Below are positions 1-64,000 of a DNA stretch of 64,000 nucleotides, in pieces. Source of the DNA: Lachnospiraceae bacterium (GTDB taxonomy: Bacteria; Bacillota; Clostridia; Lachnospirales; Lachnospiraceae); the NCBI GenBank assembly GCA_030524525.1, contig JAUNGI010000001.1, forward strand, positions 156,664 through 220,663, read 5' to 3'. Positions within the stretch are counted from its first letter, which is position 1; the number at the start of each line of letters is the position of its first letter. The position numbers and the translations under genes are program-made. Below the pieces are notes generated by a model. The model saw only the letters and a program-made list of their open reading frames with translations. It did not search any database and was not told the origin of the DNA.

Positions 1-1129
1 TGGGATTCATCGTCTGTCCGCCCGAAATGATATAGTCCACGCCGAGACCGGTAAAGATCTCATCCATGCCCTCGCCCACGGAAACGGCAATAAAGCCCAC
101 CGGCTTTCTGGGTTCCGGTTTTGCCGCCGGAGCCGCCGCTTTCTTTTCCGCAGCCGCAGCGTCGGAGCTTTGGATCACGCGCTCGTTATGTTCCTCACGC
201 ATATTGTCGATCTTCATGCGGCTGAGCTGTCCGAAGGTCAAAGCCTTCTGAATGGCAAGTCCCGGATCGTTCGTATGCACATGTACTTTTACGACGTCGT
301 CGTCCGCCACGCAGACGATCGAATCGCCGATGGACGAAAGATATGCCTTGAATGCGGTCTCCGTTTCCGGAGGGAACGCTTTTTCCAGAAGGATGATAAA
401 CTCCGTGCAGTAGCCGAACTTGATATCTGCCGTCGAAATGTCGTTGGACGCCGCGCCCCGCTTCTTTTCCGCAGGAGCCTCCTTTGCCGATGCAAAGGAA
501 TAATCGATCTCCTTTCCCATCAGCGCGTCATAGGCTCCGTGCAGAACCTCCAGCAGTCCCTGTCCGCCGGAATCCACAACCCCCGCCTCCTTCAGCACCG
601 GAAGCAGCTCCGGAGTATAGTCGAGAGCCTCCTGCATCCGTTCGATCACGGCGGCGAAAAATTCTTCCAGATCCTCCGTTTCGTCCGCAAGCTCCGCGGC
701 GCGAAGCGCGCCTGCCTTTGCGACGGTCAGAATGGTTCCTTCCTTCGGCTTCATAACCGCGTTATACGCGGTATCCACCGCCTTTCCAAACGCTTCCGCG
801 AGGATCGGCGCCGTCAGCTCGTCATAATCCCGAATGACCTTTGAAAATCCGCGCATAAGCTGGGAAAGGATAACGCCGGAATTTCCCCGCGCTCCCTTCA
901 AGGAACCCGAGGACATGGCCTTCGCCAACGCGTTCATATTGAATTCCGGGATCTGGCTGACCTCCTTGACCGCCGACATGATCGTCAGCGTCATATTGGT
1001 GCCGGTATCTCCGTCCGGAACCGGGAATACATTCAACTCGTTAATGACTTCCTTCTCGGATTCCAGCTTCTTTGCACCTGCATAGAACAGATTCCGCAAT
1101 AAAGCAGCATCCATGGTTACTCTTGCCAA
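1..1129 (-). CDS. fakA: Fatty acid kinase FakA (YloV/DhaL type), 3' end outside window
   Basis: Kinase subunit that phosphorylates fatty acids held by a DegV-type FakB carrier; a DegV gene lies at 24923-25801. The N-terminal DhaL nucleotide-binding domain shows the Mg-binding signature PVPDGDTGTNM at residues 36-46. An Ala/Lys/Pro linker follows near residues 322-342, leading into the second domain. The frame is open to base 1, so at least 376 codons are present and the C-terminus is missing. I start at TTG 1129 because AAGGAGG at 1138-1145 is 8 bases upstream; the ATG at 1114 has no ribosome binding site. It follows yloU by 20 bases, as in Bacillus. Cytoplasmic. Family assignment is secure; substrate is inferred from the family. 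Confidence 0.9.
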   Translation of the reverse strand, partial: MARVTMDAALLRNLFYAGAKKLESEKEVINELNVFPVPDGDTGTNMTLTIMSAVKEVSQIPEFNMNALAKAMSSGSLKGARGNSGVILSQLMRGFSKVIRDYDELTAPILAEAFGKAVDTAYNAVMKPKEGTILTVAKAGALRAAELADETEDLEEFFAAVIERMQEALDYTPELLPVLKEAGVVDSGGQGLLEVLHGAYDALMGKEIDYSFASAKEAPAEKKRGAASNDISTADIKFGYCTEFIILLEKAFPPETETAFKAYLSSIGDSIVCVADDDVVKVHVHTNDPGLAIQKALTFGQLSRMKIDNMREEHNERVIQSSDAAAAEKKAAAPAAKPEPRKPVGFIAVSVGEGMDEIFTGLGVDYIISGGQTMNP

Positions 1130-1149
1130 CTTTCTATTCCTCCTTATGT

Positions 1150-1506
1150 CTAGTCGATTACCCGTACGCCTTCGACATACACATTGACCTTCTCAACGGC
1201 AAGCCCCGAAAGCTCCTCAACACGGTATTTCACGTTCTCGCACAGATTTGTGCATACTGCTTCTATGCTGATTCCGTACGACACGATCACGTGCATATCA
1301 ATCGTGATTTTATTGTCCTTTACTCTTACGTTGACGCCGTGGCTCAGGCTTTCTCTGCGCAGAAGCTTTGCCAGCCCGTCTTTCATGCTGACCGCAGCCA
1401 TTCCGACGATGCCGAAGCACTCTACCGCCGCCGAGCCCGCAAACTTGGCGATCACATCATAATCAATATATACTTCCCCAATACCGGTGGAAAGATTTCC
1501 ATCCAT
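1150..1506 (-). CDS. yloU: Asp23/Gls24 family envelope stress protein YloU
   Basis: Small 118-residue Asp23/Gls24 (DUF322) protein. The family is cytoplasmic or membrane-associated and linked to envelope stress; its exact biochemistry is not settled. The length and the central pattern (GxxGMAAVSMKDGLAKLL, then VNVRVKDNKITIDMHV) fit the family. The ATG at 1506 has an AAGGAGG about 8 bases upstream (1514-1520). It is the first gene of a yloU-fakA unit, an arrangement conserved in Firmicutes. A promoter-like sequence at 1722-1750 would give a leader of about 200 bases that is rich in inverted repeats. Confidence 0.88.
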   Translation of the reverse strand: MDGNLSTGIGEVYIDYDVIAKFAGSAAVECFGIVGMAAVSMKDGLAKLLRRESLSHGVNVRVKDNKITIDMHVIVSYGISIEAVCTNLCENVKYRVEELSGLAVEKVNVYVEGVRVID

Positions 1507-1566
1507 ACATAGCCCTCCTTTATTTTCTCCTTACGCGTCCGCAAAGCCCTCCGCGCACTCGTTCTC

Positions 1567-1707
1567 CGAACGCCCCGCTCGCAAAACCTGCGGTTTTCCT
1601 CGCTGTTCGTTACACTCACATAGCACGGAATGCCCCGCGTCCTTCGACTGTAAGCAGCCTGACGACTGCCTACAGTCGCGGCCGCCCTGCATTTCGTGCT
1701 GCGTTCG
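1567..1707 (-). promoter_or_regulatory. Structured 5' leader upstream of yloU-fakA (nested inverted repeats)
   Basis: The 339 bases between yloU and the small plus-strand gene hold no convincing ORF on the minus strand. They do hold several complementary arms. P0: 1701-1707 with 1567-1573 (7 bp). P1: 1689-1700 with 1622-1633 (12 positions, one A-C mismatch in the minus-strand RNA). P2: 1666-1678 with 1645-1657 (13 bp, one G-U). P3: 1583-1588 with 1592-1597 (6 bp, 3-base loop). P0 and P1 arms are contiguous on one side and begin close to the predicted transcript start near 1715. It could be a cis-regulatory RNA or a transcribed intergenic repeat. I recognise no known riboswitch. Confidence 0.45.
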
Positions 1708-1721
1708 TCGTTTATGCGATC

Positions 1722-1750
1722 ATTATACCCTCTTTTCTGAAAAAAAGAAA
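1722..1750 (-). promoter_or_regulatory. Sigma-A-type promoter for yloU-fakA
   Basis: On the minus strand, TTTCTT (1745-1750), a 17-base spacer and a perfect -10 TATAAT (1722-1727). The weak -35 lowers certainty. Confidence 0.55.
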
Positions 1751-1845
1751 CAGTTTTCTGGAAAATAAATTTTTCGATAATAAATTTCTAAACTTCCGCG
1801 CCTGCGCATAGATTACAATATCTGTTTCGTCGAAAAGAGAGCCTC

Positions 1846-1983
1846 ATGAAACGTCTGGTCGGTTTCATTTTATTCTGGATCGCCATCGGCATGACCATCA
1901 TGCTGTTTTTGCGGAATGGACTTCTCGCCCTCTGCATTATCATCCTCTGTCTGGTACTGGGGTACCATTTATTCTGCAGCTGA
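1846..1983 (+). CDS. Small hydrophobic membrane protein, 45 residues
   Basis: A 45-codon ORF, ATG 1846 to TGA 1981-1983. It begins with the basic MKRL, then has two hydrophobic stretches (about residues 5-22 and 26-42) split by a short polar turn (LRNG), and ends YHLFCS. This is the pattern of a small two-helix membrane protein. A weak purine-rich site (AAAAGAGAG) precedes the ATG. I recall similar short proteins starting MKRL.GFILF in clostridial genomes, but I cannot search. The function is unknown. It is transcribed away from yloU and converges on rpmB. The overlapping 70-codon minus-strand frame is Arg/Lys-rich and looks like a shadow. Confidence 0.62.
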   Translation: MKRLVGFILFWIAIGMTIMLFLRNGLLALCIIILCLVLGYHLFCS

Positions 1984-2060
1984 GGCAGGAGGAAGAGCAA
2001 GGGCGACTGCGTGTCGGGAAAAGAACACTTTCTCTATCGGAAGCAGTTTCCTATAGAACG

Positions 2061-2088
2061 AAAAAGAGGGTATCGGACCGACACCCTC
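2061..2088 (-). terminator. Intrinsic terminator of rpmB
   Basis: Read on the minus strand, a 9-bp GC-containing stem (with one G-U; 2066-2088) has a 5-base loop and runs straight into TTTTT (2061-2065). It lies 25 bases beyond the rpmB stop codon. Confidence 0.85.
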
Positions 2089-2112
2089 TCACTATTTTTG
2101 AAATTTCAGCGA

Positions 2113-2310
2113 CTATGCTCTTTCTACTTTGCCGGACCGCAGACAGGATGTACAAACATGCATCTTCTTTGTTCCGCCGTTTACCTTTACCTTTACGGTC
2201 TTTACATTGGATTTCCACATTTTATTTGCTCTGCCGGAAACCTGACTTCTGGTAATACTAATCTGTCTTCCGAAAAGTGCGCCCTTATCACAAATATCAC
2301 ATTTTGCCAT
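2113..2310 (-). CDS. rpmB: 50S ribosomal protein bL28
   Basis: 65-residue ribosomal protein L28, a structural component of the large ribosomal subunit. It starts MAKCDICDKGALFG and carries the Cys pair near the N-terminus (CDIC) and another near the C-terminus (CTSC), the zinc-binding C+ form of L28. Full length for the family. AAAAGGAGG lies ahead of the ATG at 2310. A terminator follows directly, so it is probably monocistronic. In many Firmicutes rpmB lies beside yloU-fakA, as here. Confidence 0.97.
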   Translation of the reverse strand: MAKCDICDKGALFGRQISITRSQVSGRANKMWKSNVKTVKVKVNGGTKKMHVCTSCLRSGKVERA

Positions 2311-2405
2311 GACACAAGCACCTCCTTTTGCCGTAATTTTGGGTGTGTCAACCCGTAACGAAAGTTATTCTAACAGATTCCATGTGCAAATGCAAGCAGA
2401 TTTTT

Positions 2406-2828
2406 TTATTTCTCTTTCAAAAGCTCGTTTGCCAACGCATTTACCGTTTCCTCCGGCACATCCGGGGCCCCGTTTTCCTCCTGCCCCTTGCCTGCCAGCT
2501 TCTTGAGGCGCGCCAGCACGTCGGGCACCATATCGAAAACGCGCGACAGCGTATCCTGATCCTTTACGGAAACCATCCGGGTATTGCCGTCCTTGATGAT
2601 CAATACCGCGCTGGGCGACATCTTTCCGCCCATGCCGCCGCCCGCCTTGTTTTTGGCTTCCTTGTTGAACGCGCCGGCTCCCACGCCGAAGCTTACGTCC
2701 ACAAGCGGCACCAGCACCGTTCCGTCCGCAAGCGTCATCGCGTCGCCCACCACCGTTTTCGTCGAAATAAAGCCCTTCATTCCGCCAAGCAGACCCTGAA
2801 TGGTTTCATTGAAATTTACCTCTGCCAT
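2406..2828 (-). CDS. ytfJ: GerW family sporulation protein (YtfJ)
   Basis: 140-residue GerW/YtfJ protein. In Bacillus it is made in the forespore and is needed for normal spore germination; the biochemical role is unknown. The family core is clear: GMKGFISTKTVVGDAM, then GVGAGAFN, then a Gly-rich KAGGGMGGKMSPSAVLII stretch at about residues 61-78. GGAGG precedes the ATG at 2828. It follows the DUF2953 gene by about 40 bases, matching the ytfI-ytfJ pairing in Bacillus. This is the best evidence that the organism sporulates. Confidence 0.93.
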   Translation of the reverse strand: MAEVNFNETIQGLLGGMKGFISTKTVVGDAMTLADGTVLVPLVDVSFGVGAGAFNKEAKNKAGGGMGGKMSPSAVLIIKDGNTRMVSVKDQDTLSRVFDMVPDVLARLKKLAGKGQEENGAPDVPEETVNALANELLKEK

Positions 2829-2870
2829 TGTTTCCTCCCTCTCTGCACTCCGTGCATCGTAAACGATATT

Positions 2871-3881
2871 TTATGCCTTTCCCAATGCCTGTTTCATTTC
2901 CGGTACCGCCGCGAGCAGCTGCTCCTTAACGTCCTGCGCCTCCCGGATCACGTTCCGCAGGTTCTGATCCCGATACAGGCGAACCGCCCGCACCAAAATG
3001 CCAAACAGCCGGATGCGTCCGGCGCAGTCCACGCTTCCCCGAAGCCCCGGTTCCTCAAAGTCCGGCAGGAACGAGAAGCGCTCGCCGTACAGCGGATAGA
3101 GCATTCCCGCAACTGCCGCCGCCTGCCCGGTGACCGCCGGGTCGCCGCTGCCAAACACCACGCTTCCGGAAAGCTTTTGCGGCGCGATGTGCAGAAGCAG
3201 CCACTTGGTCGCATCCCACACCGTGTTCCAAGCTTTTTTTACGGATCTCTTTTTCAGATAATCCCGCAGCAGATTTTTCTTTCGGATAAACAGCTCGTAC
3301 AGACAGCGCGCCGTCTCCCAAAGCTCCCGCGCCTTTTTCCGGATGCGGGACACAAACGAGCCTTTCGGCGGCTCCGCTTCCTCCGGCTCGGAGCCGTCCG
3401 CCGTGTCGGCGTCCGCTCCCGGAGCATCCGACTTTCCGATCGGCGTTTCCGAAACTGCCGGTTTCGCGGCGTTCGGCTTTGTTTCCTCCGGTTTCGTACC
3501 GCCCGGCTCCGCCGCATCCGGCTTGCTCTCCGCCGGTTCCGGGGCTCCCGTGTCCGGAGCCTTATCCGCCGCCGTTCCTTCGGCAGCTTCCGGCTCCCCG
3601 GTCTCCGCCTCTTTCTCCGGCTTTCCTCCGCTTCGCTTTATGGGGATCCCAAAAACGCGCACCGTCCATTGCAGTCCCTCGGCGGCATAGGCGATACGCA
3701 CCGCCGCCGCGTGCAGCAGCCAGTGGATGCGGATATCCGCCTTTATCTCCGCCTCCTTTTCCGCCCGGATGCGATAGCGAAACGGAACAAAGAGCAGGGC
3801 GGCAAGCAGAAACAGCACCAGAAGCAGAAGCGCCAGCAGGATCCCTCCGAGGACTGCCAGTACGCTCAAGACGATCTGCAT
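2871..3881 (-). CDS. DUF2953 (YtfI-like) membrane protein with long acidic linker
   Basis: 336-residue protein with one N-terminal membrane segment (about residues 3-30, Leu/Ala/Val-rich), a charged region, and a C-terminal half with the DUF2953 features (VVFGSGDPAVTGQ, then DFEEPGLRGSVDCAGRIR). Between them, residues about 95-190, is a Glu/Pro/Ala/Asp-rich low-complexity linker. I start at ATG 3881, which has AAAGGAGGT five bases upstream, rather than at the upstream ATG 3917 that has no such site. It pairs with ytfJ downstream, as in Bacillus. The role is presumably in the sporulating envelope, by inference only. Confidence 0.82.
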   Translation of the reverse strand: MQIVLSVLAVLGGILLALLLLVLFLLAALLFVPFRYRIRAEKEAEIKADIRIHWLLHAAAVRIAYAAEGLQWTVRVFGIPIKRSGGKPEKEAETGEPEAAEGTAADKAPDTGAPEPAESKPDAAEPGGTKPEETKPNAAKPAVSETPIGKSDAPGADADTADGSEPEEAEPPKGSFVSRIRKKARELWETARCLYELFIRKKNLLRDYLKKRSVKKAWNTVWDATKWLLLHIAPQKLSGSVVFGSGDPAVTGQAAAVAGMLYPLYGERFSFLPDFEEPGLRGSVDCAGRIRLFGILVRAVRLYRDQNLRNVIREAQDVKEQLLAAVPEMKQALGKA

Positions 3882-3960
3882 CGTTACCTCCTTTTCGCTT
3901 CCCAAGGGAACGGGCATGTCCGCTTATGCAGGCACCGCCGCGAATACCCTTCGGAGCTTT

Positions 3961-4266
3961 TTACAATAAGTAGCTTCTTGAATGCATGCCGCCGGTTTCC
4001 GCATACAGCTCCCGTATCAGCTCGGTCAGCAGTTCAAGCGCATCGCCCCGGCCTCCGGCGATCCCGACGACCCGCACCGCAGGATAGTCCGGCTGGAGCA
4101 GCGTCCATGCCGGAACGACCTCCAGCGTCTCCGCGTCGTCGTCCGTGATACAATAAGAGGTCAGCAGACGGGGCTTCCGGGAGCGCAGATCGCGAAGCAG
4201 TTTCTTTTTCCTGTCCCGATCCTTTTCCAGTACCCGGACGTCCTTGCAAAAAGTAAGGTTTTTCAT
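3961..4266 (-). CDS. Conserved-looking hypothetical protein, 101 residues
   Basis: I do not recognise this family. The 101-residue product begins MKNLTFCKDVRVLEKDR, is basic in its first third and becomes more hydrophobic (VRVVGIAGGRGDALELLTELI). There is no signal peptide or membrane segment. I start at ATG 4266, 4 bases after the stop of the upstream gene, with GGAATAGGA ahead of it. The tight spacing with the 437-residue gene, and the continuation to DUF2953 and ytfJ, suggest one transcription unit with the rhomboid-like gene. Confidence 0.6.
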   Translation of the reverse strand: MKNLTFCKDVRVLEKDRDRKKKLLRDLRSRKPRLLTSYCITDDDAETLEVVPAWTLLQPDYPAVRVVGIAGGRGDALELLTELIRELYAETGGMHSRSYLL

Positions 4267-4270
4267 TTTC

Positions 4271-5584
4271 CTATTCCCCGTAAAGCTCCCAGAGCAGATC
4301 CAACGCGGCGTTTTTTTCCGCGGGATCCTTACAGCCTCCCAGCGAGGCAAGCACATAATTCATTACGTCCGTATGACTGTCGAAAAATACCGGAAGCTCT
4401 TTCAGCATCGACGCCATCATCGCCCGGACATATTTCCGGCTCTTCCCTTCCATCGCGCCTTCCAACAGCCGGAACAGCTCCTGCCGCCGGGCCTCCAGAA
4501 GCTCCGGAGTCACGGCTTCGCTCGGCTCGTCCTCCAAAGAGGCAAAGGCGGAGGTTGACATCAGCTTTCCCGCCTTTTCGAGGGAACGATACGGCGCTCG
4601 CTCCTTCTCCGGCAGCGATTCAAAAGCGCTCTCCAGCTTCAGGACCGATTCGGAATACTGCTCCAGCTTGCCCTCCATCCACGAAAAGCAGTCCGCTTCC
4701 TCCTCCGGCACCGTTTTCCACTCTCCGGTTCGAACTCCTTGCAGCGCCAAGCCGAGCAAACGGGTCACAAACGGCAGAAACTGTTTTCTTGCCGCCGACG
4801 AGTCCTCCGCGTGAGGGGCGACAAGCACGATGCAGAGCGTATCGTTCAAAATCCCCTGCATATTGCATCCGAAATCCGTCTCGGCCTCCAGCTCCGCCTC
4901 GACCGCTTCCAGACGTTGCCGTGCATCCTCCCACCGTTCCTTTGTCAGCGCCCCGTAATCCAGCGCCGAAAGCTCCTCCGCCAGCGCCGCCCGGTGGCTC
5001 TGCCCGATCTGCCGCTTGCCCGGCAGACCTGCCGCCGCCGCGATCCGTTCGCAGAAACCGTCGAGCGCCGAAAGCTCTCCGTCCTGATAAGCCGAAAGCC
5101 CCTGCTGCACAAGGTCGAAGAAGCGCTGCTTGGTCATGCGCACGGGAAGCTGAAACACCATGTCCCGGATCCGCTGATTTACAACGACCGGATCCTCCGA
5201 GGAGAAAATGTGCTGCAAAAGCTCCCGCGCCTCGTTTTCGGTATCCCGCTCCGGCAGCTCGTCCCGAAACGAATATTCCGCCCGGTTCAAAAGATATTCC
5301 GGGATCATCAGCCGATCCACAAGCGCGGCAAGCGCCTCCACGTTTTCGGTCGTCGCTCCGCGAAGGGCGGACAGGCGCTCAATTTTCTGCGTCTCCTCCA
5401 AAGGAGCCTCCGTCAGACCGTCCCGCACGGCGGAAAAAACGTCCTCAAGCAGCTTCTTTTCCGGTTCCGTCAGGGAAGCCTCGGCATATCTTTCATAACA
5501 GTCATACAGCCCGATGGTCAGGTTCATCCATGCAAGCTCATGGTAAGCATGCGCCAGACGGCGGCATACGCTCGGTTTGCTCAT
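4271..5584 (-). CDS. Unrecognised helical cytoplasmic protein, 437 residues
   Basis: No family recognised. The product is Glu/Leu/Ala/Arg-rich, looks wholly alpha-helical, and has no signal peptide or membrane segment. Its N-terminus contains an aromatic-rich helix (LAHAYHELAWMNLTIGLYDCYERY) that recalls a repeat-type scaffold, but I see no repeat period. The start codon overlaps the stop of the rhomboid-like gene by four bases (ATGA at 5581-5584), so the two are translationally coupled. The downstream partner begins four bases after this gene ends. The function may be linked to the membrane protein upstream; this is inference. Confidence 0.72.
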   Translation of the reverse strand: MSKPSVCRRLAHAYHELAWMNLTIGLYDCYERYAEASLTEPEKKLLEDVFSAVRDGLTEAPLEETQKIERLSALRGATTENVEALAALVDRLMIPEYLLNRAEYSFRDELPERDTENEARELLQHIFSSEDPVVVNQRIRDMVFQLPVRMTKQRFFDLVQQGLSAYQDGELSALDGFCERIAAAAGLPGKRQIGQSHRAALAEELSALDYGALTKERWEDARQRLEAVEAELEAETDFGCNMQGILNDTLCIVLVAPHAEDSSAARKQFLPFVTRLLGLALQGVRTGEWKTVPEEEADCFSWMEGKLEQYSESVLKLESAFESLPEKERAPYRSLEKAGKLMSTSAFASLEDEPSEAVTPELLEARRQELFRLLEGAMEGKSRKYVRAMMASMLKELPVFFDSHTDVMNYVLASLGGCKDPAEKNAALDLLWELYGE

Positions 5585-6489
5585 ACGTTTCCCTCATCCT
5601 CTTTCTTTTCTCTTACCACATGGGTATGGGTATATAAATGATCCATGCAATATTCGTAATTCCCGTCGCATTTGGAACAGAACCGGAATTCCAGATCCGC
5701 TCCGTCCAGCTCCGTTCTTCCGCAGACCGCGCAGCGGTGCCGGGTGATGACCGTCCTGCCCTGATGGCTCCCCGCATGCCCGTAGCTTTGTCCCTGCCGA
5801 ACGCCCTGCCGGTAAGCGCGCTTTCGCTTGATCTGCGCCGGACTGATCTTCCGATAATTCCGGGTCGTCAGGAAAAATACGATAAAGTTCATCAGCGCGG
5901 TAACGCAGGCGACGGCCGTCCCGATGCCGAGCGCCGTCCCGCTCATTACGGCGGTGACCACATAATAGCCCTCGATCACCGCATAGAAGATCGCAAGATA
6001 TTTGATTTTGATCGGAATCACAAAGAACAGCAGCAGACGAACCTCGGAAAATTCCACGGCAAACGCCAGAAACAGCGAAAGGTTCAAATATTCCAAAGAG
6101 ATCGGGAAGCTGAAGCCCGTGCCGGTGATCACATAAAACGCGACGTAGAGAACGACCACCGCCAGCAGATTGAATATGATCCCGCTGAAATAATACAGAT
6201 TAAATCGGAAGCTGCCCCAGCGCTGTTCGAGGGAAGTCCCGATCATATAATACAAATACAGGGAAATCAGTAAAAAAAACAGATTGTCGTCGATGGGCTG
6301 GATCAAAAAAGTCACAAGCCGCCAGACCTGCCCGTGCAGCACCTTTTCCACGTCGAACATCAGAAACTCATAATAAAACATCGGGTCGATCATATAAATG
6401 ACAAAGCCGACCGCATATAGAATGATCACATACCGCATCAGCCCCGGAATGGCAAAGCGGCCGAATTTACGCTCTAATTTCTGAAACAT
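5581..6489 (-). CDS. Rhomboid-like membrane protein with C-terminal zinc ribbon, probably not a protease
   Basis: 302 residues with about six hydrophobic segments between residues 15 and 215. The rhomboid landmarks GQVWRLVTFLI, then SLYLYYMIGTSLEQRWGS, then FNLYYFSGIIFNLL are present. I do not see the catalytic GxSG serine motif or a histidine in the last membrane segments, so it resembles a rhomboid pseudoprotease. The soluble tail carries CAVC, CSKC and CMDH (about residues 250-290), a likely zinc ribbon. ATG 6489 is chosen over the upstream TTG because AGGAAGG lies just ahead. It is the first gene of the unit leading to ytfJ. Confidence 0.72.
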   Translation of the reverse strand: MFQKLERKFGRFAIPGLMRYVIILYAVGFVIYMIDPMFYYEFLMFDVEKVLHGQVWRLVTFLIQPIDDNLFFLLISLYLYYMIGTSLEQRWGSFRFNLYYFSGIIFNLLAVVVLYVAFYVITGTGFSFPISLEYLNLSLFLAFAVEFSEVRLLLFFVIPIKIKYLAIFYAVIEGYYVVTAVMSGTALGIGTAVACVTALMNFIVFFLTTRNYRKISPAQIKRKRAYRQGVRQGQSYGHAGSHQGRTVITRHRCAVCGRTELDGADLEFRFCSKCDGNYEYCMDHLYTHTHVVREKKEDEGNV

Positions 6490-6564
6490 CTTTTCTTTTT
6501 CTTCCTTCCTGCACAATCTGACCTGCCGAATAACTCAGTGTAATTATAAGAAAATGCAATTCCA

Positions 6565-6594
6565 TTGTCAAATGATTCTTCGGTGTGCTATACT
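6565..6594 (+). promoter_or_regulatory. Sigma-A-type promoter for rqcH
   Basis: TTGTCA (6565-6570), an 18-base spacer and TATACT (6589-6594), about 70 bases before the rqcH start. Confidence 0.65.
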
Positions 6595-6661
6595 GTTTCC
6601 GATGAGATTTTATAGAATTTTTCCGGTTTCCCCAGAAAAATTTTCCAAACGGAGGTACTTT

Positions 6662-8425
6662 ATGGCTTTTGACGGCTTTGTGGTCGCCGCTTTGGCGGCT
6701 TCTCTCGGAGAGACGCTTACGGGCGGACGCATCACCAAGATCAGTCAGCCCGAGGCGGACGAGCTGCTGCTGACGATAAAAAACTACGACACCTATAAAC
6801 TGCTGCTTTCCGCCAACGCCTCGCTGCCCTTGGTTTATCTGACCGAGCAGGGCAAGCAGGCTCCGCTTACGGCTCCGAATTTCTGCATGCTGCTTCGGAA
6901 GCACCTGAACAGCGCCAGGCTCCTGCGGATCGTACAGCCGGGGCTGGAACGCGCGCTGCAGTTTCAGATCGAGCATCTCGACGAGCTGGGCGACAAAAAG
7001 ATCAAATGGCTCGTGGTGGAGATCATGGGAAAGCACAGCAACGTGATCTTCTGCGACGAGAATTGGAAGATTCTGGACAGCATCAAGCATGTTTCGTCCC
7101 TTGTCAGCTCCGTCCGGGAGGTTTTGCCCGGAAGGACCTACTTTCTTCCGCAGACCTCCGAAAAGCACGATCCCCTCGCGCTCTCCGGCAGCGAAGCCGC
7201 TGCGCTGCTTTCGGGAAAGCCGCTGCCCCTGTCCAAGGCGGTCTATACGACCTTCACCGGCTTTTCTCCGATCATGGGACAGGAGCTCTGCCACCGCGCC
7301 GGACTGGACGGCGACCTGCCGGCGGCGGCGCTTACGGACGAAGCCCGCGCACGCCTTTCAATGGTCTGGGACGAGCTGCTCGGCCGGGTAAAACGGAGTG
7401 ATTTCTCCCCCTGCATCGTGAAAAAGCAGGGCGAGCCGGTGGAATTTGCCGCGCTGCCGCTCCGCGTTTACGGGGATTACCCGGAATACGAGCTGCTCTC
7501 GCCCGCGTCGGTCAGCCAAATGCTCGAACAGTATTACCAAGAACGGGAAAGCCTAAACCGGATGCGTCAGCGTTCCGCCGATCTGCGGAAGATCGTGCAG
7601 AGCGCCTACGAGCGGACGGCCAAAAAGCAGGACTTACAGGAAAAGCAGCTTCGGGACACGGAAAAGCGGGAAAACTGCAAGCTTTACGGCGAGCTGCTGA
7701 TGACGTACGGCTATTCCGCCGCCCCCGGCAGCAAAAGCCTGACCTGTACGAATTATTACACGGGGGAGGAGATCACGATCCCGCTGGACGAGACCGTCTC
7801 CGCAACGGAAAACGCCAAGCGCTATTACGAGCGTTATGCGAAGCTCAAGCGGACCGCCGAACAGCTTACCGTGCATTTGACCCACAGCCGCGAGGAGCTT
7901 GCGCACTTGGCTTCCATCCGCGAATCGCTGGAATACGCCTCCTGCGAGGAGGACCTCGCCGCCATCCGCAGAGAGCTGACGGATTTCGGTTATCTGAAAT
8001 TTCATAAAACGCTTTCCGCCGACGCGAAAAAGGGGCGGAAGCCCGCCAAGACCGCTCCGCTCCATTTCCGAACGGCGGACGGCTACGACATTTACGTCGG
8101 GAAGAACAATTATCAGAACGACGAGCTGACGTTCCGCTTTGCAAACGGCGGCGACTGGTGGTTCCATGCCAAAGGCGTGCCCGGCTCCCACGTCATTTTG
8201 AAAACGCAGGGCGCGGAGCCGCCTGTCTCCGCCTTTGAGGCCGCCGCCTCGCTGGCTGCGCTCTACTCCGCCGAACGGCAGGCGGAAAAGGTCGAGATCG
8301 ACTATCTGGAACGCAAAAACGTCAAGAAGCCGAACGGCTCCAAGCCGGGCTTCGTCGTATATTACACCAATTATTCGATGATGGCGCGTCCCACAAACGC
8401 CGGGCTTGCGCTGCTGTCGGAATGA
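6662..8425 (+). CDS. rqcH: Rqc2 homolog RqcH (NFACT family)
   Basis: 587-residue NFACT protein. The family binds stalled 50S subunits with peptidyl-tRNA and recruits Ala-tRNA to add C-terminal alanine tails. Older annotations call it fibronectin-binding protein FbpA. The N-terminal NFACT-N domain (MAFDGFVVAALAASLGE...) is followed by long coiled-coil helices (about residues 280-430) and the C-terminal NFACT-R domain (DGYDIYVGKNNYQNDELTFR, then DWWFHAKGVPGSHVIL). Full length. The ATG at 6662 has GGAGGT at 6651-6656. The PHP-domain gene begins 13 bases downstream. Confidence 0.95.
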   Translation: MAFDGFVVAALAASLGETLTGGRITKISQPEADELLLTIKNYDTYKLLLSANASLPLVYLTEQGKQAPLTAPNFCMLLRKHLNSARLLRIVQPGLERALQFQIEHLDELGDKKIKWLVVEIMGKHSNVIFCDENWKILDSIKHVSSLVSSVREVLPGRTYFLPQTSEKHDPLALSGSEAAALLSGKPLPLSKAVYTTFTGFSPIMGQELCHRAGLDGDLPAAALTDEARARLSMVWDELLGRVKRSDFSPCIVKKQGEPVEFAALPLRVYGDYPEYELLSPASVSQMLEQYYQERESLNRMRQRSADLRKIVQSAYERTAKKQDLQEKQLRDTEKRENCKLYGELLMTYGYSAAPGSKSLTCTNYYTGEEITIPLDETVSATENAKRYYERYAKLKRTAEQLTVHLTHSREELAHLASIRESLEYASCEEDLAAIRRELTDFGYLKFHKTLSADAKKGRKPAKTAPLHFRTADGYDIYVGKNNYQNDELTFRFANGGDWWFHAKGVPGSHVILKTQGAEPPVSAFEAAASLAALYSAERQAEKVEIDYLERKNVKKPNGSKPGFVVYYTNYSMMARPTNAGLALLSE

Positions 8426-8438
8426 GGAAAGGACGCTT

Positions 8439-9266
8439 ATGATCTGCGCAGACTTCCACACCCACACCACGTTTTCCACCGACGGGACGGGCGCTCCGGA
8501 GGATATGCTCCGGCAGGCGGCGTCTCTCGGCTTAAAATACTACTGCTTCACCGATCATATGGATTATGACTTTCCCGGCGAGGAGGGCGCCTTTACCTTT
8601 TCTCCGGAGGAATATTTTTCCGCTCTTTTGCCGCTCAAGCGGCGCTATGCCGGGCGGCTGACCGTTTCCGTCGGGGTCGAGCTGGGGCTTCGGAACGAGC
8701 CGGAGCTTTTGAACGCCATGCCCAAGCGCTGCGAAGCGCTGCTTTCCGCTTACCCGTTTGACTTTGTCATCGGCTCGACGCACGTCCTCCAATACGAAGA
8801 CCCCTACGAGCCGTCGTTCTGGGAACGGCGCTCCCCGGAGGAAGGGGTACGGCTGTATCTCGAATCCATCCTCGACAATGCGCGGGCCTACGACGGCTTT
8901 CAGGTGTACGGCCATCTGGATTATATCCTGCGCTATCTTCCTCAAGGCGCGCAGGTGGATATGCGCCGCTTCCGCGATCTGTACGACGCGATCCTAAAGC
9001 AGCTGCTCGCCAAGGGCAAGGGGATCGAGCTGAACACCGCCAACTACGCGAGAGGCGCTTCGGAGCCCCATCCCGAAGCATGGGTGCTTTCCCGCTACCG
9101 GGAGCTTGGGGGCGAACTGCTGACGATCGGCTCGGACGCGCACCGGCCGGATCGGATTGCCTACGACTTTGCCCGCGCCGAAAGGCTGCTGCTTCGCCTC
9201 GGCTACCGTTACTACGCCACGTTCTCCGAAAAAAAACCAGACTTCCACCGCTTGGGGGAAGTCTGA
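8439..9266 (+). CDS. hisJ: PHP-domain histidinol-phosphatase family protein
   Basis: 275-residue PHP phosphoesterase resembling HisJ, which removes phosphate from L-histidinol phosphate. Metal ligands are visible: DFHTHTTFS (His7, His9), the DHMDYD stretch near residue 40, the GSTH motif in the middle, and GSDAH near the C-terminus. AGGAAAGG precedes ATG 8439. It is cotranscribed with rqcH. hisC lies at 14612-15670, but no other his genes are near, so assignment to histidine synthesis is likely but not proven. The last dozen codons also encode the hairpin and oligo-U of the convergent nifS terminator. Confidence 0.82.
   Translation: MICADFHTHTTFSTDGTGAPEDMLRQAASLGLKYYCFTDHMDYDFPGEEGAFTFSPEEYFSALLPLKRRYAGRLTVSVGVELGLRNEPELLNAMPKRCEALLSAYPFDFVIGSTHVLQYEDPYEPSFWERRSPEEGVRLYLESILDNARAYDGFQVYGHLDYILRYLPQGAQVDMRRFRDLYDAILKQLLAKGKGIELNTANYARGASEPHPEAWVLSRYRELGGELLTIGSDAHRPDRIAYDFARAERLLLRLGYRYYATFSEKKPDFHRLGEV
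9229..9265 (-). terminator. nifS terminator located inside the hisJ coding sequence
   Basis: On the minus strand, a 9-bp stem (9257-9265 with 9238-9246) is followed after two bases by eight T (9229-9236). It begins 23 bases past the nifS stop and overlaps the last codons and stop of the opposing gene. Confidence 0.8.
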
Positions 9267-9288
9267 AACAAAATTCCGAAACAATACG

Positions 9289-10467
9289 TTACTTTTTCCA
9301 CGCGGGATTTTGGTCGCGCAGCTTGGCGACAAACTCCCGCATTTTTTCCACGGCGTAATCCACCTGCTCCTTCGTATTGTGTTCCGAAAGGGTCATGCGC
9401 ACCGAGCCGTTGATCCACTGATCCGAAAGCCCCATCGCAAGCAGCACATGGGAGGCGCCGCTGGACGCGGAGGTGCAGGCGGAGCCGCTTGAACAGTGAA
9501 TGCCCGCCATATCCAGAAAAACGAGCAGAGAGCTGGCCTGCACTCCGGCAAAGCTCATGTTCAGATTGCCGGAAAGGCATTCCTCCGGATCGCCGTTCCT
9601 GCGGCTCATCGGGATTTCCGCAAGCAGCCGCCCGGCAAAATAATCCCGAAGCTCCGCCACCTTCCGTTCCCGCTCCCGCCGCTTTTTCATCGTCAGCTCC
9701 AGCGCCTTCGCCATTCCCACGATGCCCGGCACGTTTTCCGTTCCGGAACGCATCTGCTGTTCCTGCGCGCCGCCGTGCAGGATCGGCACGAGCTTCGTTC
9801 CCTCCCGAACGTACAGGAAGCCGACGCCCTTCGGCCCGCCGAACTTGTGCGCGCTGGCGCTGAGAAACGTGATCCCCGAGGTCGAAAGCTTTTCCTCAAA
9901 ATGCCCCGCCGCCTGCACCGCGTCGGTGTGAAAGGCGACGCCGCGCTGTCTCGCCAGCTCGGCGATCTCTCCGACGGGCTGCACCGTCCCCACCTCATTG
10001 TTCGCATACATAACGCTGATCAAAAACGTGTCGGGACGGAGCGCGTTCGCCAGCTCCGTAAGCGAGATCCTCCCCAGCTCGTCGACCGGAAGATAGGTGA
10101 CGGCATAGCCTCTTTTCTCTAAAAACCGGCAGGTGTGGAGCACCGCATGATGCTCGATCGCCGTCGTGACGATGTGACCGAGGGATTTTTCTTCGGCGTT
10201 CCCTGCCTCCCGCGCCAGACATGTCCCTTTGATCGCCCAGTTGTCCGCCTCCGTGCCGCCGGAGGTAAAGAAAATTTCGTTTGGCTTGCAGCCCAGCAGC
10301 TCGGCGATCGTCATGCGCGCCTCGCTCACCGCTTTTTTGGCGTGCAGTCCGTATTCGTGAAGGCTCGAGGGGTTCCCGTACTCCTCGACGAAGTAAGGCA
10401 GCATGGCTTCCAGCACCTCCGGCTCGGTGCGGGTCGTGGCTGCATTGTCAAAATATATCGTTTCCAA
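9289..10467 (-). CDS. nifS: Cysteine desulfurase (NifS/IscS family)
   Basis: 392-residue PLP enzyme that converts L-cysteine to alanine and passes sulfur to acceptors for Fe-S clusters or tRNA thiolation. The PLP lysine is Lys208 in SASAHKFGGPKG, and the active-site cysteine is Cys331 in the mobile loop CSSGSACTSASSG. Full length for the family. The start is TTG 10467, with GGAGG seven bases upstream, and no better ATG. It stands alone with its own promoter; no iscU or thiI neighbours are visible, so the sulfur acceptor is unknown. Confidence 0.93.
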   Translation of the reverse strand: METIYFDNAATTRTEPEVLEAMLPYFVEEYGNPSSLHEYGLHAKKAVSEARMTIAELLGCKPNEIFFTSGGTEADNWAIKGTCLAREAGNAEEKSLGHIVTTAIEHHAVLHTCRFLEKRGYAVTYLPVDELGRISLTELANALRPDTFLISVMYANNEVGTVQPVGEIAELARQRGVAFHTDAVQAAGHFEEKLSTSGITFLSASAHKFGGPKGVGFLYVREGTKLVPILHGGAQEQQMRSGTENVPGIVGMAKALELTMKKRRERERKVAELRDYFAGRLLAEIPMSRRNGDPEECLSGNLNMSFAGVQASSLLVFLDMAGIHCSSGSACTSASSGASHVLLAMGLSDQWINGSVRMTLSEHNTKEQVDYAVEKMREFVAKLRDQNPAWKK

Positions 10468-10496
10468 GGAAAGTCCTCCTGCAAACGCAAGCAGTT

Positions 10497-10526
10497 ATCA
10501 TACTATACTATGCGCTATCCCTGCAA
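10497..10526 (-). promoter_or_regulatory. Promoter for nifS
   Basis: On the minus strand, TTGCAG (10521-10526), an 18-base spacer and TATGAT (10497-10502), about 30 bases before the nifS start. Confidence 0.55.
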
Positions 10527-10570
10527 GAATACCAGAATTCCCGTCGGAATGTCAATTCCAAAGAAGCGGT

Positions 10571-10599
10571 TTGACGGGAAAGGAAACATTTGCTATACT
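10571..10599 (+). promoter_or_regulatory. Promoter for the FHA-SEDS/PBP operon
   Basis: TTGACG (10571-10576), an exact 17-base spacer and TATACT (10594-10599), 51 bases before the start codon. Confidence 0.75.
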
Positions 10600-10650
10600 G
10601 GAACAAACGAACGCCCCATCCGGGGAGCGATTACGGGAAGGAGACGCCGA

Positions 10651-12408
10651 ATGAACGCGCTGGCACAGTCGATCTATCAGCTTGTGGAACATCTGACGGA
10701 AGCCTATCCGGGGTTTGCGGACGGCTATACGTCCTTTTTCCGCTGTCTTTTTCCCATTCTCTCGTTTTTCATTCTGGCGGGAGCCATCACCTCGCTGTTT
10801 CACTTTCCGAAGCGGCCGGAGGCTTTTGCGAAGATCCGCCTTGCGGACGGCACGACCTTCCGGCTCAAGCACTGGGAGTGCATTCTCGGTCACTCCAAAA
10901 GCGCGGACATTTCCCTGCCCTACGAGACGATCTCCAAGCTGCACGCCGTCATCAGCTGTCAGGAGCCGGACAACTTCCGCATCACCGATCTGGATTCCAA
11001 ATGCGGCACCCGCGTCGGCGAAAAAGAGGTCGACGGCAGCGCTCCGCTCCGCTTCGGGGACACGTTTTATCTCGGAGAGACGCCGCTTCTGTTCCTTCCC
11101 ATCAGCAGGGACGAGCAGAAGGAAACGGAAAAAAAGCGCCGTCAGATCCGTCCGATCCCCCCGTGGAGCATTTTGCTTCTGCTGACCTTTTTACAGCTTG
11201 GACTCTGCATACAGTTCTGCATTACCAAACACGAAAAATACGCGGGCTACATCATTCCCACCTTTCTGCTCCTCAGTCTGCTGATGTGGGGATATTTTAT
11301 CCTGATGCGCTGCTTTCATATCATCGGCTTTGAGCTGGAAATGATCGCCTTTTATCTGACCACGCTCTCGCTTGCCATCACGACCTCGTCGATCCCCTAC
11401 TCGCTGCCCAAGCAGCTCGTTTCCATCGTGCTGGGCATCTTCGTTTTTCTGGCGCTCGGCTTTTTGCTGCGCGATTTGCAGCGGGTGCAGAAGCTGCGCT
11501 GGATCATGGCGGCGTTTGCGTTGGGGCTGATGCTGCTGACGCTTCTGCTCGGCCAGCTCCGCTACGGCGCGACGAACTGGATCCGCCTCGGTCCGCTGAG
11601 CTTCCAGCCGTCGGAGCTTGCTAAGCTCTGCTATATCTTTGCCGGCTCCGCTACGCTTGACCGTCTGTTCCGCCGCCGGAACCTCGGACTGTTTATGCTG
11701 CTGAGCTTTTCCGTGATCGTTTGTCTGGGACTGATGAGCGACTTCGGAACCGCCGCCATCTTTTTTATCACGTTTCTGGTCATTGCGTTTCTGCGTTCCG
11801 GCGATTTCGCGACGCTGCTGCTTGTCACCGGCGGCGCGGTCACCGCGGGCGCGATGGTTCTGATCGCCAAGCCCTATATCTGGACCCGCTTTGCCACATG
11901 GCGGCACGCTTGGGAATACGCAAGCTCCGGCGGCTATCAGCAGGTGCGCACGATGACCGGCATCGCCTCCGGCGGTCTGTTCGGCGTGGGCGCGGGGAAC
12001 GGCTATTTGCAGCGCGTTTCCGCCTCCGACACCGACCTTGTGTTCGGCATGGTCTGTGAGGAGCTGGGACTTCTGACCGGCTGCATGGCGGTGCTCTGCA
12101 TCCTCGTGCTCGCCGCTTACGCGATCCTCTCCTGTTCCATGAGCCGTTCGAGCTTTTACACGATCGCCGCCTGCTCCGCCACGTCCATGCTCGTGTTCCA
12201 GACCGCGCTGAACGTCTTTGGGTCCGTGGATCTGCTGCCGCTGACCGGCGTCACGTTCCCCTTCGTCTCAAACGGGGGCTCCTCCATGATCCTTTCGTGG
12301 GGACTGCTCGCCTTTTTGAAGGCAACGGACACGCGTCCCAGAGCCAGCTTTGCCAACGCGCTGCGAAAGCCCAAGCGCTCCGGAGAAAGGAGAAAAGGAA
12401 AGTCATGA
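10651..12408 (+). CDS. FHA domain fused to SEDS-family (FtsW/RodA/SpoVE) glycosyltransferase
   Basis: 585 residues. One membrane segment (about 27-48) precedes a cytoplasmic FHA domain (about 55-150; LGHSKSADISLP, then ISKLHAVI, then DSKCGTRVGEKEV). About ten membrane segments of a SEDS peptidoglycan polymerase follow, with LGPLSFQPSELAKL and the C-terminal LTGVTFPFVSNGGSSM signature. FHA domains bind phosphothreonine. Here the usual GR arginine is replaced by His (GHS), so binding may be weakened. AAGGAGA precedes ATG 10651. It overlaps the downstream transpeptidase gene by ATGA, giving a SEDS/bPBP pair in which the FHA domain suggests Ser/Thr kinase input. No kinase gene is in the window. 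Confidence 0.88.
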   Translation: MNALAQSIYQLVEHLTEAYPGFADGYTSFFRCLFPILSFFILAGAITSLFHFPKRPEAFAKIRLADGTTFRLKHWECILGHSKSADISLPYETISKLHAVISCQEPDNFRITDLDSKCGTRVGEKEVDGSAPLRFGDTFYLGETPLLFLPISRDEQKETEKKRRQIRPIPPWSILLLLTFLQLGLCIQFCITKHEKYAGYIIPTFLLLSLLMWGYFILMRCFHIIGFELEMIAFYLTTLSLAITTSSIPYSLPKQLVSIVLGIFVFLALGFLLRDLQRVQKLRWIMAAFALGLMLLTLLLGQLRYGATNWIRLGPLSFQPSELAKLCYIFAGSATLDRLFRRRNLGLFMLLSFSVIVCLGLMSDFGTAAIFFITFLVIAFLRSGDFATLLLVTGGAVTAGAMVLIAKPYIWTRFATWRHAWEYASSGGYQQVRTMTGIASGGLFGVGAGNGYLQRVSASDTDLVFGMVCEELGLLTGCMAVLCILVLAAYAILSCSMSRSSFYTIAACSATSMLVFQTALNVFGSVDLLPLTGVTFPFVSNGGSSMILSWGLLAFLKATDTRPRASFANALRKPKRSGERRKGKS

Positions 12409-13772
12409 AAAAGATCCAACAACGCGCCTTTCTCTGCGTACTTGTCTGCCTGTTTCTGGCGCTTGGAATGCTCGTATTTCTTTTTCAGTATTTCACCGAA
12501 GGAGACCGCTGGTTCATTCAGGATTATAACCGCCACCTGTATTCCGATCAGCGAAAGCTGCTGAGCGGCACGATCGAAGACACAAACGGCGTCCTGCTCT
12601 CCTATGTGCAGGACGGCAAACGGCTCTTTTCCGAGGAGGAAGCCCTCCGCATTGCCAATCTTCACGTGGTGGGCGACGCCGAAGGAAAGATCGGCACGTC
12701 CGCGCTTTCGGTCTATGCGGACTATCTCGTTACCTACAGCGCCGTCGGCGGAGCCGCAAGCCTGACCGAGGAAGGGAACCTGCTGACGCTGACCGTCGAT
12801 TCCCTGCTCAATCGGACGGCGTACGAGGCGCTGGACGGACATGCCGGAACGATCGCGCTTTATAATTACAAGACCGGAGCCCTGCTCTGCCTCGTTTCTG
12901 CGCCCGCCTACGATCCGGCGCAGCCGCCCGAGGATCTGGAGACGAACGCCGCCTACGACGGCGCCTATGTGAACCGTTTCTTCTCCTCGACGTTCCGTCC
13001 CGGCTCCGTTATGAAGATCGTAACGCTGGAAGCGGCGCTGGCGGAGCTTCCGGGCGTGGAAGACCGCAGCTTTACCTGCACGGGAAGGCTTACGGTGGGC
13101 GACAACGAGATCACCTGCGAGCAGGCGCACGGAAAAATGACGCTTGCCCAAGCGCTTGCCAAGTCCTGCAACTGTACCTTTGCCGCGCTTGCCGCCGAGC
13201 TTGGCGGCGAAACGCTCCAGAAATATGTCCGGAAGGCAGGGCTCACAAGCAGCTACACGATCGGCTCCGTCCATACGGCAAAGGGCAGCTTTGAACTGGC
13301 GACCGTTTCCGAATATCAGCTCGGCTGGGCGGGGGTCGGGCTGTACCACGACCTGATGAACCCCTGCTCGCTGATGATCTATTTCGGCGCGATCGCAAAC
13401 GGCGGGAAGGCCGCCGTTCCCGCCTACCTCGAAAGGGTCGCGGACAAGGACGGCGATACGATCTACGAACACAAGACCGTAATGACCGAAACGCTGGTAG
13501 AGCCGGAGCTCGCGGAAAAGCTGACCGCCTATATGAAAAACAACTGCAAGGTCACTTATGACCTGTCGCGTTTTCCGACGAGCGAGATCGGCGCAAAATC
13601 CGGCACGATCGAAACAAAAACCGGCAAATCCAACTGCTGGTTTGCCGGTTTTTTGACCGATGAAGAAATGCCCTATGCGTTTGTTGTGTATATGGAAAAT
13701 GCCGGCTCCGGGAACCGCGTGGCCGGCGCCGCCGCCGCCAAGCTGCTGAAGGCGCTCTACGAGACGCGCTGA
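12405..13772 (+). CDS. Penicillin-binding transpeptidase (class B-like)
   Basis: 455-residue membrane-anchored transpeptidase that would cross-link peptidoglycan. One N-terminal membrane segment (about residues 8-28) leads to a short dimerisation-like region and a transpeptidase domain. All three motifs are present: SVMK (Ser201, Lys204), SCN (254-256) and KSG (398-400). It is shorter than typical FtsI or PbpA, with a reduced N-terminal domain. The start overlaps the FHA-SEDS stop (ATGA at 12405-12408), and GAAAGGAG lies upstream. The coding sequence contains a terminator-like hairpin at 13617-13654. Confidence 0.9.
   Translation: MKKIQQRAFLCVLVCLFLALGMLVFLFQYFTEGDRWFIQDYNRHLYSDQRKLLSGTIEDTNGVLLSYVQDGKRLFSEEEALRIANLHVVGDAEGKIGTSALSVYADYLVTYSAVGGAASLTEEGNLLTLTVDSLLNRTAYEALDGHAGTIALYNYKTGALLCLVSAPAYDPAQPPEDLETNAAYDGAYVNRFFSSTFRPGSVMKIVTLEAALAELPGVEDRSFTCTGRLTVGDNEITCEQAHGKMTLAQALAKSCNCTFAALAAELGGETLQKYVRKAGLTSSYTIGSVHTAKGSFELATVSEYQLGWAGVGLYHDLMNPCSLMIYFGAIANGGKAAVPAYLERVADKDGDTIYEHKTVMTETLVEPELAEKLTAYMKNNCKVTYDLSRFPTSEIGAKSGTIETKTGKSNCWFAGFLTDEEMPYAFVVYMENAGSGNRVAGAAAAKLLKALYETR
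13616..13654. terminator. Terminator-like hairpin inside the PBP coding sequence
   Basis: A perfect 12-bp stem (13617-13628 with 13641-13652) with a 12-base loop. It ends in six T on the plus strand and has five A on the other side, so it could act in both directions. It is about 120 bases before the PBP stop and is the nearest such hairpin downstream of minus-strand queH. On the plus strand, translation would normally mask it. Confidence 0.5.
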
Positions 13773-13937
13773 CGTTTCCGATGCGGCGTTCTTACGCATT
13801 GCCAACGCGCCTGCTGCCGACTACGGCGGCTTGCACCCTGCAATCGCTTTTCTGAAGGCGCTCTATGACACACGGTAGCGCGTCCGCTCTCGGCATACGG
13901 CGGCTCGTGCCTCTGCAATCGCTTTTCTGAAGGCGTT
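13743..13937. repeat. Three imperfect copies of a CTGAAGGCG-containing segment
   Basis: The last codons of the PBP gene (CTGCTGAAGGCGCTCTAC, 13743-13760) recur in the intergenic space as CTGAAGGCGCTCTATG (from 13852) and CTGAAGGCGTTCTATG (from 13927). The last two copies are 75 bases apart, and each is preceded by CTGCAATCGCTTTT-like sequence and an ACGGCGGCT-like stretch. No ORF lies in this interval. It looks like duplicated gene-tail sequence or an intergenic repeat. Confidence 0.6.
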
Positions 13938-14600
13938 CTATGCCTCCGGGCTGCGCCCTGCCGCGCGCTCCGCTTCGCGCCGCGCCGCCTCCTCTTTGGA
14001 GAAGACACAGCCGCAGAAATTCTGCCGGTACAGGCCGTACTCCCGGGAAAGCTCGACGGAGCGCTGGTAGCCGCCCTTTTTCTTAAAATCCGAATACAGA
14101 TACGGTATCCCGTATTCCTCCGAAAGCTCTTTGCCGATGGCATTGAGCTTTTCGGCACTTTTCAGGGGGCTGATGCTGAGCGTCGTCGTAACATAATCAA
14201 AGCCCCGCTCCTTTGCCTCCCGAAACGCCTCGCGAAGCCGAAGCCGGTAGCAGACCTCGCAGCGCGCGCCGCCCTCCGGTTCCTGCTCCAACCCCCGGAC
14301 GGCCCCGTAAAACGCTTCCGGCCGATAGTCGCCGACCAGCAACTCCGCCGGATGCGCCAGAGGCATTTCCCGCAGCAGACGCGCAAGCTCCGCCGTCCGC
14401 TTTTCAAACTCCTCCTTGGGGCTGATGTTGGGATTGTAATAAAAAAGCGTGATCCGAAAATACCGGCTCAAAAGCTCCAGCACATAACTGCTGCACGGGG
14501 CGCAGCAGCTATGCAGAAACAGCCGTGGCAGCCTTTCGGAGTCGGAAAAGCGGGCAAGCTCCTCCTCCATCCGGCGCTGATAATTGATTCGCTGCTGCAT
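13938..14600 (-). CDS. queH: Epoxyqueuosine reductase QueH
   Basis: 220-residue QueH (formerly DUF208), which reduces epoxyqueuosine to queuosine in tRNA and replaces the cobalamin-dependent QueG. The family Cys pairs are visible: HSCCAPCSSY near residue 32, CEVCYRLR in the middle and FCGCVFS near the C-terminus. AAGGAGA precedes ATG 14600. It begins 11 bases after hisC ends, so it is the last gene of an aminotransferase-hisC-queH unit. There are no other queuosine genes in the window. Confidence 0.92.
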   Translation of the reverse strand: MQQRINYQRRMEEELARFSDSERLPRLFLHSCCAPCSSYVLELLSRYFRITLFYYNPNISPKEEFEKRTAELARLLREMPLAHPAELLVGDYRPEAFYGAVRGLEQEPEGGARCEVCYRLRLREAFREAKERGFDYVTTTLSISPLKSAEKLNAIGKELSEEYGIPYLYSDFKKKGGYQRSVELSREYGLYRQNFCGCVFSKEEAARREAERAAGRSPEA

Positions 14601-14611
14601 AACGCTTCTCC

Positions 14612-15670
14612 TTACGCTTCCGCCAAGATCCCGCGCAGCGCCGAAAAGAGCCGCTCCATTTCCGCGCGGGTACCGATCGTGACGCGCAGATAATTGTCGA
14701 TGTGCGGCTGCGCAAAATAGCGGACAAATATCTTTCTTTCCCGAAGCGCTTCAAAGATCCGTTTCGCCGGGACGCTCCGGTGGCTGACAAACAGAAAGTT
14801 GGCTTTGGAATCGGTACAGACAAACGACAGCTTTTCAAATTCCTGCCGCGCCCACTCCCTCGTTTCCGCGATCCTTTTGCAGCATTCGACAAAATACGCC
14901 TCGTCCTCCAGCGCGGCTTTTCCGGCAAGGATCGAAGCCTCGTTCATCGTATAGGAATTATACGAGTATTTCACGTTCTGTAAGGCGGCGATCAGCGGTT
15001 CTCCGGCGATGCAGTAGCCGATCCGCATCCCCGCCATGGAGCGCGACTTGGAAAACGTCTGCACCACCGCCAGATTCGGATATTTGTTCAGCAGGCACTG
15101 ACAGGAAACGGCTCCGAAATCGACGTACGCCTCGTCAACGATCACCACCGAATCCGGATTTCCGGCGACGATGGTTTCGATCTCCGAAACGGACAGCGCG
15201 ATCCCGGTGGGCGCGTTCGGATTGGCGATCACAACGCCGCCGTTCTCGGTCAGGTAATCCTCCGGAACGATGCGGAAGCCCTCGCGCAGCGCCACGGTGC
15301 GGTAAGGAATGCGGAAAAGCTCCGCCCAGACCGGATAGAACGAATAGGTCACTTCCGGGAAGAGGATCGGCCGCTCACTGTTGAAAAACGTCAGAAAGCA
15401 CATCCCCAGCACATCGTCGGAGCCCACGCCCACAAACACCTGCGAAGAGCGGACCCCGTACCGCTCCGCCAGCGCGTCCCGCAGCAGCGCGGCGGTCGGA
15501 TCGGGATATTTGCGGCTCTGGGCGCCGCCCACGTTTTTCAGCGCCGAAGCCACCTTCGGCGACGGCGGATACGGATTTTCATTGGTATTCAGTTTGACGA
15601 TATCGTCTTCCTTCGGCTGTTCCCCCGGAACGTAGGGAGTCACCTTCCGAAAATAGTCTTGGTAGCTCAT
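14612..15670 (-). CDS. hisC: Histidinol-phosphate aminotransferase
   Basis: 352-residue class II-type PLP aminotransferase that makes histidinol phosphate from imidazole acetol phosphate. HisC features are visible: NTNENPYPPSPKV near residue 30, GSDDVLGMCF, NPNAPTG, DEAYVDFG and the PLP lysine in TFSKSRSMAGMRIGYC. ATG 15670 is preferred over GTG 15676 because AGGAAAG then has correct spacing. Isolated hisC genes in Clostridia sometimes serve aromatic amino acid or threonine-phosphate pathways, so specificity is not certain. It is flanked by another aminotransferase and queH. Confidence 0.85.
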   Translation of the reverse strand: MSYQDYFRKVTPYVPGEQPKEDDIVKLNTNENPYPPSPKVASALKNVGGAQSRKYPDPTAALLRDALAERYGVRSSQVFVGVGSDDVLGMCFLTFFNSERPILFPEVTYSFYPVWAELFRIPYRTVALREGFRIVPEDYLTENGGVVIANPNAPTGIALSVSEIETIVAGNPDSVVIVDEAYVDFGAVSCQCLLNKYPNLAVVQTFSKSRSMAGMRIGYCIAGEPLIAALQNVKYSYNSYTMNEASILAGKAALEDEAYFVECCKRIAETREWARQEFEKLSFVCTDSKANFLFVSHRSVPAKRIFEALRERKIFVRYFAQPHIDNYLRVTIGTRAEMERLFSALRGILAEA

Positions 15671-15699
15671 ATTCACACTCTTTCCTCATGCAGCGATAT

Positions 15700-16890
15700 T
15701 TATTGCAGGCCGTACTCCTTCGCCAGCGCCGCAAAGCCCGGCAGGGAACGGAGGATCATATCGTGATCCACGCAGTAGGCGAGACGCACATAGCCCGGCC
15801 CGCCGAAGCCGCTGCCCGCCACAAGCAAAATGCGGTGCTTCTTCGCCGCCTCCACAAACGCCCTGTCGTCTCCTCCCGGAGCCTTCACAAACAGATAGAA
15901 AGCCCCCTGCGGCTTTACGCAGGAATAGCCGTATTCGGTCAGCTTCCCGTAGAGCAGCTCCCGGTTGCGGTTATAGATCTCCACGTCCACCGTAACGTCC
16001 TGACAGCGCCCCACGACCCGCTGGATCAGCGACGGCGCGTTCACAAAGCCGAGAATGCGGTTGGCTACCGCCGCTCCCGCAATGATCTCGTCCGCTTCGT
16101 CCAGAGAATCCGGCAGCACCAGATAGCCGATCCGCTCGCCCGGAAGCGAAAGCGATTTGCTGTAGGAATAGCCCACGATCGTATTATGATAATATTTTGT
16201 CAGATACGGAACCTGAACGCCGTCGTACACAAGCTCCCGGTAGGGCTCGTCGGCGATCAGATAGATGCTCGTTCCGAATTCCCGCTCCTTTTGGCAGAGC
16301 AGCGCGGCAATGTCCCGAATGACCGCCTCCGGATAGACCACGCCGGTGGGATTGTTCGGATTGTTGATCAGCATCGCCTTGGTCTTGGGCGTGATCGCCG
16401 CCGCAAGCGCCGCCAAGTCCGGCTGAAACGTCTCCGGCGTCGTCGGCACCACAACCAGCTCCGCGTCAAAATTGGAAACGTAATTCCGATATTCTCCGAA
16501 GAAGGGAGCAAACGTAATGACCTCGTCGCCGGGGTTCAGAAGCGTCTTGAACGCTACGTTCAGACCGCCCGCAGCGCCCACGGTCATCAGGATGTTCCTT
16601 GCGGAAAAGGCGGTTCCGAACGAGGCGTTCAGCTTTTTCGCGACCGCCTCGCGCACGTCCTCATAGCCCGCGTTCAGCATATAGCCGTGCACAAGATTCT
16701 GACTTTCCTCTTCAAGAATGTGATAAAAGGCCTCCCTGATCTCCTTCGGCGGCTCCACGCTGGGATTTCCGAGGCTGTAGTCGTATACGTTTTCGGCTCC
16801 GTACTGCGCCGCCATGCGCTTTCCTTCCTCAAACATGGCGCGGATCGCAGAACCGTTCCGATTCAAATCCAAAATTTTCGCGTTTATCAT
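15700..16890 (-). CDS. Class I/II PLP-dependent aminotransferase (AspC-like)
   Basis: 396-residue fold type I aminotransferase. Visible motifs: the N-terminal YSLGNPSVEPP, GAAGGLNVAFKTLL, INNPNNPTG, ADEPYRELVYDG and the PLP lysine in YSYSKSLSLPGERIGYLV. This matches the family usually annotated as aspartate-type aminotransferase in Clostridia; the substrate cannot be read from sequence. ATG 16890 follows GGAGGAAGG closely. A promoter lies at 16933-16961, making this the first gene of the unit with hisC and queH. Confidence 0.85.
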   Translation of the reverse strand: MINAKILDLNRNGSAIRAMFEEGKRMAAQYGAENVYDYSLGNPSVEPPKEIREAFYHILEEESQNLVHGYMLNAGYEDVREAVAKKLNASFGTAFSARNILMTVGAAGGLNVAFKTLLNPGDEVITFAPFFGEYRNYVSNFDAELVVVPTTPETFQPDLAALAAAITPKTKAMLINNPNNPTGVVYPEAVIRDIAALLCQKEREFGTSIYLIADEPYRELVYDGVQVPYLTKYYHNTIVGYSYSKSLSLPGERIGYLVLPDSLDEADEIIAGAAVANRILGFVNAPSLIQRVVGRCQDVTVDVEIYNRNRELLYGKLTEYGYSCVKPQGAFYLFVKAPGGDDRAFVEAAKKHRILLVAGSGFGGPGYVRLAYCVDHDMILRSLPGFAALAKEYGLQ

Positions 16891-16932
16891 GATCCTTCCT
16901 CCATCGGCTTTATAGACTTTCCAACGAAATCT

Positions 16933-16961
16933 ATGATAACACCGAAAAAAAGGATTGTAAA
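16933..16961 (-). promoter_or_regulatory. Promoter for the aminotransferase-hisC-queH unit
   Basis: On the minus strand, TTTACA (16956-16961), a 17-base spacer and TATCAT (16933-16938), about 43 bases before the start codon. Confidence 0.6.
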
Positions 16962-16971
16962 GCAAAAAGGC

Positions 16972-18657
16972 TCAGCGGATCTCGGAAAGGGCTCCGTACA
17001 GATCCAGCTCCCCGTAGCCCCACTGTCGGTTCGGGAAGACGCGGCTGCTCTCCCTTCTCGCGCCGTTGATCAGCAGCGCCTTGATCTGCGTCCCGCTCAG
17101 AAACGGGCGATTCCCCCGAACGATGCCCCACTCCATCAGCAAAACGACCGCCCCCGCCGCGCATGCCGCCGCCGACGAGGTTCCGGTGCGCAGCACATAG
17201 CCCGCCTCGTCCACCGGCTCGCGCAGCTCCGGGAGCCCCGTAACGCCGGGGATCAGCGCGCCCGGCGCCACCAGATCGGGCTTTACGGCGTTGGTTCGGG
17301 TAAAGCCCCTGCCGCTTTCCGGCAGAATCCCTTCGGTCAGGTCGTCGTAAGCGCCGAAGGTCAGCGCCTGATTCGCATTGCCCGGCTCGGTCACCGTAAT
17401 GTCGGGTTCGGGCCGCAGGAAGTACGCCTCGCCCTGCAGAAATTGGCGGATGGGGAGCCAGATATGAAACTGCGACCGCAGGGAGATCAGCCGCTCTGGA
17501 TAGACATAGAGCGTCCAGATGCCGTCGGTAAGACCGTCGAATTTGAGCAGGATCACCTCCTCCCCGCTCCGACGCTCCACCGCCTGATAGCCGACGGTAA
17601 CGGTGGTTCCCTCCAGAAGAAAGTTCCTTGTCAGCGAGCCCTCGCTGACCGGCGGGACCCGCCCCAGACGGCTGCCGCCGGGAGAAAGCAGGTCAATCGA
17701 ATAGAGATCGCCCACGCGCCCCCAAAGCTCCGCCGTCATCTGCCTTGTACCGTTTACGGTGAACTGCACCTCCTCCGGAGCATCGTCCTCCCGCAGCTCC
17801 TGCGCGCGGCTCTGGTAATGGTGCCCGGCGTTCGCCTCGTTTCCTGCCGCAAGGATCACGGCTTTTCCCCGCTGCCGGCTCAGCCGGTCCAGATATTCGT
17901 TAAACAGCCCCTCCCCGGTATGGGGCCCGCTGTTGGTGCCCAATCCCAGCAGCAGAACGAGCGGCAGCCCGTTTAGCTCCGCAAGCTGCACAAGATACTG
18001 GACGCCCAGCAGAATGTCCGCCTCGCTGTAGCAGGGCGCGTCCGTTCCGATGCGCCAATAGCGCTTCAACTCCTCCGGCGCCGGCTGCAGACGGACGGCT
18101 GCGATCTGACATTCGGGCGCTGCGCCCCGATAAGCGCCGGAAGCGTTCCCGGCGGCGACCGACGCCAGATAGGTGCCGTGTCCGATATCGTCCCCGGTAT
18201 CGGCGGTCCCGGCGGTCAGCTCCGCTCTCCCGTAGGTCCTTCCAAAGGGAACGTACGGCAGCATCTCCTCCGCTTCTCCGTCCGCCTTCGCCGTCTGATC
18301 CCAGACGCTGAGTATCCGCGAGGAGCCGTCCCGGCTGCGAAAGATCTCCTCCCGGTAATTGATGCCGGTATCGACGACGCCCAGCAGCACGCCCCGTCCG
18401 TACAGGTCAAAGCCCGGCAGATTTTCCACCTGAAAGATCCCCATTTCGGTCAAATGCGCCGTATCCGTCAAGCCGAAGCATTTGGGGACGGCACTGTAGG
18501 GCAGATTTTCCCCCTCGCTCTCATAGGAGCGGCTGTCGCAGTACAGAATGACCGCCAGCTGGTCCCCGATCTGAAAGATCGCGCTGGACGGGTCGAAGCT
18601 CTCCGCCAACGAAAGATACTCCGGATACTGCACCAAAAAAGAAATACAATTATTCAT
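16972..18657 (-). CDS. S8 (subtilisin-like) serine peptidase, Csp type
   Basis: 561 residues with a complete catalytic triad: Asp96 in GVVDTGIN, His160 in DIGHGTYLAS and Ser494 in GTSSAAACAAG. There is no signal peptide. A long insertion of about 170 residues lies between the His and Ser blocks. This size and layout match the CspA/B/C-like germination proteases and their paralogs in Clostridia. In Clostridium perfringens such proteases activate the cortex hydrolase SleC, but many paralogs have unknown targets. It stands alone between cpsD and the aminotransferase unit. Spore-related function is a reasonable guess given ytfJ. Confidence 0.85.
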   Translation of the reverse strand: MNNCISFLVQYPEYLSLAESFDPSSAIFQIGDQLAVILYCDSRSYESEGENLPYSAVPKCFGLTDTAHLTEMGIFQVENLPGFDLYGRGVLLGVVDTGINYREEIFRSRDGSSRILSVWDQTAKADGEAEEMLPYVPFGRTYGRAELTAGTADTGDDIGHGTYLASVAAGNASGAYRGAAPECQIAAVRLQPAPEELKRYWRIGTDAPCYSEADILLGVQYLVQLAELNGLPLVLLLGLGTNSGPHTGEGLFNEYLDRLSRQRGKAVILAAGNEANAGHHYQSRAQELREDDAPEEVQFTVNGTRQMTAELWGRVGDLYSIDLLSPGGSRLGRVPPVSEGSLTRNFLLEGTTVTVGYQAVERRSGEEVILLKFDGLTDGIWTLYVYPERLISLRSQFHIWLPIRQFLQGEAYFLRPEPDITVTEPGNANQALTFGAYDDLTEGILPESGRGFTRTNAVKPDLVAPGALIPGVTGLPELREPVDEAGYVLRTGTSSAAACAAGAVVLLMEWGIVRGNRPFLSGTQIKALLINGARRESSRVFPNRQWGYGELDLYGALSEIR

Positions 18658-18707
18658 CGCAAACTCTTTTTTGCTTAGTTTATGATAAAACCGCTCTCCA
18701 TGGCACA

Positions 18708-18734
18708 GAAAAACCGCAGCCTTTCAGCTGCGGT
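18708..18734 (-). terminator. Terminator of the cpsBCD operon
   Basis: An 8-bp GC-rich stem (18727-18734 with 18713-18720) with a 6-base loop and TTTTT (18708-18712) on the minus strand. It overlaps the cpsD stop codon. Confidence 0.8.
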
Positions 18735-19422
18735 CCCCGTCCTGCGCGTAATATGCGCCATAGTATTTTCCGTAATATTTTCCGCCGCGCTCCTTCGTCA
18801 CGCCGTTCAGTACCACCCCCAGCAGCTTGCAGCCGGTTCTCTCCAGCTGCCGTTTGCTGTTCTGCGCCAAACGGATCTTGACCTCCGACTGCCGGATGAC
18901 CAGAACGGCTCCGTCGCAGTGCTGCGCCAAGATCGCCGCGTCGATCACGCTGCCGAGCGGCGGCGCATCCACGATAATATAATCGTAATGACTCTTTAAG
19001 GCGTCCATTAAAACCGCAAAGCCCTTTGTACTCAAAAGCTCGGCAGGGTTGGGCGGGAACGCTCCCGCGAACAGGATGTGAAGGTTTTTCGTATCGGATT
19101 CGCAGATACACTGATCGAGCGTCTGCATGCCGGTAAGAAAATGCGTCAGTCCGAAAACGCGATCCTCCGTGCGGAATTTGCTCAGCGTCACGCTCTTTCG
19201 CAGATCGCAGTCCATCAGAAGCACCCGCTTGCCAAGCTCCGCAAACGCCTTCGCCAAATGGTATGAGCAGGTGGACTTTCCCTCGTTCATCACCGTGGAG
19301 GTCATGAGGATGGTCCGCATGTCGCTGCCGGAAAACTGAATATTCGTCCGGAGGTTCTTAAACGCCTCAATGGAAAAGAAATCCGATATTTCCTTTTTGT
19401 TTATATACTCAACAAGCTGCAT
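18724..19422 (-). CDS. cpsD: Tyrosine-protein kinase CpsD/CapB
   Basis: 232-residue BY-kinase that autophosphorylates a C-terminal tyrosine cluster and regulates capsule or exopolysaccharide length with CpsC. The Walker A-like NEGKST is at residues 46-51, with Walker A' LLMDCDLRKS near 70 and Walker B IIVDAPPLG in the middle. The tail KYYGKYYGAYY holds six tyrosines. It needs the CpsC membrane partner encoded one base upstream. The polymer genes it would control are probably the sugar transferase at 48304 or the locus at 55853-63829; this link is inferred. Confidence 0.94.
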   Translation of the reverse strand: MQLVEYINKKEISDFFSIEAFKNLRTNIQFSGSDMRTILMTSTVMNEGKSTCSYHLAKAFAELGKRVLLMDCDLRKSVTLSKFRTEDRVFGLTHFLTGMQTLDQCICESDTKNLHILFAGAFPPNPAELLSTKGFAVLMDALKSHYDYIIVDAPPLGSVIDAAILAQHCDGAVLVIRQSEVKIRLAQNSKRQLERTGCKLLGVVLNGVTKERGGKYYGKYYGAYYAQDGDRS

Positions 19423-19423
19423 C

Positions 19424-20173
19424 TCAGCGTCCCCCTTTCTTTCTTCTTGCGTTCCGTTTCTTCTTTGACGGGCCCTCGCTGCCGCTTTCCATCGGGATCG
19501 ACGCCAGCACCGTAAGCTGCAGATGCTTTTCGATATCCGTCTCGTTCTTCAGCGTGTCGTCCATCAAAAACGTAATCACGATCACCGCAATGGCAATGAA
19601 CGCGCCGAACGCACAGCCAAGCAGCGTTCTTTTCATAATGTTCGGGCTGCTGGGCGACTCCGGCAGAGTGCCCTCGTCGATTTTATTGATATCCATTTTG
19701 ACCCGATCCGCAACAACGTCCACCAGCACATCAACGACGGCGTCGGTAAGCTTTTTTGTCATCTCCGGATCGGCGTCGGTAACCATGACCCGAAGCATAC
19801 GGGAGTTGTCCGCAATGGAAACCGTAATGTTGGAACGCAGACGCGAATAGGTGTAATCCTGCTCCAGCTCCAGATCGGCGATCACGCGGTCAACGACCAG
19901 ATGGCTCGTCGCCAGATCGGCAAAGTCCTTCGTCAGCGCCGTACTGCTGGAAATGTCCGAGCTGGTAATGCTGTTCTCGCTCGTGCGGTTCAGTACGAAG
20001 ACCGAAGCCGTGGACTGATAAAGCGGAGTCACAAAGCTCTTATTGTAGACAAACATAATGGCTCCGCAGAGCAGCGTCGTAATTACAATCAATCCGATGT
20101 GTTTCCACAGTGCATAAAGCAGGGCGCCGAGATCGATCTCCGACTCCTGCTGATTCATCTGTTCCTGTTCCAT
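19424..20173 (-). CDS. cpsC: Wzz-type chain-length regulator/kinase activator CpsC
   Basis: 249-residue membrane protein with an N-terminal segment (about 25-45), an extracellular Wzz domain and a second membrane segment (about 188-208, GCAFGAFIAIAVIVITFLMD), followed by a basic tail rich in Lys/Arg. It activates CpsD and affects polymer length. GGGAGGAAC precedes the ATG. The middle gene of cpsB-cpsC-cpsD, one base from cpsD. Confidence 0.92.
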   Translation of the reverse strand: MEQEQMNQQESEIDLGALLYALWKHIGLIVITTLLCGAIMFVYNKSFVTPLYQSTASVFVLNRTSENSITSSDISSSTALTKDFADLATSHLVVDRVIADLELEQDYTYSRLRSNITVSIADNSRMLRVMVTDADPEMTKKLTDAVVDVLVDVVADRVKMDINKIDEGTLPESPSSPNIMKRTLLGCAFGAFIAIAVIVITFLMDDTLKNETDIEKHLQLTVLASIPMESGSEGPSKKKRNARRKKGGR

Positions 20174-20200
20174 ACAAGTTCCTCCCTATCGTCCGTTTCC

Positions 20201-20920
20201 CTATATTTTTTCTCCCGCGATCACCTTGCCGGGATTTTCAAAAAGCAGCCGCCGCTCGCGTTCCTCCCCGAACGTCTCGCGCAGCTGCAGACCCGCCTCC
20301 CGAAGTCTCGGCGACCGCCGTCCCGGGCTGTGCGCGTCGGTAGCGACAAAATGGATCTGATCTTTTTTCAGGAGCTTTTTTACAAATTTCTTCTCCCGAC
20401 TGCCGTGCTCCCCCAAAAGGCTCGCGGCGTTGACCTGAAAATAGGCGAGCTTCTGCACCTCGCCGTCCATCCGCCAGCCGTACAGGCAACGATACCGCTC
20501 CACATGTGCAAGGATCGGCCAAAGCCCCATATTCGCAACGCGATACAGCTCTTTCTTCATTTGCTCCAGCGTGACGTCCACATCAAATTCCACCAAAAGG
20601 TAGTTGCTTCCCGCCATCGGAAGGATCGTTTTCCGGTAGATCGCGTCGGAAACGTCGCCCCGTCCCAGACAGACCTCGTTTCCCCGATACAGCCTCATTT
20701 CCGGCAGCGCCTCCCGCTGCCATTCCGTAAGCCGCGCAAATGCCGGATCGGAAACGCTCCGCTCCGTCATATAGTACCCCGGATAATAGTGCGGCGTCGC
20801 GATGATCTCGCGAATGCCTTCCTCCCATGCGATCCGCAGCATTCTTTGAGAATCCGCAAGCGTCTTTGCCCCATCGTCCACGCCCGGAACGATATGACAA
20901 TGCACGTCAATATAATGCAT
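20201..20920 (-). CDS. cpsB: PHP-type tyrosine-protein phosphatase CpsB/YwqE
   Basis: 239-residue manganese-dependent phosphatase that dephosphorylates CpsD. PHP motifs are visible: DVHCHIVPGVDDGAK at residues 4-18, ATPHYYPG, GNEVCLG, ILAHVERYR and ATDAHSPGRRSPRL near the C-terminus. ATG 20920 follows GGAG six bases away; the upstream GTG/ATG frame has no site. It is the first gene of the phosphotyrosine module. Confidence 0.93.
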   Translation of the reverse strand: MHYIDVHCHIVPGVDDGAKTLADSQRMLRIAWEEGIREIIATPHYYPGYYMTERSVSDPAFARLTEWQREALPEMRLYRGNEVCLGRGDVSDAIYRKTILPMAGSNYLLVEFDVDVTLEQMKKELYRVANMGLWPILAHVERYRCLYGWRMDGEVQKLAYFQVNAASLLGEHGSREKKFVKKLLKKDQIHFVATDAHSPGRRSPRLREAGLQLRETFGEERERRLLFENPGKVIAGEKI

Positions 20921-20978
20921 GGACTGCTCCTTTCGTATCATGCAGGCAAATATGCGGGCATGCGTTCACACAAAGGGG

Positions 20979-21007
20979 AATTTATCACACTTACAGCGAA
21001 TCCGCAA
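20979..21007 (-). promoter_or_regulatory. Possible promoter for cpsBCD
   Basis: On the minus strand, TTGCGG (21002-21007), a 17-base spacer and TAAATT (20979-20984). Moderate match. Confidence 0.45.
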
Positions 21008-21016
21008 GTGCAAACG

Positions 21017-21508
21017 TTACTTTTTTGTCAGTTCCGCAAAGGAAGCGCCGAGAAATTCCGCAAGAGGCTCCGGCGCCGCAAGGATCTGTACCCCGCGCAT
21101 CCCCGCGCTGACATAGATTTCATCGTATAGAACGGCGGTCTCGTCGAAAAAGGTCGGGAACTGCTTTTTCATGCCGAGCGGCGAGCAGCCGCCCCGGACA
21201 TAGCCCGTAAGCGGGAACAGCTCCTTGACCGGAAGCATCCGAACGCTCTTGTCTCCCGCCGCCTGCGCGCATTTTTTCAGATCCAGCTCCTCAGCCACCG
21301 GAATACAGAAGACGAGATAGCCCCGCTTTTCCCCTTTGGTAACGAGCGTCTTGAACATCTGCTCCGGCGGAACGCCCAAAAGCTGCGCCGCATGAACGCC
21401 GCTCAGATCGGTCTCATCGACTTCATAGGCCGAGGTCCGATAGGGGATCCCCGCCTGAGACAAGATTCGCATCGCATTGGTTTTGACTTCCTTAGCCTTG
21501 GAACTCAT
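21017..21508 (-). CDS. ybaK: Cys-tRNA(Pro)/Cys-tRNA(Cys) deacylase YbaK/EbsC
   Basis: 163-residue trans-editing protein that hydrolyses Cys wrongly attached to tRNA(Pro). Motifs of the YbaK fold are clear: VKTNAMRILSQAGIPY at the N-terminus, EQMFKTLVTKG, FCIPVAEELDLKK, and the GYVRGGCSPLGMKK loop. The frame extends upstream, but the family start is ATG 21508, with GGAAAG ahead. It overlaps the end of the MORN gene by 17 bases, so it is probably translated from the same mRNA. Confidence 0.92.
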   Translation of the reverse strand: MSSKAKEVKTNAMRILSQAGIPYRTSAYEVDETDLSGVHAAQLLGVPPEQMFKTLVTKGEKRGYLVFCIPVAEELDLKKCAQAAGDKSVRMLPVKELFPLTGYVRGGCSPLGMKKQFPTFFDETAVLYDEIYVSAGMRGVQILAAPEPLAEFLGASFAELTKK

Positions 21509-22919
21509 CGTCTTCAAACTTTCCTTCCCGGATCTTTCCGTTGGCATAGACCATTCTGCCCCGCCCGTGGCGCTTGTCTTCCTTCCACTCGCCCTCGTAA
21601 AGATCGCCGGTATTCCATGTAAAGCAGCCGATCCCGTCCCGGAGTCCGTTCCGGAAGCCGCCCTCGTAAACCGAACCGTCCGCGTAGGTGTAAACGCCCA
21701 GCCCGTCCGGCAGATGCTCGGCGTTGACCTCGCCCTCGTAGCGGTTGCCGCTTTTGTAAAGGAAGCTGCGGAATTCCCGGATCGGCGATGCGGAGACCTT
21801 CGCTCCGTTTTCCCAGAGCTGTTCCTCCTTCCGCCCGTCGGCATAGGTCAGGATCCCTCTGCCGTCCCGCCGGTTATTGCGCCACTGCCCTTCGTAGAGA
21901 TTGCCGTTTGCAAAGTAGTAGCTTCCCTGCCCCGCAAAGGCTCCGTTTTCAAACGAACCCTCATAGCGGTCCCCGTTATAAAGCGAAAAAACGCCGGAGC
22001 CGGATTTCTGGCTGTTCTCCCAGTTGCCTTGGTAAACGTTGCCGTTTGCATAGATCATCCGCCCCTGTCCGTGGCGTTTTCCGTATTGATATGCCCCTTC
22101 GTAAATGTCTCCGTTCGGATAAGTCATAACGCCCTGTCCGTGGCGCTTTCCGTTCAGGAACTCGCCGGCGTAATGCTCGCCGCCGGGATAGGTTTCCTCA
22201 GCAAAGACCGGCACAGCAGCGGTTTCTGCGGCTGCTTCGGTTTCCAAAGCGGCTTCGCTTTCCAAGGCTGTCTCGTTCTCCTCCGGCATACCGCCCGACG
22301 CCGCACTTTCGCCGGCTTCCGTCTCCGCCTCTTCGAGCGCTTCCTCCCGCCGCCGACGGTAGGCAAGCAGCTCCTCCTCGGTCGGTTCCTTTGAAAACGC
22401 GCATACGCCGTCTACCCAAAAGCCTTCTTCCGCATGTCCGTCCCGGAAGTACATCTTGCCTTTTCCGTTCGGACAGTCGTCGCTCCATTCGCCGGTGTAT
22501 TCCCGTCCGTCTCCAAAATAAATATGCCCGCGAACAAGCCTTCCCGCCTCATATAAGCCCTCGATGCTCGTACCGCCCGGAAGCGTTTCTTCCCCGCGCC
22601 CCTCGTAGCGGTCACAGCTCCATTCGCCGTCGTAGCTTGCGCCGTTCTTAAAAACGAGTCTGCCGGTTCCGTGCCGCATCCCGTCTTTGAAATCGCCCTG
22701 ATAGCTTTTGCGGAAATCGCCCTCCGCATAGGTCAGCTCGCCCTTTCCGTGCGGAATGCCGTTGCGGATCTTTCCGTAATAACGACCTTCCGGAAGCAGC
22801 AGCTCCGCGTCCTGCTGCAGCCCCGAAAGCTGCATATTGACCTGAAAGCGGCAATTAACGCACAGACCGTCACCGCCCGCCTTGTTGCGGTTGCACATAA
22901 CGCATAATTTTTCTGTCAT
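21492..22919 (-). CDS. MORN-repeat protein with N-terminal zinc-binding motif
   Basis: 475 residues. An N-terminal CVMC...CVNC motif (Cys6, Cys9, Cys20, Cys23) is a likely zinc knuckle. It is followed by MORN repeats (consensus YxGxWxxGxxHGxGxxxxxxG) in two blocks, about residues 46-175 and 245-470. A Glu/Ala-rich low-complexity linker (about 178-240) separates them. MORN repeats form beta-hairpin arrays; bacterial functions are poorly known. There is no signal peptide, so it is probably cytoplasmic. It overlaps the upstream lipoprotein gene by ATGA and the downstream ybaK gene. Confidence 0.88.
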   Translation of the reverse strand: MTEKLCVMCNRNKAGGDGLCVNCRFQVNMQLSGLQQDAELLLPEGRYYGKIRNGIPHGKGELTYAEGDFRKSYQGDFKDGMRHGTGRLVFKNGASYDGEWSCDRYEGRGEETLPGGTSIEGLYEAGRLVRGHIYFGDGREYTGEWSDDCPNGKGKMYFRDGHAEEGFWVDGVCAFSKEPTEEELLAYRRRREEALEEAETEAGESAASGGMPEENETALESEAALETEAAAETAAVPVFAEETYPGGEHYAGEFLNGKRHGQGVMTYPNGDIYEGAYQYGKRHGQGRMIYANGNVYQGNWENSQKSGSGVFSLYNGDRYEGSFENGAFAGQGSYYFANGNLYEGQWRNNRRDGRGILTYADGRKEEQLWENGAKVSASPIREFRSFLYKSGNRYEGEVNAEHLPDGLGVYTYADGSVYEGGFRNGLRDGIGCFTWNTGDLYEGEWKEDKRHGRGRMVYANGKIREGKFEDDEFQG

Positions 22920-23644
22920 TCTGCGCCTCCTGTTCCCGTCGGCTCTGGGGTCGGCGTATGTTCCTGCGCCTCCGTGGGCGTTGCGGTCGGATCTGCCTCC
23001 GGCGTTTCTGTGGGCGTAACCGCCGGCGTTTCGGTCGGCGCGCTCTCCGCCGCGTCGGTCGGCGCCGCCGTCGGAGTGGCGGTCGGCGGAACATAATCCT
23101 CATCCTTCTCGTAAGCATCGTAGAGAATTCCGTCCCGAACCACAAACGAGTAGGTTCCAAAAATCTGGAAATCGCAGATGATCCGCTCCCCGTCCCTGCT
23201 GTAGGTTCCGGAGATCTGCTGATTGGAGATATTCGTAATATAAATCTGACGCGTTACCGTACCGTCCTCCGAAAACGTCATGATCACGCCGGCGTTTCTC
23301 GCCTCGCTCCGGGCGGTCGCCGAAAAAAGGTCGTCCTCCGGAAGCTCTCCTTCGTAGGCGGTTCGCAGAATATACTTGTCCATATAGAGAATATGGTCGT
23401 ACTCGCTGCCGGTTTCGGAGGTGAAGGAGACGGTTTCGTCGTGGATCTCATAGGTTCCCCGATCGCCGCTGGATTCGGTCCCCAGCTCGTAGGTTCCGTC
23501 CTCCTTCAAAAGCAGAATGTTTCTCTCCTGCCCGTCCCATGTACCGATATAATAGGTATCCTTTTCCACTGTCTTCTGGCTGCAGCCTGCCAGCAGCAGG
23601 AAAATGCCGCAAAGCAGGCAGCCGAGGGAAAGCACGCGTTTCAT
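22916..23644 (-). CDS. Lipoprotein with Thr/Pro-rich C-terminal tail
   Basis: 242 residues. A lipoprotein signal peptide ends in LLLAGC (Cys21), so the mature protein is anchored on the outer face of the membrane. The body (about 25-185) is beta-rich with repeated GTYE/GTYS elements (LKEDGTYELG, SGTYSRDGERI), like small lipocalin-type domains; no family is assigned. The tail (about 190-242) is low-complexity TPTATPT/PTETP sequence, probably a wall-spanning linker without a visible sorting signal. Between glyA and the MORN gene, coupled to the latter by ATGA. Confidence 0.8.
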   Translation of the reverse strand: MKRVLSLGCLLCGIFLLLAGCSQKTVEKDTYYIGTWDGQERNILLLKEDGTYELGTESSGDRGTYEIHDETVSFTSETGSEYDHILYMDKYILRTAYEGELPEDDLFSATARSEARNAGVIMTFSEDGTVTRQIYITNISNQQISGTYSRDGERIICDFQIFGTYSFVVRDGILYDAYEKDEDYVPPTATPTAAPTDAAESAPTETPAVTPTETPEADPTATPTEAQEHTPTPEPTGTGGAE

Positions 23645-23665
23645 TCCTTACCTCACAAAAAATGC

Positions 23666-24910
23666 TTAATCTTCATACAACGGATATTTGTCGGTCAGGC
23701 TCTTTACCAGCGCCATTGCCTGTTCCCGGTTCGCCTCCGGATCGGAAACGGCAAGACCGATCGCCTCGGCGATCGTATCCATATCCGCCGCATTCATTCC
23801 GCGCGTCGTGACCGCCGCCGTTCCCAGACGGATGCCGCTCGTTACGAAAGCCGAAGCCGGATCGTTGGGAATCGTATTTTTATTACAGGTAATATGTACC
23901 GAATCCAAAAGCTTTTCGGTCTCTTTTCCGGTAACACCCTTATTCTGCAGATCGACCAGCATCAGATGGTTGTCCGTACCGCCGGATACCAAATCAAAGC
24001 CCCGCTTCATCAGACCGTTCGCCAGCGCCTGCGCATTGGTGACGATATTCTTTGCATACTCCTTGAAGGACGGGTCGAGCGCTTCCTTGAAGCAGACTGC
24101 CTTCGCCGCGATCACGTGCATCAGAGGGCCGCCCTGAATGCCCGGAAATACGGCTTTGTTGAATTTATGCTCGTCCGCAAACGCCTGCGAGCTGAGGATC
24201 ATGCCGCCTCTCGGTCCGCGCAGCGTCTTGTGCGTCGTGGTCGTTACGACATGCGCGTAAGGGATCGGGCTTTCGTGCACGCCTCCGGCAACCAGTCCCG
24301 CAATGTGCGCCATATCCACCATCAGATATGCGCCGACCTCGTCGGCGATCTCCCGGAAGCGCTTAAAGTCGATCGCTCTTGCATATGCGCTCGCGCCCGC
24401 AATGATCAGCTTCGGACGGCATTCCTTTGCGATCCGCTCGACCTCGTCATAGTCGATATAGCCGTTGTCGTTTACGCCGTAAGGCACGATGTGGAAATAG
24501 GTTCCGGAGAAGTTGACCGGGCTCCCGTGAGTCAAATGGCCGCCGTGTGCCAGATTCATTCCCATTACGGTGTCGCCGGGCTTCAAAAGCGCGAACTGCA
24601 CCGCCATATTGGCCTGCGCGCCGGAATGGGGCTGTACGTTGACGTACTCGCAGCCGAACAGCTTTCTTGCCCGGGCGATCGCCAGATCCTCCGCAATGTC
24701 CACAAATTCACAGCCGCCGTAGTAGCGCTTGCCCGAATAGCCCTCCGCATATTTGTTGGTCAGCGGGCTGCCCATTGCCGCCATCACCGCCTTGCTGACA
24801 AGGTTTTCCGAGGCGATCAGCTCGATATTGTCCCGCTGTCTTCCAAGCTCCAGAGTAATGCTTTCCGCAAGCTCCGGATCAAACGCCTTTACATCTTCAA
24901 ACGAATACAT
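23666..24910 (-). CDS. glyA: Serine hydroxymethyltransferase
   Basis: 414-residue PLP enzyme interconverting serine and glycine with tetrahydrofolate, the main source of one-carbon units. The PLP lysine is Lys228 in [17 protein letters not shown]. Other blocks: [11 protein letters not shown] near 32-42, [19 protein letters not shown] near 53-71 and [13 protein letters not shown] near 198-210. Full length. AAGGAGA precedes the ATG and overlaps the degV stop region (12-base gap), so degV and glyA are cotranscribed. Confidence 0.98.
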
Positions 24911-24922
24911 AGTTTTATCTCC

Positions 24923-25801
24923 TTAAAAATTATAATTTTTTCCCACATAAACCAATGCGCACATTCCCGCGCCCACATGAGCGCCGATGATCGGCCCGAT
25001 CTTCTCGATCCTAATGTCGATCCCCGGATACTGGCTCCGCAGCGCCTCCGCCACATATTCCGCCGATTCCGGCGCGTTGGTGTGACCGACGATGACCGTG
25101 GCTTCCGCCGGCGCTTCTCCCTCCGCCGCAAAGCGGTTCAGAAGGTAGCCGAGGGCTTTTTTCGTTCCGCGCTCCTTTGCGACTACCACAAGCTTGCCCT
25201 TGGCGTCCACCGAAAGGATCGGCTTGATTTTCAGAGCCGAGCCGACGATCGCTTCCACGGAGGACAGTCTGCCGCCCCGCCGCAGATGGTGCAGGTCCTC
25301 CACCGTAAACCAATGACAGACTTGGGTCTTCATCGTCTCCACATACGCCGCAAGCTCGTCCAAGCTCCGGCCCTCCCGGTACTGCTTTCCGGTCAGATAC
25401 ACGAGCAGCCCCTCGCCGACGGAAGCGCAGAGCGTATCAATGATCACGACGCGCCGCCCCGGATATTCCTCCTCCATCTGTTTTCCGATCAGCACCGCCG
25501 TATTGATCGTTCCGCTCAGCCCCGAAGAAAAGCACAGGTACAGAATATCCCGTCCTTCCTTCAGCTCGGCTTCAAAATATTCGATATAGGTCGCCGGATT
25601 GATCTGCGAGGTCACCGCGTCCTCTCCCGCCTTCAGCCGTGTATAAAACTCCTCCAGACGGATCTCGCGCTCGTCCGGATAATGGTGATATTCGTTCTCT
25701 CCTAACTGAAATGCCATTGGTATGGCGCGAACATGCAGCTCGTCCAAAATTTGGGCGCTCAGATCGCAGGTCATATCGGTCATTAACGTGTATGGAGCCA
25801 T
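24923..25801 (-). CDS. DegV family fatty-acid-binding protein (FakB-like)
   Basis: 292-residue DegV protein. Members bind one fatty acid and present it to FakA; fakA is at 1-1129. Family features: the N-terminal YTLMTDMTCDLSAQI, SQINPATYIEYF, CFSSGLSGTINTAV (fatty-acid head-group loop) and the C-terminal GPIIGAHVGAGMCALVYVG. ATG 25801 follows AAAGGAGGA; the in-frame ATG 21 bases upstream lacks such a site. First gene of the degV-glyA-lipoprotein-MORN-ybaK unit. Confidence 0.9.
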   Translation of the reverse strand: MAPYTLMTDMTCDLSAQILDELHVRAIPMAFQLGENEYHHYPDEREIRLEEFYTRLKAGEDAVTSQINPATYIEYFEAELKEGRDILYLCFSSGLSGTINTAVLIGKQMEEEYPGRRVVIIDTLCASVGEGLLVYLTGKQYREGRSLDELAAYVETMKTQVCHWFTVEDLHHLRRGGRLSSVEAIVGSALKIKPILSVDAKGKLVVVAKERGTKKALGYLLNRFAAEGEAPAEATVIVGHTNAPESAEYVAEALRSQYPGIDIRIEKIGPIIGAHVGAGMCALVYVGKNYNF

Positions 25802-25831
25802 AGTCTCCTCCTTTGATTGCATACTAAATAT

Positions 25832-25859
25832 AGTATAGCATAGCTTTATTGAAATGAAA
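25832..25859 (-). promoter_or_regulatory. Promoter for the degV-glyA unit
   Basis: On the minus strand, an extended -10 TGC-TATACT (25832-25840) with TTTCAT (25854-25859) 16 bases upstream. About 30 bases before the degV start. Confidence 0.5.
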
Positions 25860-25911
25860 ACAGAAAATTGTCCGGTTGCGCGCTTTTCTTTTCGCCCCCA
25901 CGGGAATATCC

Positions 25912-25940
25912 TTGCGCATCGACGGAGTTTTTGATAAAAT
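25912..25940 (+). promoter_or_regulatory. Promoter for the dCMP deaminase gene
   Basis: TTGCGC (25912-25917), a 17-base spacer and TAAAAT (25935-25940), about 50 bases before the start codon. Confidence 0.55.
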
Positions 25941-25989
25941 AAAACAAGCGGCGCAGACCGTTTATTCCATCACGAAAGGGCGAAGAAAA

Positions 25990-26469
25990 ATGAAACGAAC
26001 CGATTACTTATCCTGGGATCAATATTTTATGGGGATCGCCATGATGTCCGCCATGCGGAGCAAGGACCCCAACAGTTCGGTGGGCGCCTGCATCGTCAGT
26101 CAGGACAACCGGATCCTTTCGGTCGGCTACAACGGAATGCCGCGGGGCTGCTCCGACGACGAATATCCTTGGGAGCGCGAGGGTGACGAGCTGGAGACCA
26201 AGTATTATTTTGTCTGCCATGCCGAGCTGAATGCGCTTCTGAATTACTCCGGCACCGACATGAAGAACGCCCGTTGTTATACTACCCTATTTCCCTGCAA
26301 CGAATGCACGAAAGCCCTGATTCAGGCAGGCATCCGCGAGATCGTCTACCTGAGCGACAAATACGACCAGACCAAGTCCAACATCGCCGCCAAGCGCATG
26401 TTCCGGTCGGCGGGCGTTGCCACCCGGCAGCTTGAGCCGTCCGGAAAGCATCTGACGTTCGATCTGTAA
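25990..26469 (+). CDS. dCMP deaminase family protein
   Basis: 159-residue zinc-dependent deoxycytidylate deaminase converting dCMP to dUMP for thymidylate synthesis. The zinc motif is complete: CHAE at residues 76-79 and PCNEC at 102-106. The N-terminal blocks (RSKDPNSSVGACIV, GYNGMPRGCSDDEYPW) are typical. ATG 25990 is chosen because the family starts MKRxDYLSWDxYFM. The gene ends 5 bases from the convergent GH43 gene, with no separate terminator between them. Confidence 0.93.
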   Translation: MKRTDYLSWDQYFMGIAMMSAMRSKDPNSSVGACIVSQDNRILSVGYNGMPRGCSDDEYPWEREGDELETKYYFVCHAELNALLNYSGTDMKNARCYTTLFPCNECTKALIQAGIREIVYLSDKYDQTKSNIAAKRMFRSAGVATRQLEPSGKHLTFDL

Positions 26470-26474
26470 AGCGG

Positions 26475-27935
26475 TCAGGCTTCGGCATGCTCGATCTGCA
26501 GTCCGCGGAAGGCCGCCCTGCGTCCCGCCTCGTCAACCGCATAGAGTCCGAGCACCACGCCGGTAAAGCCGCCCGCGACCTCCGTCGAGAGATATTTTGT
26601 CTCCATGCTGCCAAGCAGCCCGCCGTCCGCGTAAAAAGCGTACCGGTATTCGTCGGCTTCGATCCTCAGCTCCGCGTTCGCTCCGACTTTTTTCCGCCCG
26701 GTCTCCGCGGACAGGCTGCCGACCGTCAGGCGCAGCACGGCTTCCCCCGCGTCGTTCAAATACAGGTCGTAATGGTGCCGCTCGTCCATGAACAGCGTCA
26801 GCCCCGCCTCCTGACAGCGGTTTTCCACCCGACAGGAGATCGTTTCCCGGAATTCGCACTGACGGACCGCCGCCATGGTCGGGCTTCCTTTGGAAAACAG
26901 ACTGTCCGAAGCGCCGGAAAGCGTCAGCGCATCCTTTTCCCATGCATAGCGTTCCGCGTCAAAACGCCGCAGGAAGCACCATTCCCTGTCTTCGGCAAGC
27001 GTGGCAAAGTTCTTCCGGTAGGAACGCTTCTGAGGCTCCGCCGCCCGTTCGGGCAGATCGTACGAAAGCGACGACGTCCCGTTTCCCATGAAAAACCAGC
27101 CGTCCTTCCATTCCACAGGCACCAAACAGGTCTCCCGTCCCAAATGATGCCACGTCCCCCACATGTCTTCCTGACGGAACGCCAAATGCACGAACCACCA
27201 GTTTCCGTGCCGATCCTCCAAAAGGTCCCCGTGTCCGGCTCCCTGCAAAAGATAACCGCCCAAATTGCGGTTCGTCAGCACCGGATTGCCCGGAAACGGT
27301 TCAAAGGGTCCCCACAGCTCCTTGCTCCGCCCGTAGTTCACCATATGCCCGTATTCGGTTCCGCCCTCCGCGTCCAGCACATAGTAATACTCCCCGATCT
27401 TATAAAGATGCGGCGCCTCCATAAAACGTCCGCCGGTGCCGCGCCAGAGCGCCTTGGGCTCGGTCAGCAGCTCGCCCGTTTCCAAGTCGATCTCGCTCAT
27501 AATGATGCAGCTTCCCTGCTCGTCGCCCCCGTTGCTGATGAAATAGGTTCTTCCGTCTTCAAAAAACAGGGACGGGTCGATCCCCTCCTGCTTTACAAAG
27601 ATCGGCTCCGACCACTCGCCGTAAATATCGTCCGTATAGACATAAAAATTTTCATGATGCACGGCGTTTGTCGTGACCATATAAAAGCGCCCCTCGTGAT
27701 AGCGAATGGTGGGCGCAAAAATACCGCTGGATATTTCCGCTCCGGTCAGGTCAAGCTGACTTTCTCTTGTCAGGCAGTGACCGATGGGCTTCCAGTTGAC
27801 CATGTCCTCGCTTTCAAACAACGGAACTCCCGGGAAATAATTCATGGAGCTGCATACCATATAATAACGGTCGCCTGCCCGGCAGACGCTCGGATCGGGA
27901 TACATGCCCCGCACGATCGGATTTTGATACCGCAT
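26475..27935 (-). CDS. Glycoside hydrolase family 43 (xylosidase/arabinofuranosidase type)
   Basis: 486 residues with no signal peptide, so an intracellular enzyme acting on imported xylo- or arabino-oligosaccharides. The five-bladed GH43 propeller spans about residues 1-300. Catalytic residues by family pattern: Asp14 (MYPDPS), Asp120 (GIDPSLFF) and Glu173 (GRFMEAPHLYK). A C-terminal beta-sandwich of about 180 residues follows. CAGGAGG precedes the ATG. It has its own promoter (27998-28026) and no transporter partner nearby. Exact substrate cannot be told. Confidence 0.92.
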   Translation of the reverse strand: MRYQNPIVRGMYPDPSVCRAGDRYYMVCSSMNYFPGVPLFESEDMVNWKPIGHCLTRESQLDLTGAEISSGIFAPTIRYHEGRFYMVTTNAVHHENFYVYTDDIYGEWSEPIFVKQEGIDPSLFFEDGRTYFISNGGDEQGSCIIMSEIDLETGELLTEPKALWRGTGGRFMEAPHLYKIGEYYYVLDAEGGTEYGHMVNYGRSKELWGPFEPFPGNPVLTNRNLGGYLLQGAGHGDLLEDRHGNWWFVHLAFRQEDMWGTWHHLGRETCLVPVEWKDGWFFMGNGTSSLSYDLPERAAEPQKRSYRKNFATLAEDREWCFLRRFDAERYAWEKDALTLSGASDSLFSKGSPTMAAVRQCEFRETISCRVENRCQEAGLTLFMDERHHYDLYLNDAGEAVLRLTVGSLSAETGRKKVGANAELRIEADEYRYAFYADGGLLGSMETKYLSTEVAGGFTGVVLGLYAVDEAGRRAAFRGLQIEHAEA

Positions 27936-27997
27936 GCCTGTAAACCTCCTGCCAAAATCGTTCTTTTTCTGCGAACCGGAAAGCGATTCTCAGCATG

Positions 27998-28026
27998 ATT
28001 ATACAGGAAGAAGACGCATCCCGCAA
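27998..28026 (-). promoter_or_regulatory. Promoter for the GH43 gene
   Basis: On the minus strand, TTGCGG (28021-28026), a 17-base spacer and a perfect TATAAT (27998-28003). No catabolite-response element was recognised beside it. Confidence 0.65.
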
Positions 28027-28082
28027 GGAATGATTAAATTACCATTAATTTTTTGGTATTCGCTTTTTTTTGAAGTTTACAA

Positions 28083-28091
28083 TGGTACAAT
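28083..28091 (+). promoter_or_regulatory. Possible extended -10 promoter for the ABC fusion gene
   Basis: TGG-TACAAT (28083-28091), an extended -10, about 60 bases before the start codon. The -35 region is only a T-run, so confidence is low. Confidence 0.35.
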
Positions 28092-28152
28092 CGGGCTAAA
28101 CTCATACATGCCCAGCGGCATGCAGCATTTTCATGGAGGAAATAAGAAAACC

Positions 28153-30825
28153 ATGCTTGAATTAAAAGAAATCACCAAGGACTATCCGGTCGGCGACGAG
28201 GTGGTCAAAGCGCTTCGAGGCGTTACCCTCTCCTTCCGGGAGAGCGAATTTGTATCCGTTCTTGGACCTTCCGGCTGCGGAAAGACCACGCTGCTGAATA
28301 TTATCGGCGGCTTGGATCAGTATACGAGCGGCGATCTGGTTATCAATCAGCGTTCGACGAAGCAGTTCAGCCAGCACGACTGGGACGCGTACCGAAACCA
28401 TTCGATCGGCTTTGTATTCCAGTCCTATAACCTGATCCCGCACCAGACCGTTCTGCGGAACGTGGAGCTTGCGCTGACCCTCTCCGGCGTTTCCAAGAGC
28501 GAACGCAGAAAGCGCGCGATCGAAGCGCTGAAGACGGTGGGGCTCGGCGACCAGCTCTCCAAAAAGCCGAACCAAATGTCCGGCGGTCAGATGCAGCGCG
28601 TGGCGATCGCAAGAGCGCTCGTGAACGATCCGGACATCCTGCTCGCCGACGAGCCCACCGGCGCTCTTGACACCGGCAACAGCGTACAGATCATGGAGCT
28701 TCTGCGCGAGGTCTCCAAGAAAAAGCTTGTCATTATGGTGACGCACAATCCCGACCTTGCCGAGCAGTATTCGACGCGCATCATCCGCCTGCTGGACGGA
28801 AAGATCACCGACGATACCGATCCGTATCAGCCGGAGCCTTCGACGGAGCCGCCGGTCGTCCTCAGCAAAAAGGAGGCGAAGAAGCAGCACACGTCCATGT
28901 CGTTCTTTACCGCGCTCTCGCTTTCGCTGAACAACCTGATGACAAAAAAGACCCGGACGTTTCTGACCGCCTTTGCCGGAAGCATCGGCATTATCGGCAT
29001 TGCGCTGATCCTCTCCCTGAGCAACGGCGTGCAGGAATACATCGACCGGGTACAGGAGGAGACGCTCTCCACTTACCCCATCACCATCGAAAGTCAGACC
29101 ATCGACATGAGCGTCCTGCTGGGCGCGATGATGGGCGTTTCGCCGGACGAACAGCAGGAGCACGATACGGACAATATCTACTCCTCCAACATTATGACCG
29201 ACATGTTCAACACGCTGCTGTCCGAGGTCAAGGTCAACGACCTGAGAAGCTTCAAGCAGTTTCTCGACAACAGTCAAGTTGCGCAGGATGCGGCGACGGA
29301 CATCAAATATACCTATAATATCAGTCTGAACGTGTTCAAGAGCAATACCGAGGACGGCATTGTTCAGGTCAATCCAAGCACGATGCTCGAAAGCATGTGG
29401 ACGGCAATGGGAATGTCCGAAAGCACCGCCAGCGAAGCCTCTTCGATGTCTTCCATGGCGGGCGCAAGCAGCATGAACGTCTGGACGGAGCTTTTGGACA
29501 ATGCGGATCTGCTTGATTCGCAGTATGAGGTCGTCGCCGGAAAGTGGCCCACCGCCGCCAACGAGATCGTTCTGATCGTAAGCGAAAACAACGAGATCAC
29601 CGACTACGCGCTCTATTCGTTGGGGCTCAAGAGCCAAGAGGAGCTGGAGACTCTGTTTAAGAACATGATGGTTCCGGGCGCTTCCTTTGAAAGCAAGCTG
29701 GAAAAATACACTTACGAGGAACTGCTGAACCTCTCCTATACGCTGGCGCTTCCTGCCGACTACTACTCCTACAACGAAATGACCGAAACGTGGGACGACA
29801 TGAGCAAGAACGAAGCCTATATGAAGGAGCTCCTAAGCGACCGCGACCGTTCCCTGCTGCTTGACGTGGTCGGCATCATCCGTCCGAGAGAGGACGCCGT
29901 TGCCACCTCCGCCAACGGTACCGTCGGCTATACGCATGCGCTGACCGAATACGTCATTGAGGAAACCAATAAGCGCGAGATCGTAAAACAGCAGCTCGCC
30001 GCTCCCGAGGTGGACGTCTTCACGGGTCTTCCGTTTGAAACGGACGATTCGGCGCTGACCATGGAGGAATTTCAGGCTTATATGGCATCCCTTTCCGAGG
30101 AGGAGCGCGCGCAGACGGTGCAGATGATGCAGGCTGCCGCCGGCAAGGAGGAGCTGACCGAGGAAGAAATGTATGAGGTTTTCGCCGCCTACTACAAGCC
30201 GGAGGAAACGAACAACACCTACGACCTGAACATCACGAAGCTCGGCTATGCCGATCTGCTGGTGCCCTATTCGATCAGCATTTATCCCAAGGATTTTGAA
30301 TCCAAGGATCGGATCGTTGACCTGATCGCCGACTACAACAAATCCCATTCGGACGAATCCCAGATCGAATACACCGACTACATCGAGCTTTTGATGTCGT
30401 CCATCAGCACCATCATCAACGCGATCACCTATATCCTGACCGCCTTTGTTGCGATCTCGCTTGTGGTGTCCTCGATCATGATCGGTATTATCACCTATAT
30501 CTCCGTGCTGGAGCGGACAAAGGAGATCGGTATTCTGCGCGCGATCGGCGCTTCCAAGAAGGACGTCAGCCGCGTATTCAACGCAGAAACCATGATCGTC
30601 GGCTTTGCCGCCGGACTGCTCGGAATCGGCGTTACCGTCCTGTTGGATATTCCGATCAACATTATTATCAAGCACCTGACCGATATTTCCAACATGGCGT
30701 CGCTGCCCGTGCTTCCCGCGATCGTCCTGATCGTGATCAGTATTTTGCTGACGCTGATCGGCGGCCTGATCCCCGCGAAGCTGGCAGCCAAGAAAGATCC
30801 GGTTGCGGCGCTGAGAAGCGAGTAA
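28153..30825 (+). CDS. ABC transporter ATPase fused to FtsX-type permease
   Basis: 890 residues. Residues 1-225 form a MacB/LolD-type ATPase: Walker A GPSGCGKT (38-45), the signature MSGGQMQRVAIARAL and Walker [14 protein letters not shown] first membrane segment (about 270-290) leads to a large external domain of about 450 residues. Three membrane segments follow at the C-terminus (about 750-885), with the FtsX pattern ERTKEIGILRAIGASKKDV. Such mechanotransmission-type systems export peptides or drive surface processes. ATG 28153 has GGAGG about 13 bases upstream. Single-gene unit with a strong terminator after it. The substrate is unknown. Confidence 0.9.
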   Translation: MLELKEITKDYPVGDEVVKALRGVTLSFRESEFVSVLGPSGCGKTTLLNIIGGLDQYTSGDLVINQRSTKQFSQHDWDAYRNHSIGFVFQSYNLIPHQTVLRNVELALTLSGVSKSERRKRAIEALKTVGLGDQLSKKPNQMSGGQMQRVAIARALVNDPDILLADEPTGALDTGNSVQIMELLREVSKKKLVIMVTHNPDLAEQYSTRIIRLLDGKITDDTDPYQPEPSTEPPVVLSKKEAKKQHTSMSFFTALSLSLNNLMTKKTRTFLTAFAGSIGIIGIALILSLSNGVQEYIDRVQEETLSTYPITIESQTIDMSVLLGAMMGVSPDEQQEHDTDNIYSSNIMTDMFNTLLSEVKVNDLRSFKQFLDNSQVAQDAATDIKYTYNISLNVFKSNTEDGIVQVNPSTMLESMWTAMGMSESTASEASSMSSMAGASSMNVWTELLDNADLLDSQYEVVAGKWPTAANEIVLIVSENNEITDYALYSLGLKSQEELETLFKNMMVPGASFESKLEKYTYEELLNLSYTLALPADYYSYNEMTETWDDMSKNEAYMKELLSDRDRSLLLDVVGIIRPREDAVATSANGTVGYTHALTEYVIEETNKREIVKQQLAAPEVDVFTGLPFETDDSALTMEEFQAYMASLSEEERAQTVQMMQAAAGKEELTEEEMYEVFAAYYKPEETNNTYDLNITKLGYADLLVPYSISIYPKDFESKDRIVDLIADYNKSHSDESQIEYTDYIELLMSSISTIINAITYILTAFVAISLVVSSIMIGIITYISVLERTKEIGILRAIGASKKDVSRVFNAETMIVGFAAGLLGIGVTVLLDIPINIIIKHLTDISNMASLPVLPAIVLIVISILLTLIGGLIPAKLAAKKDPVAALRSE

Positions 30826-30851
30826 GACGCGGAGCAAGAACGGAGCCAAGG

Positions 30852-30932
30852 ATCTCGCTTGCGAGATTGAACATAGAATCTCGCTTGCGAGATTCTCCGC
30901 CTGTGACGGGTCGCTCTGGCGACACAGTTCCT
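30852..30932. repeat. Tandem palindromes between the ABC fusion gene and its terminator
   Basis: Two near-identical palindromes, ATCTCGC-TT-GCGAGAT (30852-30867) and GAATCTCGC-TT-GCGAGATTC (30876-30895), lie 24 bases apart. A third inverted repeat (TGTG...TCGC-TCTG-GCGACACA) follows by about 30927. There is no ORF here and no T-run, so these are not the terminator. Confidence 0.6.
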
Positions 30933-30960
30933 CTCCGCCGCAGTGCGATCCCCTAGAATA

Positions 30961-31011
30961 AAAAGGCATCCCCTGAAATGTATTTCGGCTACATTTCAGG
31001 GGATGCCTTTT
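30961..31011. terminator. Bidirectional intrinsic terminator
   Basis: A perfect 22-bp stem (30961-30982 with 30990-31011) with a 7-base loop, A-rich on the left and T-rich on the right. It serves the plus-strand ABC gene and the minus-strand lipoprotein gene. Confidence 0.92.
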
Positions 31012-31049
31012 ATCGCCGTATGCTTTCACGGAAAAACTCCGCTTTGCTC

Positions 31050-31862
31050 TCAGTCCGCCTCGTCTCCCAGAACCAGCTCGGTAAGCCCGAAGCGTTTATA
31101 GATCCGGCGGAAGATCTCATCCATATCGGAAGCGTTGAGATTGTTTTTTTCCTCTAAAACCTCCCAAAGAATAACATACTCTCCGTCGGGAAGCGGCTGA
31201 CAAAACTCTCTCACCAAGCCGGAGGGCTCCTCTATCTTTCCGCCAAAAAAGCGCCCCAAATCTCCCTGCGCCGCGTCCTTGGAATCCAGCGCCAACCGCT
31301 TTACGGTGTCCGTTTCCTCATACTGACAAAGTACTCCGTACCAAGCCGCCATAATTTCCTGAAACGAGATATTAACGACTGCCAGCACGGTTGCCTCAGT
31401 CTCCCCCTTCACTGCCTCACGAAGCCCGTTTACACCGCCAAGCGTCGTTTCGTACACCGTCAGCGGCCCGTAGTCGGGGATCCGGTCGTCCGAAGCCGGA
31501 GGGATGGGTACGGTCACAAGCCGTTCTCGTCCGCTCTTTTCGTCATAATAATAGGCGAAGCATTGATCTTTTGTCTCCATCAGCCGAAGCGTGCACTGCG
31601 TCCCCACCAACGAAGGATCCGCCTTTGGCAAAGAATCAACCTCCGGCAGTGTTCCCGGCGGAACATGCGTCACGGACGGCGTCGCGATTCCCTCGCTCGG
31701 CTCCACGGAGGGCGTTTCCGTCGGCAAAGGCGTTTCCGCAGCGTTCGTTCCTCCCGTCGCGGGCGTGGGCTCCGCCTCGGGCGCGGCAGGTTTCTTTTTC
31801 CCTTGACAGGCGCTCAGACAGGTAAGAAGCATTAAGATACAGAGCAATAATTTTTTTCGCAT
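31050..31862 (-). CDS. Lipoprotein of unknown function with Thr/Pro-rich linker
   Basis: 270 residues. The signal peptide ends LLTCLSAC (Cys19), a lipobox. A low-complexity Pro/Thr/Glu linker (about 22-75) leads to a folded domain with no recognised family. The C-terminal part holds an aromatic stretch (QEIMAAWYGVLCQYEE) and an acidic helix. ATG 31862 follows GGAGGAAAG; the upstream ATG has none. Last gene of the run from glnS, 100 bases after the amidase gene, which also has a Pro/Thr tail. Confidence 0.75.
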   Translation of the reverse strand: MRKKLLLCILMLLTCLSACQGKKKPAAPEAEPTPATGGTNAAETPLPTETPSVEPSEGIATPSVTHVPPGTLPEVDSLPKADPSLVGTQCTLRLMETKDQCFAYYYDEKSGRERLVTVPIPPASDDRIPDYGPLTVYETTLGGVNGLREAVKGETEATVLAVVNISFQEIMAAWYGVLCQYEETDTVKRLALDSKDAAQGDLGRFFGGKIEEPSGLVREFCQPLPDGEYVILWEVLEEKNNLNASDMDEIFRRIYKRFGLTELVLGDEAD

Positions 31863-31962
31863 TCTGCTTTCCTCCATAAAATTTTCGCAGCCGAATACGG
31901 AAATCCCCGCATCCGGCTGCTCCATCCCCGTGCTTTCGCACGCTTTTCTTGATTTACACGCT

Positions 31963-32763
31963 CTACTCCGTCACCGCAGGCGTACCGCTCGGCTCCCCGC
32001 TCGGCGTTGCGTCAGGCGTCGCGCCGGGCTCGTCCGTCGGCGCAGGCGTATCGGTGGGCTGCGCCACCGGCGCGCTCGTGACCTTGACCTCCTTACCGTT
32101 CATGACCTGAGAAACGTCCTCGCGGAACTGCTCCCAGTTGGCATCGTCCTGCACGAAAAACGCGGGACAATTTACACTCGTAATATCGTAATGACGAATC
32201 ACGTCCTTCGGCTTCAGGTCGTACTGATCACAAAGCGCGGCGACTAAGGAAACCAACGCCTGATAGGTGTCCGCGCTCATGGAGCCGTCGGCTCCGGTGT
32301 GACAATACTCGATCGAAATGCCGTATTCATTGTAACGCATGGAGGCGCACGCCACCTCGTTCGTCGGGATCAGCTGATAGATCGTACCGTCCAGATCGAC
32401 AATAAAGTGCATGCTTTCGGTCGTTTCCTTCTTGTCCTTCAGAGACTCGTAATACGACCGTTTTTCCTCCGCCGTCATATTCGGAATGCCGGTGTAATGG
32501 ATCACGATATTCGTAACCTTATCCAGCTCGATCCCCGGACGGGAGTAGTCGCTGACCGTCAAAAGACTTTGCTTTACGGTATAATCCCCGGCTTTTTTCA
32601 AAATTCCGTCGTTCTTAGGCGAAAAAATGCTCGAAATCACCTTGATGATCAGCAGCAAAACCAAAATGACGATCAGGGCAAAGCCCGCCAAAATGCCGAT
32701 CTTCTTAAGCTTTTTTCTGCGGATGCGCCGCCGCTTCCACTGCTCCTTCGTTAATACTGCCAT
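31963..32763 (-). CDS. Membrane-anchored N-acetylmuramoyl-L-alanine amidase (amidase_2/PGRP fold)
   Basis: 266 residues. A very basic N-terminus (KRRRIRRKKLKK) and one membrane segment (about 23-46) place the enzyme outside the cell. The amidase_2 domain (about 80-210) shows zinc ligands in NIVIHYTG and RHYDITSVNCP plus the MHFIVDLDGTIYQLIP strand. It would cleave the bond between MurNAc and the stem peptide. The C-terminus (about 225-266) is Pro/Thr/Ala/Glu low-complexity. GAGGGG precedes the ATG. 11 bases after guaB. Confidence 0.9.
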   Translation of the reverse strand: MAVLTKEQWKRRRIRRKKLKKIGILAGFALIVILVLLLIIKVISSIFSPKNDGILKKAGDYTVKQSLLTVSDYSRPGIELDKVTNIVIHYTGIPNMTAEEKRSYYESLKDKKETTESMHFIVDLDGTIYQLIPTNEVACASMRYNEYGISIEYCHTGADGSMSADTYQALVSLVAALCDQYDLKPKDVIRHYDITSVNCPAFFVQDDANWEQFREDVSQVMNGKEVKVTSAPVAQPTDTPAPTDEPGATPDATPSGEPSGTPAVTE

Positions 32764-32774
32764 TCCCGCCCCTC

Positions 32775-34250
<1,476 letters not shown>

Positions 34251-34274
34251 TTAAAATATTTTTTACGCAGCTTG

Positions 34275-34784
34275 CTAAAACTCCACGATTTTTCTCGGAG
34301 CCTTGCTCTTCATCAGAGCCAGCATCTTTTCGTCGGGCTCAAAACGGATGATCTCCTGCCCCTTGTCCATGTTGTGAACGATCGCGTAGACCTTGTGTCC
34401 CTCATCCTCGATCAGAGAAGTAAAATCTCTGGACGGCAGGTTCCGGTAGGTATACGAGTCCAGCGAATGCGAATTTTGCGGAGCGATCATTTCCACATGC
34501 TCCAAGTCGATCCGGTAAATATGCTTCCGGCCCTCTCCTCCGAGGATCTTGTCAAAATCCAGCTGACCGTCGCAGAACACATATTCATAGGTCACCTGAA
34601 ACCGCGGCCAGAGCCAATACGTCAGATACGCCGCCGCAAAAGCCAGCAGCAAAAGCCAGTTGACCACCAAGCCGATGATCGCCAGAAGCGTTGTCAGCGC
34701 CAGCAGTCCCGCCTTGCAGAAAGCGCCGCCCATCGTCCCGCGCCGCTTTACAACACATTCACAGTAACAGCCCTCCAAATTCAT
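34275..34784 (-). CDS. DUF6106-like membrane protein
   Basis: 169 residues. Two hydrophobic stretches (about 27-60) form a membrane hairpin, followed by a cytoplasmic domain with HIYRIDLEHVEMIAPQNSHSLDSY. This fits my recollection of the DUF6106 family, common in Lachnospiraceae; no function is known. ATG 34784 follows GGAGGAAAC; the upstream frame start has no site. It sits between groEL and guaB in the same direction. Confidence 0.75.
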   Translation of the reverse strand: MNLEGCYCECVVKRRGTMGGAFCKAGLLALTTLLAIIGLVVNWLLLLAFAAAYLTYWLWPRFQVTYEYVFCDGQLDFDKILGGEGRKHIYRIDLEHVEMIAPQNSHSLDSYTYRNLPSRDFTSLIEDEGHKVYAIVHNMDKGQEIIRFEPDEKMLALMKSKAPRKIVEF

Positions 34785-34850
34785 AGTTTCCTCCATTTTC
34801 CGCCGGGCGTTCGGGGGAAGTCCCCCGAAACCCTTTCGCTTTTCCTTTTG

Positions 34851-36506
<1,656 letters not shown>

Positions 36507-37238
36507 CTATTTTTTCTTGCCATCCTCTACAAACAGACTGTTGGTCTTTTGTATTGCACGAATCAAAGCGTCTTTCGAATTTTTCCAAGGCGCATCCGCA
36601 TTGCGGTAGTCGAATTTGTCCGTAAACCATTCCAGATCGTCGCGCACCCGCTTGAAGTTGGTCAGCATCCGCTCCGAAAGCACCCGGAGGAATTCCTCCT
36701 GCCGCGCGCCGCTCAGCTGTTTTCCCGCCATGACGTGCAGCTCTGCGTAATGCTTCATGCAGAAGCCCTTGCAGTCCGCGAACTTTTTGCGGAACGCCTC
36801 GTCGTTTTCATAGAGATAAAACGTGGTCGCAAGGTAGCGCTCGTAGGAACGCTCCATCCGCTTGCAGACATAGCAGGAGCACTGCTGCTTCATGAGATAG
36901 TCGTAGACCGCGTCGCCGCCCTCCGCCTTCCGGAACAGCCCGCCGCTTTTCGGGCGGGAACCCGCCAGCTTCTCCATCTCCTTCTGCTGACGATCCATAT
37001 AGGTCAGCAGCATCAGACCGAGTCCCAGACGGTTCTGGTTTTTATACAAAAGCGGCAGATGCTTTTCGCAGAAGCCCATTTTGTCGGTCTCCATGCGAAC
37101 ATCGTCCTCCATGTAGCTCGCGCCCATCACAAAATCGACGGCATTGTTCTGCAGCTCGTTGTACATCTGACAGATCGGGCATTCGCAGTCCGCATCAAAC
37201 GCCTCGTTTACCGGGATGGTGTAAAGTGCCTCTTTCAT
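36507..37238 (-). CDS. DUF6062 family protein, Cys-rich
   Basis: 243 residues with four regularly placed Cys/His motifs: CECPIC (about 18-23), FCEKH (about 56-60), CSCYVC (about 120-125) and FCMKH (about 157-161). The repeated pattern suggests two metal-binding modules. No signal peptide or membrane segment. This matches the DUF6062 family as I remember it; function unknown. AAGGATAC precedes the ATG. Lies 9 bases after glnS and 36 before groEL. Confidence 0.82.
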   Translation of the reverse strand: MKEALYTIPVNEAFDADCECPICQMYNELQNNAVDFVMGASYMEDDVRMETDKMGFCEKHLPLLYKNQNRLGLGLMLLTYMDRQQKEMEKLAGSRPKSGGLFRKAEGGDAVYDYLMKQQCSCYVCKRMERSYERYLATTFYLYENDEAFRKKFADCKGFCMKHYAELHVMAGKQLSGARQEEFLRVLSERMLTNFKRVRDDLEWFTDKFDYRNADAPWKNSKDALIRAIQKTNSLFVEDGKKK

Positions 37239-37247
37239 ATCGTATCC

Positions 37248-38936
37248 TTACGCGGGCTTATAGCCGCTCTTTTGCGATGCGATCCGGTTAAACACCAGAC
37301 GCTCCTCCGTAGTGTCCTTATAGTCCACGCAGAAATACCCGTTCCGCAGGAACTGAAAGCTGTCGTAAGGCTTGGCGGCGGAAATCACAGGCTCCGCAAA
37401 GCCCTCCGTAACCGTAACCGAATTCGGATTGAGGTTCATCGTGCCGTCTTCGTTGTAAACGCCCTTTTCCTCGTCGATCAGATTTTCGTACAGCCGCGCC
37501 GTAAACGGAACCGCGCCCTCGGCGTTGACCCAGTGGATCGTTCCCTTGACCTTGCGCTCGCTGAAGCCGGAGCCGCATTTCGTCGCCGGATCGTAGGTTG
37601 CATGGACCGCGGTCACATTGCCGTCCGCATCGACGTCGTAGCCGGTACAGGTCACGAAATAGGCGTTCATCAGGCGCACCTCGTTGCCCGGGAACAGCCG
37701 AAAATACTTTTTCGGCGGCTCGATCATAAAATCGTCGCGCTCAATATAAAGCTCTCTGCCGAAGGCGACCTGACGAGTCCCCATCTCCGGCGCCTCCGGA
37801 TTGTTCATGACCTCCACAAGCTCGGACTGTCCCTCGGGATAGTTGTCGATAACGAGCCGCAGCGGATGCAGCACCGCCATTACGCGGGGACGCTTGAGCT
37901 TCAGATCTTCGCGGATGCAATACTCCAGCATCGCATAATCCACCGAGCTGTTGCTCTTGGAAACGCCGCACAGCTCCATAAACAGCTTCAATGACTCCGG
38001 CGTAAAGCCCCTTCTGCGAAGCGCGGCGATCGTTACGAGCCGGGGGTCGTCCCAGCCGTCCACCACGCCTTCCTCCACAAGCTTTTTGATATACCGCTTG
38101 CCGGTGACCACGTTGGTCAGATACATTTTGGCAAATTCGATCTGCCTCGGCGGCTGCGGATATTCCAGCTCCCGTACGACCCAGTCGTACAGCGGGCGGT
38201 GATCCTCAAACTCCAGCGTACAGATGGAATGGCTGACGCCCTCGATCGCGTCCTCGATCGGGTGAGCGAAATCGTACATCGGATAGATGCACCATGCGTC
38301 GCCCGTGTTGTGATGGGTCATATGCGCCACCCGATAGATGACCGGATCGCGCATGTTGATGTTCGGCGAGCTCATGTCGATCTTTGCCCGAAGCACCTTC
38401 GCGCCGTCCTCGTACTCGCCGTTCTTCATGCCCTCAAACAGCTTCAGGTTTTCCTCGACGGAGCGCTCCCGGTAAGGGCTGTTTTTGCCCGGTTCGGTCA
38501 GCGTTCCCCGATATTCGCGGATCTCCTCCGCAGAAAGATCGCAGACAAAGGCCTTCCCCTTCTTGATCAGGAAAACGGCTGCCTCGTACATCTGCTGGAA
38601 GTAGTTAGAAGCAAAAAAGATACGGTCTTCAAAGTCAGCACCCAACCAGCGGACATCCTCCACAATGGATTCCACAAACTCGGTTTTCTCCTTTGTCGGG
38701 TTTGTATCGTCAAAGCGCAGGTTGAACTGGCCGTTATACTTTTTTGCAAGACCGTAATTCAATAATATGGATTTGGCATGGCCAATATGCAGATAGCCGT
38801 TCGGTTCCGGCGGAAAACGCGTTACGACATGGTCGTATCTGCCCTCCTCCAAATCCTTATCAATCATCTGTTCAATAAAATTTTTAGAGATCGTTTCTTC
38901 CGGCATGGCGTCGGAAGACTTTGTAATCTCGTCCAT
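37248..38936 (-). CDS. glnS: Glutaminyl-tRNA synthetase
   Basis: 562-residue class I synthetase charging tRNA(Gln) directly. The ATP motif [10 protein letters not shown] is at about residues 47-56. At the place of the second signature (MSKRK in most GlnRS) I read [11 protein letters not shown], a variant. Catalytic-domain strand [10 protein letters not shown] and the two beta-barrel anticodon domains are present. ATG 38936 follows AAGGAGGAAC. First gene of the run to guaB; promoter at 39000-39028. No T-box leader is seen. Confidence 0.95.
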
Positions 38937-38999
38937 TGCACCGTTCCTCCTTGTGCTGCAGAAAAAAAGTGAACTTCCACCTCTTATCATATTTGAACC

Positions 39000-39028
39000 A
39001 TTTTAGCACATCTCCTCCCGCTTGAAAA
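39000..39028 (-). promoter_or_regulatory. Promoter for the glnS operon
   Basis: On the minus strand, TTTTCA (39023-39028), a 17-base spacer and TAAAAT (39000-39005) preceded by TGC (extended -10). Confidence 0.6.
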
Positions 39029-39051
39029 GAGAAAAAAAACACAATTTTTCG

Positions 39052-39090
39052 AAAAAATAAAGCGGTAAATTCGTACGGAATTTACCGCTT
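39052..39090 (-). terminator. Terminator of the esterase gene
   Basis: A perfect 13-bp stem (39060-39072 with 39078-39090), 5-base loop, then a T-rich run on the minus strand (39052-39059). It begins just past the stop codon. Confidence 0.85.
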
Positions 39091-39096
39091 GCGGTT

Positions 39097-40137
39097 TTAC
39101 TTGGAAAACACAATCCTTGATAAATTGTAGAAACCAAGATACCAGATATTAAAGTCATGAGCTCCCGGCAGCGTCTGCCAGTAGAAATTGGAATCGTCCA
39201 GCCGATCGGTGTAGGAGGTCAGACCGGTCACCGCGCCCTTGGCGCTGGAAAACGCAATGCTGTCCTCGGTTCCGCAGACCGCATAAAAATATTTGATGTC
39301 ATAGTCCGGAAATTTTTCCAGCTCCTTGCCGATCTTGCTTGCTTCGTAACTGGTAGGCGCTGCGGAAAAGGCTCCGAACCAGCCGAACAGATCGAGGCAC
39401 TCGCACATTCCGATGTTAATCGTCTGCATACCGCCCATCGAAAGTCCCGCCATCGCGCGGTGCTCTCTGGTCGCCGTCATGTCGTAATCCTCTGCGGAAG
39501 CGTCCGCCCATGTGGAATAATGCCGCTCCACATAAGGGATCAGATCGTTACGCAGCTCCTTTCCGAACACATAAAAGGCATTGTAATCCGAGCTGGTATT
39601 GGCAAATTCCTTGCTGGAACGTCCGTTGGGCGTTACGATAATAAACGGCTCGATCGTTCCGTTGGCGATCAGATTGTCCATGATCAGCTTTACCTTGGAC
39701 TGGTCGTTATACATGCCCCATTCCTTTTCGTTGCCTCCGATTCCGTGCATCAAATATAAAACATTATATTTTGTCTCGGTATTGTAGCCGTAGGGAAGGT
39801 ATACATAGGCGCTCTTTTCTATCGGAGCCTCATCCCCGAAATAATCCTTGGTTTCGTAAGTAATTTTTTCAATGGTTCCGGTCTTTTCGTTGCCTTTTTT
39901 CACAGCCTCATAGGGAATGCTGTCCGCAAAGGAAAACTCCTCCGGCACCTCCGTGGGCGTCGGAGCCGCTTCCGTGGGCGTGGGCGTCGCCGACGGCTCG
40001 GCAGGCGTTACCGTTCCGCTCACCGAAGCCTCCGGAGAAGCCGAGGGCTTTTCCTCCGTGCCCGTTTCCTCCTTGCCGCAGCCAAACAGACACACGCTCA
40101 CAATTCCCAAGAAAAGAATCCACTTTTTCATTTTCAT
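39097..40137 (-). CDS. Secreted esterase lipoprotein, feruloyl esterase/CE1-like alpha/beta hydrolase
   Basis: 346 residues. The lipobox ends SVCLFGC (Cys20). A Thr/Pro/Glu linker (about 25-66) follows, then an alpha/beta-hydrolase domain of the esterase D/CE1 type. Visible motifs: VLYLMHGIGGNEKEW near 127-140 (oxyanion region), the nucleophile Ser233 in AGLSMGGMQT, and HDFNIW near the end for the catalytic histidine. Such enzymes remove ferulic or acetyl groups from xylan. Lipid anchoring puts it on the cell surface. AAAGG precedes the ATG. Monocistronic between two terminators. With GH43 it hints at plant polysaccharide use. Confidence 0.85.
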   Translation of the reverse strand: MKMKKWILFLGIVSVCLFGCGKEETGTEEKPSASPEASVSGTVTPAEPSATPTPTEAAPTPTEVPEEFSFADSIPYEAVKKGNEKTGTIEKITYETKDYFGDEAPIEKSAYVYLPYGYNTETKYNVLYLMHGIGGNEKEWGMYNDQSKVKLIMDNLIANGTIEPFIIVTPNGRSSKEFANTSSDYNAFYVFGKELRNDLIPYVERHYSTWADASAEDYDMTATREHRAMAGLSMGGMQTINIGMCECLDLFGWFGAFSAAPTSYEASKIGKELEKFPDYDIKYFYAVCGTEDSIAFSSAKGAVTGLTSYTDRLDDSNFYWQTLPGAHDFNIWYLGFYNLSRIVFSK

Positions 40138-40190
40138 ACCCCAACCTTTCTTTTTCTTTTTTCAAAAATCTTCGTTTATTTTAGCAGAGC

Positions 40191-40233
40191 AAAAAGAAAA
40201 AAGACATGGCGGAAAACATCCAAACCATGTCTT
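40191..40233 (-). terminator. Terminator after the Gly-rich membrane protein gene
   Basis: A 9-bp stem (40225-40233 with 40201-40209), 15-base loop and a T-rich run on the minus strand (40191-40200). Confidence 0.75.
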
Positions 40234-40248
40234 ATTTTCTTCACTTTC

Positions 40249-41268
40249 CTATTCCTTTTTTCCCTCGTCGGCAGAATCGTATTTCTTCTGGAGATTGTCA
40301 AGCTCCACGTCACCAAAGGATTCCAGCGGCGTATTGAGGATTTTCGCGGTATTTTCGTCCTCTATATTTTTCTGCTTCTTTTTTGCCTTCCAGAAGCGGA
40401 CCGCGATCACCAGCACCACCACCACGGTAACGCAGATCAGCACGACCTTAATGATGTTGGAAAGGACGTTAGACGCCGTTGAGGACGTATAGTCCTTGTA
40501 AAAGCTCTTGTACTCCGTTACCAGCACATACATTTGAATGCCGGTTGCGTCATAGAACTCCTCCATACCGTCCCGCAGCGTGGTAACGGTCGTAAAATAA
40601 TCCAGCTCATCCTTATAAGCTTTGTTGGAAAAGCTCTGCCCCCGATAGGGCTCCACCCCGTCGCGAACGATCCGCTCCGCCGTTTTGGAAAGCGCCAGAC
40701 CGACCTGCTTCCCTACGTCGTCCTGATAATACTCGTCATAGGCGTCATAAAAATAGTCCACATAGTCGTCCATAATATCGGCAACGTTCGTCCGGTAGGT
40801 ACAGGAAATATATTCGTCGTCGGGCGTATTGCCGACGGCGATCACGAATACCGCGCCGTAATCGTTCTCGGTAAACTGCTCCTTGCAGACGTCAACGGCA
40901 TACTGCTCCACCACGTCGCCGTTAATAACGTTCGATTCCCGTCCGCTGAGCGCCGAAAAAGAAGCCAGAAGAATGATAACCAGCACAAGCACGATCAAAA
41001 ACGACGCGCATCCAACGCCGCCTCCGCCGCCTCCACCCAAATATACGACGGTTCGTCTCGGTCCGTAGTGAAAATGGTGCACGACTCTCGGTCCTCTTGG
41101 CGGTCTTGGCGGTCTCGGTCCGCCAAAGCCGCCGCCCATGCCGCCGCGACCTCCGCCGCCTCCGCCGCTCCTTCCGCTGTGGGAAGATCTTCCGCTGCTG
41201 TGAAACCCGCCGCTGCTTCTTCCTCCGCCGCCTCCTCTGAAGCCGCCGCCTCCGCCGCCTCTGCCCAT
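40249..41268 (-). CDS. Membrane protein with Gly/Arg/Ser-rich N-terminus, possibly TPM-like
   Basis: 339 residues. The first 60 are almost only Gly, Arg, Ser and His (runs of up to seven Gly), then a Pro/Arg stretch, a first membrane segment (about 86-108), an external acidic domain rich in Asp/Tyr, and a second membrane segment (about 268-292). The external part (YGAVFVIAVGNTPDDEYIS) vaguely recalls TPM domains found in membrane proteins with Gly-rich tails; this is tentative. GGGAGG precedes the ATG. 25 bases after the trigger-factor-like gene. Confidence 0.65.
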   Translation of the reverse strand: MGRGGGGGGFRGGGGGRSSGGFHSSGRSSHSGRSGGGGGGRGGMGGGFGGPRPPRPPRGPRVVHHFHYGPRRTVVYLGGGGGGGVGCASFLIVLVLVIILLASFSALSGRESNVINGDVVEQYAVDVCKEQFTENDYGAVFVIAVGNTPDDEYISCTYRTNVADIMDDYVDYFYDAYDEYYQDDVGKQVGLALSKTAERIVRDGVEPYRGQSFSNKAYKDELDYFTTVTTLRDGMEEFYDATGIQMYVLVTEYKSFYKDYTSSTASNVLSNIIKVVLICVTVVVVLVIAVRFWKAKKKQKNIEDENTAKILNTPLESFGDVELDNLQKKYDSADEGKKE

Positions 41269-41293
41269 AATTCTTCTACCTCCCTAAAAAGAT

Positions 41294-42028
41294 TTATTTT
41301 GTTAAGAAATCAAGCACCGCCTGCTTCATCGCCATGCGGTTCACATACGCCTTGCCATGCTGGTAGGTGATCCCTTCCAGATCGTCCGCCGAAAAATTGT
41401 TTTTCTCGATCCAGCGAAGAATATCCTCCTCGGTCACGCTCAGCCCCTCTTTTTCATAGATCGCCTGAAAGATCAGCCAGCCGCGCATTTCCTTTGCGGC
41501 CTCGTCCTTTACATAGGACTCGTATTCCTCCTCGGTGGTGCCGTACGCCTCGTACATATCGGCAAACTGGTGTTCCTCGTAATAGGCGTAATAATTTTCT
41601 TCGTTATATTCGTACATATACTCCGCATAAAAGCGAAGCCGCTCCTCGATCGCCGCCCGAAGACTCTCCAAATCGGTCACCTTGCAGTTTTCCAAAAGAT
41701 ATTCCGTCAGATACGTCTCCGCGTCTTCTCCCTCCGGAACCTCGACGCCGCCGTAATCACACAGCTCCACCATCTCCGACACCGTGACGCCGGCAACCGT
41801 TCCGTCCTCGTTCAGCCCCTTGCTGAAATATGCCGAAAAGTCATGCCAGCCGAGCGTCTCCAAGGATTCGGCCTCGCTTTCCTGTTCCTTCCCGGTGTCT
41901 TTTTCCCGCACCTTCTGTCCGATGAGCAGCACGACCACCGCAAGCAGCGCGCAGCCGGCAACAATCCCAAGGGTCAGGAACAGTTCCTTATTGGAAAACT
42001 TCGCCGTTTCTTTTTTCTTTTTCCCCAC
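41294..42028 (-). CDS. Membrane-anchored trigger-factor C-domain-like protein
   Basis: 244 residues. A Lys-rich N-terminus and one membrane segment (about 15-37) precede an external acidic, Tyr/Glu-rich helical domain. The pattern SEMVELCDYGGVEVPEG followed by long helices, and GLSVTEEDILRWIEK, resembles the C-terminal chaperone domain of trigger factor. No PPIase domain is visible. I choose GTG 42028 because AGAGGA lies 7 bases upstream; the ATG/TTG upstream starts have none. Function is inferred as an extracytoplasmic folding helper, not shown. Confidence 0.6.
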   Translation of the reverse strand: MGKKKKETAKFSNKELFLTLGIVAGCALLAVVVLLIGQKVREKDTGKEQESEAESLETLGWHDFSAYFSKGLNEDGTVAGVTVSEMVELCDYGGVEVPEGEDAETYLTEYLLENCKVTDLESLRAAIEERLRFYAEYMYEYNEENYYAYYEEHQFADMYEAYGTTEEEYESYVKDEAAKEMRGWLIFQAIYEKEGLSVTEEDILRWIEKNNFSADDLEGITYQHGKAYVNRMAMKQAVLDFLTK

Positions 42029-42126
42029 GTTTTTTTCCTCTTTCCAAGTAAACTCCGGATCGTCGGTTCTCCCAAACAGCATAACACGATTTTTCGAAAA
42101 CCGCAACAAAAATCCTGCGCCGCTCT

Positions 42127-44007
42127 TTACCGATACTGCCGGTAGATCTTATAATACAGCTCCGTTCGCGCCTCCTCGCTTGTCACCTCCGCAAGCGTCT
42201 CTGCCAGCTGCCGGTCGTTTTGCAGCAGCTCCACCAGCTCCGGACGGTACCGCTTACCCTTTTCCTGCTCAAATTCCGCGAGCATCTCCCGGAAGCCCTT
42301 GCCCGGAACGTAATTTCTTCCAAGCTTGTCCGTGCCCGCATCCAGACAGTCGCACAGCGTCAGAATGTCGATCAGGATCCGGTACCGCGACTTCGTATTG
42401 TCAAAGGAAGCCGGATAGCCCATGCTGCCGTCATAGCTCTTATGATGCCCCAGCGCGATCTCCGCATAGGCGGAAAGCTTCGGATTGCGGTTCAGGATCT
42501 CGTAGCTCCACTTGGAGTGCAGACGGATATAGGAATATTCCATATCGGTCAGCCGCCGGATCTGCGTATTGATGATGTTGGCGATCAGGATCTTGCCGAT
42601 GTCGTGGACCCTTGCGGCATAATACAGCAGATGATGAAGCTCGTTCTTCCGCCGAAGCACCTCCTGCGGATCGGTCACGCCCAGCGCCTCGCAGAACAGC
42701 TCCGGATGCTTCTCAAGCATCGGCTCCAGCACCAGCTCGCACAGCCGAGCCGTCATGACCGTATGGATGAGCGTCGCAAGCTGCCGACTGATGGTCATGC
42801 CGTCGATGAGCTCCAGCGCCACACTCTCGTCGTCAATGTAGGGGATCAGATCGTACAGCAGGTGGTAAAGCGCCTGATCCAGATAGTCCTTGCAGGCGCA
42901 TTCCCGCGGGATCGTTTCAATGTACATCTTGATCTCATAAAGAAGCTCCGCCTTATACTGCTGCTTTTTGGCAGCTCCGCACGAAAACGCCTCGATCATC
43001 TGCAGCATCGGACGTGCCGCATGACGGATCAGGTAAAAGCGGGAATTTTCCGTCTGCTCCCGCCACTCCGGCTTTGTAAAATCCAGCTCCTTTTTGACGC
43101 TTTTCCAGTAACCCCGCAGCAGCGCATAGGTCTCCTCCGCAGAGAGCTGTCCGGTTCGGAAGGCATAGACCGCATAGCCCACAAAGGGCTGCAGATTTCT
43201 CTGCTCCATCGGCTTCGGAAGCTCCTCCAAAAAGCCCAGCGGCAGCGCCGGACCGATCTCCTGCTGCTTTCCTTCCTCCAGCTGATCCCAGAACAGCGAC
43301 GCCATAAACAGAACGTCCTTTCCGGTTCGCGCCAGCATATCCTGCAGACCTGCCCAGACCTCGTCCGAAAAGCTGCCGCGGTATTTGCGAATGCGGGACA
43401 TTTTGTTAAAGCAGGCGATCAGACGGTTCACGTTCGGCTCAAACTTCTCGCTCTCCATCTCATATTCCCGCTCGATCGTCTTCATGATGCGCTGAACGTC
43501 GCGCTCAAACTCGCCGTCCGACTGATGCAGCTTCTGGAGATGCTCGATCTGCACGACAAAGCCCGATACCCAGTCCGCCTGTTCCATCCCAAGCCTTTGC
43601 AGCTCGCCCTCAACATTCAGAAACGGACTGCTGGAAAAGGCGGACTTGCAGGCGCGCTCATAATATTCGTTCCCCTGCTGATGAAAATAGTCCCAGAGCT
43701 TGATAAAAATCTGGCTTTCCAGCATTTCGTCCGACATAACGTTCATAAAATAATCGTACGCGCCCAGATAAAACTGCCCCGCCGCTTCGGCGTCCAGCTC
43801 CTCTTTTCCTTCCAAAATCGGACGAATAAAGGTGCCCAGCTCGTCCTCCGTTACCCGATAATATGCGCGGATGATCTCCGATTTTTTGCGCAGCCGTTCG
43901 ATCCATGCCGATTTATCGGTCACGCTGAGCAAGTCCTGTTCCATGGAATCCACTTCCATCAGGCGCTTTTTATAATCCGTATACAATTCCGAAATGGAAC
44001 CAACCAC
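42127..44007 (-). CDS. HD-GYP-like phosphohydrolase domain protein
   Basis: 626 residues, no membrane segment or signal peptide. The N-terminal 400 residues are helical and unrecognised. The C-terminal HD domain holds ARVHDIGKIL and then GHHKSYDGSMGYP, the HD-GYP signature with Lys in place of the usual Glu of HHExxDGxGYP. HD-GYP proteins hydrolyse cyclic di-GMP; the substitution leaves activity open. The start is GTG 44007 with GGGAGGT five bases upstream. It lies 41 bases after the LTA-synthase-like gene. No GGDEF gene is in the window. Confidence 0.75.
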   Translation of the reverse strand: MVGSISELYTDYKKRLMEVDSMEQDLLSVTDKSAWIERLRKKSEIIRAYYRVTEDELGTFIRPILEGKEELDAEAAGQFYLGAYDYFMNVMSDEMLESQIFIKLWDYFHQQGNEYYERACKSAFSSSPFLNVEGELQRLGMEQADWVSGFVVQIEHLQKLHQSDGEFERDVQRIMKTIEREYEMESEKFEPNVNRLIACFNKMSRIRKYRGSFSDEVWAGLQDMLARTGKDVLFMASLFWDQLEEGKQQEIGPALPLGFLEELPKPMEQRNLQPFVGYAVYAFRTGQLSAEETYALLRGYWKSVKKELDFTKPEWREQTENSRFYLIRHAARPMLQMIEAFSCGAAKKQQYKAELLYEIKMYIETIPRECACKDYLDQALYHLLYDLIPYIDDESVALELIDGMTISRQLATLIHTVMTARLCELVLEPMLEKHPELFCEALGVTDPQEVLRRKNELHHLLYYAARVHDIGKILIANIINTQIRRLTDMEYSYIRLHSKWSYEILNRNPKLSAYAEIALGHHKSYDGSMGYPASFDNTKSRYRILIDILTLCDCLDAGTDKLGRNYVPGKGFREMLAEFEQEKGKRYRPELVELLQNDRQLAETLAEVTSEEARTELYYKIYRQYR

Positions 44008-44048
44008 AATGTACCTCCCGCTGCTCCCCGGCCTTTTGCCGTCTCTGT

Positions 44049-45713
44049 CTATTCTCCGTACAAAAGGCGTTTGTTATAAAAATCCGACGTCTTTTCAAAT
44101 TCTCTGTTCAGCGTCTCCAGTCCAAGCTCCTCCAACAGCGTCGGCGTCTCGGAATACAGATCGGTTCCAAGCCCCAGCCGATCGCCCGGAATTTCCACTC
44201 CGAGCGCCGCAAGCGTCGTCGGGAACAGATCCATCGGCGTCATCTTCCGGGTCTTTTCCAGCGTATATTCCTTCGCGCCGTTCAGGATCGCCAAATACTG
44301 CCTGCGCTGATAGTCCTCGGAATAGCCCGGCAGCTTCTGAATATAATTTCCGTCCATCGTCGGATGATCTCCGACAATGACAACGGTGGTGTTTTCCCAG
44401 AAGTCCTGCTCCTGCAGCCACGCCACAAACTCCGTAACCTGCGTATCCGAGCAGGAGATAACGTTGGAATACTGATTGCCGAACGTGTCCGGACAATGCT
44501 CGCAGCGGTAGCCGTCCGTCCGGTGCGTATCCATCGTCATCAGCGTCAGGGCAAACGGCTGGTCCCCCTCCGCAAGCTTTGTCAGCTCCTCCTTGGCAAA
44601 GGCAAACAGGTAGCAGTCCTCAAAGCCCCACCAGACCTTGTAATCGTCCGTCGGCAGCCGGTGTTCCTCGAGCGCCCGGTAATAGTCGATAATTTCGTAG
44701 CCGCCGTGGCTTTCCAAATAGACGTCCATACCGGAAAACGCCTTGTCCGAGCCGAGGAGCATCATCTGCCGATAGCCCTCCTTCTGCAAAATATCCCCCA
44801 GCGTATACGCTCCCGGAAGGAACGAGGAATAGCCCTTGCCCATGGCGTTTCTGCCGATGGGGATCGACAGGGGGACGCCCGCCGTCTGCGCCACGAACGA
44901 GGCGATCGTCCACGTCGTTCCGGTCGTGCTGACCACGCCGTTCAGTTCGGTCTCGTTGCCGTACGCAAAGTCGGTTTCCGAAAGCGAAAGCTCGGTCAGC
45001 TTCGGAATATAGTTGTCCGCCGCAATACCGCCGTGTTCGGGATCGGCAAAGGAAAGCTCCATGGATTCGAGATAGATGTACACCAAATTGCGCTTTTTCT
45101 CCGGAAAGACAAGCTCCGCCTGCTCCGGCTCCACATAGTAATCGTCGTAGATCTCGGTTTTGACGCACTGCCGGTACAGATAGCCGAAAACGTCCATCTG
45201 ACAAAGCAGGGCGATCAGCGCGGCGGCAAAAAGAACGCCGGAAACAAGCAGGAACCGTTTTCCGGTCTTGCCGGTCTCCGCAGGCTTCCGCGCCTTGCAG
45301 TTTTCCGCCGCCGGTTCGGTCCCCGCTGCCTTGCAGACCTCCGCTGCCTCGCCGGTCTCCGCCGCCTCACAGTTCTCTGCTGCCTCGCCGGTCTCCGCCG
45401 CCCGTACGGTCTCCGCTGTCTCGCCGGTCGCTCCTTCCTCCGCTTTCCGCGTCTTCTTCCGCTTCCGCCGTTCCAGAGCCAGCGCCAGAGCCGTTGCCGC
45501 CCCCGCCGCCGAAAGCGAGCCCACGGTGTCCAGCAAAATGATCCCGGCAAAGGATCCCATCTCCGTCCCCTCCAAGGGCACCTTCATCTGAAAAACGATC
45601 GTCGGCAGATCCAGCCACGGCAGATTTTTCAGCAGCCACAAAAGGGTAAACAGACAGGTAAACGCCAGATAAAGCAGGAGAAAGCCTGCAATGTACTTTT
45701 TTCGATGTTTCAA
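44049..45713 (-). CDS. LTA synthase family sulfatase-fold membrane protein
   Basis: 554 residues. Membrane segments (about residues 8-28, a second near 55-80 and a third near 155-178) precede an external sulfatase-fold domain. Family motifs: YIYLESMELSFAD (metal Glu), STTGTTWTIAS (nucleophilic Thr region), TMDTHRTDGY and VGDHPTMDG. The family transfers glycerol phosphate to glycolipids or glycans. The loop between the second and third segments has a 12-residue tandem repeat (AAETGEAAENCE type). I choose TTG 45713, which has AAGGGAA 10 bases upstream; TTG 45749 has no site and lies in a hairpin. It probably acts with the glycerol-phosphate locus at 61959. Confidence 0.85.
   Translation of the reverse strand: MKHRKKYIAGFLLLYLAFTCLFTLLWLLKNLPWLDLPTIVFQMKVPLEGTEMGSFAGIILLDTVGSLSAAGAATALALALERRKRKKTRKAEEGATGETAETVRAAETGEAAENCEAAETGEAAEVCKAAGTEPAAENCKARKPAETGKTGKRFLLVSGVLFAAALIALLCQMDVFGYLYRQCVKTEIYDDYYVEPEQAELVFPEKKRNLVYIYLESMELSFADPEHGGIAADNYIPKLTELSLSETDFAYGNETELNGVVSTTGTTWTIASFVAQTAGVPLSIPIGRNAMGKGYSSFLPGAYTLGDILQKEGYRQMMLLGSDKAFSGMDVYLESHGGYEIIDYYRALEEHRLPTDDYKVWWGFEDCYLFAFAKEELTKLAEGDQPFALTLMTMDTHRTDGYRCEHCPDTFGNQYSNVISCSDTQVTEFVAWLQEQDFWENTTVVIVGDHPTMDGNYIQKLPGYSEDYQRRQYLAILNGAKEYTLEKTRKMTPMDLFPTTLAALGVEIPGDRLGLGTDLYSETPTLLEELGLETLNREFEKTSDFYNKRLLYGE
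45343..45402. repeat. 36-base tandem repeat inside the LTA-synthase-like gene
   Basis: A 24-base sequence (GCTGCCTCGCCGGTCTCCGC...) occurs at 45343-45366 and again at 45379-45402, a period of 36 bases or 12 codons. The encoded segment is an Ala/Glu-rich cytoplasmic loop with Cys. Confidence 0.75.
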
Positions 45714-45744
45714 AATTCTTCTCTTCCCTTTCAACAAAACATAA

Positions 45745-45783
45745 GGCAAGCCATTGGAGGCGCTCGGCCTTCCAACGGCTTGC
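45745..45783 (-). terminator. Possible terminator after the zinc-ribbon protein gene
   Basis: An imperfect GC-rich stem of about 14 bp (around 45768-45783 with 45745-45759) with a short loop. The T-run after it is interrupted, so termination may be partial, allowing read-through to the LTA-synthase-like gene. Confidence 0.45.
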
Positions 45784-45796
45784 TCCCTTTACGATC

Positions 45797-46822
45797 CTAT
45801 AGATCAAAATCCGCCGGGTCCTTTACAAGGATCAAATACCAATTATTCCCATCCTTGTAAAACAGATAGAGATCCGTAAGCAGCAGCTTGTCTTTGCTTC
45901 CCTCCACCGTGGTAGTGTTTCGGATCAGATATGCTTCCTCGATGTGTATATAGCCCGTTCGTCCGATAACGCTTTCTATGGCATTGGCAAGCCGAGCCGT
46001 ATCCTCAATCTTACGCTCCACCTCGTATGCTTCCGTGAAATCGGCATCCTCTCCGCACCGCTCAAAGCTCATATAATGCATCCACGAAAGCAGCGCCTCC
46101 ACGGAGGGGACGTTGTAGCTCTGTAAAATATAGGGATGCGCGTATTCCGGAAAGGCGCGCGTGAACATGTAGACCGACTGGTTTTTGCAGGCTGTGTCCC
46201 ACCTGTCGATCAGCTCCAGCAGGCTTTCTTCCTGTTCCTTATCGAGCTTTTTTTCGTCGTCTCTCAGTCCCAATACGGACAGCACGTCCTTATCCGCCCC
46301 GCCGACCGCAAACCAATAAACCGCCAGCGCGCCGCCGACCACAAGCAGGATCGCCAGCGCCGCAATGAGCGGCGCATGCTTTTTCTTCGCTTTTTTCTTT
46401 TTTGGCTCGCCGTTTTCGGAAGCCTCCTGTCCGTCCGTCGGATTTTCAGCCTCCCATCCCGCCAGTCTGTCCGGAACTTCCCAAACCGTTTCAAATTCCG
46501 GAATATATCTTTCGGGGGCTGCCGATTTCGCCTCGGGCGACGGCTCGCCGTTCTCCGCCGCTTCTCCGCACTCCTCGGCTGCCGGTTCCTCTGCCGCTTC
46601 TCCGCGCTCCTCGGCTGCCGGTTCCTCCGCCGCAGGCTCCGGCAGGGGCAAACCGCTTTCCTCCTCCGGGAACACAAATTCCGGGAACATCGAAACGCCC
46701 CTTTCCGTTCCGACGGCTTCCCCCGCCGTTTCGGTCCGGCTCATACGCTTCACCGGGCTTCCGCACTGCGAGCAGAATTTCGCGTCCTCCATCAATATGC
46801 TTCCGCACTGATTGCAAAACAT
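45797..46822 (-). CDS. Zinc-ribbon membrane protein of unknown function
   Basis: 341 residues. An N-terminal double CxxC zinc ribbon (MFCNQCG...FCSQCGSPV, residues 1-24) is followed by an acidic Glu/Ala-rich linker with a 12-residue tandem duplication (EEPAAEERGEAA/EEPAAEECGEAA, about 65-90). A Lys-rich patch and one membrane segment (about 150-170) come next. The external C-terminal domain (about 190-341) has an SnoaL/NTF2-like feel (LIDRWDTACKNQSVYMF...), not firmly recognised. GAGGAGTGGGG precedes the ATG. It has its own near-perfect promoter. Confidence 0.78.
   Translation of the reverse strand: MFCNQCGSILMEDAKFCSQCGSPVKRMSRTETAGEAVGTERGVSMFPEFVFPEEESGLPLPEPAAEEPAAEERGEAAEEPAAEECGEAAENGEPSPEAKSAAPERYIPEFETVWEVPDRLAGWEAENPTDGQEASENGEPKKKKAKKKHAPLIAALAILLVVGGALAVYWFAVGGADKDVLSVLGLRDDEKKLDKEQEESLLELIDRWDTACKNQSVYMFTRAFPEYAHPYILQSYNVPSVEALLSWMHYMSFERCGEDADFTEAYEVERKIEDTARLANAIESVIGRTGYIHIEEAYLIRNTTTVEGSKDKLLLTDLYLFYKDGNNWYLILVKDPADFDL
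46563..46634. repeat. 36-base tandem duplication inside the zinc-ribbon protein gene
   Basis: Two adjacent copies of a 36-base unit containing GCTTCTCCGCxCTCCTCGG encode the duplicated 12-residue acidic segment. Same period as the repeat in the neighbouring LTA-synthase-like gene. Confidence 0.7.
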
Positions 46823-46851
46823 GACCCCACTCCTCTTCTCCCTTTTCTTTG

Positions 46852-46880
46852 ATTATAACGGATTCCCTTCCGTACCGCAA
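46852..46880 (-). promoter_or_regulatory. Promoter for the zinc-ribbon protein gene
   Basis: On the minus strand, TTGCGG (46875-46880), a 17-base spacer and a perfect TATAAT (46852-46857), 30 bases before the start codon. Confidence 0.7.
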
Positions 46881-46903
46881 CAGAAGAATGCTCCCCGGCT
46901 CCC

Positions 46904-48283
46904 TTACTTGTTTCTAAGCTCAATGAGCGGCGCGCCCTTATGATCAATATAATCCGCAGTGATCGTTACCGTGCCGATGGAGCTGTCCTTGGGGATCTCG
47001 TACATGATATCCAGCATGAATTCCTCGATGATCGAGCGAAGCGCTCTTGCGCCGGTGGATTTTTCCATCGCCTTTTCCGCGATCCGGGCGATCGCCCCCT
47101 CCTCGAAAAACAGACGCACCTCGTCCATGGCAAGCAGCTTCTCGTACTGGCGCGTGATGGCGTTTTTCGGCTCCACCAGAATGCGCATCAGACTTTCCTT
47201 CGTCAGTCCCTGCAGCGCAAAGATCACGGGCAGCCGTCCGAGAAATTCCGGGATCATGCCGTATTCCCGAAGATCCTCCACCGTTACCTTGGAGAGCAGA
47301 TCCGGGTCTTTGTCGTACGCGTCCTTCAGCTCGGAATTGAAGCCCATCGCCGACGACTTGGTCAGCCGCTGCTTAATAATATTTTCCAAGTCCGGAAACG
47401 CCCCGCCGCAGATAAACAAAATGTTTTTCGTGTTGACGGTGGTCATGGGAACCATCGCGTTCTTGCTGGTCGCGCCGACCGGCACCTCCACATCGGCACC
47501 CTCCAACAGCTTCAGAAGCCCCTGCTGCACGCTCTCGCCGCTGACGTCCCGGCTGTTGGTATTCTTCTTCTTTGCGATCTTGTCGATCTCGTCGATAAAC
47601 ACAATGCCATGCTCCGCCCGCTCCACGTCGTTGTCCGCATTTTGCAGCAGCTTGGAGAGCACGCTCTCCACGTCGTCGCCGATATAGCCCGCCTCGGTCA
47701 GCGAGGTCGCGTCGGTGATCGCCAGCGGCACGTTCAGCAGACGCGCAAGGGTCTGCACCAGATAGGTCTTTCCGCAGCCGGTGGGACCGATCATCAGCAT
47801 GTTGGACTTTTCGATCACAACGTCGTCCTGATACTGGGGAAGATTCTGGTTTTTCACACGCTTATAATGATTGTAAACGGCGACGCTGATCACCTTTTTC
47901 GCCTGTTCCTGTCCGACCACATATTCGTCCAGCCGGGCTTTGATCTCGTGCGGCGCGGGAAGCTTGGCGATATCCATTTTCGCCTCCTCCCCGTCCTGCG
48001 GTTCCTCCGTGGCCTTCGGCACCGCCTTCTTTTTCGGCTTGATCTGCGGCTGATTCGGCATCAGTCCGTCGCCGGGCAGGACGATGCGGATATTGCCCGG
48101 GAACTGGTCGAAGTCCTCCGGCTTCATCGTGGACGAAACCATGTCAAAGGAACGCTGCAGACAGTCCTCGCACAAATAAATGTTCTGCGGAAGCTTCATC
48201 AGCTTTCCCACGACGCTCTCCGGACGCCGGCACATGGCGCAGCAGTTTTCGTATCCGTCTTTTTTGTTTTCTTCGTTCTCCAT
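46904..48283 (-). CDS. clpX: ATP-dependent Clp protease ATP-binding subunit ClpX (paralog type)
   Basis: 459-residue AAA+ unfoldase. The N-terminal zinc domain has CAMC (15-18) and CEDC (38-41). A charged linker of about 60 residues (50-110) is longer than usual. Walker A GPTGCGKT is at 166-173; the pore loop reads GYIGDDVE; Walker B is IVFIDEIDKIA; a ClpP-docking IGF-like tripeptide reads MGF in KSSAMGFNSEL. So it should still pair with ClpP. It is not beside clpP, tig or lon but 20 bases downstream of a polysaccharide sugar transferase. This suggests a second clpX paralog, which I cannot confirm from one window. Confidence 0.92.
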   Translation of the reverse strand: MENEENKKDGYENCCAMCRRPESVVGKLMKLPQNIYLCEDCLQRSFDMVSSTMKPEDFDQFPGNIRIVLPGDGLMPNQPQIKPKKKAVPKATEEPQDGEEAKMDIAKLPAPHEIKARLDEYVVGQEQAKKVISVAVYNHYKRVKNQNLPQYQDDVVIEKSNMLMIGPTGCGKTYLVQTLARLLNVPLAITDATSLTEAGYIGDDVESVLSKLLQNADNDVERAEHGIVFIDEIDKIAKKKNTNSRDVSGESVQQGLLKLLEGADVEVPVGATSKNAMVPMTTVNTKNILFICGGAFPDLENIIKQRLTKSSAMGFNSELKDAYDKDPDLLSKVTVEDLREYGMIPEFLGRLPVIFALQGLTKESLMRILVEPKNAITRQYEKLLAMDEVRLFFEEGAIARIAEKAMEKSTGARALRSIIEEFMLDIMYEIPKDSSIGTVTITADYIDHKGAPLIELRNK

Positions 48284-48303
48284 AAATTACCCTTTCTTAT
48301 TCC

Positions 48304-49719
48304 TCAATAGGCATTTTTATTTACAAAACCGGTAAAAATCGTCATCCAAAGGATCTTGATATCCAAAATCACGCTCCAATTTTCGATATAGTACAGATCG
48401 TATTCGATCCGCTTGCTGACCGATGTGTCGCCCCGCAGTCCGTGCACCTGCGCCCAGCCGGTAATGCCCGGCCGAACCTGATGCTTAATCATATACCGGG
48501 GGATCTCCTCGCGGAATTTTTCCACAAAAAACGGACGCTCCGGCCGGGGCCCGATCAGGCTCATATCGCCCTTCAGCACGTTGAAGATCTGCGGCAGCTC
48601 GTCCAAACTCGTATGCCGGATAAACTTTCCGACCTTTGTCACGCGCTGATTGTTCTGGTTCGACCATTCGTTTTCGTCCTCGCCTGCCTTCGCCTCCTCC
48701 ATCGAGCAGAACTTGTACATCTTAAACGGCTTGTTGTGCAGCCCGACCCGCTCCTGACAGTAAATGATCTTTCCCTTTGTGGTCAGCTTGATCGCGATTG
48801 CAACCGCAAGCATCGGGATCGCGAACACGATCAGCGCCAGCACGCCGCCCACCAAGTCCATCATGCGCTTTACCGCCCGGTTTCCAAGCGTGGCGAGGGG
48901 CACGTTCCGAATGTTGATCATCGGCAGGCCGAAAAAGTCCTCAATGACCGGAATCGTCGGAATGATATGGTTATAGTCCGGGATAAATTTCGTATGCGTG
49001 CCGGATTTCTCACAGATCGCAACGACCCGGCGCAGCTTATAATAATCGTTGATCCTCAGGGAAATGATGATCTCCTCGAAACGGTTGTTCCGAAGAATCT
49101 CCTCCAGCTCTCCGATATTGCCGAGGATCGGGATGCCGTTATAGACGAAGCCCTTCTCCTTTTCGTCGTCAATAATTCCGTGGATGTAGTACCCCCACTG
49201 CGGATTTGCCTTGATCCGGTCGATATAGCCCCGCGCCGCCCCGCTGTAGCCGATCATAACCACATGCTTAAGGTTGATGCCTCTGGAACGGAGGGATTGC
49301 AGCACATAATGAAACAGGTGCCGGAAGGCAAGTCCCAGCGTAACGTTGAGTACAAAAAACAGGGAGAAGAAATGCCGGGAGATATCCAGCTCCTTCACAT
49401 AAAACAAAACGAACGCAAAGTAGAGCAGTCCAAGAATGTTGGCTTTTACCAGATCCCATACCTCGATCCGCTTTCTTCTTTTCAGTTCATACAAACCGCA
49501 TTTTGTATAGATATACAAATATCCGGGAACGACCGCAAGAAGATATTTTGCGTAGGTTCCCATCGAATAAAATCGCTCGTTTTCCCCCAGAGCGAAGAAG
49601 TCCAGCCTCTGGAGCACACCAAACCGTAAGCTGTAAGCCAAAATATAAGCGATCACAATCAGAAAAGCATCCGCCAAGATCCGAATGGAGCTGATTGTTT
49701 TTTGATTATCGTGATTCAT
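48304..49719 (-). CDS. Polyprenyl-phosphate sugar-1-phosphate transferase (WcaJ/EpsE type)
   Basis: 471-residue initiating transferase that places the first sugar phosphate on undecaprenyl phosphate at the membrane. Four N-terminal membrane segments (about 12-130), a nucleotide-binding CoA-binding-like middle domain (VVMIGYSGAARGYIDRI), one further membrane segment (about 285-308) and the catalytic domain with GKIIYCQERVGLHNKPF, RHTSLDELPQIFNVLKGDMSLIGPRPE and PGITGWAQVHG. ATG 49719 follows GAGGTGG; the upstream ATG 49773 has none. The polymer it starts could be made by the locus at 55853-63829, with CpsBCD regulating it. Confidence 0.93.
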   Translation of the reverse strand: MNHDNQKTISSIRILADAFLIVIAYILAYSLRFGVLQRLDFFALGENERFYSMGTYAKYLLAVVPGYLYIYTKCGLYELKRRKRIEVWDLVKANILGLLYFAFVLFYVKELDISRHFFSLFFVLNVTLGLAFRHLFHYVLQSLRSRGINLKHVVMIGYSGAARGYIDRIKANPQWGYYIHGIIDDEKEKGFVYNGIPILGNIGELEEILRNNRFEEIIISLRINDYYKLRRVVAICEKSGTHTKFIPDYNHIIPTIPVIEDFFGLPMINIRNVPLATLGNRAVKRMMDLVGGVLALIVFAIPMLAVAIAIKLTTKGKIIYCQERVGLHNKPFKMYKFCSMEEAKAGEDENEWSNQNNQRVTKVGKFIRHTSLDELPQIFNVLKGDMSLIGPRPERPFFVEKFREEIPRYMIKHQVRPGITGWAQVHGLRGDTSVSKRIEYDLYYIENWSVILDIKILWMTIFTGFVNKNAY

Positions 49720-49883
49720 TTCCACCTCGATACATATTTCTGAAGGATTTGTGTATGCGCTCTTATGATACATGATTTTTCGTGCGAATTCAACGCTAAA
49801 ATTATTAACTCTTTTGTCACAATTAAGACACAGGGAAATGCTATATTGCTTTATACTATCTGGTGAAACAGGAGGAACAGCGC

Positions 49884-51131
49884 ATGAAATTGTTGAAAAA
49901 AGCGTTTCTGGGCTTTCTTTTTATTATGATCTCCGCCGGCGTTTTCCTTGGGCTGGTGCTGCTGTTCGACACGGATCAGGCAGCCAAGCCGGAGGTCTCG
50001 GCGCTTGCCGAAAAGACCCCCGCAAAGCAGGAGCCGAGCAGCGCCCCAAAGGATTCCGTAAATTCCAAGGACAATTATTCGCTTAACGAGCATACGCGTC
50101 TCAAGCTGACCGACGAAGCCGGCGCCAAGCTGCTGTCCGACGTGGACATTGAACAACTGGCAGAGGAAATGCTTCCCTCGATGGTCGCCATTCAGGCGAC
50201 GGAAACCGGGCAGAACCTGTTCGGGCAGACCGTATCCGCGCCTTCGCAGGGCTCCGGCATTCTGATCGACGAGGACAAGGAATATTATTATATCGTGACC
50301 AACGCCCACGTCATTGAAAACGCCGAGGATATCACGGCAACGCTTGCAGGCGGTCAGGAGGCGGCGGTTTCGGTACGGGGCTCCGATTCGGTCGCCGACC
50401 TCGCCGTTCTGGCGCTTTCCAAGGACAGCCTGTCGGAGGAAACACGGGCGTCGGTATCGCTTGCCGCTCTGGCGGATTCCACGGAGGCGGCGCCCGGTGA
50501 AATGGTCATCGCGCTGGGCAATTCGCTCGGCTACGGAACCTCCGTGACCGTCGGCTATATCAGCGCCACCAACCGTAAAATCACGACCGACAGCGGCATT
50601 ACGATGACGCTGATCCAGACCGACGCCGCCATCAATCCGGGAAACAGCGGCGGCGCGCTGATCAATCTGAACGGAGAGCTGATCGGCATCAATTCCGCAA
50701 AGCTCAGCGCCGTTACGGTTGAGGGAATGGGCTTCGCCATTCCGGCGTCTTCCGCGATCCCGGTCCTCCGGGAGCTGCAAACCATGGAGGAGGTTCCCGA
50801 ATCTGCGCAGGGCTATCTGGGCGTCCGCATTTCCACGGTAAGCAGCACCATGGCGGACGAATTCGACATGCCGGTCGGCGTTTATATCAACGAGGTCCTC
50901 TCCGGCACCGCCGCCGAAAGAGCCCAGCTTCAGGCGGGCGATATCATTACGGGCGTAAACGGGATCGCGATCGCGACCAAGGAACAGCTGTCGGCGCGCA
51001 TCACCTGCTACCGCGCCGGAACGACGGTCACGCTGACGATCATGCGCCGCGTACAGGGCGAATATCAGGAAACGGAGCTGCCGGTCGTTCTGATGTCAAA
51101 GGAGGAAATGGACGCGGTATCCGGAGAATAA
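49884..51131 (+). CDS. HtrA/DegP-type S1C serine protease with PDZ domain
   Basis: 415-residue membrane-anchored protease and chaperone for misfolded exported proteins. One N-terminal membrane segment (about 8-28) leads to a Ser/Lys/Pro linker and a trypsin-like domain. The catalytic triad is His142 (TNAHVIE), Asp172 (SVADLAVL) and Ser255 (NPGNSGGAL). One PDZ domain spans about 310-405 (GYLGVRIS...AGDIITGVNG). GGAGGAAC precedes ATG 49884. Divergent from the sugar transferase; bidirectional terminator follows. Confidence 0.95.
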   Translation: MKLLKKAFLGFLFIMISAGVFLGLVLLFDTDQAAKPEVSALAEKTPAKQEPSSAPKDSVNSKDNYSLNEHTRLKLTDEAGAKLLSDVDIEQLAEEMLPSMVAIQATETGQNLFGQTVSAPSQGSGILIDEDKEYYYIVTNAHVIENAEDITATLAGGQEAAVSVRGSDSVADLAVLALSKDSLSEETRASVSLAALADSTEAAPGEMVIALGNSLGYGTSVTVGYISATNRKITTDSGITMTLIQTDAAINPGNSGGALINLNGELIGINSAKLSAVTVEGMGFAIPASSAIPVLRELQTMEEVPESAQGYLGVRISTVSSTMADEFDMPVGVYINEVLSGTAAERAQLQAGDIITGVNGIAIATKEQLSARITCYRAGTTVTLTIMRRVQGEYQETELPVVLMSKEEMDAVSGE

Positions 51132-51136
51132 AAGCG

Positions 51137-51181
51137 AAAAAAACGGGCGGAGATACGAAACCCTATCTCCGCCCGTTTTTT
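51137..51181. terminator. Bidirectional terminator between htrA and the flavodoxin gene
   Basis: A 15-bp stem (51141-51155 with 51164-51178) extended by A and T runs on either side; 8-base loop. Confidence 0.9.
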
Positions 51182-51198
51182 GAATGCTTTCCCGCGGC

Positions 51199-51621
51199 TT
51201 ACTCCGCCAGCGCTTCGCCCAGCTTTGCGCAGGCGTCCGCCGTCTCCGCGTCCGGCGCTTCGTTGCAGATCACGCTTTCGCATGCGAGCACCGCGCCGTC
51301 CTCTCTGCAGCGTTCTTCCCAAGAGCGCATCCACTCGCCGTCGCCCCAGCCGTAAGAGCCGAACAACGCGATCTTCTTGCCCGCAAGCTTTGCCTCGCAG
51401 GCGGTGAACATCGGCTCAAATTCCTCCTCCTCCAACACCTCGGCGCCCATCGCCGGGCAGCCGAAGGCCACCGCGTCGAAGGCGTCCAGCATCGACTCGC
51501 CGAATTCCGCGGAGGTAAAGAGAGAAGCCTCCGCTCCCTTCTTTTCCGCGCCCTCCAAAACGGCGTTCGCCATCTCCTCGGTATTTCCCGTACCGCTCCA
51601 ATAAACAACCGCTACCTTCAT
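51199..51621 (-). CDS. Flavodoxin
   Basis: 140-residue short-chain flavodoxin, an FMN electron carrier that substitutes for ferredoxin, often under iron limitation. The phosphate-binding loop WSGTGNTEEM is at residues 8-17; the isoalloxazine loops GCPAMG and GSYGWGDGEWM are present. ATG 51621 follows AAAGGAGGAAA. Third gene after DUF2325 and DUF3793, a combination seen in several Clostridia. A TTAG-N6-CTAA palindrome lies upstream of the set. Confidence 0.95.
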   Translation of the reverse strand: MKVAVVYWSGTGNTEEMANAVLEGAEKKGAEASLFTSAEFGESMLDAFDAVAFGCPAMGAEVLEEEEFEPMFTACEAKLAGKKIALFGSYGWGDGEWMRSWEERCREDGAVLACESVICNEAPDAETADACAKLGEALAE

Positions 51622-51653
51622 GATATTTTCCTCCTTTTTCAAAACACGTTTTG

Positions 51654-52277
51654 CTAAACAACGACCAGCAGCCGCTCAAGCGACGCTGCGTTCGTCCACA
51701 GCCTTTGATAAAGATCCGTGCATTTCCGGATCTGCGAAAACCGCTGCTGCGCCCTCTGGACGTCGCCGTACACCTTCCAGAGCCCGACGCACTTATAATT
51801 GTCCGCCTTGTTTTCGATAAAGCCCCGGACGTCCTCGGGCGGATAGCCGAGGAACAGACCGATCTCGTGCGGGAATCCGGACGCCTCCGAAAGCCTTCCG
51901 ATCAGTCGGAGCAAATGCTCCTCCGGCGTGGCGCCCACATAGCCCAGCTCCGCAAGCAGCCGCTTTGCCTCCGCGTCCTCCAGATCGCGTTTGAGAAGCG
52001 ACGGACGGTACAGATACAGCAGGACCTTCGACTCCCCGTAGCGCAGAGGGAGAATGCGCAGCCCCTTTGCCGCCAAGCCGCGGTTTCGTCTGCGCAGCTC
52101 GCCCCGCAGGTCTTCCCGCGTCCGATACCTGACCGAAAAAAGATTTCCGGTCGTCAGCCCCGCCAGCGTCGATGCGCCGTGCTGGACAAGGCTCGCGTCC
52201 AGCGTCGGTTCCGCCGGCTTCCCGCTGCCTTCCTTCGGTTTTGGCGCAGCGCGCCCTTCCATATGTTCAGCCGACAT
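51654..52277 (-). CDS. DUF3793 family protein
   Basis: 207 residues, no signal peptide or membrane segment. The family core is visible: YLYRPSLLKRDL, then SGFPHEIGLFLGYPPEDVRGFIEN, then NYKCVGLWKVYGD. Function unknown; the family is associated with DUF2325 and flavodoxin genes and presumed linked to iron or redox. An Arg-rich, Ala/Pro-rich N-terminus is weakly conserved. ATG 52277 overlaps the DUF2325 stop by 11 bases and has GGAGG upstream. Confidence 0.88.
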   Translation of the reverse strand: MSAEHMEGRAAPKPKEGSGKPAEPTLDASLVQHGASTLAGLTTGNLFSVRYRTREDLRGELRRRNRGLAAKGLRILPLRYGESKVLLYLYRPSLLKRDLEDAEAKRLLAELGYVGATPEEHLLRLIGRLSEASGFPHEIGLFLGYPPEDVRGFIENKADNYKCVGLWKVYGDVQRAQQRFSQIRKCTDLYQRLWTNAASLERLLVVV

Positions 52278-52569
52278 TGGCAACCTCCGTACTTGCATGC
52301 TCGTTCAGAATGTTCCGAAGCGCCGACATGGACGCGGAATGCGACCGCGCGATGATGGTGCCCGGTGTTTTCGCTTCGTTCAGCGCGCAGCGCAGCATCT
52401 TGTGCGACATCGTTCCGGTAAACAGAACAAGCAGATCGGGACTTCCGATCTTGTTTTTCAGCCCGCTTTCCATTTTCGGAAAGACCTTCGCCCGGCATCG
52501 GTACGAGCGACATAGCTCCAGATACTGCCTGACCATACATTCGTTGCCTCCAACGATCACTACGCTCAT
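52267..52569 (-). CDS. DUF2325 domain protein
   Basis: 100 residues: MSVVIVGGNECMVRQYLELC at the start, then LLVLFTGTMSHKMLRCALNEAK and an IARSHSASMSALRNIL helix. This is the DUF2325 Rossmann-like fold; biochemical role unknown. ATG 52569 follows GGAGGGAAC. First gene of the unit with DUF3793 and flavodoxin; a palindrome at 52607-52622 lies 38 bases upstream. Confidence 0.9.
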   Translation of the reverse strand: MSVVIVGGNECMVRQYLELCRSYRCRAKVFPKMESGLKNKIGSPDLLVLFTGTMSHKMLRCALNEAKTPGTIIARSHSASMSALRNILNEHASTEVANVG

Positions 52570-52606
52570 AGTTCCCTCCAAATACAAATAAAATACATTT
52601 CCTTCT

Positions 52607-52622
52607 GTTAGTTTAGACTAAC
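52607..52622. promoter_or_regulatory. Palindromic operator-like site before DUF2325-DUF3793-flavodoxin
   Basis: GTTAGT-TTAG-ACTAAC, a 16-base palindrome (TTAG-N6-CTAA core) about 38 bases upstream of the first start codon, where a promoter is expected. The same core occurs twice before the ABC transporter at 55000-55701. Confidence 0.7.
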
Positions 52623-52631
52623 CCATGCTTC

Positions 52632-52677
52632 AAAAGAGAACGCCTCAACGGATGCTTTATCCTGCGGCGTCTCTTTT
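52632..52677 (-). terminator. Terminator after the FtsX-type ABC operon
   Basis: A stem of about 12 bp with one bulged base (52666-52677 with 52632-52644) and a 21-base loop, ending in a T-rich sequence on the minus strand. Confidence 0.65.
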
Positions 52678-52706
52678 CCCCGACGGGGAGGGGGCAAGCC
52701 GGGCTT

Positions 52707-54986
52707 TTATTCCGCGCCCTTCAATGCCTCCACCATATCAATATTTCGATTTTTTCTCGCCACCATCACACTGACGAGCAGCGATACGCCAAGCGTCAAC
52801 AGCAGGCTGACCAGATACGTTGCGGGCCCCAGAACCAGCTTCAGCTCATATTCGGTCGCAAGCTCGTTCAAAAGATAGCTCAGCACGCCGATCCCAAGCG
52901 GCAGCCCGATCGCCATGCCAAGGACGGTCGCCCACAGATTCTGCCCGATGAGCAGCTTGCCGATCTTCCGGTCCTTAAAGCCGACGACCTTGAGCGTCGC
53001 CATTTCGCGGTAACGCTCGGTATAGCTCATAACGCCGAGATTATACAGCACAACAACGCCAAGAATAATTGCCGCGGCTGCAAGAAGCACGATCATCAGG
53101 TTCATAAGTTCCATAAACGAATCGAACGAATCGACGATCATCTGCTTGGACTGTACGCTTTTAACGGCGGCGTCCGAGGCGACCGCGGACTTTTCCGTCT
53201 CGGTATAGATCGAATCGACCACATAGGGAATTTGAAGCGCATCCGCATAGTCCGCCGAAATTACGATACTCTCCGAAAGGCTGCGTATGACGCCGGCAAC
53301 CTTCAACGTGTACTCCCTGTCGGAGCCGTAAGGACTCAGCGTGAAGCTGTCGCCCTCGGTCAGATCAAAGGCGTCCGCCAGACGCGTGCAGAGATATGCG
53401 CCCTCCGCGCCGATCTCCGCCATGCCATCGTCCTTCTCCGGGAACCGAACCAGATCGTTTTCCAAGCGGTAAACGTCAAGGGAGACCGCTTTTTCGCCCA
53501 TCTGTACGCTGACGCTCGCGCTCCAATCGCCGCGATACTTGGCGATCAGTTCCTGCCGCTGCTCTGCCGTTGCCTCCTCGGTCAGATAGAGCCGGGAGGA
53601 ATACTGCGTCGCCTCGTCATAGTAAAGCTCCAAAAACGCGTTCATCGTATCGCGCATACCGAGCGCGCAGACAACGATCGTCATACAGCCGACAATGCCG
53701 ATCAGACTCATGGCCGTTCTGGACTTGTGCCGCATAATATCCCGCAGATTCCAGCGCGTGCCGAACGAAAGCCGGTGGAACAGCTTCGTTTTTTCCACAA
53801 CCAGCGGCTTCATTTTCTTCGGCGTGTACGGTCGGAGCGCCTCGGCGGCGGTCCCGCGAAGCATTTTCCGGGTGGACAGATAGCCGATCAGAGTCAGCAG
53901 CGCAAGAATTCCCACCAGAATCACGCAGCAGAACCATGGCAGATACAAATGCCACCAAGGCATGTCAAAATAGGTTCCCATCATGCCGCCCGGATTCATA
54001 ATGACCCAAGCGATCCCATAGCCAAGGGCGGTTCCGAGCACCGAGCCGATCACGCCGATCATCAGCGCGTAGGAGGCATAGTGCCGCAGGATGCGCCGAT
54101 CCCGAAAGCCCAAGGCCTTCAGCGTCCCGATCTGGGTCTTTTCCTTGGCGGTCAAACGGTGCATCGTCGTGACCATCGTCAGCACGGCAATCAGCAAAAA
54201 CAGCACCGGCATAACGGAGCCCATCGTCTTGCCCTCCTCGGACTCCCCCTGCGCCCCCGAATAGGAAATGTTCTCGTCCTTGGAAAGCACCAAAAGCGTT
54301 GTGGAAAGCGTCCCGTCCAGAGCCTCGACGAATTCCTTTTTGTCGAGCTTCGACAGCACGTTGAGCTGCGGATAATACGCGCCGCCCGCCGCCTTCTCGT
54401 ACATAGCGGGCGATATGTAGGCAAATCCGTGGGTATCGTAGTCGGGCATGAGCTGCGTTTCGTCGCGGACACAGATCATATATTCTCCGGCTTTTATCAA
54501 CCCGACAACTTTTCCGGAAATCTCCAGTCCCTTATAAAGAAACGTCAGCCGGTCTCCGAGCCGCACCCCGTTCGCCTCCGCATAGCGCTCGGAAAGCCAG
54601 ATCCCGTCCGCGCTCTCCCTGTCATAGTCCTCTCCGTCCATAACCAGAAAGCCGGAGACCGCTTCGTTCTCGGTCACGGTCAGCGCAACGCTGTCCCCCT
54701 CCTGTTCCTTCACGTCCACGTTGACCGAGAGAAACCGGGAGACCTCCGAAACTCCGTTCATCGCAGAGACCTTTTCCGCGTCCTCCTCCGTAATGCCGCT
54801 CTCCGAAACGATCCGATAATCGGCAAAGCCGGTCTTTTCAAAAAAAGCGGAGGTGTTTTCCTCTATGCTTACCCATTCCATATTAAAGCCGACAAACACG
54901 CCGATCCCCAGAGTGATCATAATGATCATGGAAATAAACTGCGCCTTGTACAGCCCCATCGTTCTCCAAAGCTTTTTGAACAGCAT
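52707..54986 (-). CDS. ABC transporter permease, two FtsX-like domains
   Basis: 759 residues. One membrane segment at the N-terminus (about 15-35), an external domain, three membrane segments with the FtsX pattern (about 255-375; EKTQIGTLKALGFRDRRIL), a fourth near 430, a second external domain, and three C-terminal segments (about 630-750; YREMATLKVVGFKDRKIG). This is the double-FtsX architecture of LolCE/MacB-like and peptide-resistance exporters. It ends the operon with the ATPase gene, 13 bases apart. Substrate unknown; shared operators with an iron-type cassette suggest regulation by the same factor. Confidence 0.9.
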   Translation of the reverse strand: MLFKKLWRTMGLYKAQFISMIIMITLGIGVFVGFNMEWVSIEENTSAFFEKTGFADYRIVSESGITEEDAEKVSAMNGVSEVSRFLSVNVDVKEQEGDSVALTVTENEAVSGFLVMDGEDYDRESADGIWLSERYAEANGVRLGDRLTFLYKGLEISGKVVGLIKAGEYMICVRDETQLMPDYDTHGFAYISPAMYEKAAGGAYYPQLNVLSKLDKKEFVEALDGTLSTTLLVLSKDENISYSGAQGESEEGKTMGSVMPVLFLLIAVLTMVTTMHRLTAKEKTQIGTLKALGFRDRRILRHYASYALMIGVIGSVLGTALGYGIAWVIMNPGGMMGTYFDMPWWHLYLPWFCCVILVGILALLTLIGYLSTRKMLRGTAAEALRPYTPKKMKPLVVEKTKLFHRLSFGTRWNLRDIMRHKSRTAMSLIGIVGCMTIVVCALGMRDTMNAFLELYYDEATQYSSRLYLTEEATAEQRQELIAKYRGDWSASVSVQMGEKAVSLDVYRLENDLVRFPEKDDGMAEIGAEGAYLCTRLADAFDLTEGDSFTLSPYGSDREYTLKVAGVIRSLSESIVISADYADALQIPYVVDSIYTETEKSAVASDAAVKSVQSKQMIVDSFDSFMELMNLMIVLLAAAAIILGVVVLYNLGVMSYTERYREMATLKVVGFKDRKIGKLLIGQNLWATVLGMAIGLPLGIGVLSYLLNELATEYELKLVLGPATYLVSLLLTLGVSLLVSVMVARKNRNIDMVEALKGAE

Positions 54987-54999
54987 CCTGCATCCCCCT

Positions 55000-55701
55000 T
55001 TACCATTCGATCTCGTCGGCGGATATCGGATGCTCCTGCTCCTCTTGAGAAACGATCCTGCCGTTTTTCACGCGGATGACCACGTCCGCCATTTTCGCAA
55101 TGTTCTGGTTATGCGTAACAATGACGATGGTCTTTCCGTAATCCCTCGCCATTTTCAGCAGAAGCTTGAGCACCATTACGCCGGTTTCGGAGTCCAGCGC
55201 TCCGGTCGGCTCGTCGCAGAGCAGGATCTTGGGATTTTTGGCAAGCGCGCGGGCAATGGACACCCGCTGCTGTTCTCCGCCCGAAAGCTCGGAGGGAAAA
55301 TTGCGCAGATGATCGGAAAGCCCCACCTCCGTGAGCATTTTCGTGGCGGACAGAGGATGCGGCGCGATCTCGTCCACGAGCTTTACGTTCTCATGCACGG
55401 TCAGCGTGGGAACGAGATTATAAAACTGAAACACAAAGCCGACTTTTGCCGCGCGGTATTCCGCAAGCGCGTCGTTGGACAGCGTGGAAATGTCCTTTCC
55501 GTCCACGACGATCTTTCCGCTCGTGGGACTGTCCAGTCCGCCCAGCAGATTCAGAAGCGTACTCTTGCCCGCGCCGGAGGGCCCCAGAATGACAACGAAT
55601 TTTCCCTCCTCCAATTGAAGATCGACATTGTCCAGTGCCTTCAGCTCATGATCGCCGCTTTTGTAAACGCGGCTGACTCCGTGAAATTCTACGATAGCCA
55701 T
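55000..55701 (-). CDS. ABC transporter ATP-binding protein (LolD/MacB type)
   Basis: 233-residue ATPase that powers the FtsX-type permease encoded next. Walker A GPSGAGKS (40-47), Q-loop VFQFYNLVP, signature [15 protein letters not shown], Walker [13 protein letters not shown] and the H-loop VTHN are intact. ATG 55701 follows GGGGGAG by 7 bases; the upstream frame start lies in the operator region. A strong promoter and two palindromes lie upstream. Confidence 0.95.
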
Positions 55702-55728
55702 ACAACAACTCCCCCTCGTATCTCCGGC

Positions 55729-55744
55729 GTTAGCCAAAGCTAAC
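55729..55744. promoter_or_regulatory. Palindromic operator-like site 2 before the ABC operon
   Basis: GTTAGC-CAAA-GCTAAC, a perfect 6+6 palindrome in the 5' leader, 27 bases before the ATPase start codon. Confidence 0.7.
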
Positions 55745-55773
55745 TCCTTCCTTAAAAGAAAAGCGGCGGCCAA

Positions 55774-55789
55774 ATTAGCCGTCGCTAAC
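55774..55789. promoter_or_regulatory. Palindromic operator-like site 1 before the ABC operon
   Basis: ATTAGC-CGTC-GCTAAC, same TTAG-N6-CTAA core, beginning about 3 bases after the predicted transcription start. A protein bound here would block RNA polymerase. Confidence 0.72.
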
Positions 55790-55798
55790 CGTTGCTTT

Positions 55799-55827
55799 AA
55801 TATAACTCCGTTTTACCGCCTTGTCAA
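55799..55827 (-). promoter_or_regulatory. Strong sigma-A promoter for the ABC operon
   Basis: On the minus strand, a perfect -35 TTGACA (55822-55827), a 17-base spacer and TATATT (55799-55804). The predicted start is near 55792. Confidence 0.85.
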
Positions 55828-55852
55828 GCAATTTTTTTATTCCGCGGAAAAC

Positions 55853-56782
55853 TTAACCGAAAAGGAGCTGTCCCGCCTTCCGGTTCCACCCGGTCTTCCA
55901 AAAACCGTACCGGCACAGCAGGCTCCACTTTTCCGGCAGGGGCGCGTTCTCCGTCCGAAGATACGCCTCCAAGATCCCGCGCCGCTCGTCCGAAAGCTCC
56001 GCTCCGTAAATTTCCCGGAACTCCTCCGCCTGACGGTAGGTTCTTTCAAGGGACGCCCGGATCTGCTCCTTTTTCGCCGCCATCCGCAGACTTGCCGAAA
56101 GCGAGGAATAATCCTTCGCCCCCTCCACGTTGTTTTCGTGCAGCCGGTAACGGATATACGGCGTTTTCAGAAAACCGATCCTCCCAAAGCACGCCGCCGT
56201 CAGCCCGATCCACCAGTCGTGCATGACCGAATGCTCCGGAAGCACCGTCAGCTTTTCCAAAAGCGCCCGGTTGCACATCATCGTACAGCCGGTCACGCAG
56301 TTCTGCACGAGCTGCTTAGCAAAGCTCCTGCCGGTTCCGGAAAGCTTCTGCAGGGCGAACATGGAAGGATACAGCACCCGCTCCCGCTCGTCCACAACGA
56401 TCAGATCGGAATGCACCAAAAGCGGCGTATCCGCGCCGTACCGCTCCTCCATGCGCCGGAGCGCCCGGAACGCCGCCTCCACCTTGTTCGGAAGCCATAC
56501 GTCGTCCTGATCCGCAAACATCACATAATCGGCGGCTGCAAGCGGCAGCATCCCGTAAAAATTTGCCGCCGAGCCGCCGGAATTGACCGCATTTTGACGG
56601 ACGGTAATTTTCTCCGGAAAACGCGCCGCATAGCCGCATAGGATCTCCCATGTGCCGTCCTTCGAGCCGTCGTCCGAAACGAACAGCCGCCAGTCCGTGT
56701 TCGTCTGCGCAAGGATCGAGTCGAGCTGCGCCGCAAGAAAGCGTTCTCCGTTGTACGTTGCCATTAAAATATCAATGCTCAT
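55853..56782 (-). CDS. Glycosyltransferase family 2
   Basis: 309-residue GT-A fold enzyme. The nucleotide-sugar site shows ILMATYNGERFLAAQLDSI near the start, SDDGSKDGTWEIL, and the metal motif ADQDDVW near residue 95. A rhamnosyl/galactosyl-type GT2 by pattern. Cytoplasmic or membrane-peripheral. Start overlaps the glf stop (ATGA at 56779-56782). Given glf, it could add galactofuranose; that is inference. Last gene of the glycopolymer locus. Confidence 0.9.
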   Translation of the reverse strand: MSIDILMATYNGERFLAAQLDSILAQTNTDWRLFVSDDGSKDGTWEILCGYAARFPEKITVRQNAVNSGGSAANFYGMLPLAAADYVMFADQDDVWLPNKVEAAFRALRRMEERYGADTPLLVHSDLIVVDERERVLYPSMFALQKLSGTGRSFAKQLVQNCVTGCTMMCNRALLEKLTVLPEHSVMHDWWIGLTAACFGRIGFLKTPYIRYRLHENNVEGAKDYSSLSASLRMAAKKEQIRASLERTYRQAEEFREIYGAELSDERRGILEAYLRTENAPLPEKWSLLCRYGFWKTGWNRKAGQLLFG

Positions 56783-57870
56783 AGCTTGTCCACCATCGCC
56801 AGCGCCGATGCGATCACCTTGTCCATATCATAATACTTGTATTCGCCGAGCCTGCCTCCGAACAGCACCTTGCTCTCCTTCTGCGCCAACTGCCGGTAGC
56901 GCTCGTACAGCGCCTGATTTTCCGCGTTGTTGATCGGATAATAGGGTTCCTCCCCGACGCTCCATTCCGCCGGATATTCCTTGGAAATTACGGTTTTCGG
57001 CTGTTTTCCAAAGACAAAATGCTTATGCTCGATGATGCGCGTGTAGGGAACCTCGCGCTCCGTATAATTCACGACCGCATTGCCCTGATAGTTTTCCATG
57101 TCCAGCACCTTGTGTTCAAACGTCACCATCCGGTACTGCAAAACGCCCTCGGAATAATCGAAATACTCGTCGACGGCGCCGGTGTAGATCACCTTCTCCG
57201 CCAGCGCGTCAAGCTCCGCCCTGTCCTTTTTGTAATCGACGCCGAGCCGAACCTCCACGCCTGCAAGCATCCGCTCGACAAGCTTGGTATAGCCCTCCAC
57301 CGGGATCCCCTGATAGCGGTCGTTAAAGTAATTGTTGTCGTAAGTAAATCGAAGCGGCAGCCGCCGGATAATGAACGCCGGAAGCTCCTTGCAGTCGCGC
57401 CCCCACTGTTTTTCCGTATAGCCCTTGACAAGCTTCTCGTAAACGTCCCTGCCGACGAGGGAAAGCGCCTGCTCCTCCAGATTCCGCGGCTCTCCGATCC
57501 GCTCCTCGGCGATCTGCGCGGCAATGATCTTCTGCGCCTCCGCCGGAGTACGGACGCCCCACATCCGGTTGAAGGTGTTCATATTGAACGGCAGATTATA
57601 CAGCTCGTCCTTATAGACCGCCACCGGCGAATTCACATAGTGATTAAACTCCGAAAACTGATTGACATAATTCCAGATCCTTGCGTCGGACGTATGGAAA
57701 ATATGCGCCCCGTACCAATGCACCGGGATCCCCTCGACCTGCTTACAGTACGCGTTGCCCGCGATGTGATCCCGCCGGTCGATCACGAGACAGCGCTTTC
57801 CCCGGAGCGTCAGCTCCCGCGCCGCGGTCGCCCCGAACAGCCCCGCGCCGACAATCAAATAATCGTACAT
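56779..57870 (-). CDS. glf: UDP-galactopyranose mutase
   Basis: 363-residue flavoenzyme converting UDP-galactopyranose to UDP-galactofuranose. The FAD motif IVGAGLFGATAARELTLRG is at about 6-24, then IDRRDHIAGNAY, VHWYGAHIFHTSD, GYTEKQWGRDCKELP and the C-terminal GRLGEYKYYDMDKVI. ATG 57870 follows GGAGGCAGG. It implies that the surface polymer contains galactofuranose. Between the exporter ATPase and the GT2 gene. Confidence 0.96.
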   Translation of the reverse strand: MYDYLIVGAGLFGATAARELTLRGKRCLVIDRRDHIAGNAYCKQVEGIPVHWYGAHIFHTSDARIWNYVNQFSEFNHYVNSPVAVYKDELYNLPFNMNTFNRMWGVRTPAEAQKIIAAQIAEERIGEPRNLEEQALSLVGRDVYEKLVKGYTEKQWGRDCKELPAFIIRRLPLRFTYDNNYFNDRYQGIPVEGYTKLVERMLAGVEVRLGVDYKKDRAELDALAEKVIYTGAVDEYFDYSEGVLQYRMVTFEHKVLDMENYQGNAVVNYTEREVPYTRIIEHKHFVFGKQPKTVISKEYPAEWSVGEEPYYPINNAENQALYERYRQLAQKESKVLFGGRLGEYKYYDMDKVIASALAMVDKL

Positions 57871-57884
57871 ACCTGCCTCCAAAA

Positions 57885-58625
57885 TCAACTGTTGATCTTT
57901 TCCTCGTAGATCGCGGCCACCTCTTCCACGCCGCCGCTTGCGATCAGCTCGCCCTGTTCGAGCAAAATCGCCTTATTGCAGAGCGCTTTGACCTGTCCGA
58001 TGCTGTGCGAAACAAACAGCACGGTCACGCCGCTGTCGAACATGGACTTGATCTTGTTCTCGCTCTTCTTCCGGAACTTCGCGTCTCCGACGGAGAGCAC
58101 CTCGTCGAGGATCAGGATCTCCGGCTCCACCACGGTCGCGATGGAAAAGCCCAGCCGGGCCCGCATACCGGAGGAGTAGTTCTTTAACGGCACGTCAAGA
58201 AACTTTCCCAGCTCGGAAAACTCCGCGATCTCCGGATATTTCTGATTCAGGAAGCTGCGGGAAAAGCCAAGCACCGAACCGTAGAGATAAATATTCTCCC
58301 GTCCCGTATACTGCATGTCGAAGCCCGCGCCCAGCTCCAGCAGCGGCGCGATCTTTCCGTGGACATGGATCGCCCCCTTCGTGGGCTTCAGCACCCCCGA
58401 AATGACCTTCAAAAGCGTGGATTTGCCGGCGCCGTTTAAGCCCAAAATACCGACCCGGTCGCCCTTTTCCACATTAAAGCTGATATTTTTCAGCGCCCAG
58501 AATTCGTTATAGCGGATATCGCCCTTGAGCTTTTTGATCAGAAAGGTTTTGAGGTCGTCCACCTTTTCCTCGCTGAGGTTAAAGCAAAGACTGACGTCCT
58601 TTACTTCTATCGCATTTTTTGCCAT
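57885..58625 (-). CDS. Polysaccharide/teichoic acid exporter ATP-binding protein (Wzt/TagH type)
   Basis: 246-residue ATPase of the ABC-2 glycan export family. Walker A GLNGAGKS is at 62-69; the family-specific PLLELGAGFDMQYTGRENIYL block, signature YSSGMRARLGFSIA and Walker B ILILDEVLSVGD are clear. It ends soon after the ATPase core, so it lacks the C-terminal sugar-binding domain of O-antigen Wzt proteins. The permease partner is at 60112-61893. Confidence 0.94.
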   Translation of the reverse strand: MAKNAIEVKDVSLCFNLSEEKVDDLKTFLIKKLKGDIRYNEFWALKNISFNVEKGDRVGILGLNGAGKSTLLKVISGVLKPTKGAIHVHGKIAPLLELGAGFDMQYTGRENIYLYGSVLGFSRSFLNQKYPEIAEFSELGKFLDVPLKNYSSGMRARLGFSIATVVEPEILILDEVLSVGDAKFRKKSENKIKSMFDSGVTVLFVSHSIGQVKALCNKAILLEQGELIASGGVEEVAAIYEEKINS

Positions 58626-58636
58626 TGTATTCCGTC

Positions 58637-60064
58637 CTACTTTCCGTCCTTCAAACTACAGTACATATGCGCAAGCTTGGCTTTGAGCTTCCGCTTCCAA
58701 GACGACTGCATCAGCTCCAGCTCATGCCGCAGCCGCCGGTTTTCCATCTCCGCCTCCGCCGCGCTCAGCCGTTTCTTCGCATCCTCGGAGTCGTCCGCGG
58801 TCAGGCAGTACAGCTCCCTTTCCTTCTCCGCCTGCTTCAGCTTTTTGGAAATTGCAGAGCGTCTCTCGCCGACCTTATACGCCTTGCGGTCCACGCCCGG
58901 ACCGTCCATTGCCCGATCCATCGAATCCAGCAGGTCTCCGGCGTCGTAATCCTGTAAGGTGGAAAACGCGTTTTTTTTCAGATAATTTTCATGCCAGCAC
59001 CGCAGAAAGAGATAGGCGTTTTTGGCGCGCTCCTCCTCGGACAGCTCCGCCGGCTCCTGCCCGACGGAGCTCAGATAACGGTTCCAGCAGGGCGTCGGCT
59101 CCAGCAAAAAGCAGCCGCGGTTGTGCTTGACCGGCAGATAATTCCGCGAAACGTCGATCATCGTCGCGTCGATCTGCCGAAGCTGGTCGATCACAAGCTG
59201 CGGGATCAAAAAATGATCCGTCGTCCGGTTCAGAATGATCAGCCTCGTGCCGGGCTTTGAAAACAGCGCGAAATGCGACAGCGTGCCGCAGCAGCAGGCG
59301 ATCTCCTTTGCCCCCGCCGCAAGGGCGAACTGCTCGGCGATCGGAAGCTTTTCGGGCGCCGCAACATGATAGCCCTGTTCCCGGAAATAGTTTTCAAAAT
59401 AGATCTCGTTTAAGCAGTCCTGCTTTTCAAACTGCGTTCTTGTAAAATAGACCTTTTCATACGGGCTTTTCGGCAGCCGCTCGGCGATCGTATCGTAAAC
59501 GTAATTCAGCTCCGTGCGGTAGCCCGACCAGAGGTACATCGTTTCGTCCGGTACGATCAGCATGTCGTAGCGGGTCGGCACCTCCACATATTCGACCTTT
59601 TCCGGAGGGATCTCCATCAGCGCGTACAGGTCGTTGATCCAGCCGGGGATCTCCGTCGTGATCGCGAACACAAGCCGGTCGTACTCGCCCGGATGCTGCA
59701 TGACCCACCAGAGGCGCGAAAGCCCCTCGGAAAAGAAATGACCGAAATGACCGTCCACCACGCCGCCGAATACGGCGGTACCGGAAACCGTGCGGATCTC
59801 GCCTTCGGGGACTTCGTACGCCCGCAGACAGGATTTGTTCATCTCCCGATCCTGCCTCCGGCTCCAGCCTCCGACAAAATTTCCCGCTTCGTCGCAGGCT
59901 CCGCCCCTGCTGACATAGTCGATCATGCCCGCCTTCTTTTCCTTGCGGACGGGCAGCACCATTCCGCGCGGATAACTGACGACTCCTGCGGGTTCCGCAA
60001 TGCGGTAATCCTTTTCACAGAACTCCTTCCATTTTTTCTCCCTTTGTACAAACAGCGTTTCCAT
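58637..60064 (-). CDS. Glycosyltransferase family 61 (DUF563)
   Basis: 475 residues. The GT61 core (about 100-300) shows VVDGHFGHFFSEGLSRLWWV, YFTRTQFEKQDCLNE and EIACCCGTLSHFALF. A C-terminal basic coiled coil (about 405-475) is unusual and may anchor it to the membrane or exporter. ATG 60064 follows AAGGAG. Between the exporter ATPase and permease genes. Sugar and acceptor cannot be told. Confidence 0.85.
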   Translation of the reverse strand: METLFVQREKKWKEFCEKDYRIAEPAGVVSYPRGMVLPVRKEKKAGMIDYVSRGGACDEAGNFVGGWSRRQDREMNKSCLRAYEVPEGEIRTVSGTAVFGGVVDGHFGHFFSEGLSRLWWVMQHPGEYDRLVFAITTEIPGWINDLYALMEIPPEKVEYVEVPTRYDMLIVPDETMYLWSGYRTELNYVYDTIAERLPKSPYEKVYFTRTQFEKQDCLNEIYFENYFREQGYHVAAPEKLPIAEQFALAAGAKEIACCCGTLSHFALFSKPGTRLIILNRTTDHFLIPQLVIDQLRQIDATMIDVSRNYLPVKHNRGCFLLEPTPCWNRYLSSVGQEPAELSEEERAKNAYLFLRCWHENYLKKNAFSTLQDYDAGDLLDSMDRAMDGPGVDRKAYKVGERRSAISKKLKQAEKERELYCLTADDSEDAKKRLSAAEAEMENRRLRHELELMQSSWKRKLKAKLAHMYCSLKDGK

Positions 60065-60111
60065 CAAGCTTTCCACTCCTTCCCGGCAGAGCCCTCTTTG
60101 CGCCCCGCAGC

Positions 60112-61893
60112 TTAAATGTGAAGAATAAATTCATCCTGCTTGCGGTAGAATACCGTAAATCCTACAAACAGAGAAATTGCCGCAAAAATGCAGCCCAGCA
60201 CCATCGTATCCCGGTCAAGCCCCTTTCCTTCCATGACCGTCCTGCGCAGATTATAGATCATCAGATACACCGGATTGACCTTGAAGATCCAGCCCGCATC
60301 GCTGGCCTTCAGCGTGTCCACCTTGTAAAATACGGCGGAGCAGTACATCAGCAGCAGGCAGAATACGTTCCAGAGATATTCGATATCGCGGAAAAACACG
60401 TTTATGGTCGCCAGCAGCATCCCGATGCCCACGGCAAACAGAAGCAGCACGAAGATCGGTACAAACCCTTCCAGCAGATGCCATGTCAGAGGCACCTTCT
60501 TATACGCCATCACCACGCCCAGATCGATCAGGGAGATCAGAAACAGGACGAAATTATAAAGGATCGTGGACAGCGGATACATGTACTTGGGAACGTATAC
60601 CTTTTTTATCATGGAAGCGTTTGAGCGGATGGAGCGAAGCGCCTCCTTTGTTGTACTCTGAAACAGGGTAAACATCAGACGTCCGGTCAGGATATAGACG
60701 GCGTAAAGCGGCTCCCCGTGCCCGAAGAAGTTCCGGAACACATAGGTCAGCACCATCATCGTGAGCAGCGGCTCGATCAGCGACCAGAGTATTCCAAGGA
60801 ACGAACGCCGGTATTTCAGAACAATCCCCTTCTTTACCAGCTCCAGCAGCAGGAAGCGGTACTTGGCCATATTGCGGAAAATATCCCGCAGCCGCTTTCC
60901 CTTTGTTCTGCCCTGCACCGGCAGCATCAGAAGGTGCAGGAAAATCTCCATCGTCTCGGAAAGAAGCATTGCGGCGATCACGAGCATAAGCGGCACATAG
61001 ACCATCAGCCAATGCGCCTTACTGATCGTCTGTAGGATCGAAACATACCAACCCTGATAGGTGAGAATGCGCAGCGCCGGAAGGAATACCACCGCACACA
61101 GCACGTTTTTCGGCTTGGGGAACAGCGCGCCCAAAAGCGTGGAAAGAGAAAACATCGCAAACAGCGCAACAAGCGTCAGCAGCGTCTTGAGCAGATGCAG
61201 AAGGACCAGCTCGCCGGTTCCCGCCGTGAGCGAATAAAACGGCGTGAAGAACAGCTGTCCCATCGGCTGCAAAAGCGACAGGTCCCAGATCGCCACACAG
61301 CCGAAAACAAGAAGAAAGAGTCCCGAAAAGATCTGCGCTCCCTTTTGCCGCAAAAGTGCCGGAAGCTCCGAGCCGGCAAGCCACCAGCCCAACAGCAGAT
61401 ACGGAAGTCCCCGGAACAAAACGTTCAGCACCGGAAGCTTTTCGCCCCAGCCGGTAAAATCAAAGGCGAATGCAAGCACGAGCGCGGCGCCGAACAGGAG
61501 CCCCGCAGGCACTCTTGCAAGCACAAGCAGGAGCAGGCAAACCGCCGTAAGCACAAGGAGCGCCTGCAGCATGACTTCCTCCGCGGGAACGATATGCTTG
61601 GTCACCGGATCGCCGAAGCCGTGCAGCAGAATCAGCGTCAGCAGGATCGCCAAAACGAGCGAATAGGCGTAAACGAGCAGCTCCTTTCCGCACACTCTCC
61701 CCTGTACGCTCCGTCTCCGCATGTCCGCTCCCATTGCCAGCAGCAGCGCCGGCGTTCCCACCATGCCGGAGACAAAGAAAATGCTCTCCAAAAGGGGCGA
61801 CGTTGCGGCGAAGATCACCGATAGTTGTTCCAAAGTAACGCTCAGAACCGCAAAAACAACAAAGCAGTTCCAAGGAGTTTGCTTTTTGTTCAT
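60112..61893 (-). CDS. ABC-2 polysaccharide exporter permease with extra N-terminal polytopic domain
   Basis: 593 residues, about twice a normal TagG/Wzm permease. Residues about 340-593 are the permease, with the amphipathic start KYRFLLLELVKKGIVLKYRR, SFLGILWSLIEPLLTMMV, FRDIEYLWNVFCLLL and VNPVYLMIYNLRR. Residues 1-330 hold about nine further hydrophobic segments. Parts (VSGMVGTPALLLAMGADM; FRGLPYLLLGWWLAGSE) recall acyltransferase-3 membrane proteins, but the usual catalytic His is not seen. The extra domain may modify or recruit the exported glycan; this is inference. No frameshift is apparent at the junction. Confidence 0.85.
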   Translation of the reverse strand: MNKKQTPWNCFVVFAVLSVTLEQLSVIFAATSPLLESIFFVSGMVGTPALLLAMGADMRRRSVQGRVCGKELLVYAYSLVLAILLTLILLHGFGDPVTKHIVPAEEVMLQALLVLTAVCLLLLVLARVPAGLLFGAALVLAFAFDFTGWGEKLPVLNVLFRGLPYLLLGWWLAGSELPALLRQKGAQIFSGLFLLVFGCVAIWDLSLLQPMGQLFFTPFYSLTAGTGELVLLHLLKTLLTLVALFAMFSLSTLLGALFPKPKNVLCAVVFLPALRILTYQGWYVSILQTISKAHWLMVYVPLMLVIAAMLLSETMEIFLHLLMLPVQGRTKGKRLRDIFRNMAKYRFLLLELVKKGIVLKYRRSFLGILWSLIEPLLTMMVLTYVFRNFFGHGEPLYAVYILTGRLMFTLFQSTTKEALRSIRSNASMIKKVYVPKYMYPLSTILYNFVLFLISLIDLGVVMAYKKVPLTWHLLEGFVPIFVLLLFAVGIGMLLATINVFFRDIEYLWNVFCLLLMYCSAVFYKVDTLKASDAGWIFKVNPVYLMIYNLRRTVMEGKGLDRDTMVLGCIFAAISLFVGFTVFYRKQDEFILHI

Positions 61894-61958
61894 AATGTTC
61901 CAGTATTCGCAGACAAATGTCTACGGTTCCTTTCATAAAATCAAGACCGCGAACGAGC

Positions 61959-63107
61959 CTACGCCCGTTTCATCAGCTTTTGCAGCAGTCTCCGACTATA
62001 ACCGTATTCCATCGGACAGTCAAAATGCTGCTTTGCAAAATACGCGGCGTTTTGCAGCCCCGCCTCCGGATGCAGAATCGCAGCCGGCAGCTCCTGCGCC
62101 GTGCGGAGCACGCCTCCCGGCAGCGCCTCGTAGTCGAGGTAGCAGCCCCGGTCGTAGCGTTCCAAATCGTAGGCGAAAAACAGCAGCGGTTTTCCCAGCA
62201 GCGAGTATTCGACCGCCGTACACGAATAGTCCGTTATCATCAGCTCCGATACGGTATACAGCCCCTTTACGTCCCCATAATCCGTTACGTTGACGCAGTT
62301 CCTCGGAAGCCGCTCGATCCCCTTCGGCGGACGCTGCGGATGAAAGCGCACGAGCAGGACATACTCCTCTCCCAGCCGCCGCAGCAGCTCCTCCGCCCGA
62401 AGCTGCTCCCAGATCGCATCGTTTTCCTCCGGCTCGGTCCGGAACGTGGGCGTATATAGGATCAGCTTTTTCCCGCGGCACGCAGGATAGCTCCGGTAAA
62501 AGCGCTCCGCCGCCCGCTGCTGCCGCTGCCCGTCAAAGTAATAATCCATCAGAGGGATCCCGTCGGGATGAATGTTTTTTCTTGGAATTCCAAGCGCCGA
62601 TTCGTAAATCGGCACAATATGCTCCGCCGTGACGGGCACATAATTGACCCGCCGGTTGCCTTTTTTGACCATGCGGCGCACATCGGGATCGGGCTCCGTA
62701 TCCAGTCCGAAGCGCTTGAACGCCCCCGCTCCGTGCCAGAGCTGCACCAGCACCGCGTCCGGCGAAAACGGCATATAGGCAAGCGGCAGAAAATTATCGT
62801 TCAAAAAGATATAGTGCGAGGTCGCCATATGATAGTTGACGACGACGAACAGCCCCAGACTGCCGATCAGCTTTTGCAGCCCTTGGGCGAAGGCAGAATT
62901 CCCGCGGGGGGCAAACAGCTGTTTTTTGGAGATCACGACCCGGCGGATGCCCGGATATTCCTTTTTCATCGCGTCGTGAACATAGCGGATGTTTCCCTGA
63001 AACTTGCAGTCGTGCCCCATAAAAAAGAAGGCTTTATCCGGTTTCATTCCGAACAGGCGAAACAGACGAAACAGCAGTCCGTAGCCCCGATACAACCATT
63101 GATTCAT
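61959..63107 (-). CDS. CDP-glycerol glycerophosphotransferase family protein (TagB/TagF-like)
   Basis: 382-residue peripheral membrane enzyme transferring polyol phosphate from a CDP-activated donor to a lipid-linked acceptor. Signature blocks: VQLWHGAGAFKRFG (His125), YTPTFR, VRFHPQRPP and SELMITDYSCTAVEYSLLGKP. It lacks the long N-terminal extension of TagF, nearer to TagB or single-module enzymes. AGGA lies ahead of ATG 63107, 5 bases after the cytidylyltransferase gene. Confidence 0.92.
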   Translation of the reverse strand: MNQWLYRGYGLLFRLFRLFGMKPDKAFFFMGHDCKFQGNIRYVHDAMKKEYPGIRRVVISKKQLFAPRGNSAFAQGLQKLIGSLGLFVVVNYHMATSHYIFLNDNFLPLAYMPFSPDAVLVQLWHGAGAFKRFGLDTEPDPDVRRMVKKGNRRVNYVPVTAEHIVPIYESALGIPRKNIHPDGIPLMDYYFDGQRQQRAAERFYRSYPACRGKKLILYTPTFRTEPEENDAIWEQLRAEELLRRLGEEYVLLVRFHPQRPPKGIERLPRNCVNVTDYGDVKGLYTVSELMITDYSCTAVEYSLLGKPLLFFAYDLERYDRGCYLDYEALPGGVLRTAQELPAAILHPEAGLQNAAYFAKQHFDCPMEYGYSRRLLQKLMKRA

Positions 63108-63112
63108 ATTTC

Positions 63113-63829
63113 CTACCCGAAGATCTGCTCGCTCTCGCGAAGGTCGTACAGCGCCCGAAAGACATAAAAATCGTTCGGCGTCGTAATCTTGATGTTGCTC
63201 CGAAGCCCCTCCACCATATGCATCTCATAGCCGTGCTTTTTCATGAGCATGCAGGAGTCGATCGCCGTGTTCTGCCCGGCAGCCCGCTCGATCTCATGAA
63301 CGGCAAGAATGTCCTTGAGGAAAAAGCTCTGCGGCGCCTGCGCCGTGTAAAGCGCCTTCCGCTCCGGCACCCGCTCTACGCCGACGCCGTCCCTCGATTC
63401 GACGATCGTCTCGTTGCACGATACCGCGGAAATGGCGTTGCCGAAGCGGAGCGTGGACTGAATGTTCCGGCTGATGAGCTCCCGGTCGATCAGAGGGCGC
63501 ACGCCGTCGTGGATCAGCACCACCGAATCCTCCGGGAAGCGCTCCGACGCCGCCTTCAGGGCGTTGTAGATCGACTCCTGCCCGGTGCTTCCGCCCGGAA
63601 CGACCTCCACCGCCTTTGTAATTTCAAATTTCCGAAGCAGCTTTTTCAGGTATGGAATCCAGTCCGACAGGCAGGAAATCACAATCCCGTCGATGTCCGG
63701 ATGCCCCTCAAAAACCTCAAGCGTATGAATGATGATCGGCTTTCCGTACAGCTCCAGAAATTGCTTCGGCTTTCCGTTGGTCTTCATGCGAAGCCCGCTT
63801 CCGCCGGCAAAAATAATTCCGATATTCAT
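63113..63829 (-). CDS. IspD/TarI-type cytidylyltransferase
   Basis: 238-residue enzyme making a CDP-activated alcohol from CTP. The signature FAGGSGLRM (7-15) and GKPKQF (19-24) are present, along with HDGVRPLIDRELI and TAQAPQSF. IspD (isoprenoid) and TarI (ribitol phosphate) share these. Adjacency to a CDP-polyol phosphotransferase favours a TarI-like role; the partner reductase TarJ would lie beyond the window. ATG 63829 follows GGGAGGAAC. First visible gene of the glycopolymer locus. Confidence 0.85.
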   Translation of the reverse strand: MNIGIIFAGGSGLRMKTNGKPKQFLELYGKPIIIHTLEVFEGHPDIDGIVISCLSDWIPYLKKLLRKFEITKAVEVVPGGSTGQESIYNALKAASERFPEDSVVLIHDGVRPLIDRELISRNIQSTLRFGNAISAVSCNETIVESRDGVGVERVPERKALYTAQAPQSFFLKDILAVHEIERAAGQNTAIDSCMLMKKHGYEMHMVEGLRSNIKITTPNDFYVFRALYDLRESEQIFG

Positions 63830-64000
63830 AAAGTTCCTCCCATAATCTTGTGTGGCGCGCCCTACGGCATACTTGCCGCGGCGCTGTGTTGGAAACGCCC
63901 CCGCATCAGAGACCGCAAAACGGTCTCTATGCTCTGCCGCTGCTTCCGCCGCTTCCTGCACGGTCCACGGCAAAGCCGCGAAATCCGCCGGCTTTCGCGG
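63830..64000. other. Intergenic GC-rich sequence with palindromes, no ORF seen
   Basis: The last 171 bases hold two stem-loops: AGAGACCG-CAAAA-CGGTCTCT (63908-63928) and CCGCGAAA...TTTCGCGG at the very end. Neither is followed by a T-run. It looks like the other palindrome-rich intergenic spacers of the window. Confidence 0.4.

Follow-up and report, generated by a model that had tools for sequence, protein, structure and literature searches.

The question raised by this stretch of Lachnospiraceae DNA (the window, by which we mean the whole 64 kb analysed) is why one palindrome, GTTAG-N6-CTAAC, should precede two transcription units, one for an ABC ATPase with its FtsX-type permease and the other a DUF2325-DUF3793-flavodoxin unit, and what kind of molecule would read it. 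The original prediction was that a single, possibly metal-responsive regulator controls both, and comparison with related genomes supports this well: the palindromes of the window are very probably bound by a DtxR-family repressor that senses metal, and this repressor appears to govern a far wider range of genes for iron and heme uptake, both in this bacterium and in its relatives.

The Palindromes in the Window

Table 1. Genes, predicted operator boxes and promoter of the two units, in window coordinates.
Feature	Position	Strand	Remarks
Short-chain flavodoxin, 141 aa	51199..51624	-	
DUF3793 protein	51654..52262	-	
DUF2325 protein	52267..52569	-	
Predicted operator box, DUF2325-DUF3793-flavodoxin unit	52607..52622	-	GTTAGTTTAGACTAAC, exact; starts 53 bp before the DUF2325 ATG
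Two-FtsX-domain ABC permease, 759 aa	52707..54986	-	
ABC ATPase, LolD/MacB-like, 233 aa	55000..55701	-	
Predicted operator box B, ATPase-FtsX operon	55729..55744	-	GTTAGCCAAAGCTAAC, exact; box A 45 bp away
Predicted operator box A, ATPase-FtsX operon	55774..55789	-	ATTAGCCGTCGCTAAC, one mismatch; directly downstream of the predicted promoter
Sigma-70-like promoter, TTGACA-17-TATATT	55799..55827	-	11/12 match

The three boxes all occur where the original prediction had located them (Table 1), and in a scan of the whole window at 0–1 mismatch they alone match GTTAG-N6-CTAAC, which agrees with its remark that the intergenic regions then examined held no further palindrome of this kind. Shuffled windows contain 0.58 such matches on average, and three were reached in one of 100 shuffles. 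The looser forms are without excess in the window, TTAG-N6-CTAA at one mismatch being found 5 times against 10.98 expected and GTTAG-N6-CTAAC at two mismatches 6 times against 11.43, and thus it is the full, near-perfect form that carries the signal. The near-consensus promoter with a box just past its start, also proposed from the outset, is borne out as well: box A is the first box past the promoter and covers about +4 to +19 relative to a transcription start inferred near 55792. Ahead of the DUF2325 unit, the promoter search found no promoter-like site.

As for the gene products, the permease had been called an exporter; that it is an ABC permease with two FtsX domains holds, while its export role is a guess at the level of the fold. 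In the eight best matches it is 11–20% identical to YbbAP, BceAB, HrtBA and MacB/LolC, FtsX-type ABC proteins of “type VII”, and the pair in the window differs from these in being boxed and linked to feo.

The Box in the Rest of the Genome

In the genome as a whole (2.65 Mb) the exact box occurs nine times, where about 0.07–0.23 would be expected, and all nine sites begin 43–175 bp before assumed start codons; the genes were called with a home-made codon-score caller, the start codons of which may be off, and at the C7 site, where the caller's longer start would place the box within the frame, an ATG 57 bases further on was assumed instead. Five of the seven one-mismatch boxes also precede genes of the set, and the boxed targets comprise feoA/feoB, heme uptake (NEAT, IsdE and FecCD), ABC exporters, a second enolase, FtsX-type ABC operons and the flavodoxin unit. 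The two units first proposed as the regulon were too few: about a dozen boxed promoters are present in this genome. Exact TTAG-N6-CTAA is found 17 times; five of these sites (two on C5, one on C27 and two on C40) are without the outer G/C, look unrelated to the set, and were set aside.

That the palindromes are there by chance might be argued from the reversed pattern, which is as frequent as the exact box in relatives of the same genus (28 sites against 25 in 12 genomes, without bulk excess of the box) and which outnumbers it in the present genome at one mismatch or less (30 against 16). However, the exact counts in this genome, nine for the box and one for the reversed pattern, speak against it, as do the position and the gene company of the sites, so that chance can be given practically no weight. 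In eight genomes of the order the exact box is found 23 times and the reversed pattern 13 times. Altogether the 20 relatives contain 48 exact sites, 36 of them within 20 loci fetched at length, and at 15 of these loci feo, DtxR, ZIP, ABC-exporter or FtsX genes lie near the box; at the other five (L049, L050, L052, L053, L056) no such genes were found near it. In loci of other composition (L048, L049, L051–L054) the caller found few genes, and tblastn was used there.

The Box in Relatives

Orthologues of the ATPase-FtsX pair were found at 80 loci, among which L159, L164 and L165 apparently duplicate the assemblies G008, G002 and G021; six loci without upstream sequence were left out, leaving 74. 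At 40 of the 74 a box lies upstream at no more than one mismatch, whereas ten permuted control patterns reached 0–1 of 74 apiece, and a de novo search for palindromes upstream of the orthologous ATPase (all 5-mers, spacers 0–20) placed GTTAG-N6-CTAAC at the top, in 27 of the 74 regions, with the next unrelated word in 8. In 23 regions the best match is no better than four mismatches, which a position inside feo or flavodoxin operons explains only in part. A control with other FtsX permeases gave a box at 1 of 26 loci against 4 of 4 for the pair of the window and its orthologues, two of these four having no box better than one mismatch, and that on the downstream side of the permease; the control is only partial, because no locus was assigned to the boxed matches on G000 C49 and G002 C29 and the box on G012 C149 falls beyond the limits of its locus (L109), and the boxes left uncounted in this way mean that some FtsX paralogues are boxed too.

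The box is also found beside DtxR genes themselves. In G021 a DtxR-family gene is followed by two boxes and then, in divergent arrangement, by the orthologous ATPase-FtsX pair; in G002 and G008 the order is DtxR, two boxes and feoA-feoA-feoB-ATPase-FtsX-DUF3793-flavodoxin; and in G013, from another family of the order, DtxR is divergent from feoAAB with one box between. G007 has the box without a DtxR match, an absence for which a contig break there could perhaps account. Among the DtxR genes of the genus with full upstream sequence, 10 of 19 have a box within 300 bp (eight exact, some of the genomes being close kin), while 0 of 190 control tests gave one. All five relatives in the genus that have a DUF3793 gene show a one-mismatch box at most 300 bp upstream of it, the box of the present unit being exact.

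A regulator of the TetR family might bind the box instead of DtxR, in which case the operons would answer to a small molecule, and TetR genes do occur beside or close to boxed operons of the ABC-exporter or FtsX kind, on the C42 contig of this genome (TetR confirmed) and in G002, G003, G005 and G021. But a TetR neighbour is found in at least 4 of the 80 orthologous loci and a DtxR neighbour in at least 17, counts that are lower bounds because many contigs are short and that were obtained with one TetR query and two DtxR queries; the units of the window have a trypsin/PDZ protease and a glycosyltransferase as their neighbours, and no TetR; and both the half-site and the spacing match DtxR-family sites. 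We regard control by TetR as improbable.

The Form of the Box and Its Candidate Regulator

The consensus of the box is R-GTTAG-Y-N4-R-CTAAC-Y. By the account in PMC8464063, a single dimer of IdeR occupies TTAGG-N4-CCTAA, or in other notation TTAG-N6-CTAA, described there as the first such one-dimer example for IdeR; the spacing is thus identical to that seen here, and the earlier view that it differs from DtxR-family sites was mistaken. With the Actinobacterial IdeR/DtxR box (TTAGGTTAGSCTAACCTAA; one-dimer form TTAGGNNNNCCTAA) the present boxes have in common the TTAG/CTAA half-sites, the six bases between them and iron genes as targets, and like DtxR operators they recur beside dtxR or metal-uptake genes, with the exception of the dtxR gene of this genome, upstream of which no box was found. 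They differ in forming one dimer site, in having R-G before TTAG and C or T after it (G in 2% of half-sites among 146 distinct sites, so that the TTAGG of the Actinobacterial box is not the rule here), and in that Feo-type uptake lies under the box.

The candidate binder in this genome would be the C25 protein (131 aa), the only match in the genome to the DtxR-family domain PF02742, with both Pfam domains above the cut-off; at this length it has no room for the SH3-like part at the C terminus of IdeR, and its best solved matches are MntR of E. coli and B. subtilis (2h09, 1on1). Where IdeR has the contact residues Ser37, Pro39 and Thr40 it has Thr, Pro and Ser, and where IdeR has Gln at residue 43 it has Ile, the base faced by this residue being the base that differs in the box. 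The genome also encodes a second, ligand-less DtxR-like protein.

The metal site of the C25 protein is Asp/Cys/Glu/His instead of the iron-type Met/Cys/Glu/His (Met10, Cys102, Glu105, His106): with MntR it shares Asp at the Mn-type position 10, and it differs from MntR in having Cys at 102, as in iron-type DtxR, and in its iron and heme targets. In 22 genomes of the genus, Met is present in 15 of 19 readable DtxR genes and Cys in 20 of 20. PgMntR of Porphyromonas, which has the same mixed site, bound both Mn and Fe in vitro and is described as manganese-responsive, the feoB1 promoter of its host being reported as not bound (PMC4805248); manganese is therefore possible for the present regulator. 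To judge by gene content, the signal is probably iron rather than manganese.

Genes of this kind are governed by Fur in Clostridioides difficile and Clostridium acetobutylicum, where PMC6311696 places feo and flavodoxin under it, and that regulon would have feo, flavodoxin and transporters under metal repression in common with the present set as we read it, which has another box and probably a regulator of another family. If Fur controlled the set here too, the palindrome would be incidental, and the window does hold five Fur-like 15-mers at no more than three mismatches, against 1.24 expected. None of the five, however, falls in the two promoters, and a rubrerythrin gene comes after the genome's single Fur-family match, an arrangement common for PerR. 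With one Fur consensus, the best match has 4–7 mismatches in 12 promoters, and the matches in the 74 upstream regions look like those of shuffled sequence; Fur boxes at promoters were rejected, none being found in either sample, and Fur is a very unlikely governor of this set.

It might also be supposed that the palindromes act as RNA hairpins, as the boxes lie in or near 5′ leaders and the leader in the window folds into a hairpin with a T-run over box A (z −2.28), as does that of the C49 paralogue (z −5.16). Yet among the 146 distinct exact sites the complementarity of the inner positions is barely above independence (0.48 against 0.43, 0.33 against 0.27, and 0.34 against 0.33), and of 40 boxed regions two have a terminator-like hairpin after the box, where 0.25 would be expected. 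An Rfam scan of the window gave no match at gathering score. Without clear covariation of the inner pairs, the box as an RNA hairpin was rejected, and we give it very little credence. Attenuator-like leaders were seen at two operons of this genome and in 2 of the 40 boxed relatives, and the attenuator idea was kept as a side observation.

A Probable Repressor of Iron Genes and Its Meaning

The reading that we favor, and hold with considerable confidence from the sequence comparisons, is that the boxes are single-dimer operators of a DtxR/MntR-family metalloregulator, which would repress genes of iron acquisition and iron sparing, the metal being most likely Fe2+. When the metal is plentiful, the metal-loaded dimer would cover the promoter or the DNA immediately past it and block transcription of these genes; when it is scarce, the regulator would leave the DNA, and both units of the window would be induced together with feoAB, heme uptake and the ABC transporters.

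A literature search by titles and abstract openings, a weak guide in which subscription journals are thinly covered, turned up no paper on a clostridial DtxR regulon that has a TTAG-type box and includes feo, and none on bacterial DUF3793. More tentatively, and at somewhat less than even chances, it may be that in rumen and gut Clostridia Fur is replaced as the global iron regulator by a DtxR-family repressor that reads a TTAG-type box of its own, and that ferrous iron or heme uptake has in the boxed ATPase-FtsX pair a conserved partner not described before, moving or sensing at the envelope an iron-related compound and co-induced with an iron-starvation copy of enolase.

The box would thus offer a readable mark of the iron response in a mostly uncultured group of gut and rumen bacteria, in which a replacement of Fur is suggested, and it would tie to iron a family of FtsX-type ABC transporters, DUF2325, DUF3793 and a spare enolase. 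The one-dimer DtxR site, set beside the account in PMC8464063, would then seem to be the norm here.

Boxes and predicted promoter in the window

The three palindromes of the original prediction are all present, and they are the only places in the window where GTTAG-N6-CTAAC (the box) occurs at one mismatch or fewer, whereas shuffled window sequence gave a mean of 0.58 and reached three in 1 of 100 shuffles; at two mismatches there was no excess (6 found against 11.43 expected). The near-consensus promoter claimed for the ATPase-FtsX operon also holds, and box A, the nearer to it, would span roughly +4 to +19 from the inferred start; box B, 45 bp from box A, begins 43 bp 5′ of the ATPase ATG. 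The box of the DUF2325-DUF3793-flavodoxin unit begins 53 bp 5′ of the DUF2325 ATG, and no promoter-like site was found before this unit. As side observations, both FtsX leaders of this genome have an attenuator-like hairpin and T-run overlapping box A, such hairpins being found in 2 of 40 boxed relatives, and Fur-like 15-mers with at most three mismatches occur 5 times in the window, where 1.24 would be expected.

Coordinates of boxes, promoter and associated features (C, contigs of the genome under study; L, loci compared)
Feature	Position	Strand	Remark
Promoter of ATPase-FtsX operon	55827-55799	-	11/12 to consensus
Box A	55774-55789
Box B	55729-55744
Box of DUF2325 unit	52607-52622
Hairpin, window FtsX leader	55755-55793
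Hairpin, other FtsX leader	L044:112-152
Best Fur-like 15-mer	54914-54928		2 mismatches, within permease gene
One-mismatch box, feoA	C1:18462
One-mismatch box, feoB	C1:18759
One-mismatch boxes, other set genes	C20:39271; C46:212437 (window); C49:116
Other one-mismatch boxes	C16:49726; C47:14241		look like chance
Box, ATC-hydrolase-like gene	C46:49890
DUF6110 and P-type ATPase cassette, near-box	L040:6272-8732; L057
Unit with TTAGTGTGTGCTAA, C40 and C27	L008:1476-1610; L007:1476-1540		two copies on C40, variant on C27
Enolase, boxed copy	L217 (C16:31181-32476)
267-aa protein, C48	L043:8647-9450

The orthologous operon in relatives

Relatives of the permease, at 49–68% identity, occur in many rumen and gut Clostridia, and in the best 80 of 186 loci an ATPase match lies directly upstream in every case (80/80). 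When the 74 of these loci with at least 150 bp upstream were searched de novo for palindromes (all 5-base half-sites, spacers 0–20), the commonest was GTTAG-N6-CTAAC itself, in 27 regions, followed by its own overlapping registers (10 and 9) and then by an unrelated word in 8. At one mismatch or fewer the box is found in 40/74, against 0 or 1 for each of ten permuted half-sites; among the 34 without it, several have the ATPase inside a feo, flavodoxin or DUF3793 operon, not as first gene, and the remainder have no explanation. The neighbours of these best 80 loci, in fetched stretches of up to 10 kb per side, include DtxR (17), DUF3793 (17), FeoB (16), FeoA (16), flavodoxin (13), ABC exporters (11), ZIP (8), DUF2325 (5) and TetR (4). 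DUF3793 genes, present in 6 of 22 genus genomes, have a box upstream in all six, exact before the unit in the window and with one mismatch in the other five. Other FtsX loci of the genus gave a box in 1/26, a control that omits two boxed FtsX matches (C49 of this genome and C29 of the relative G002) and in which the box of G012 falls outside its locus, so that some FtsX paralogues share the box. As for bulk counts, exact boxes exceed the reversed pattern in eight order-level genomes (23 against 13), with no excess in twelve same-genus relatives (25 against 28), where it is site placement and tandem pairing that carry the signal.

The genome-wide set

The regulon had been thought small, of two units; the assembly (2.65 Mb, 62 contigs, window included) gives a larger set, of nine exact boxes and seven additional sites with one mismatch, five of these preceding genes of the set. 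All nine exact sites start 43–175 bp ahead of assumed start codons. Since there are 30 one-mismatch words per exact word, a background of 2 to 7 one-mismatch sites would lead one to expect 0.07 to 0.23 exact sites. The reversed pattern occurs once exactly but 30 times at one mismatch against 16 for the box, so its background rate is higher and it is a poor yardstick, although it is the control built into the pattern search.

By content, the boxed genes are an iron-starvation set: feoA and feoB (both Pfam-confirmed); on C48, a NEAT protein and, after it, an IsdE-type heme-binding protein, a FecCD permease and an ATPase, a second box on that contig standing ahead of a DtxR-like gene; genes for ABC exporters on C7 and C42; DUF6110 with a P-type ATPase on C20; the ATC-hydrolase-like gene, with a fused ATPase-FtsX gene further downstream; a second ATPase-FtsX operon on C49, with two boxes 44 bp apart; an enolase on C16; and both units in the window.

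This enolase is one of two in the genome, and it and three relatives at 82–84% identity (L218, L219, L220) all have an exact box some 100–160 bp upstream (4/4), the relatives' copies lying among ABC-exporter genes; no box was found in the loci of three other enolases (L221, L222, L223). Could it be an iron-controlled spare enolase? Separately, G012 has a cassette similar to that of DUF6110 and the P-type ATPase, accompanied by an exact box as well as by a DtxR gene and an FtsX ABC operon. A unit with TTAGTGTGTGCTAA ahead of a TATAAT-like word, in copies 70 bp apart on C40, recurs as a variant on C27.

The permease

The permease model (folded from 27 sequences, mean pLDDT 82.4, pTM 0.76) best matches YbbP, BceB, HrtB, LolC/E and MacB, the top four rows spanning the whole model at rmsd 7.5–9.0 Å and 11–12% identity; sequence profiles match MacB, YtrF, LolF/LolC and FtsX. 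On these matches the modelled protein is of the FtsX-type ABC class, and it may serve in export, release or sensing, HrtB, a heme exporter, being one among several comparable matches.

The probable regulator and its metal

In G021 the orthologous ATPase-FtsX pair and a DtxR-family gene are transcribed divergently, and the stretch separating them carries two exact boxes at a distance of 29 bp. In G002 and G008, DtxR and a pair of boxes (29 bp apart) precede feoA, feoA, feoB, ATPase and FtsX, after which come two one-mismatch boxes, DUF3793 and flavodoxin; G004 has DtxR, box, feoA, feoB, and G013, which belongs to a different family of the order, has DtxR, box, feoA, feoA, feoB. Full upstream sequence was available for 19 DtxR genes of the genus; 10 of them carry a box no more than 300 bp upstream (exact in 8), a count not independent where genomes are close kin, and ten controls gave 0/190. 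Several dtxR genes linked to feo, FtsX or ZIP (L126, L127, L131, L134) also contain a one-mismatch box in their coding sequence.

The genome under study has a single PF02742 match, a 131-aa DtxR protein on C25, with no box upstream of its gene. In G007 (97% complete) a box is present and DtxR gave no match; the contig seems to end soon after DUF3793, where relatives have feo and dtxR. The one Fur-family protein found in the genome under study has a rubrerythrin gene after it, as PerR often does, and may be PerR. The 267-aa protein on C48, beside the heme-uptake genes and likewise preceded by a box, is similar to a DtxR protein that has lost the metal ligands (E 0.003; 26% identity over 89 aa), its middle part giving a sub-threshold NEAT-like match (E 0.0074); it is possibly a heme-sensing DtxR relative, and might bind the box too.

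The spacing had been held to differ from that of DtxR-family sites, an argument now reversed, as the redefined IdeR consensus proposed in PMC8464063, TTAGGNNNNCCTAA, is TTAG-N6-CTAA, with identical spacing. In 146 distinct exact sites from the loci compared, the base 3′ of GTTAG is C in 59%, T in 27%, A in 12% and G in 2%, and the base 5′ is mostly a purine. IdeR Gln43 contacts the base pair next after TTAG (PMC8464063); its counterpart is Ile in the C25 protein and Arg in the G008 relative, in both of which the counterparts of Ser37, Pro39 and Thr40 are kept or alike. The residue-43 difference would match the differing base, a fit only suggestive because Q43A retains binding, according to the same paper.

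Iron-type ligands prevail in the genus proteins (Met10 in 15/19, Cys102 in 20/20). The C25 protein has Asp and Cys at these positions, the mix of PgMntR. That protein, which PMC4805248 describes as manganese-responsive, bound manganese as well as iron in vitro and failed to bind its host's feoB1 promoter; thus manganese, or both metals, may be the alternative. No DtxR-type regulon of this form was found described in the literature searched. The core of the original prediction, one metal-type regulator for both units, is well supported by the comparative evidence, as are the boxes as predicted operators of a DtxR-type regulon, for which the gene content argues for iron as the metal.
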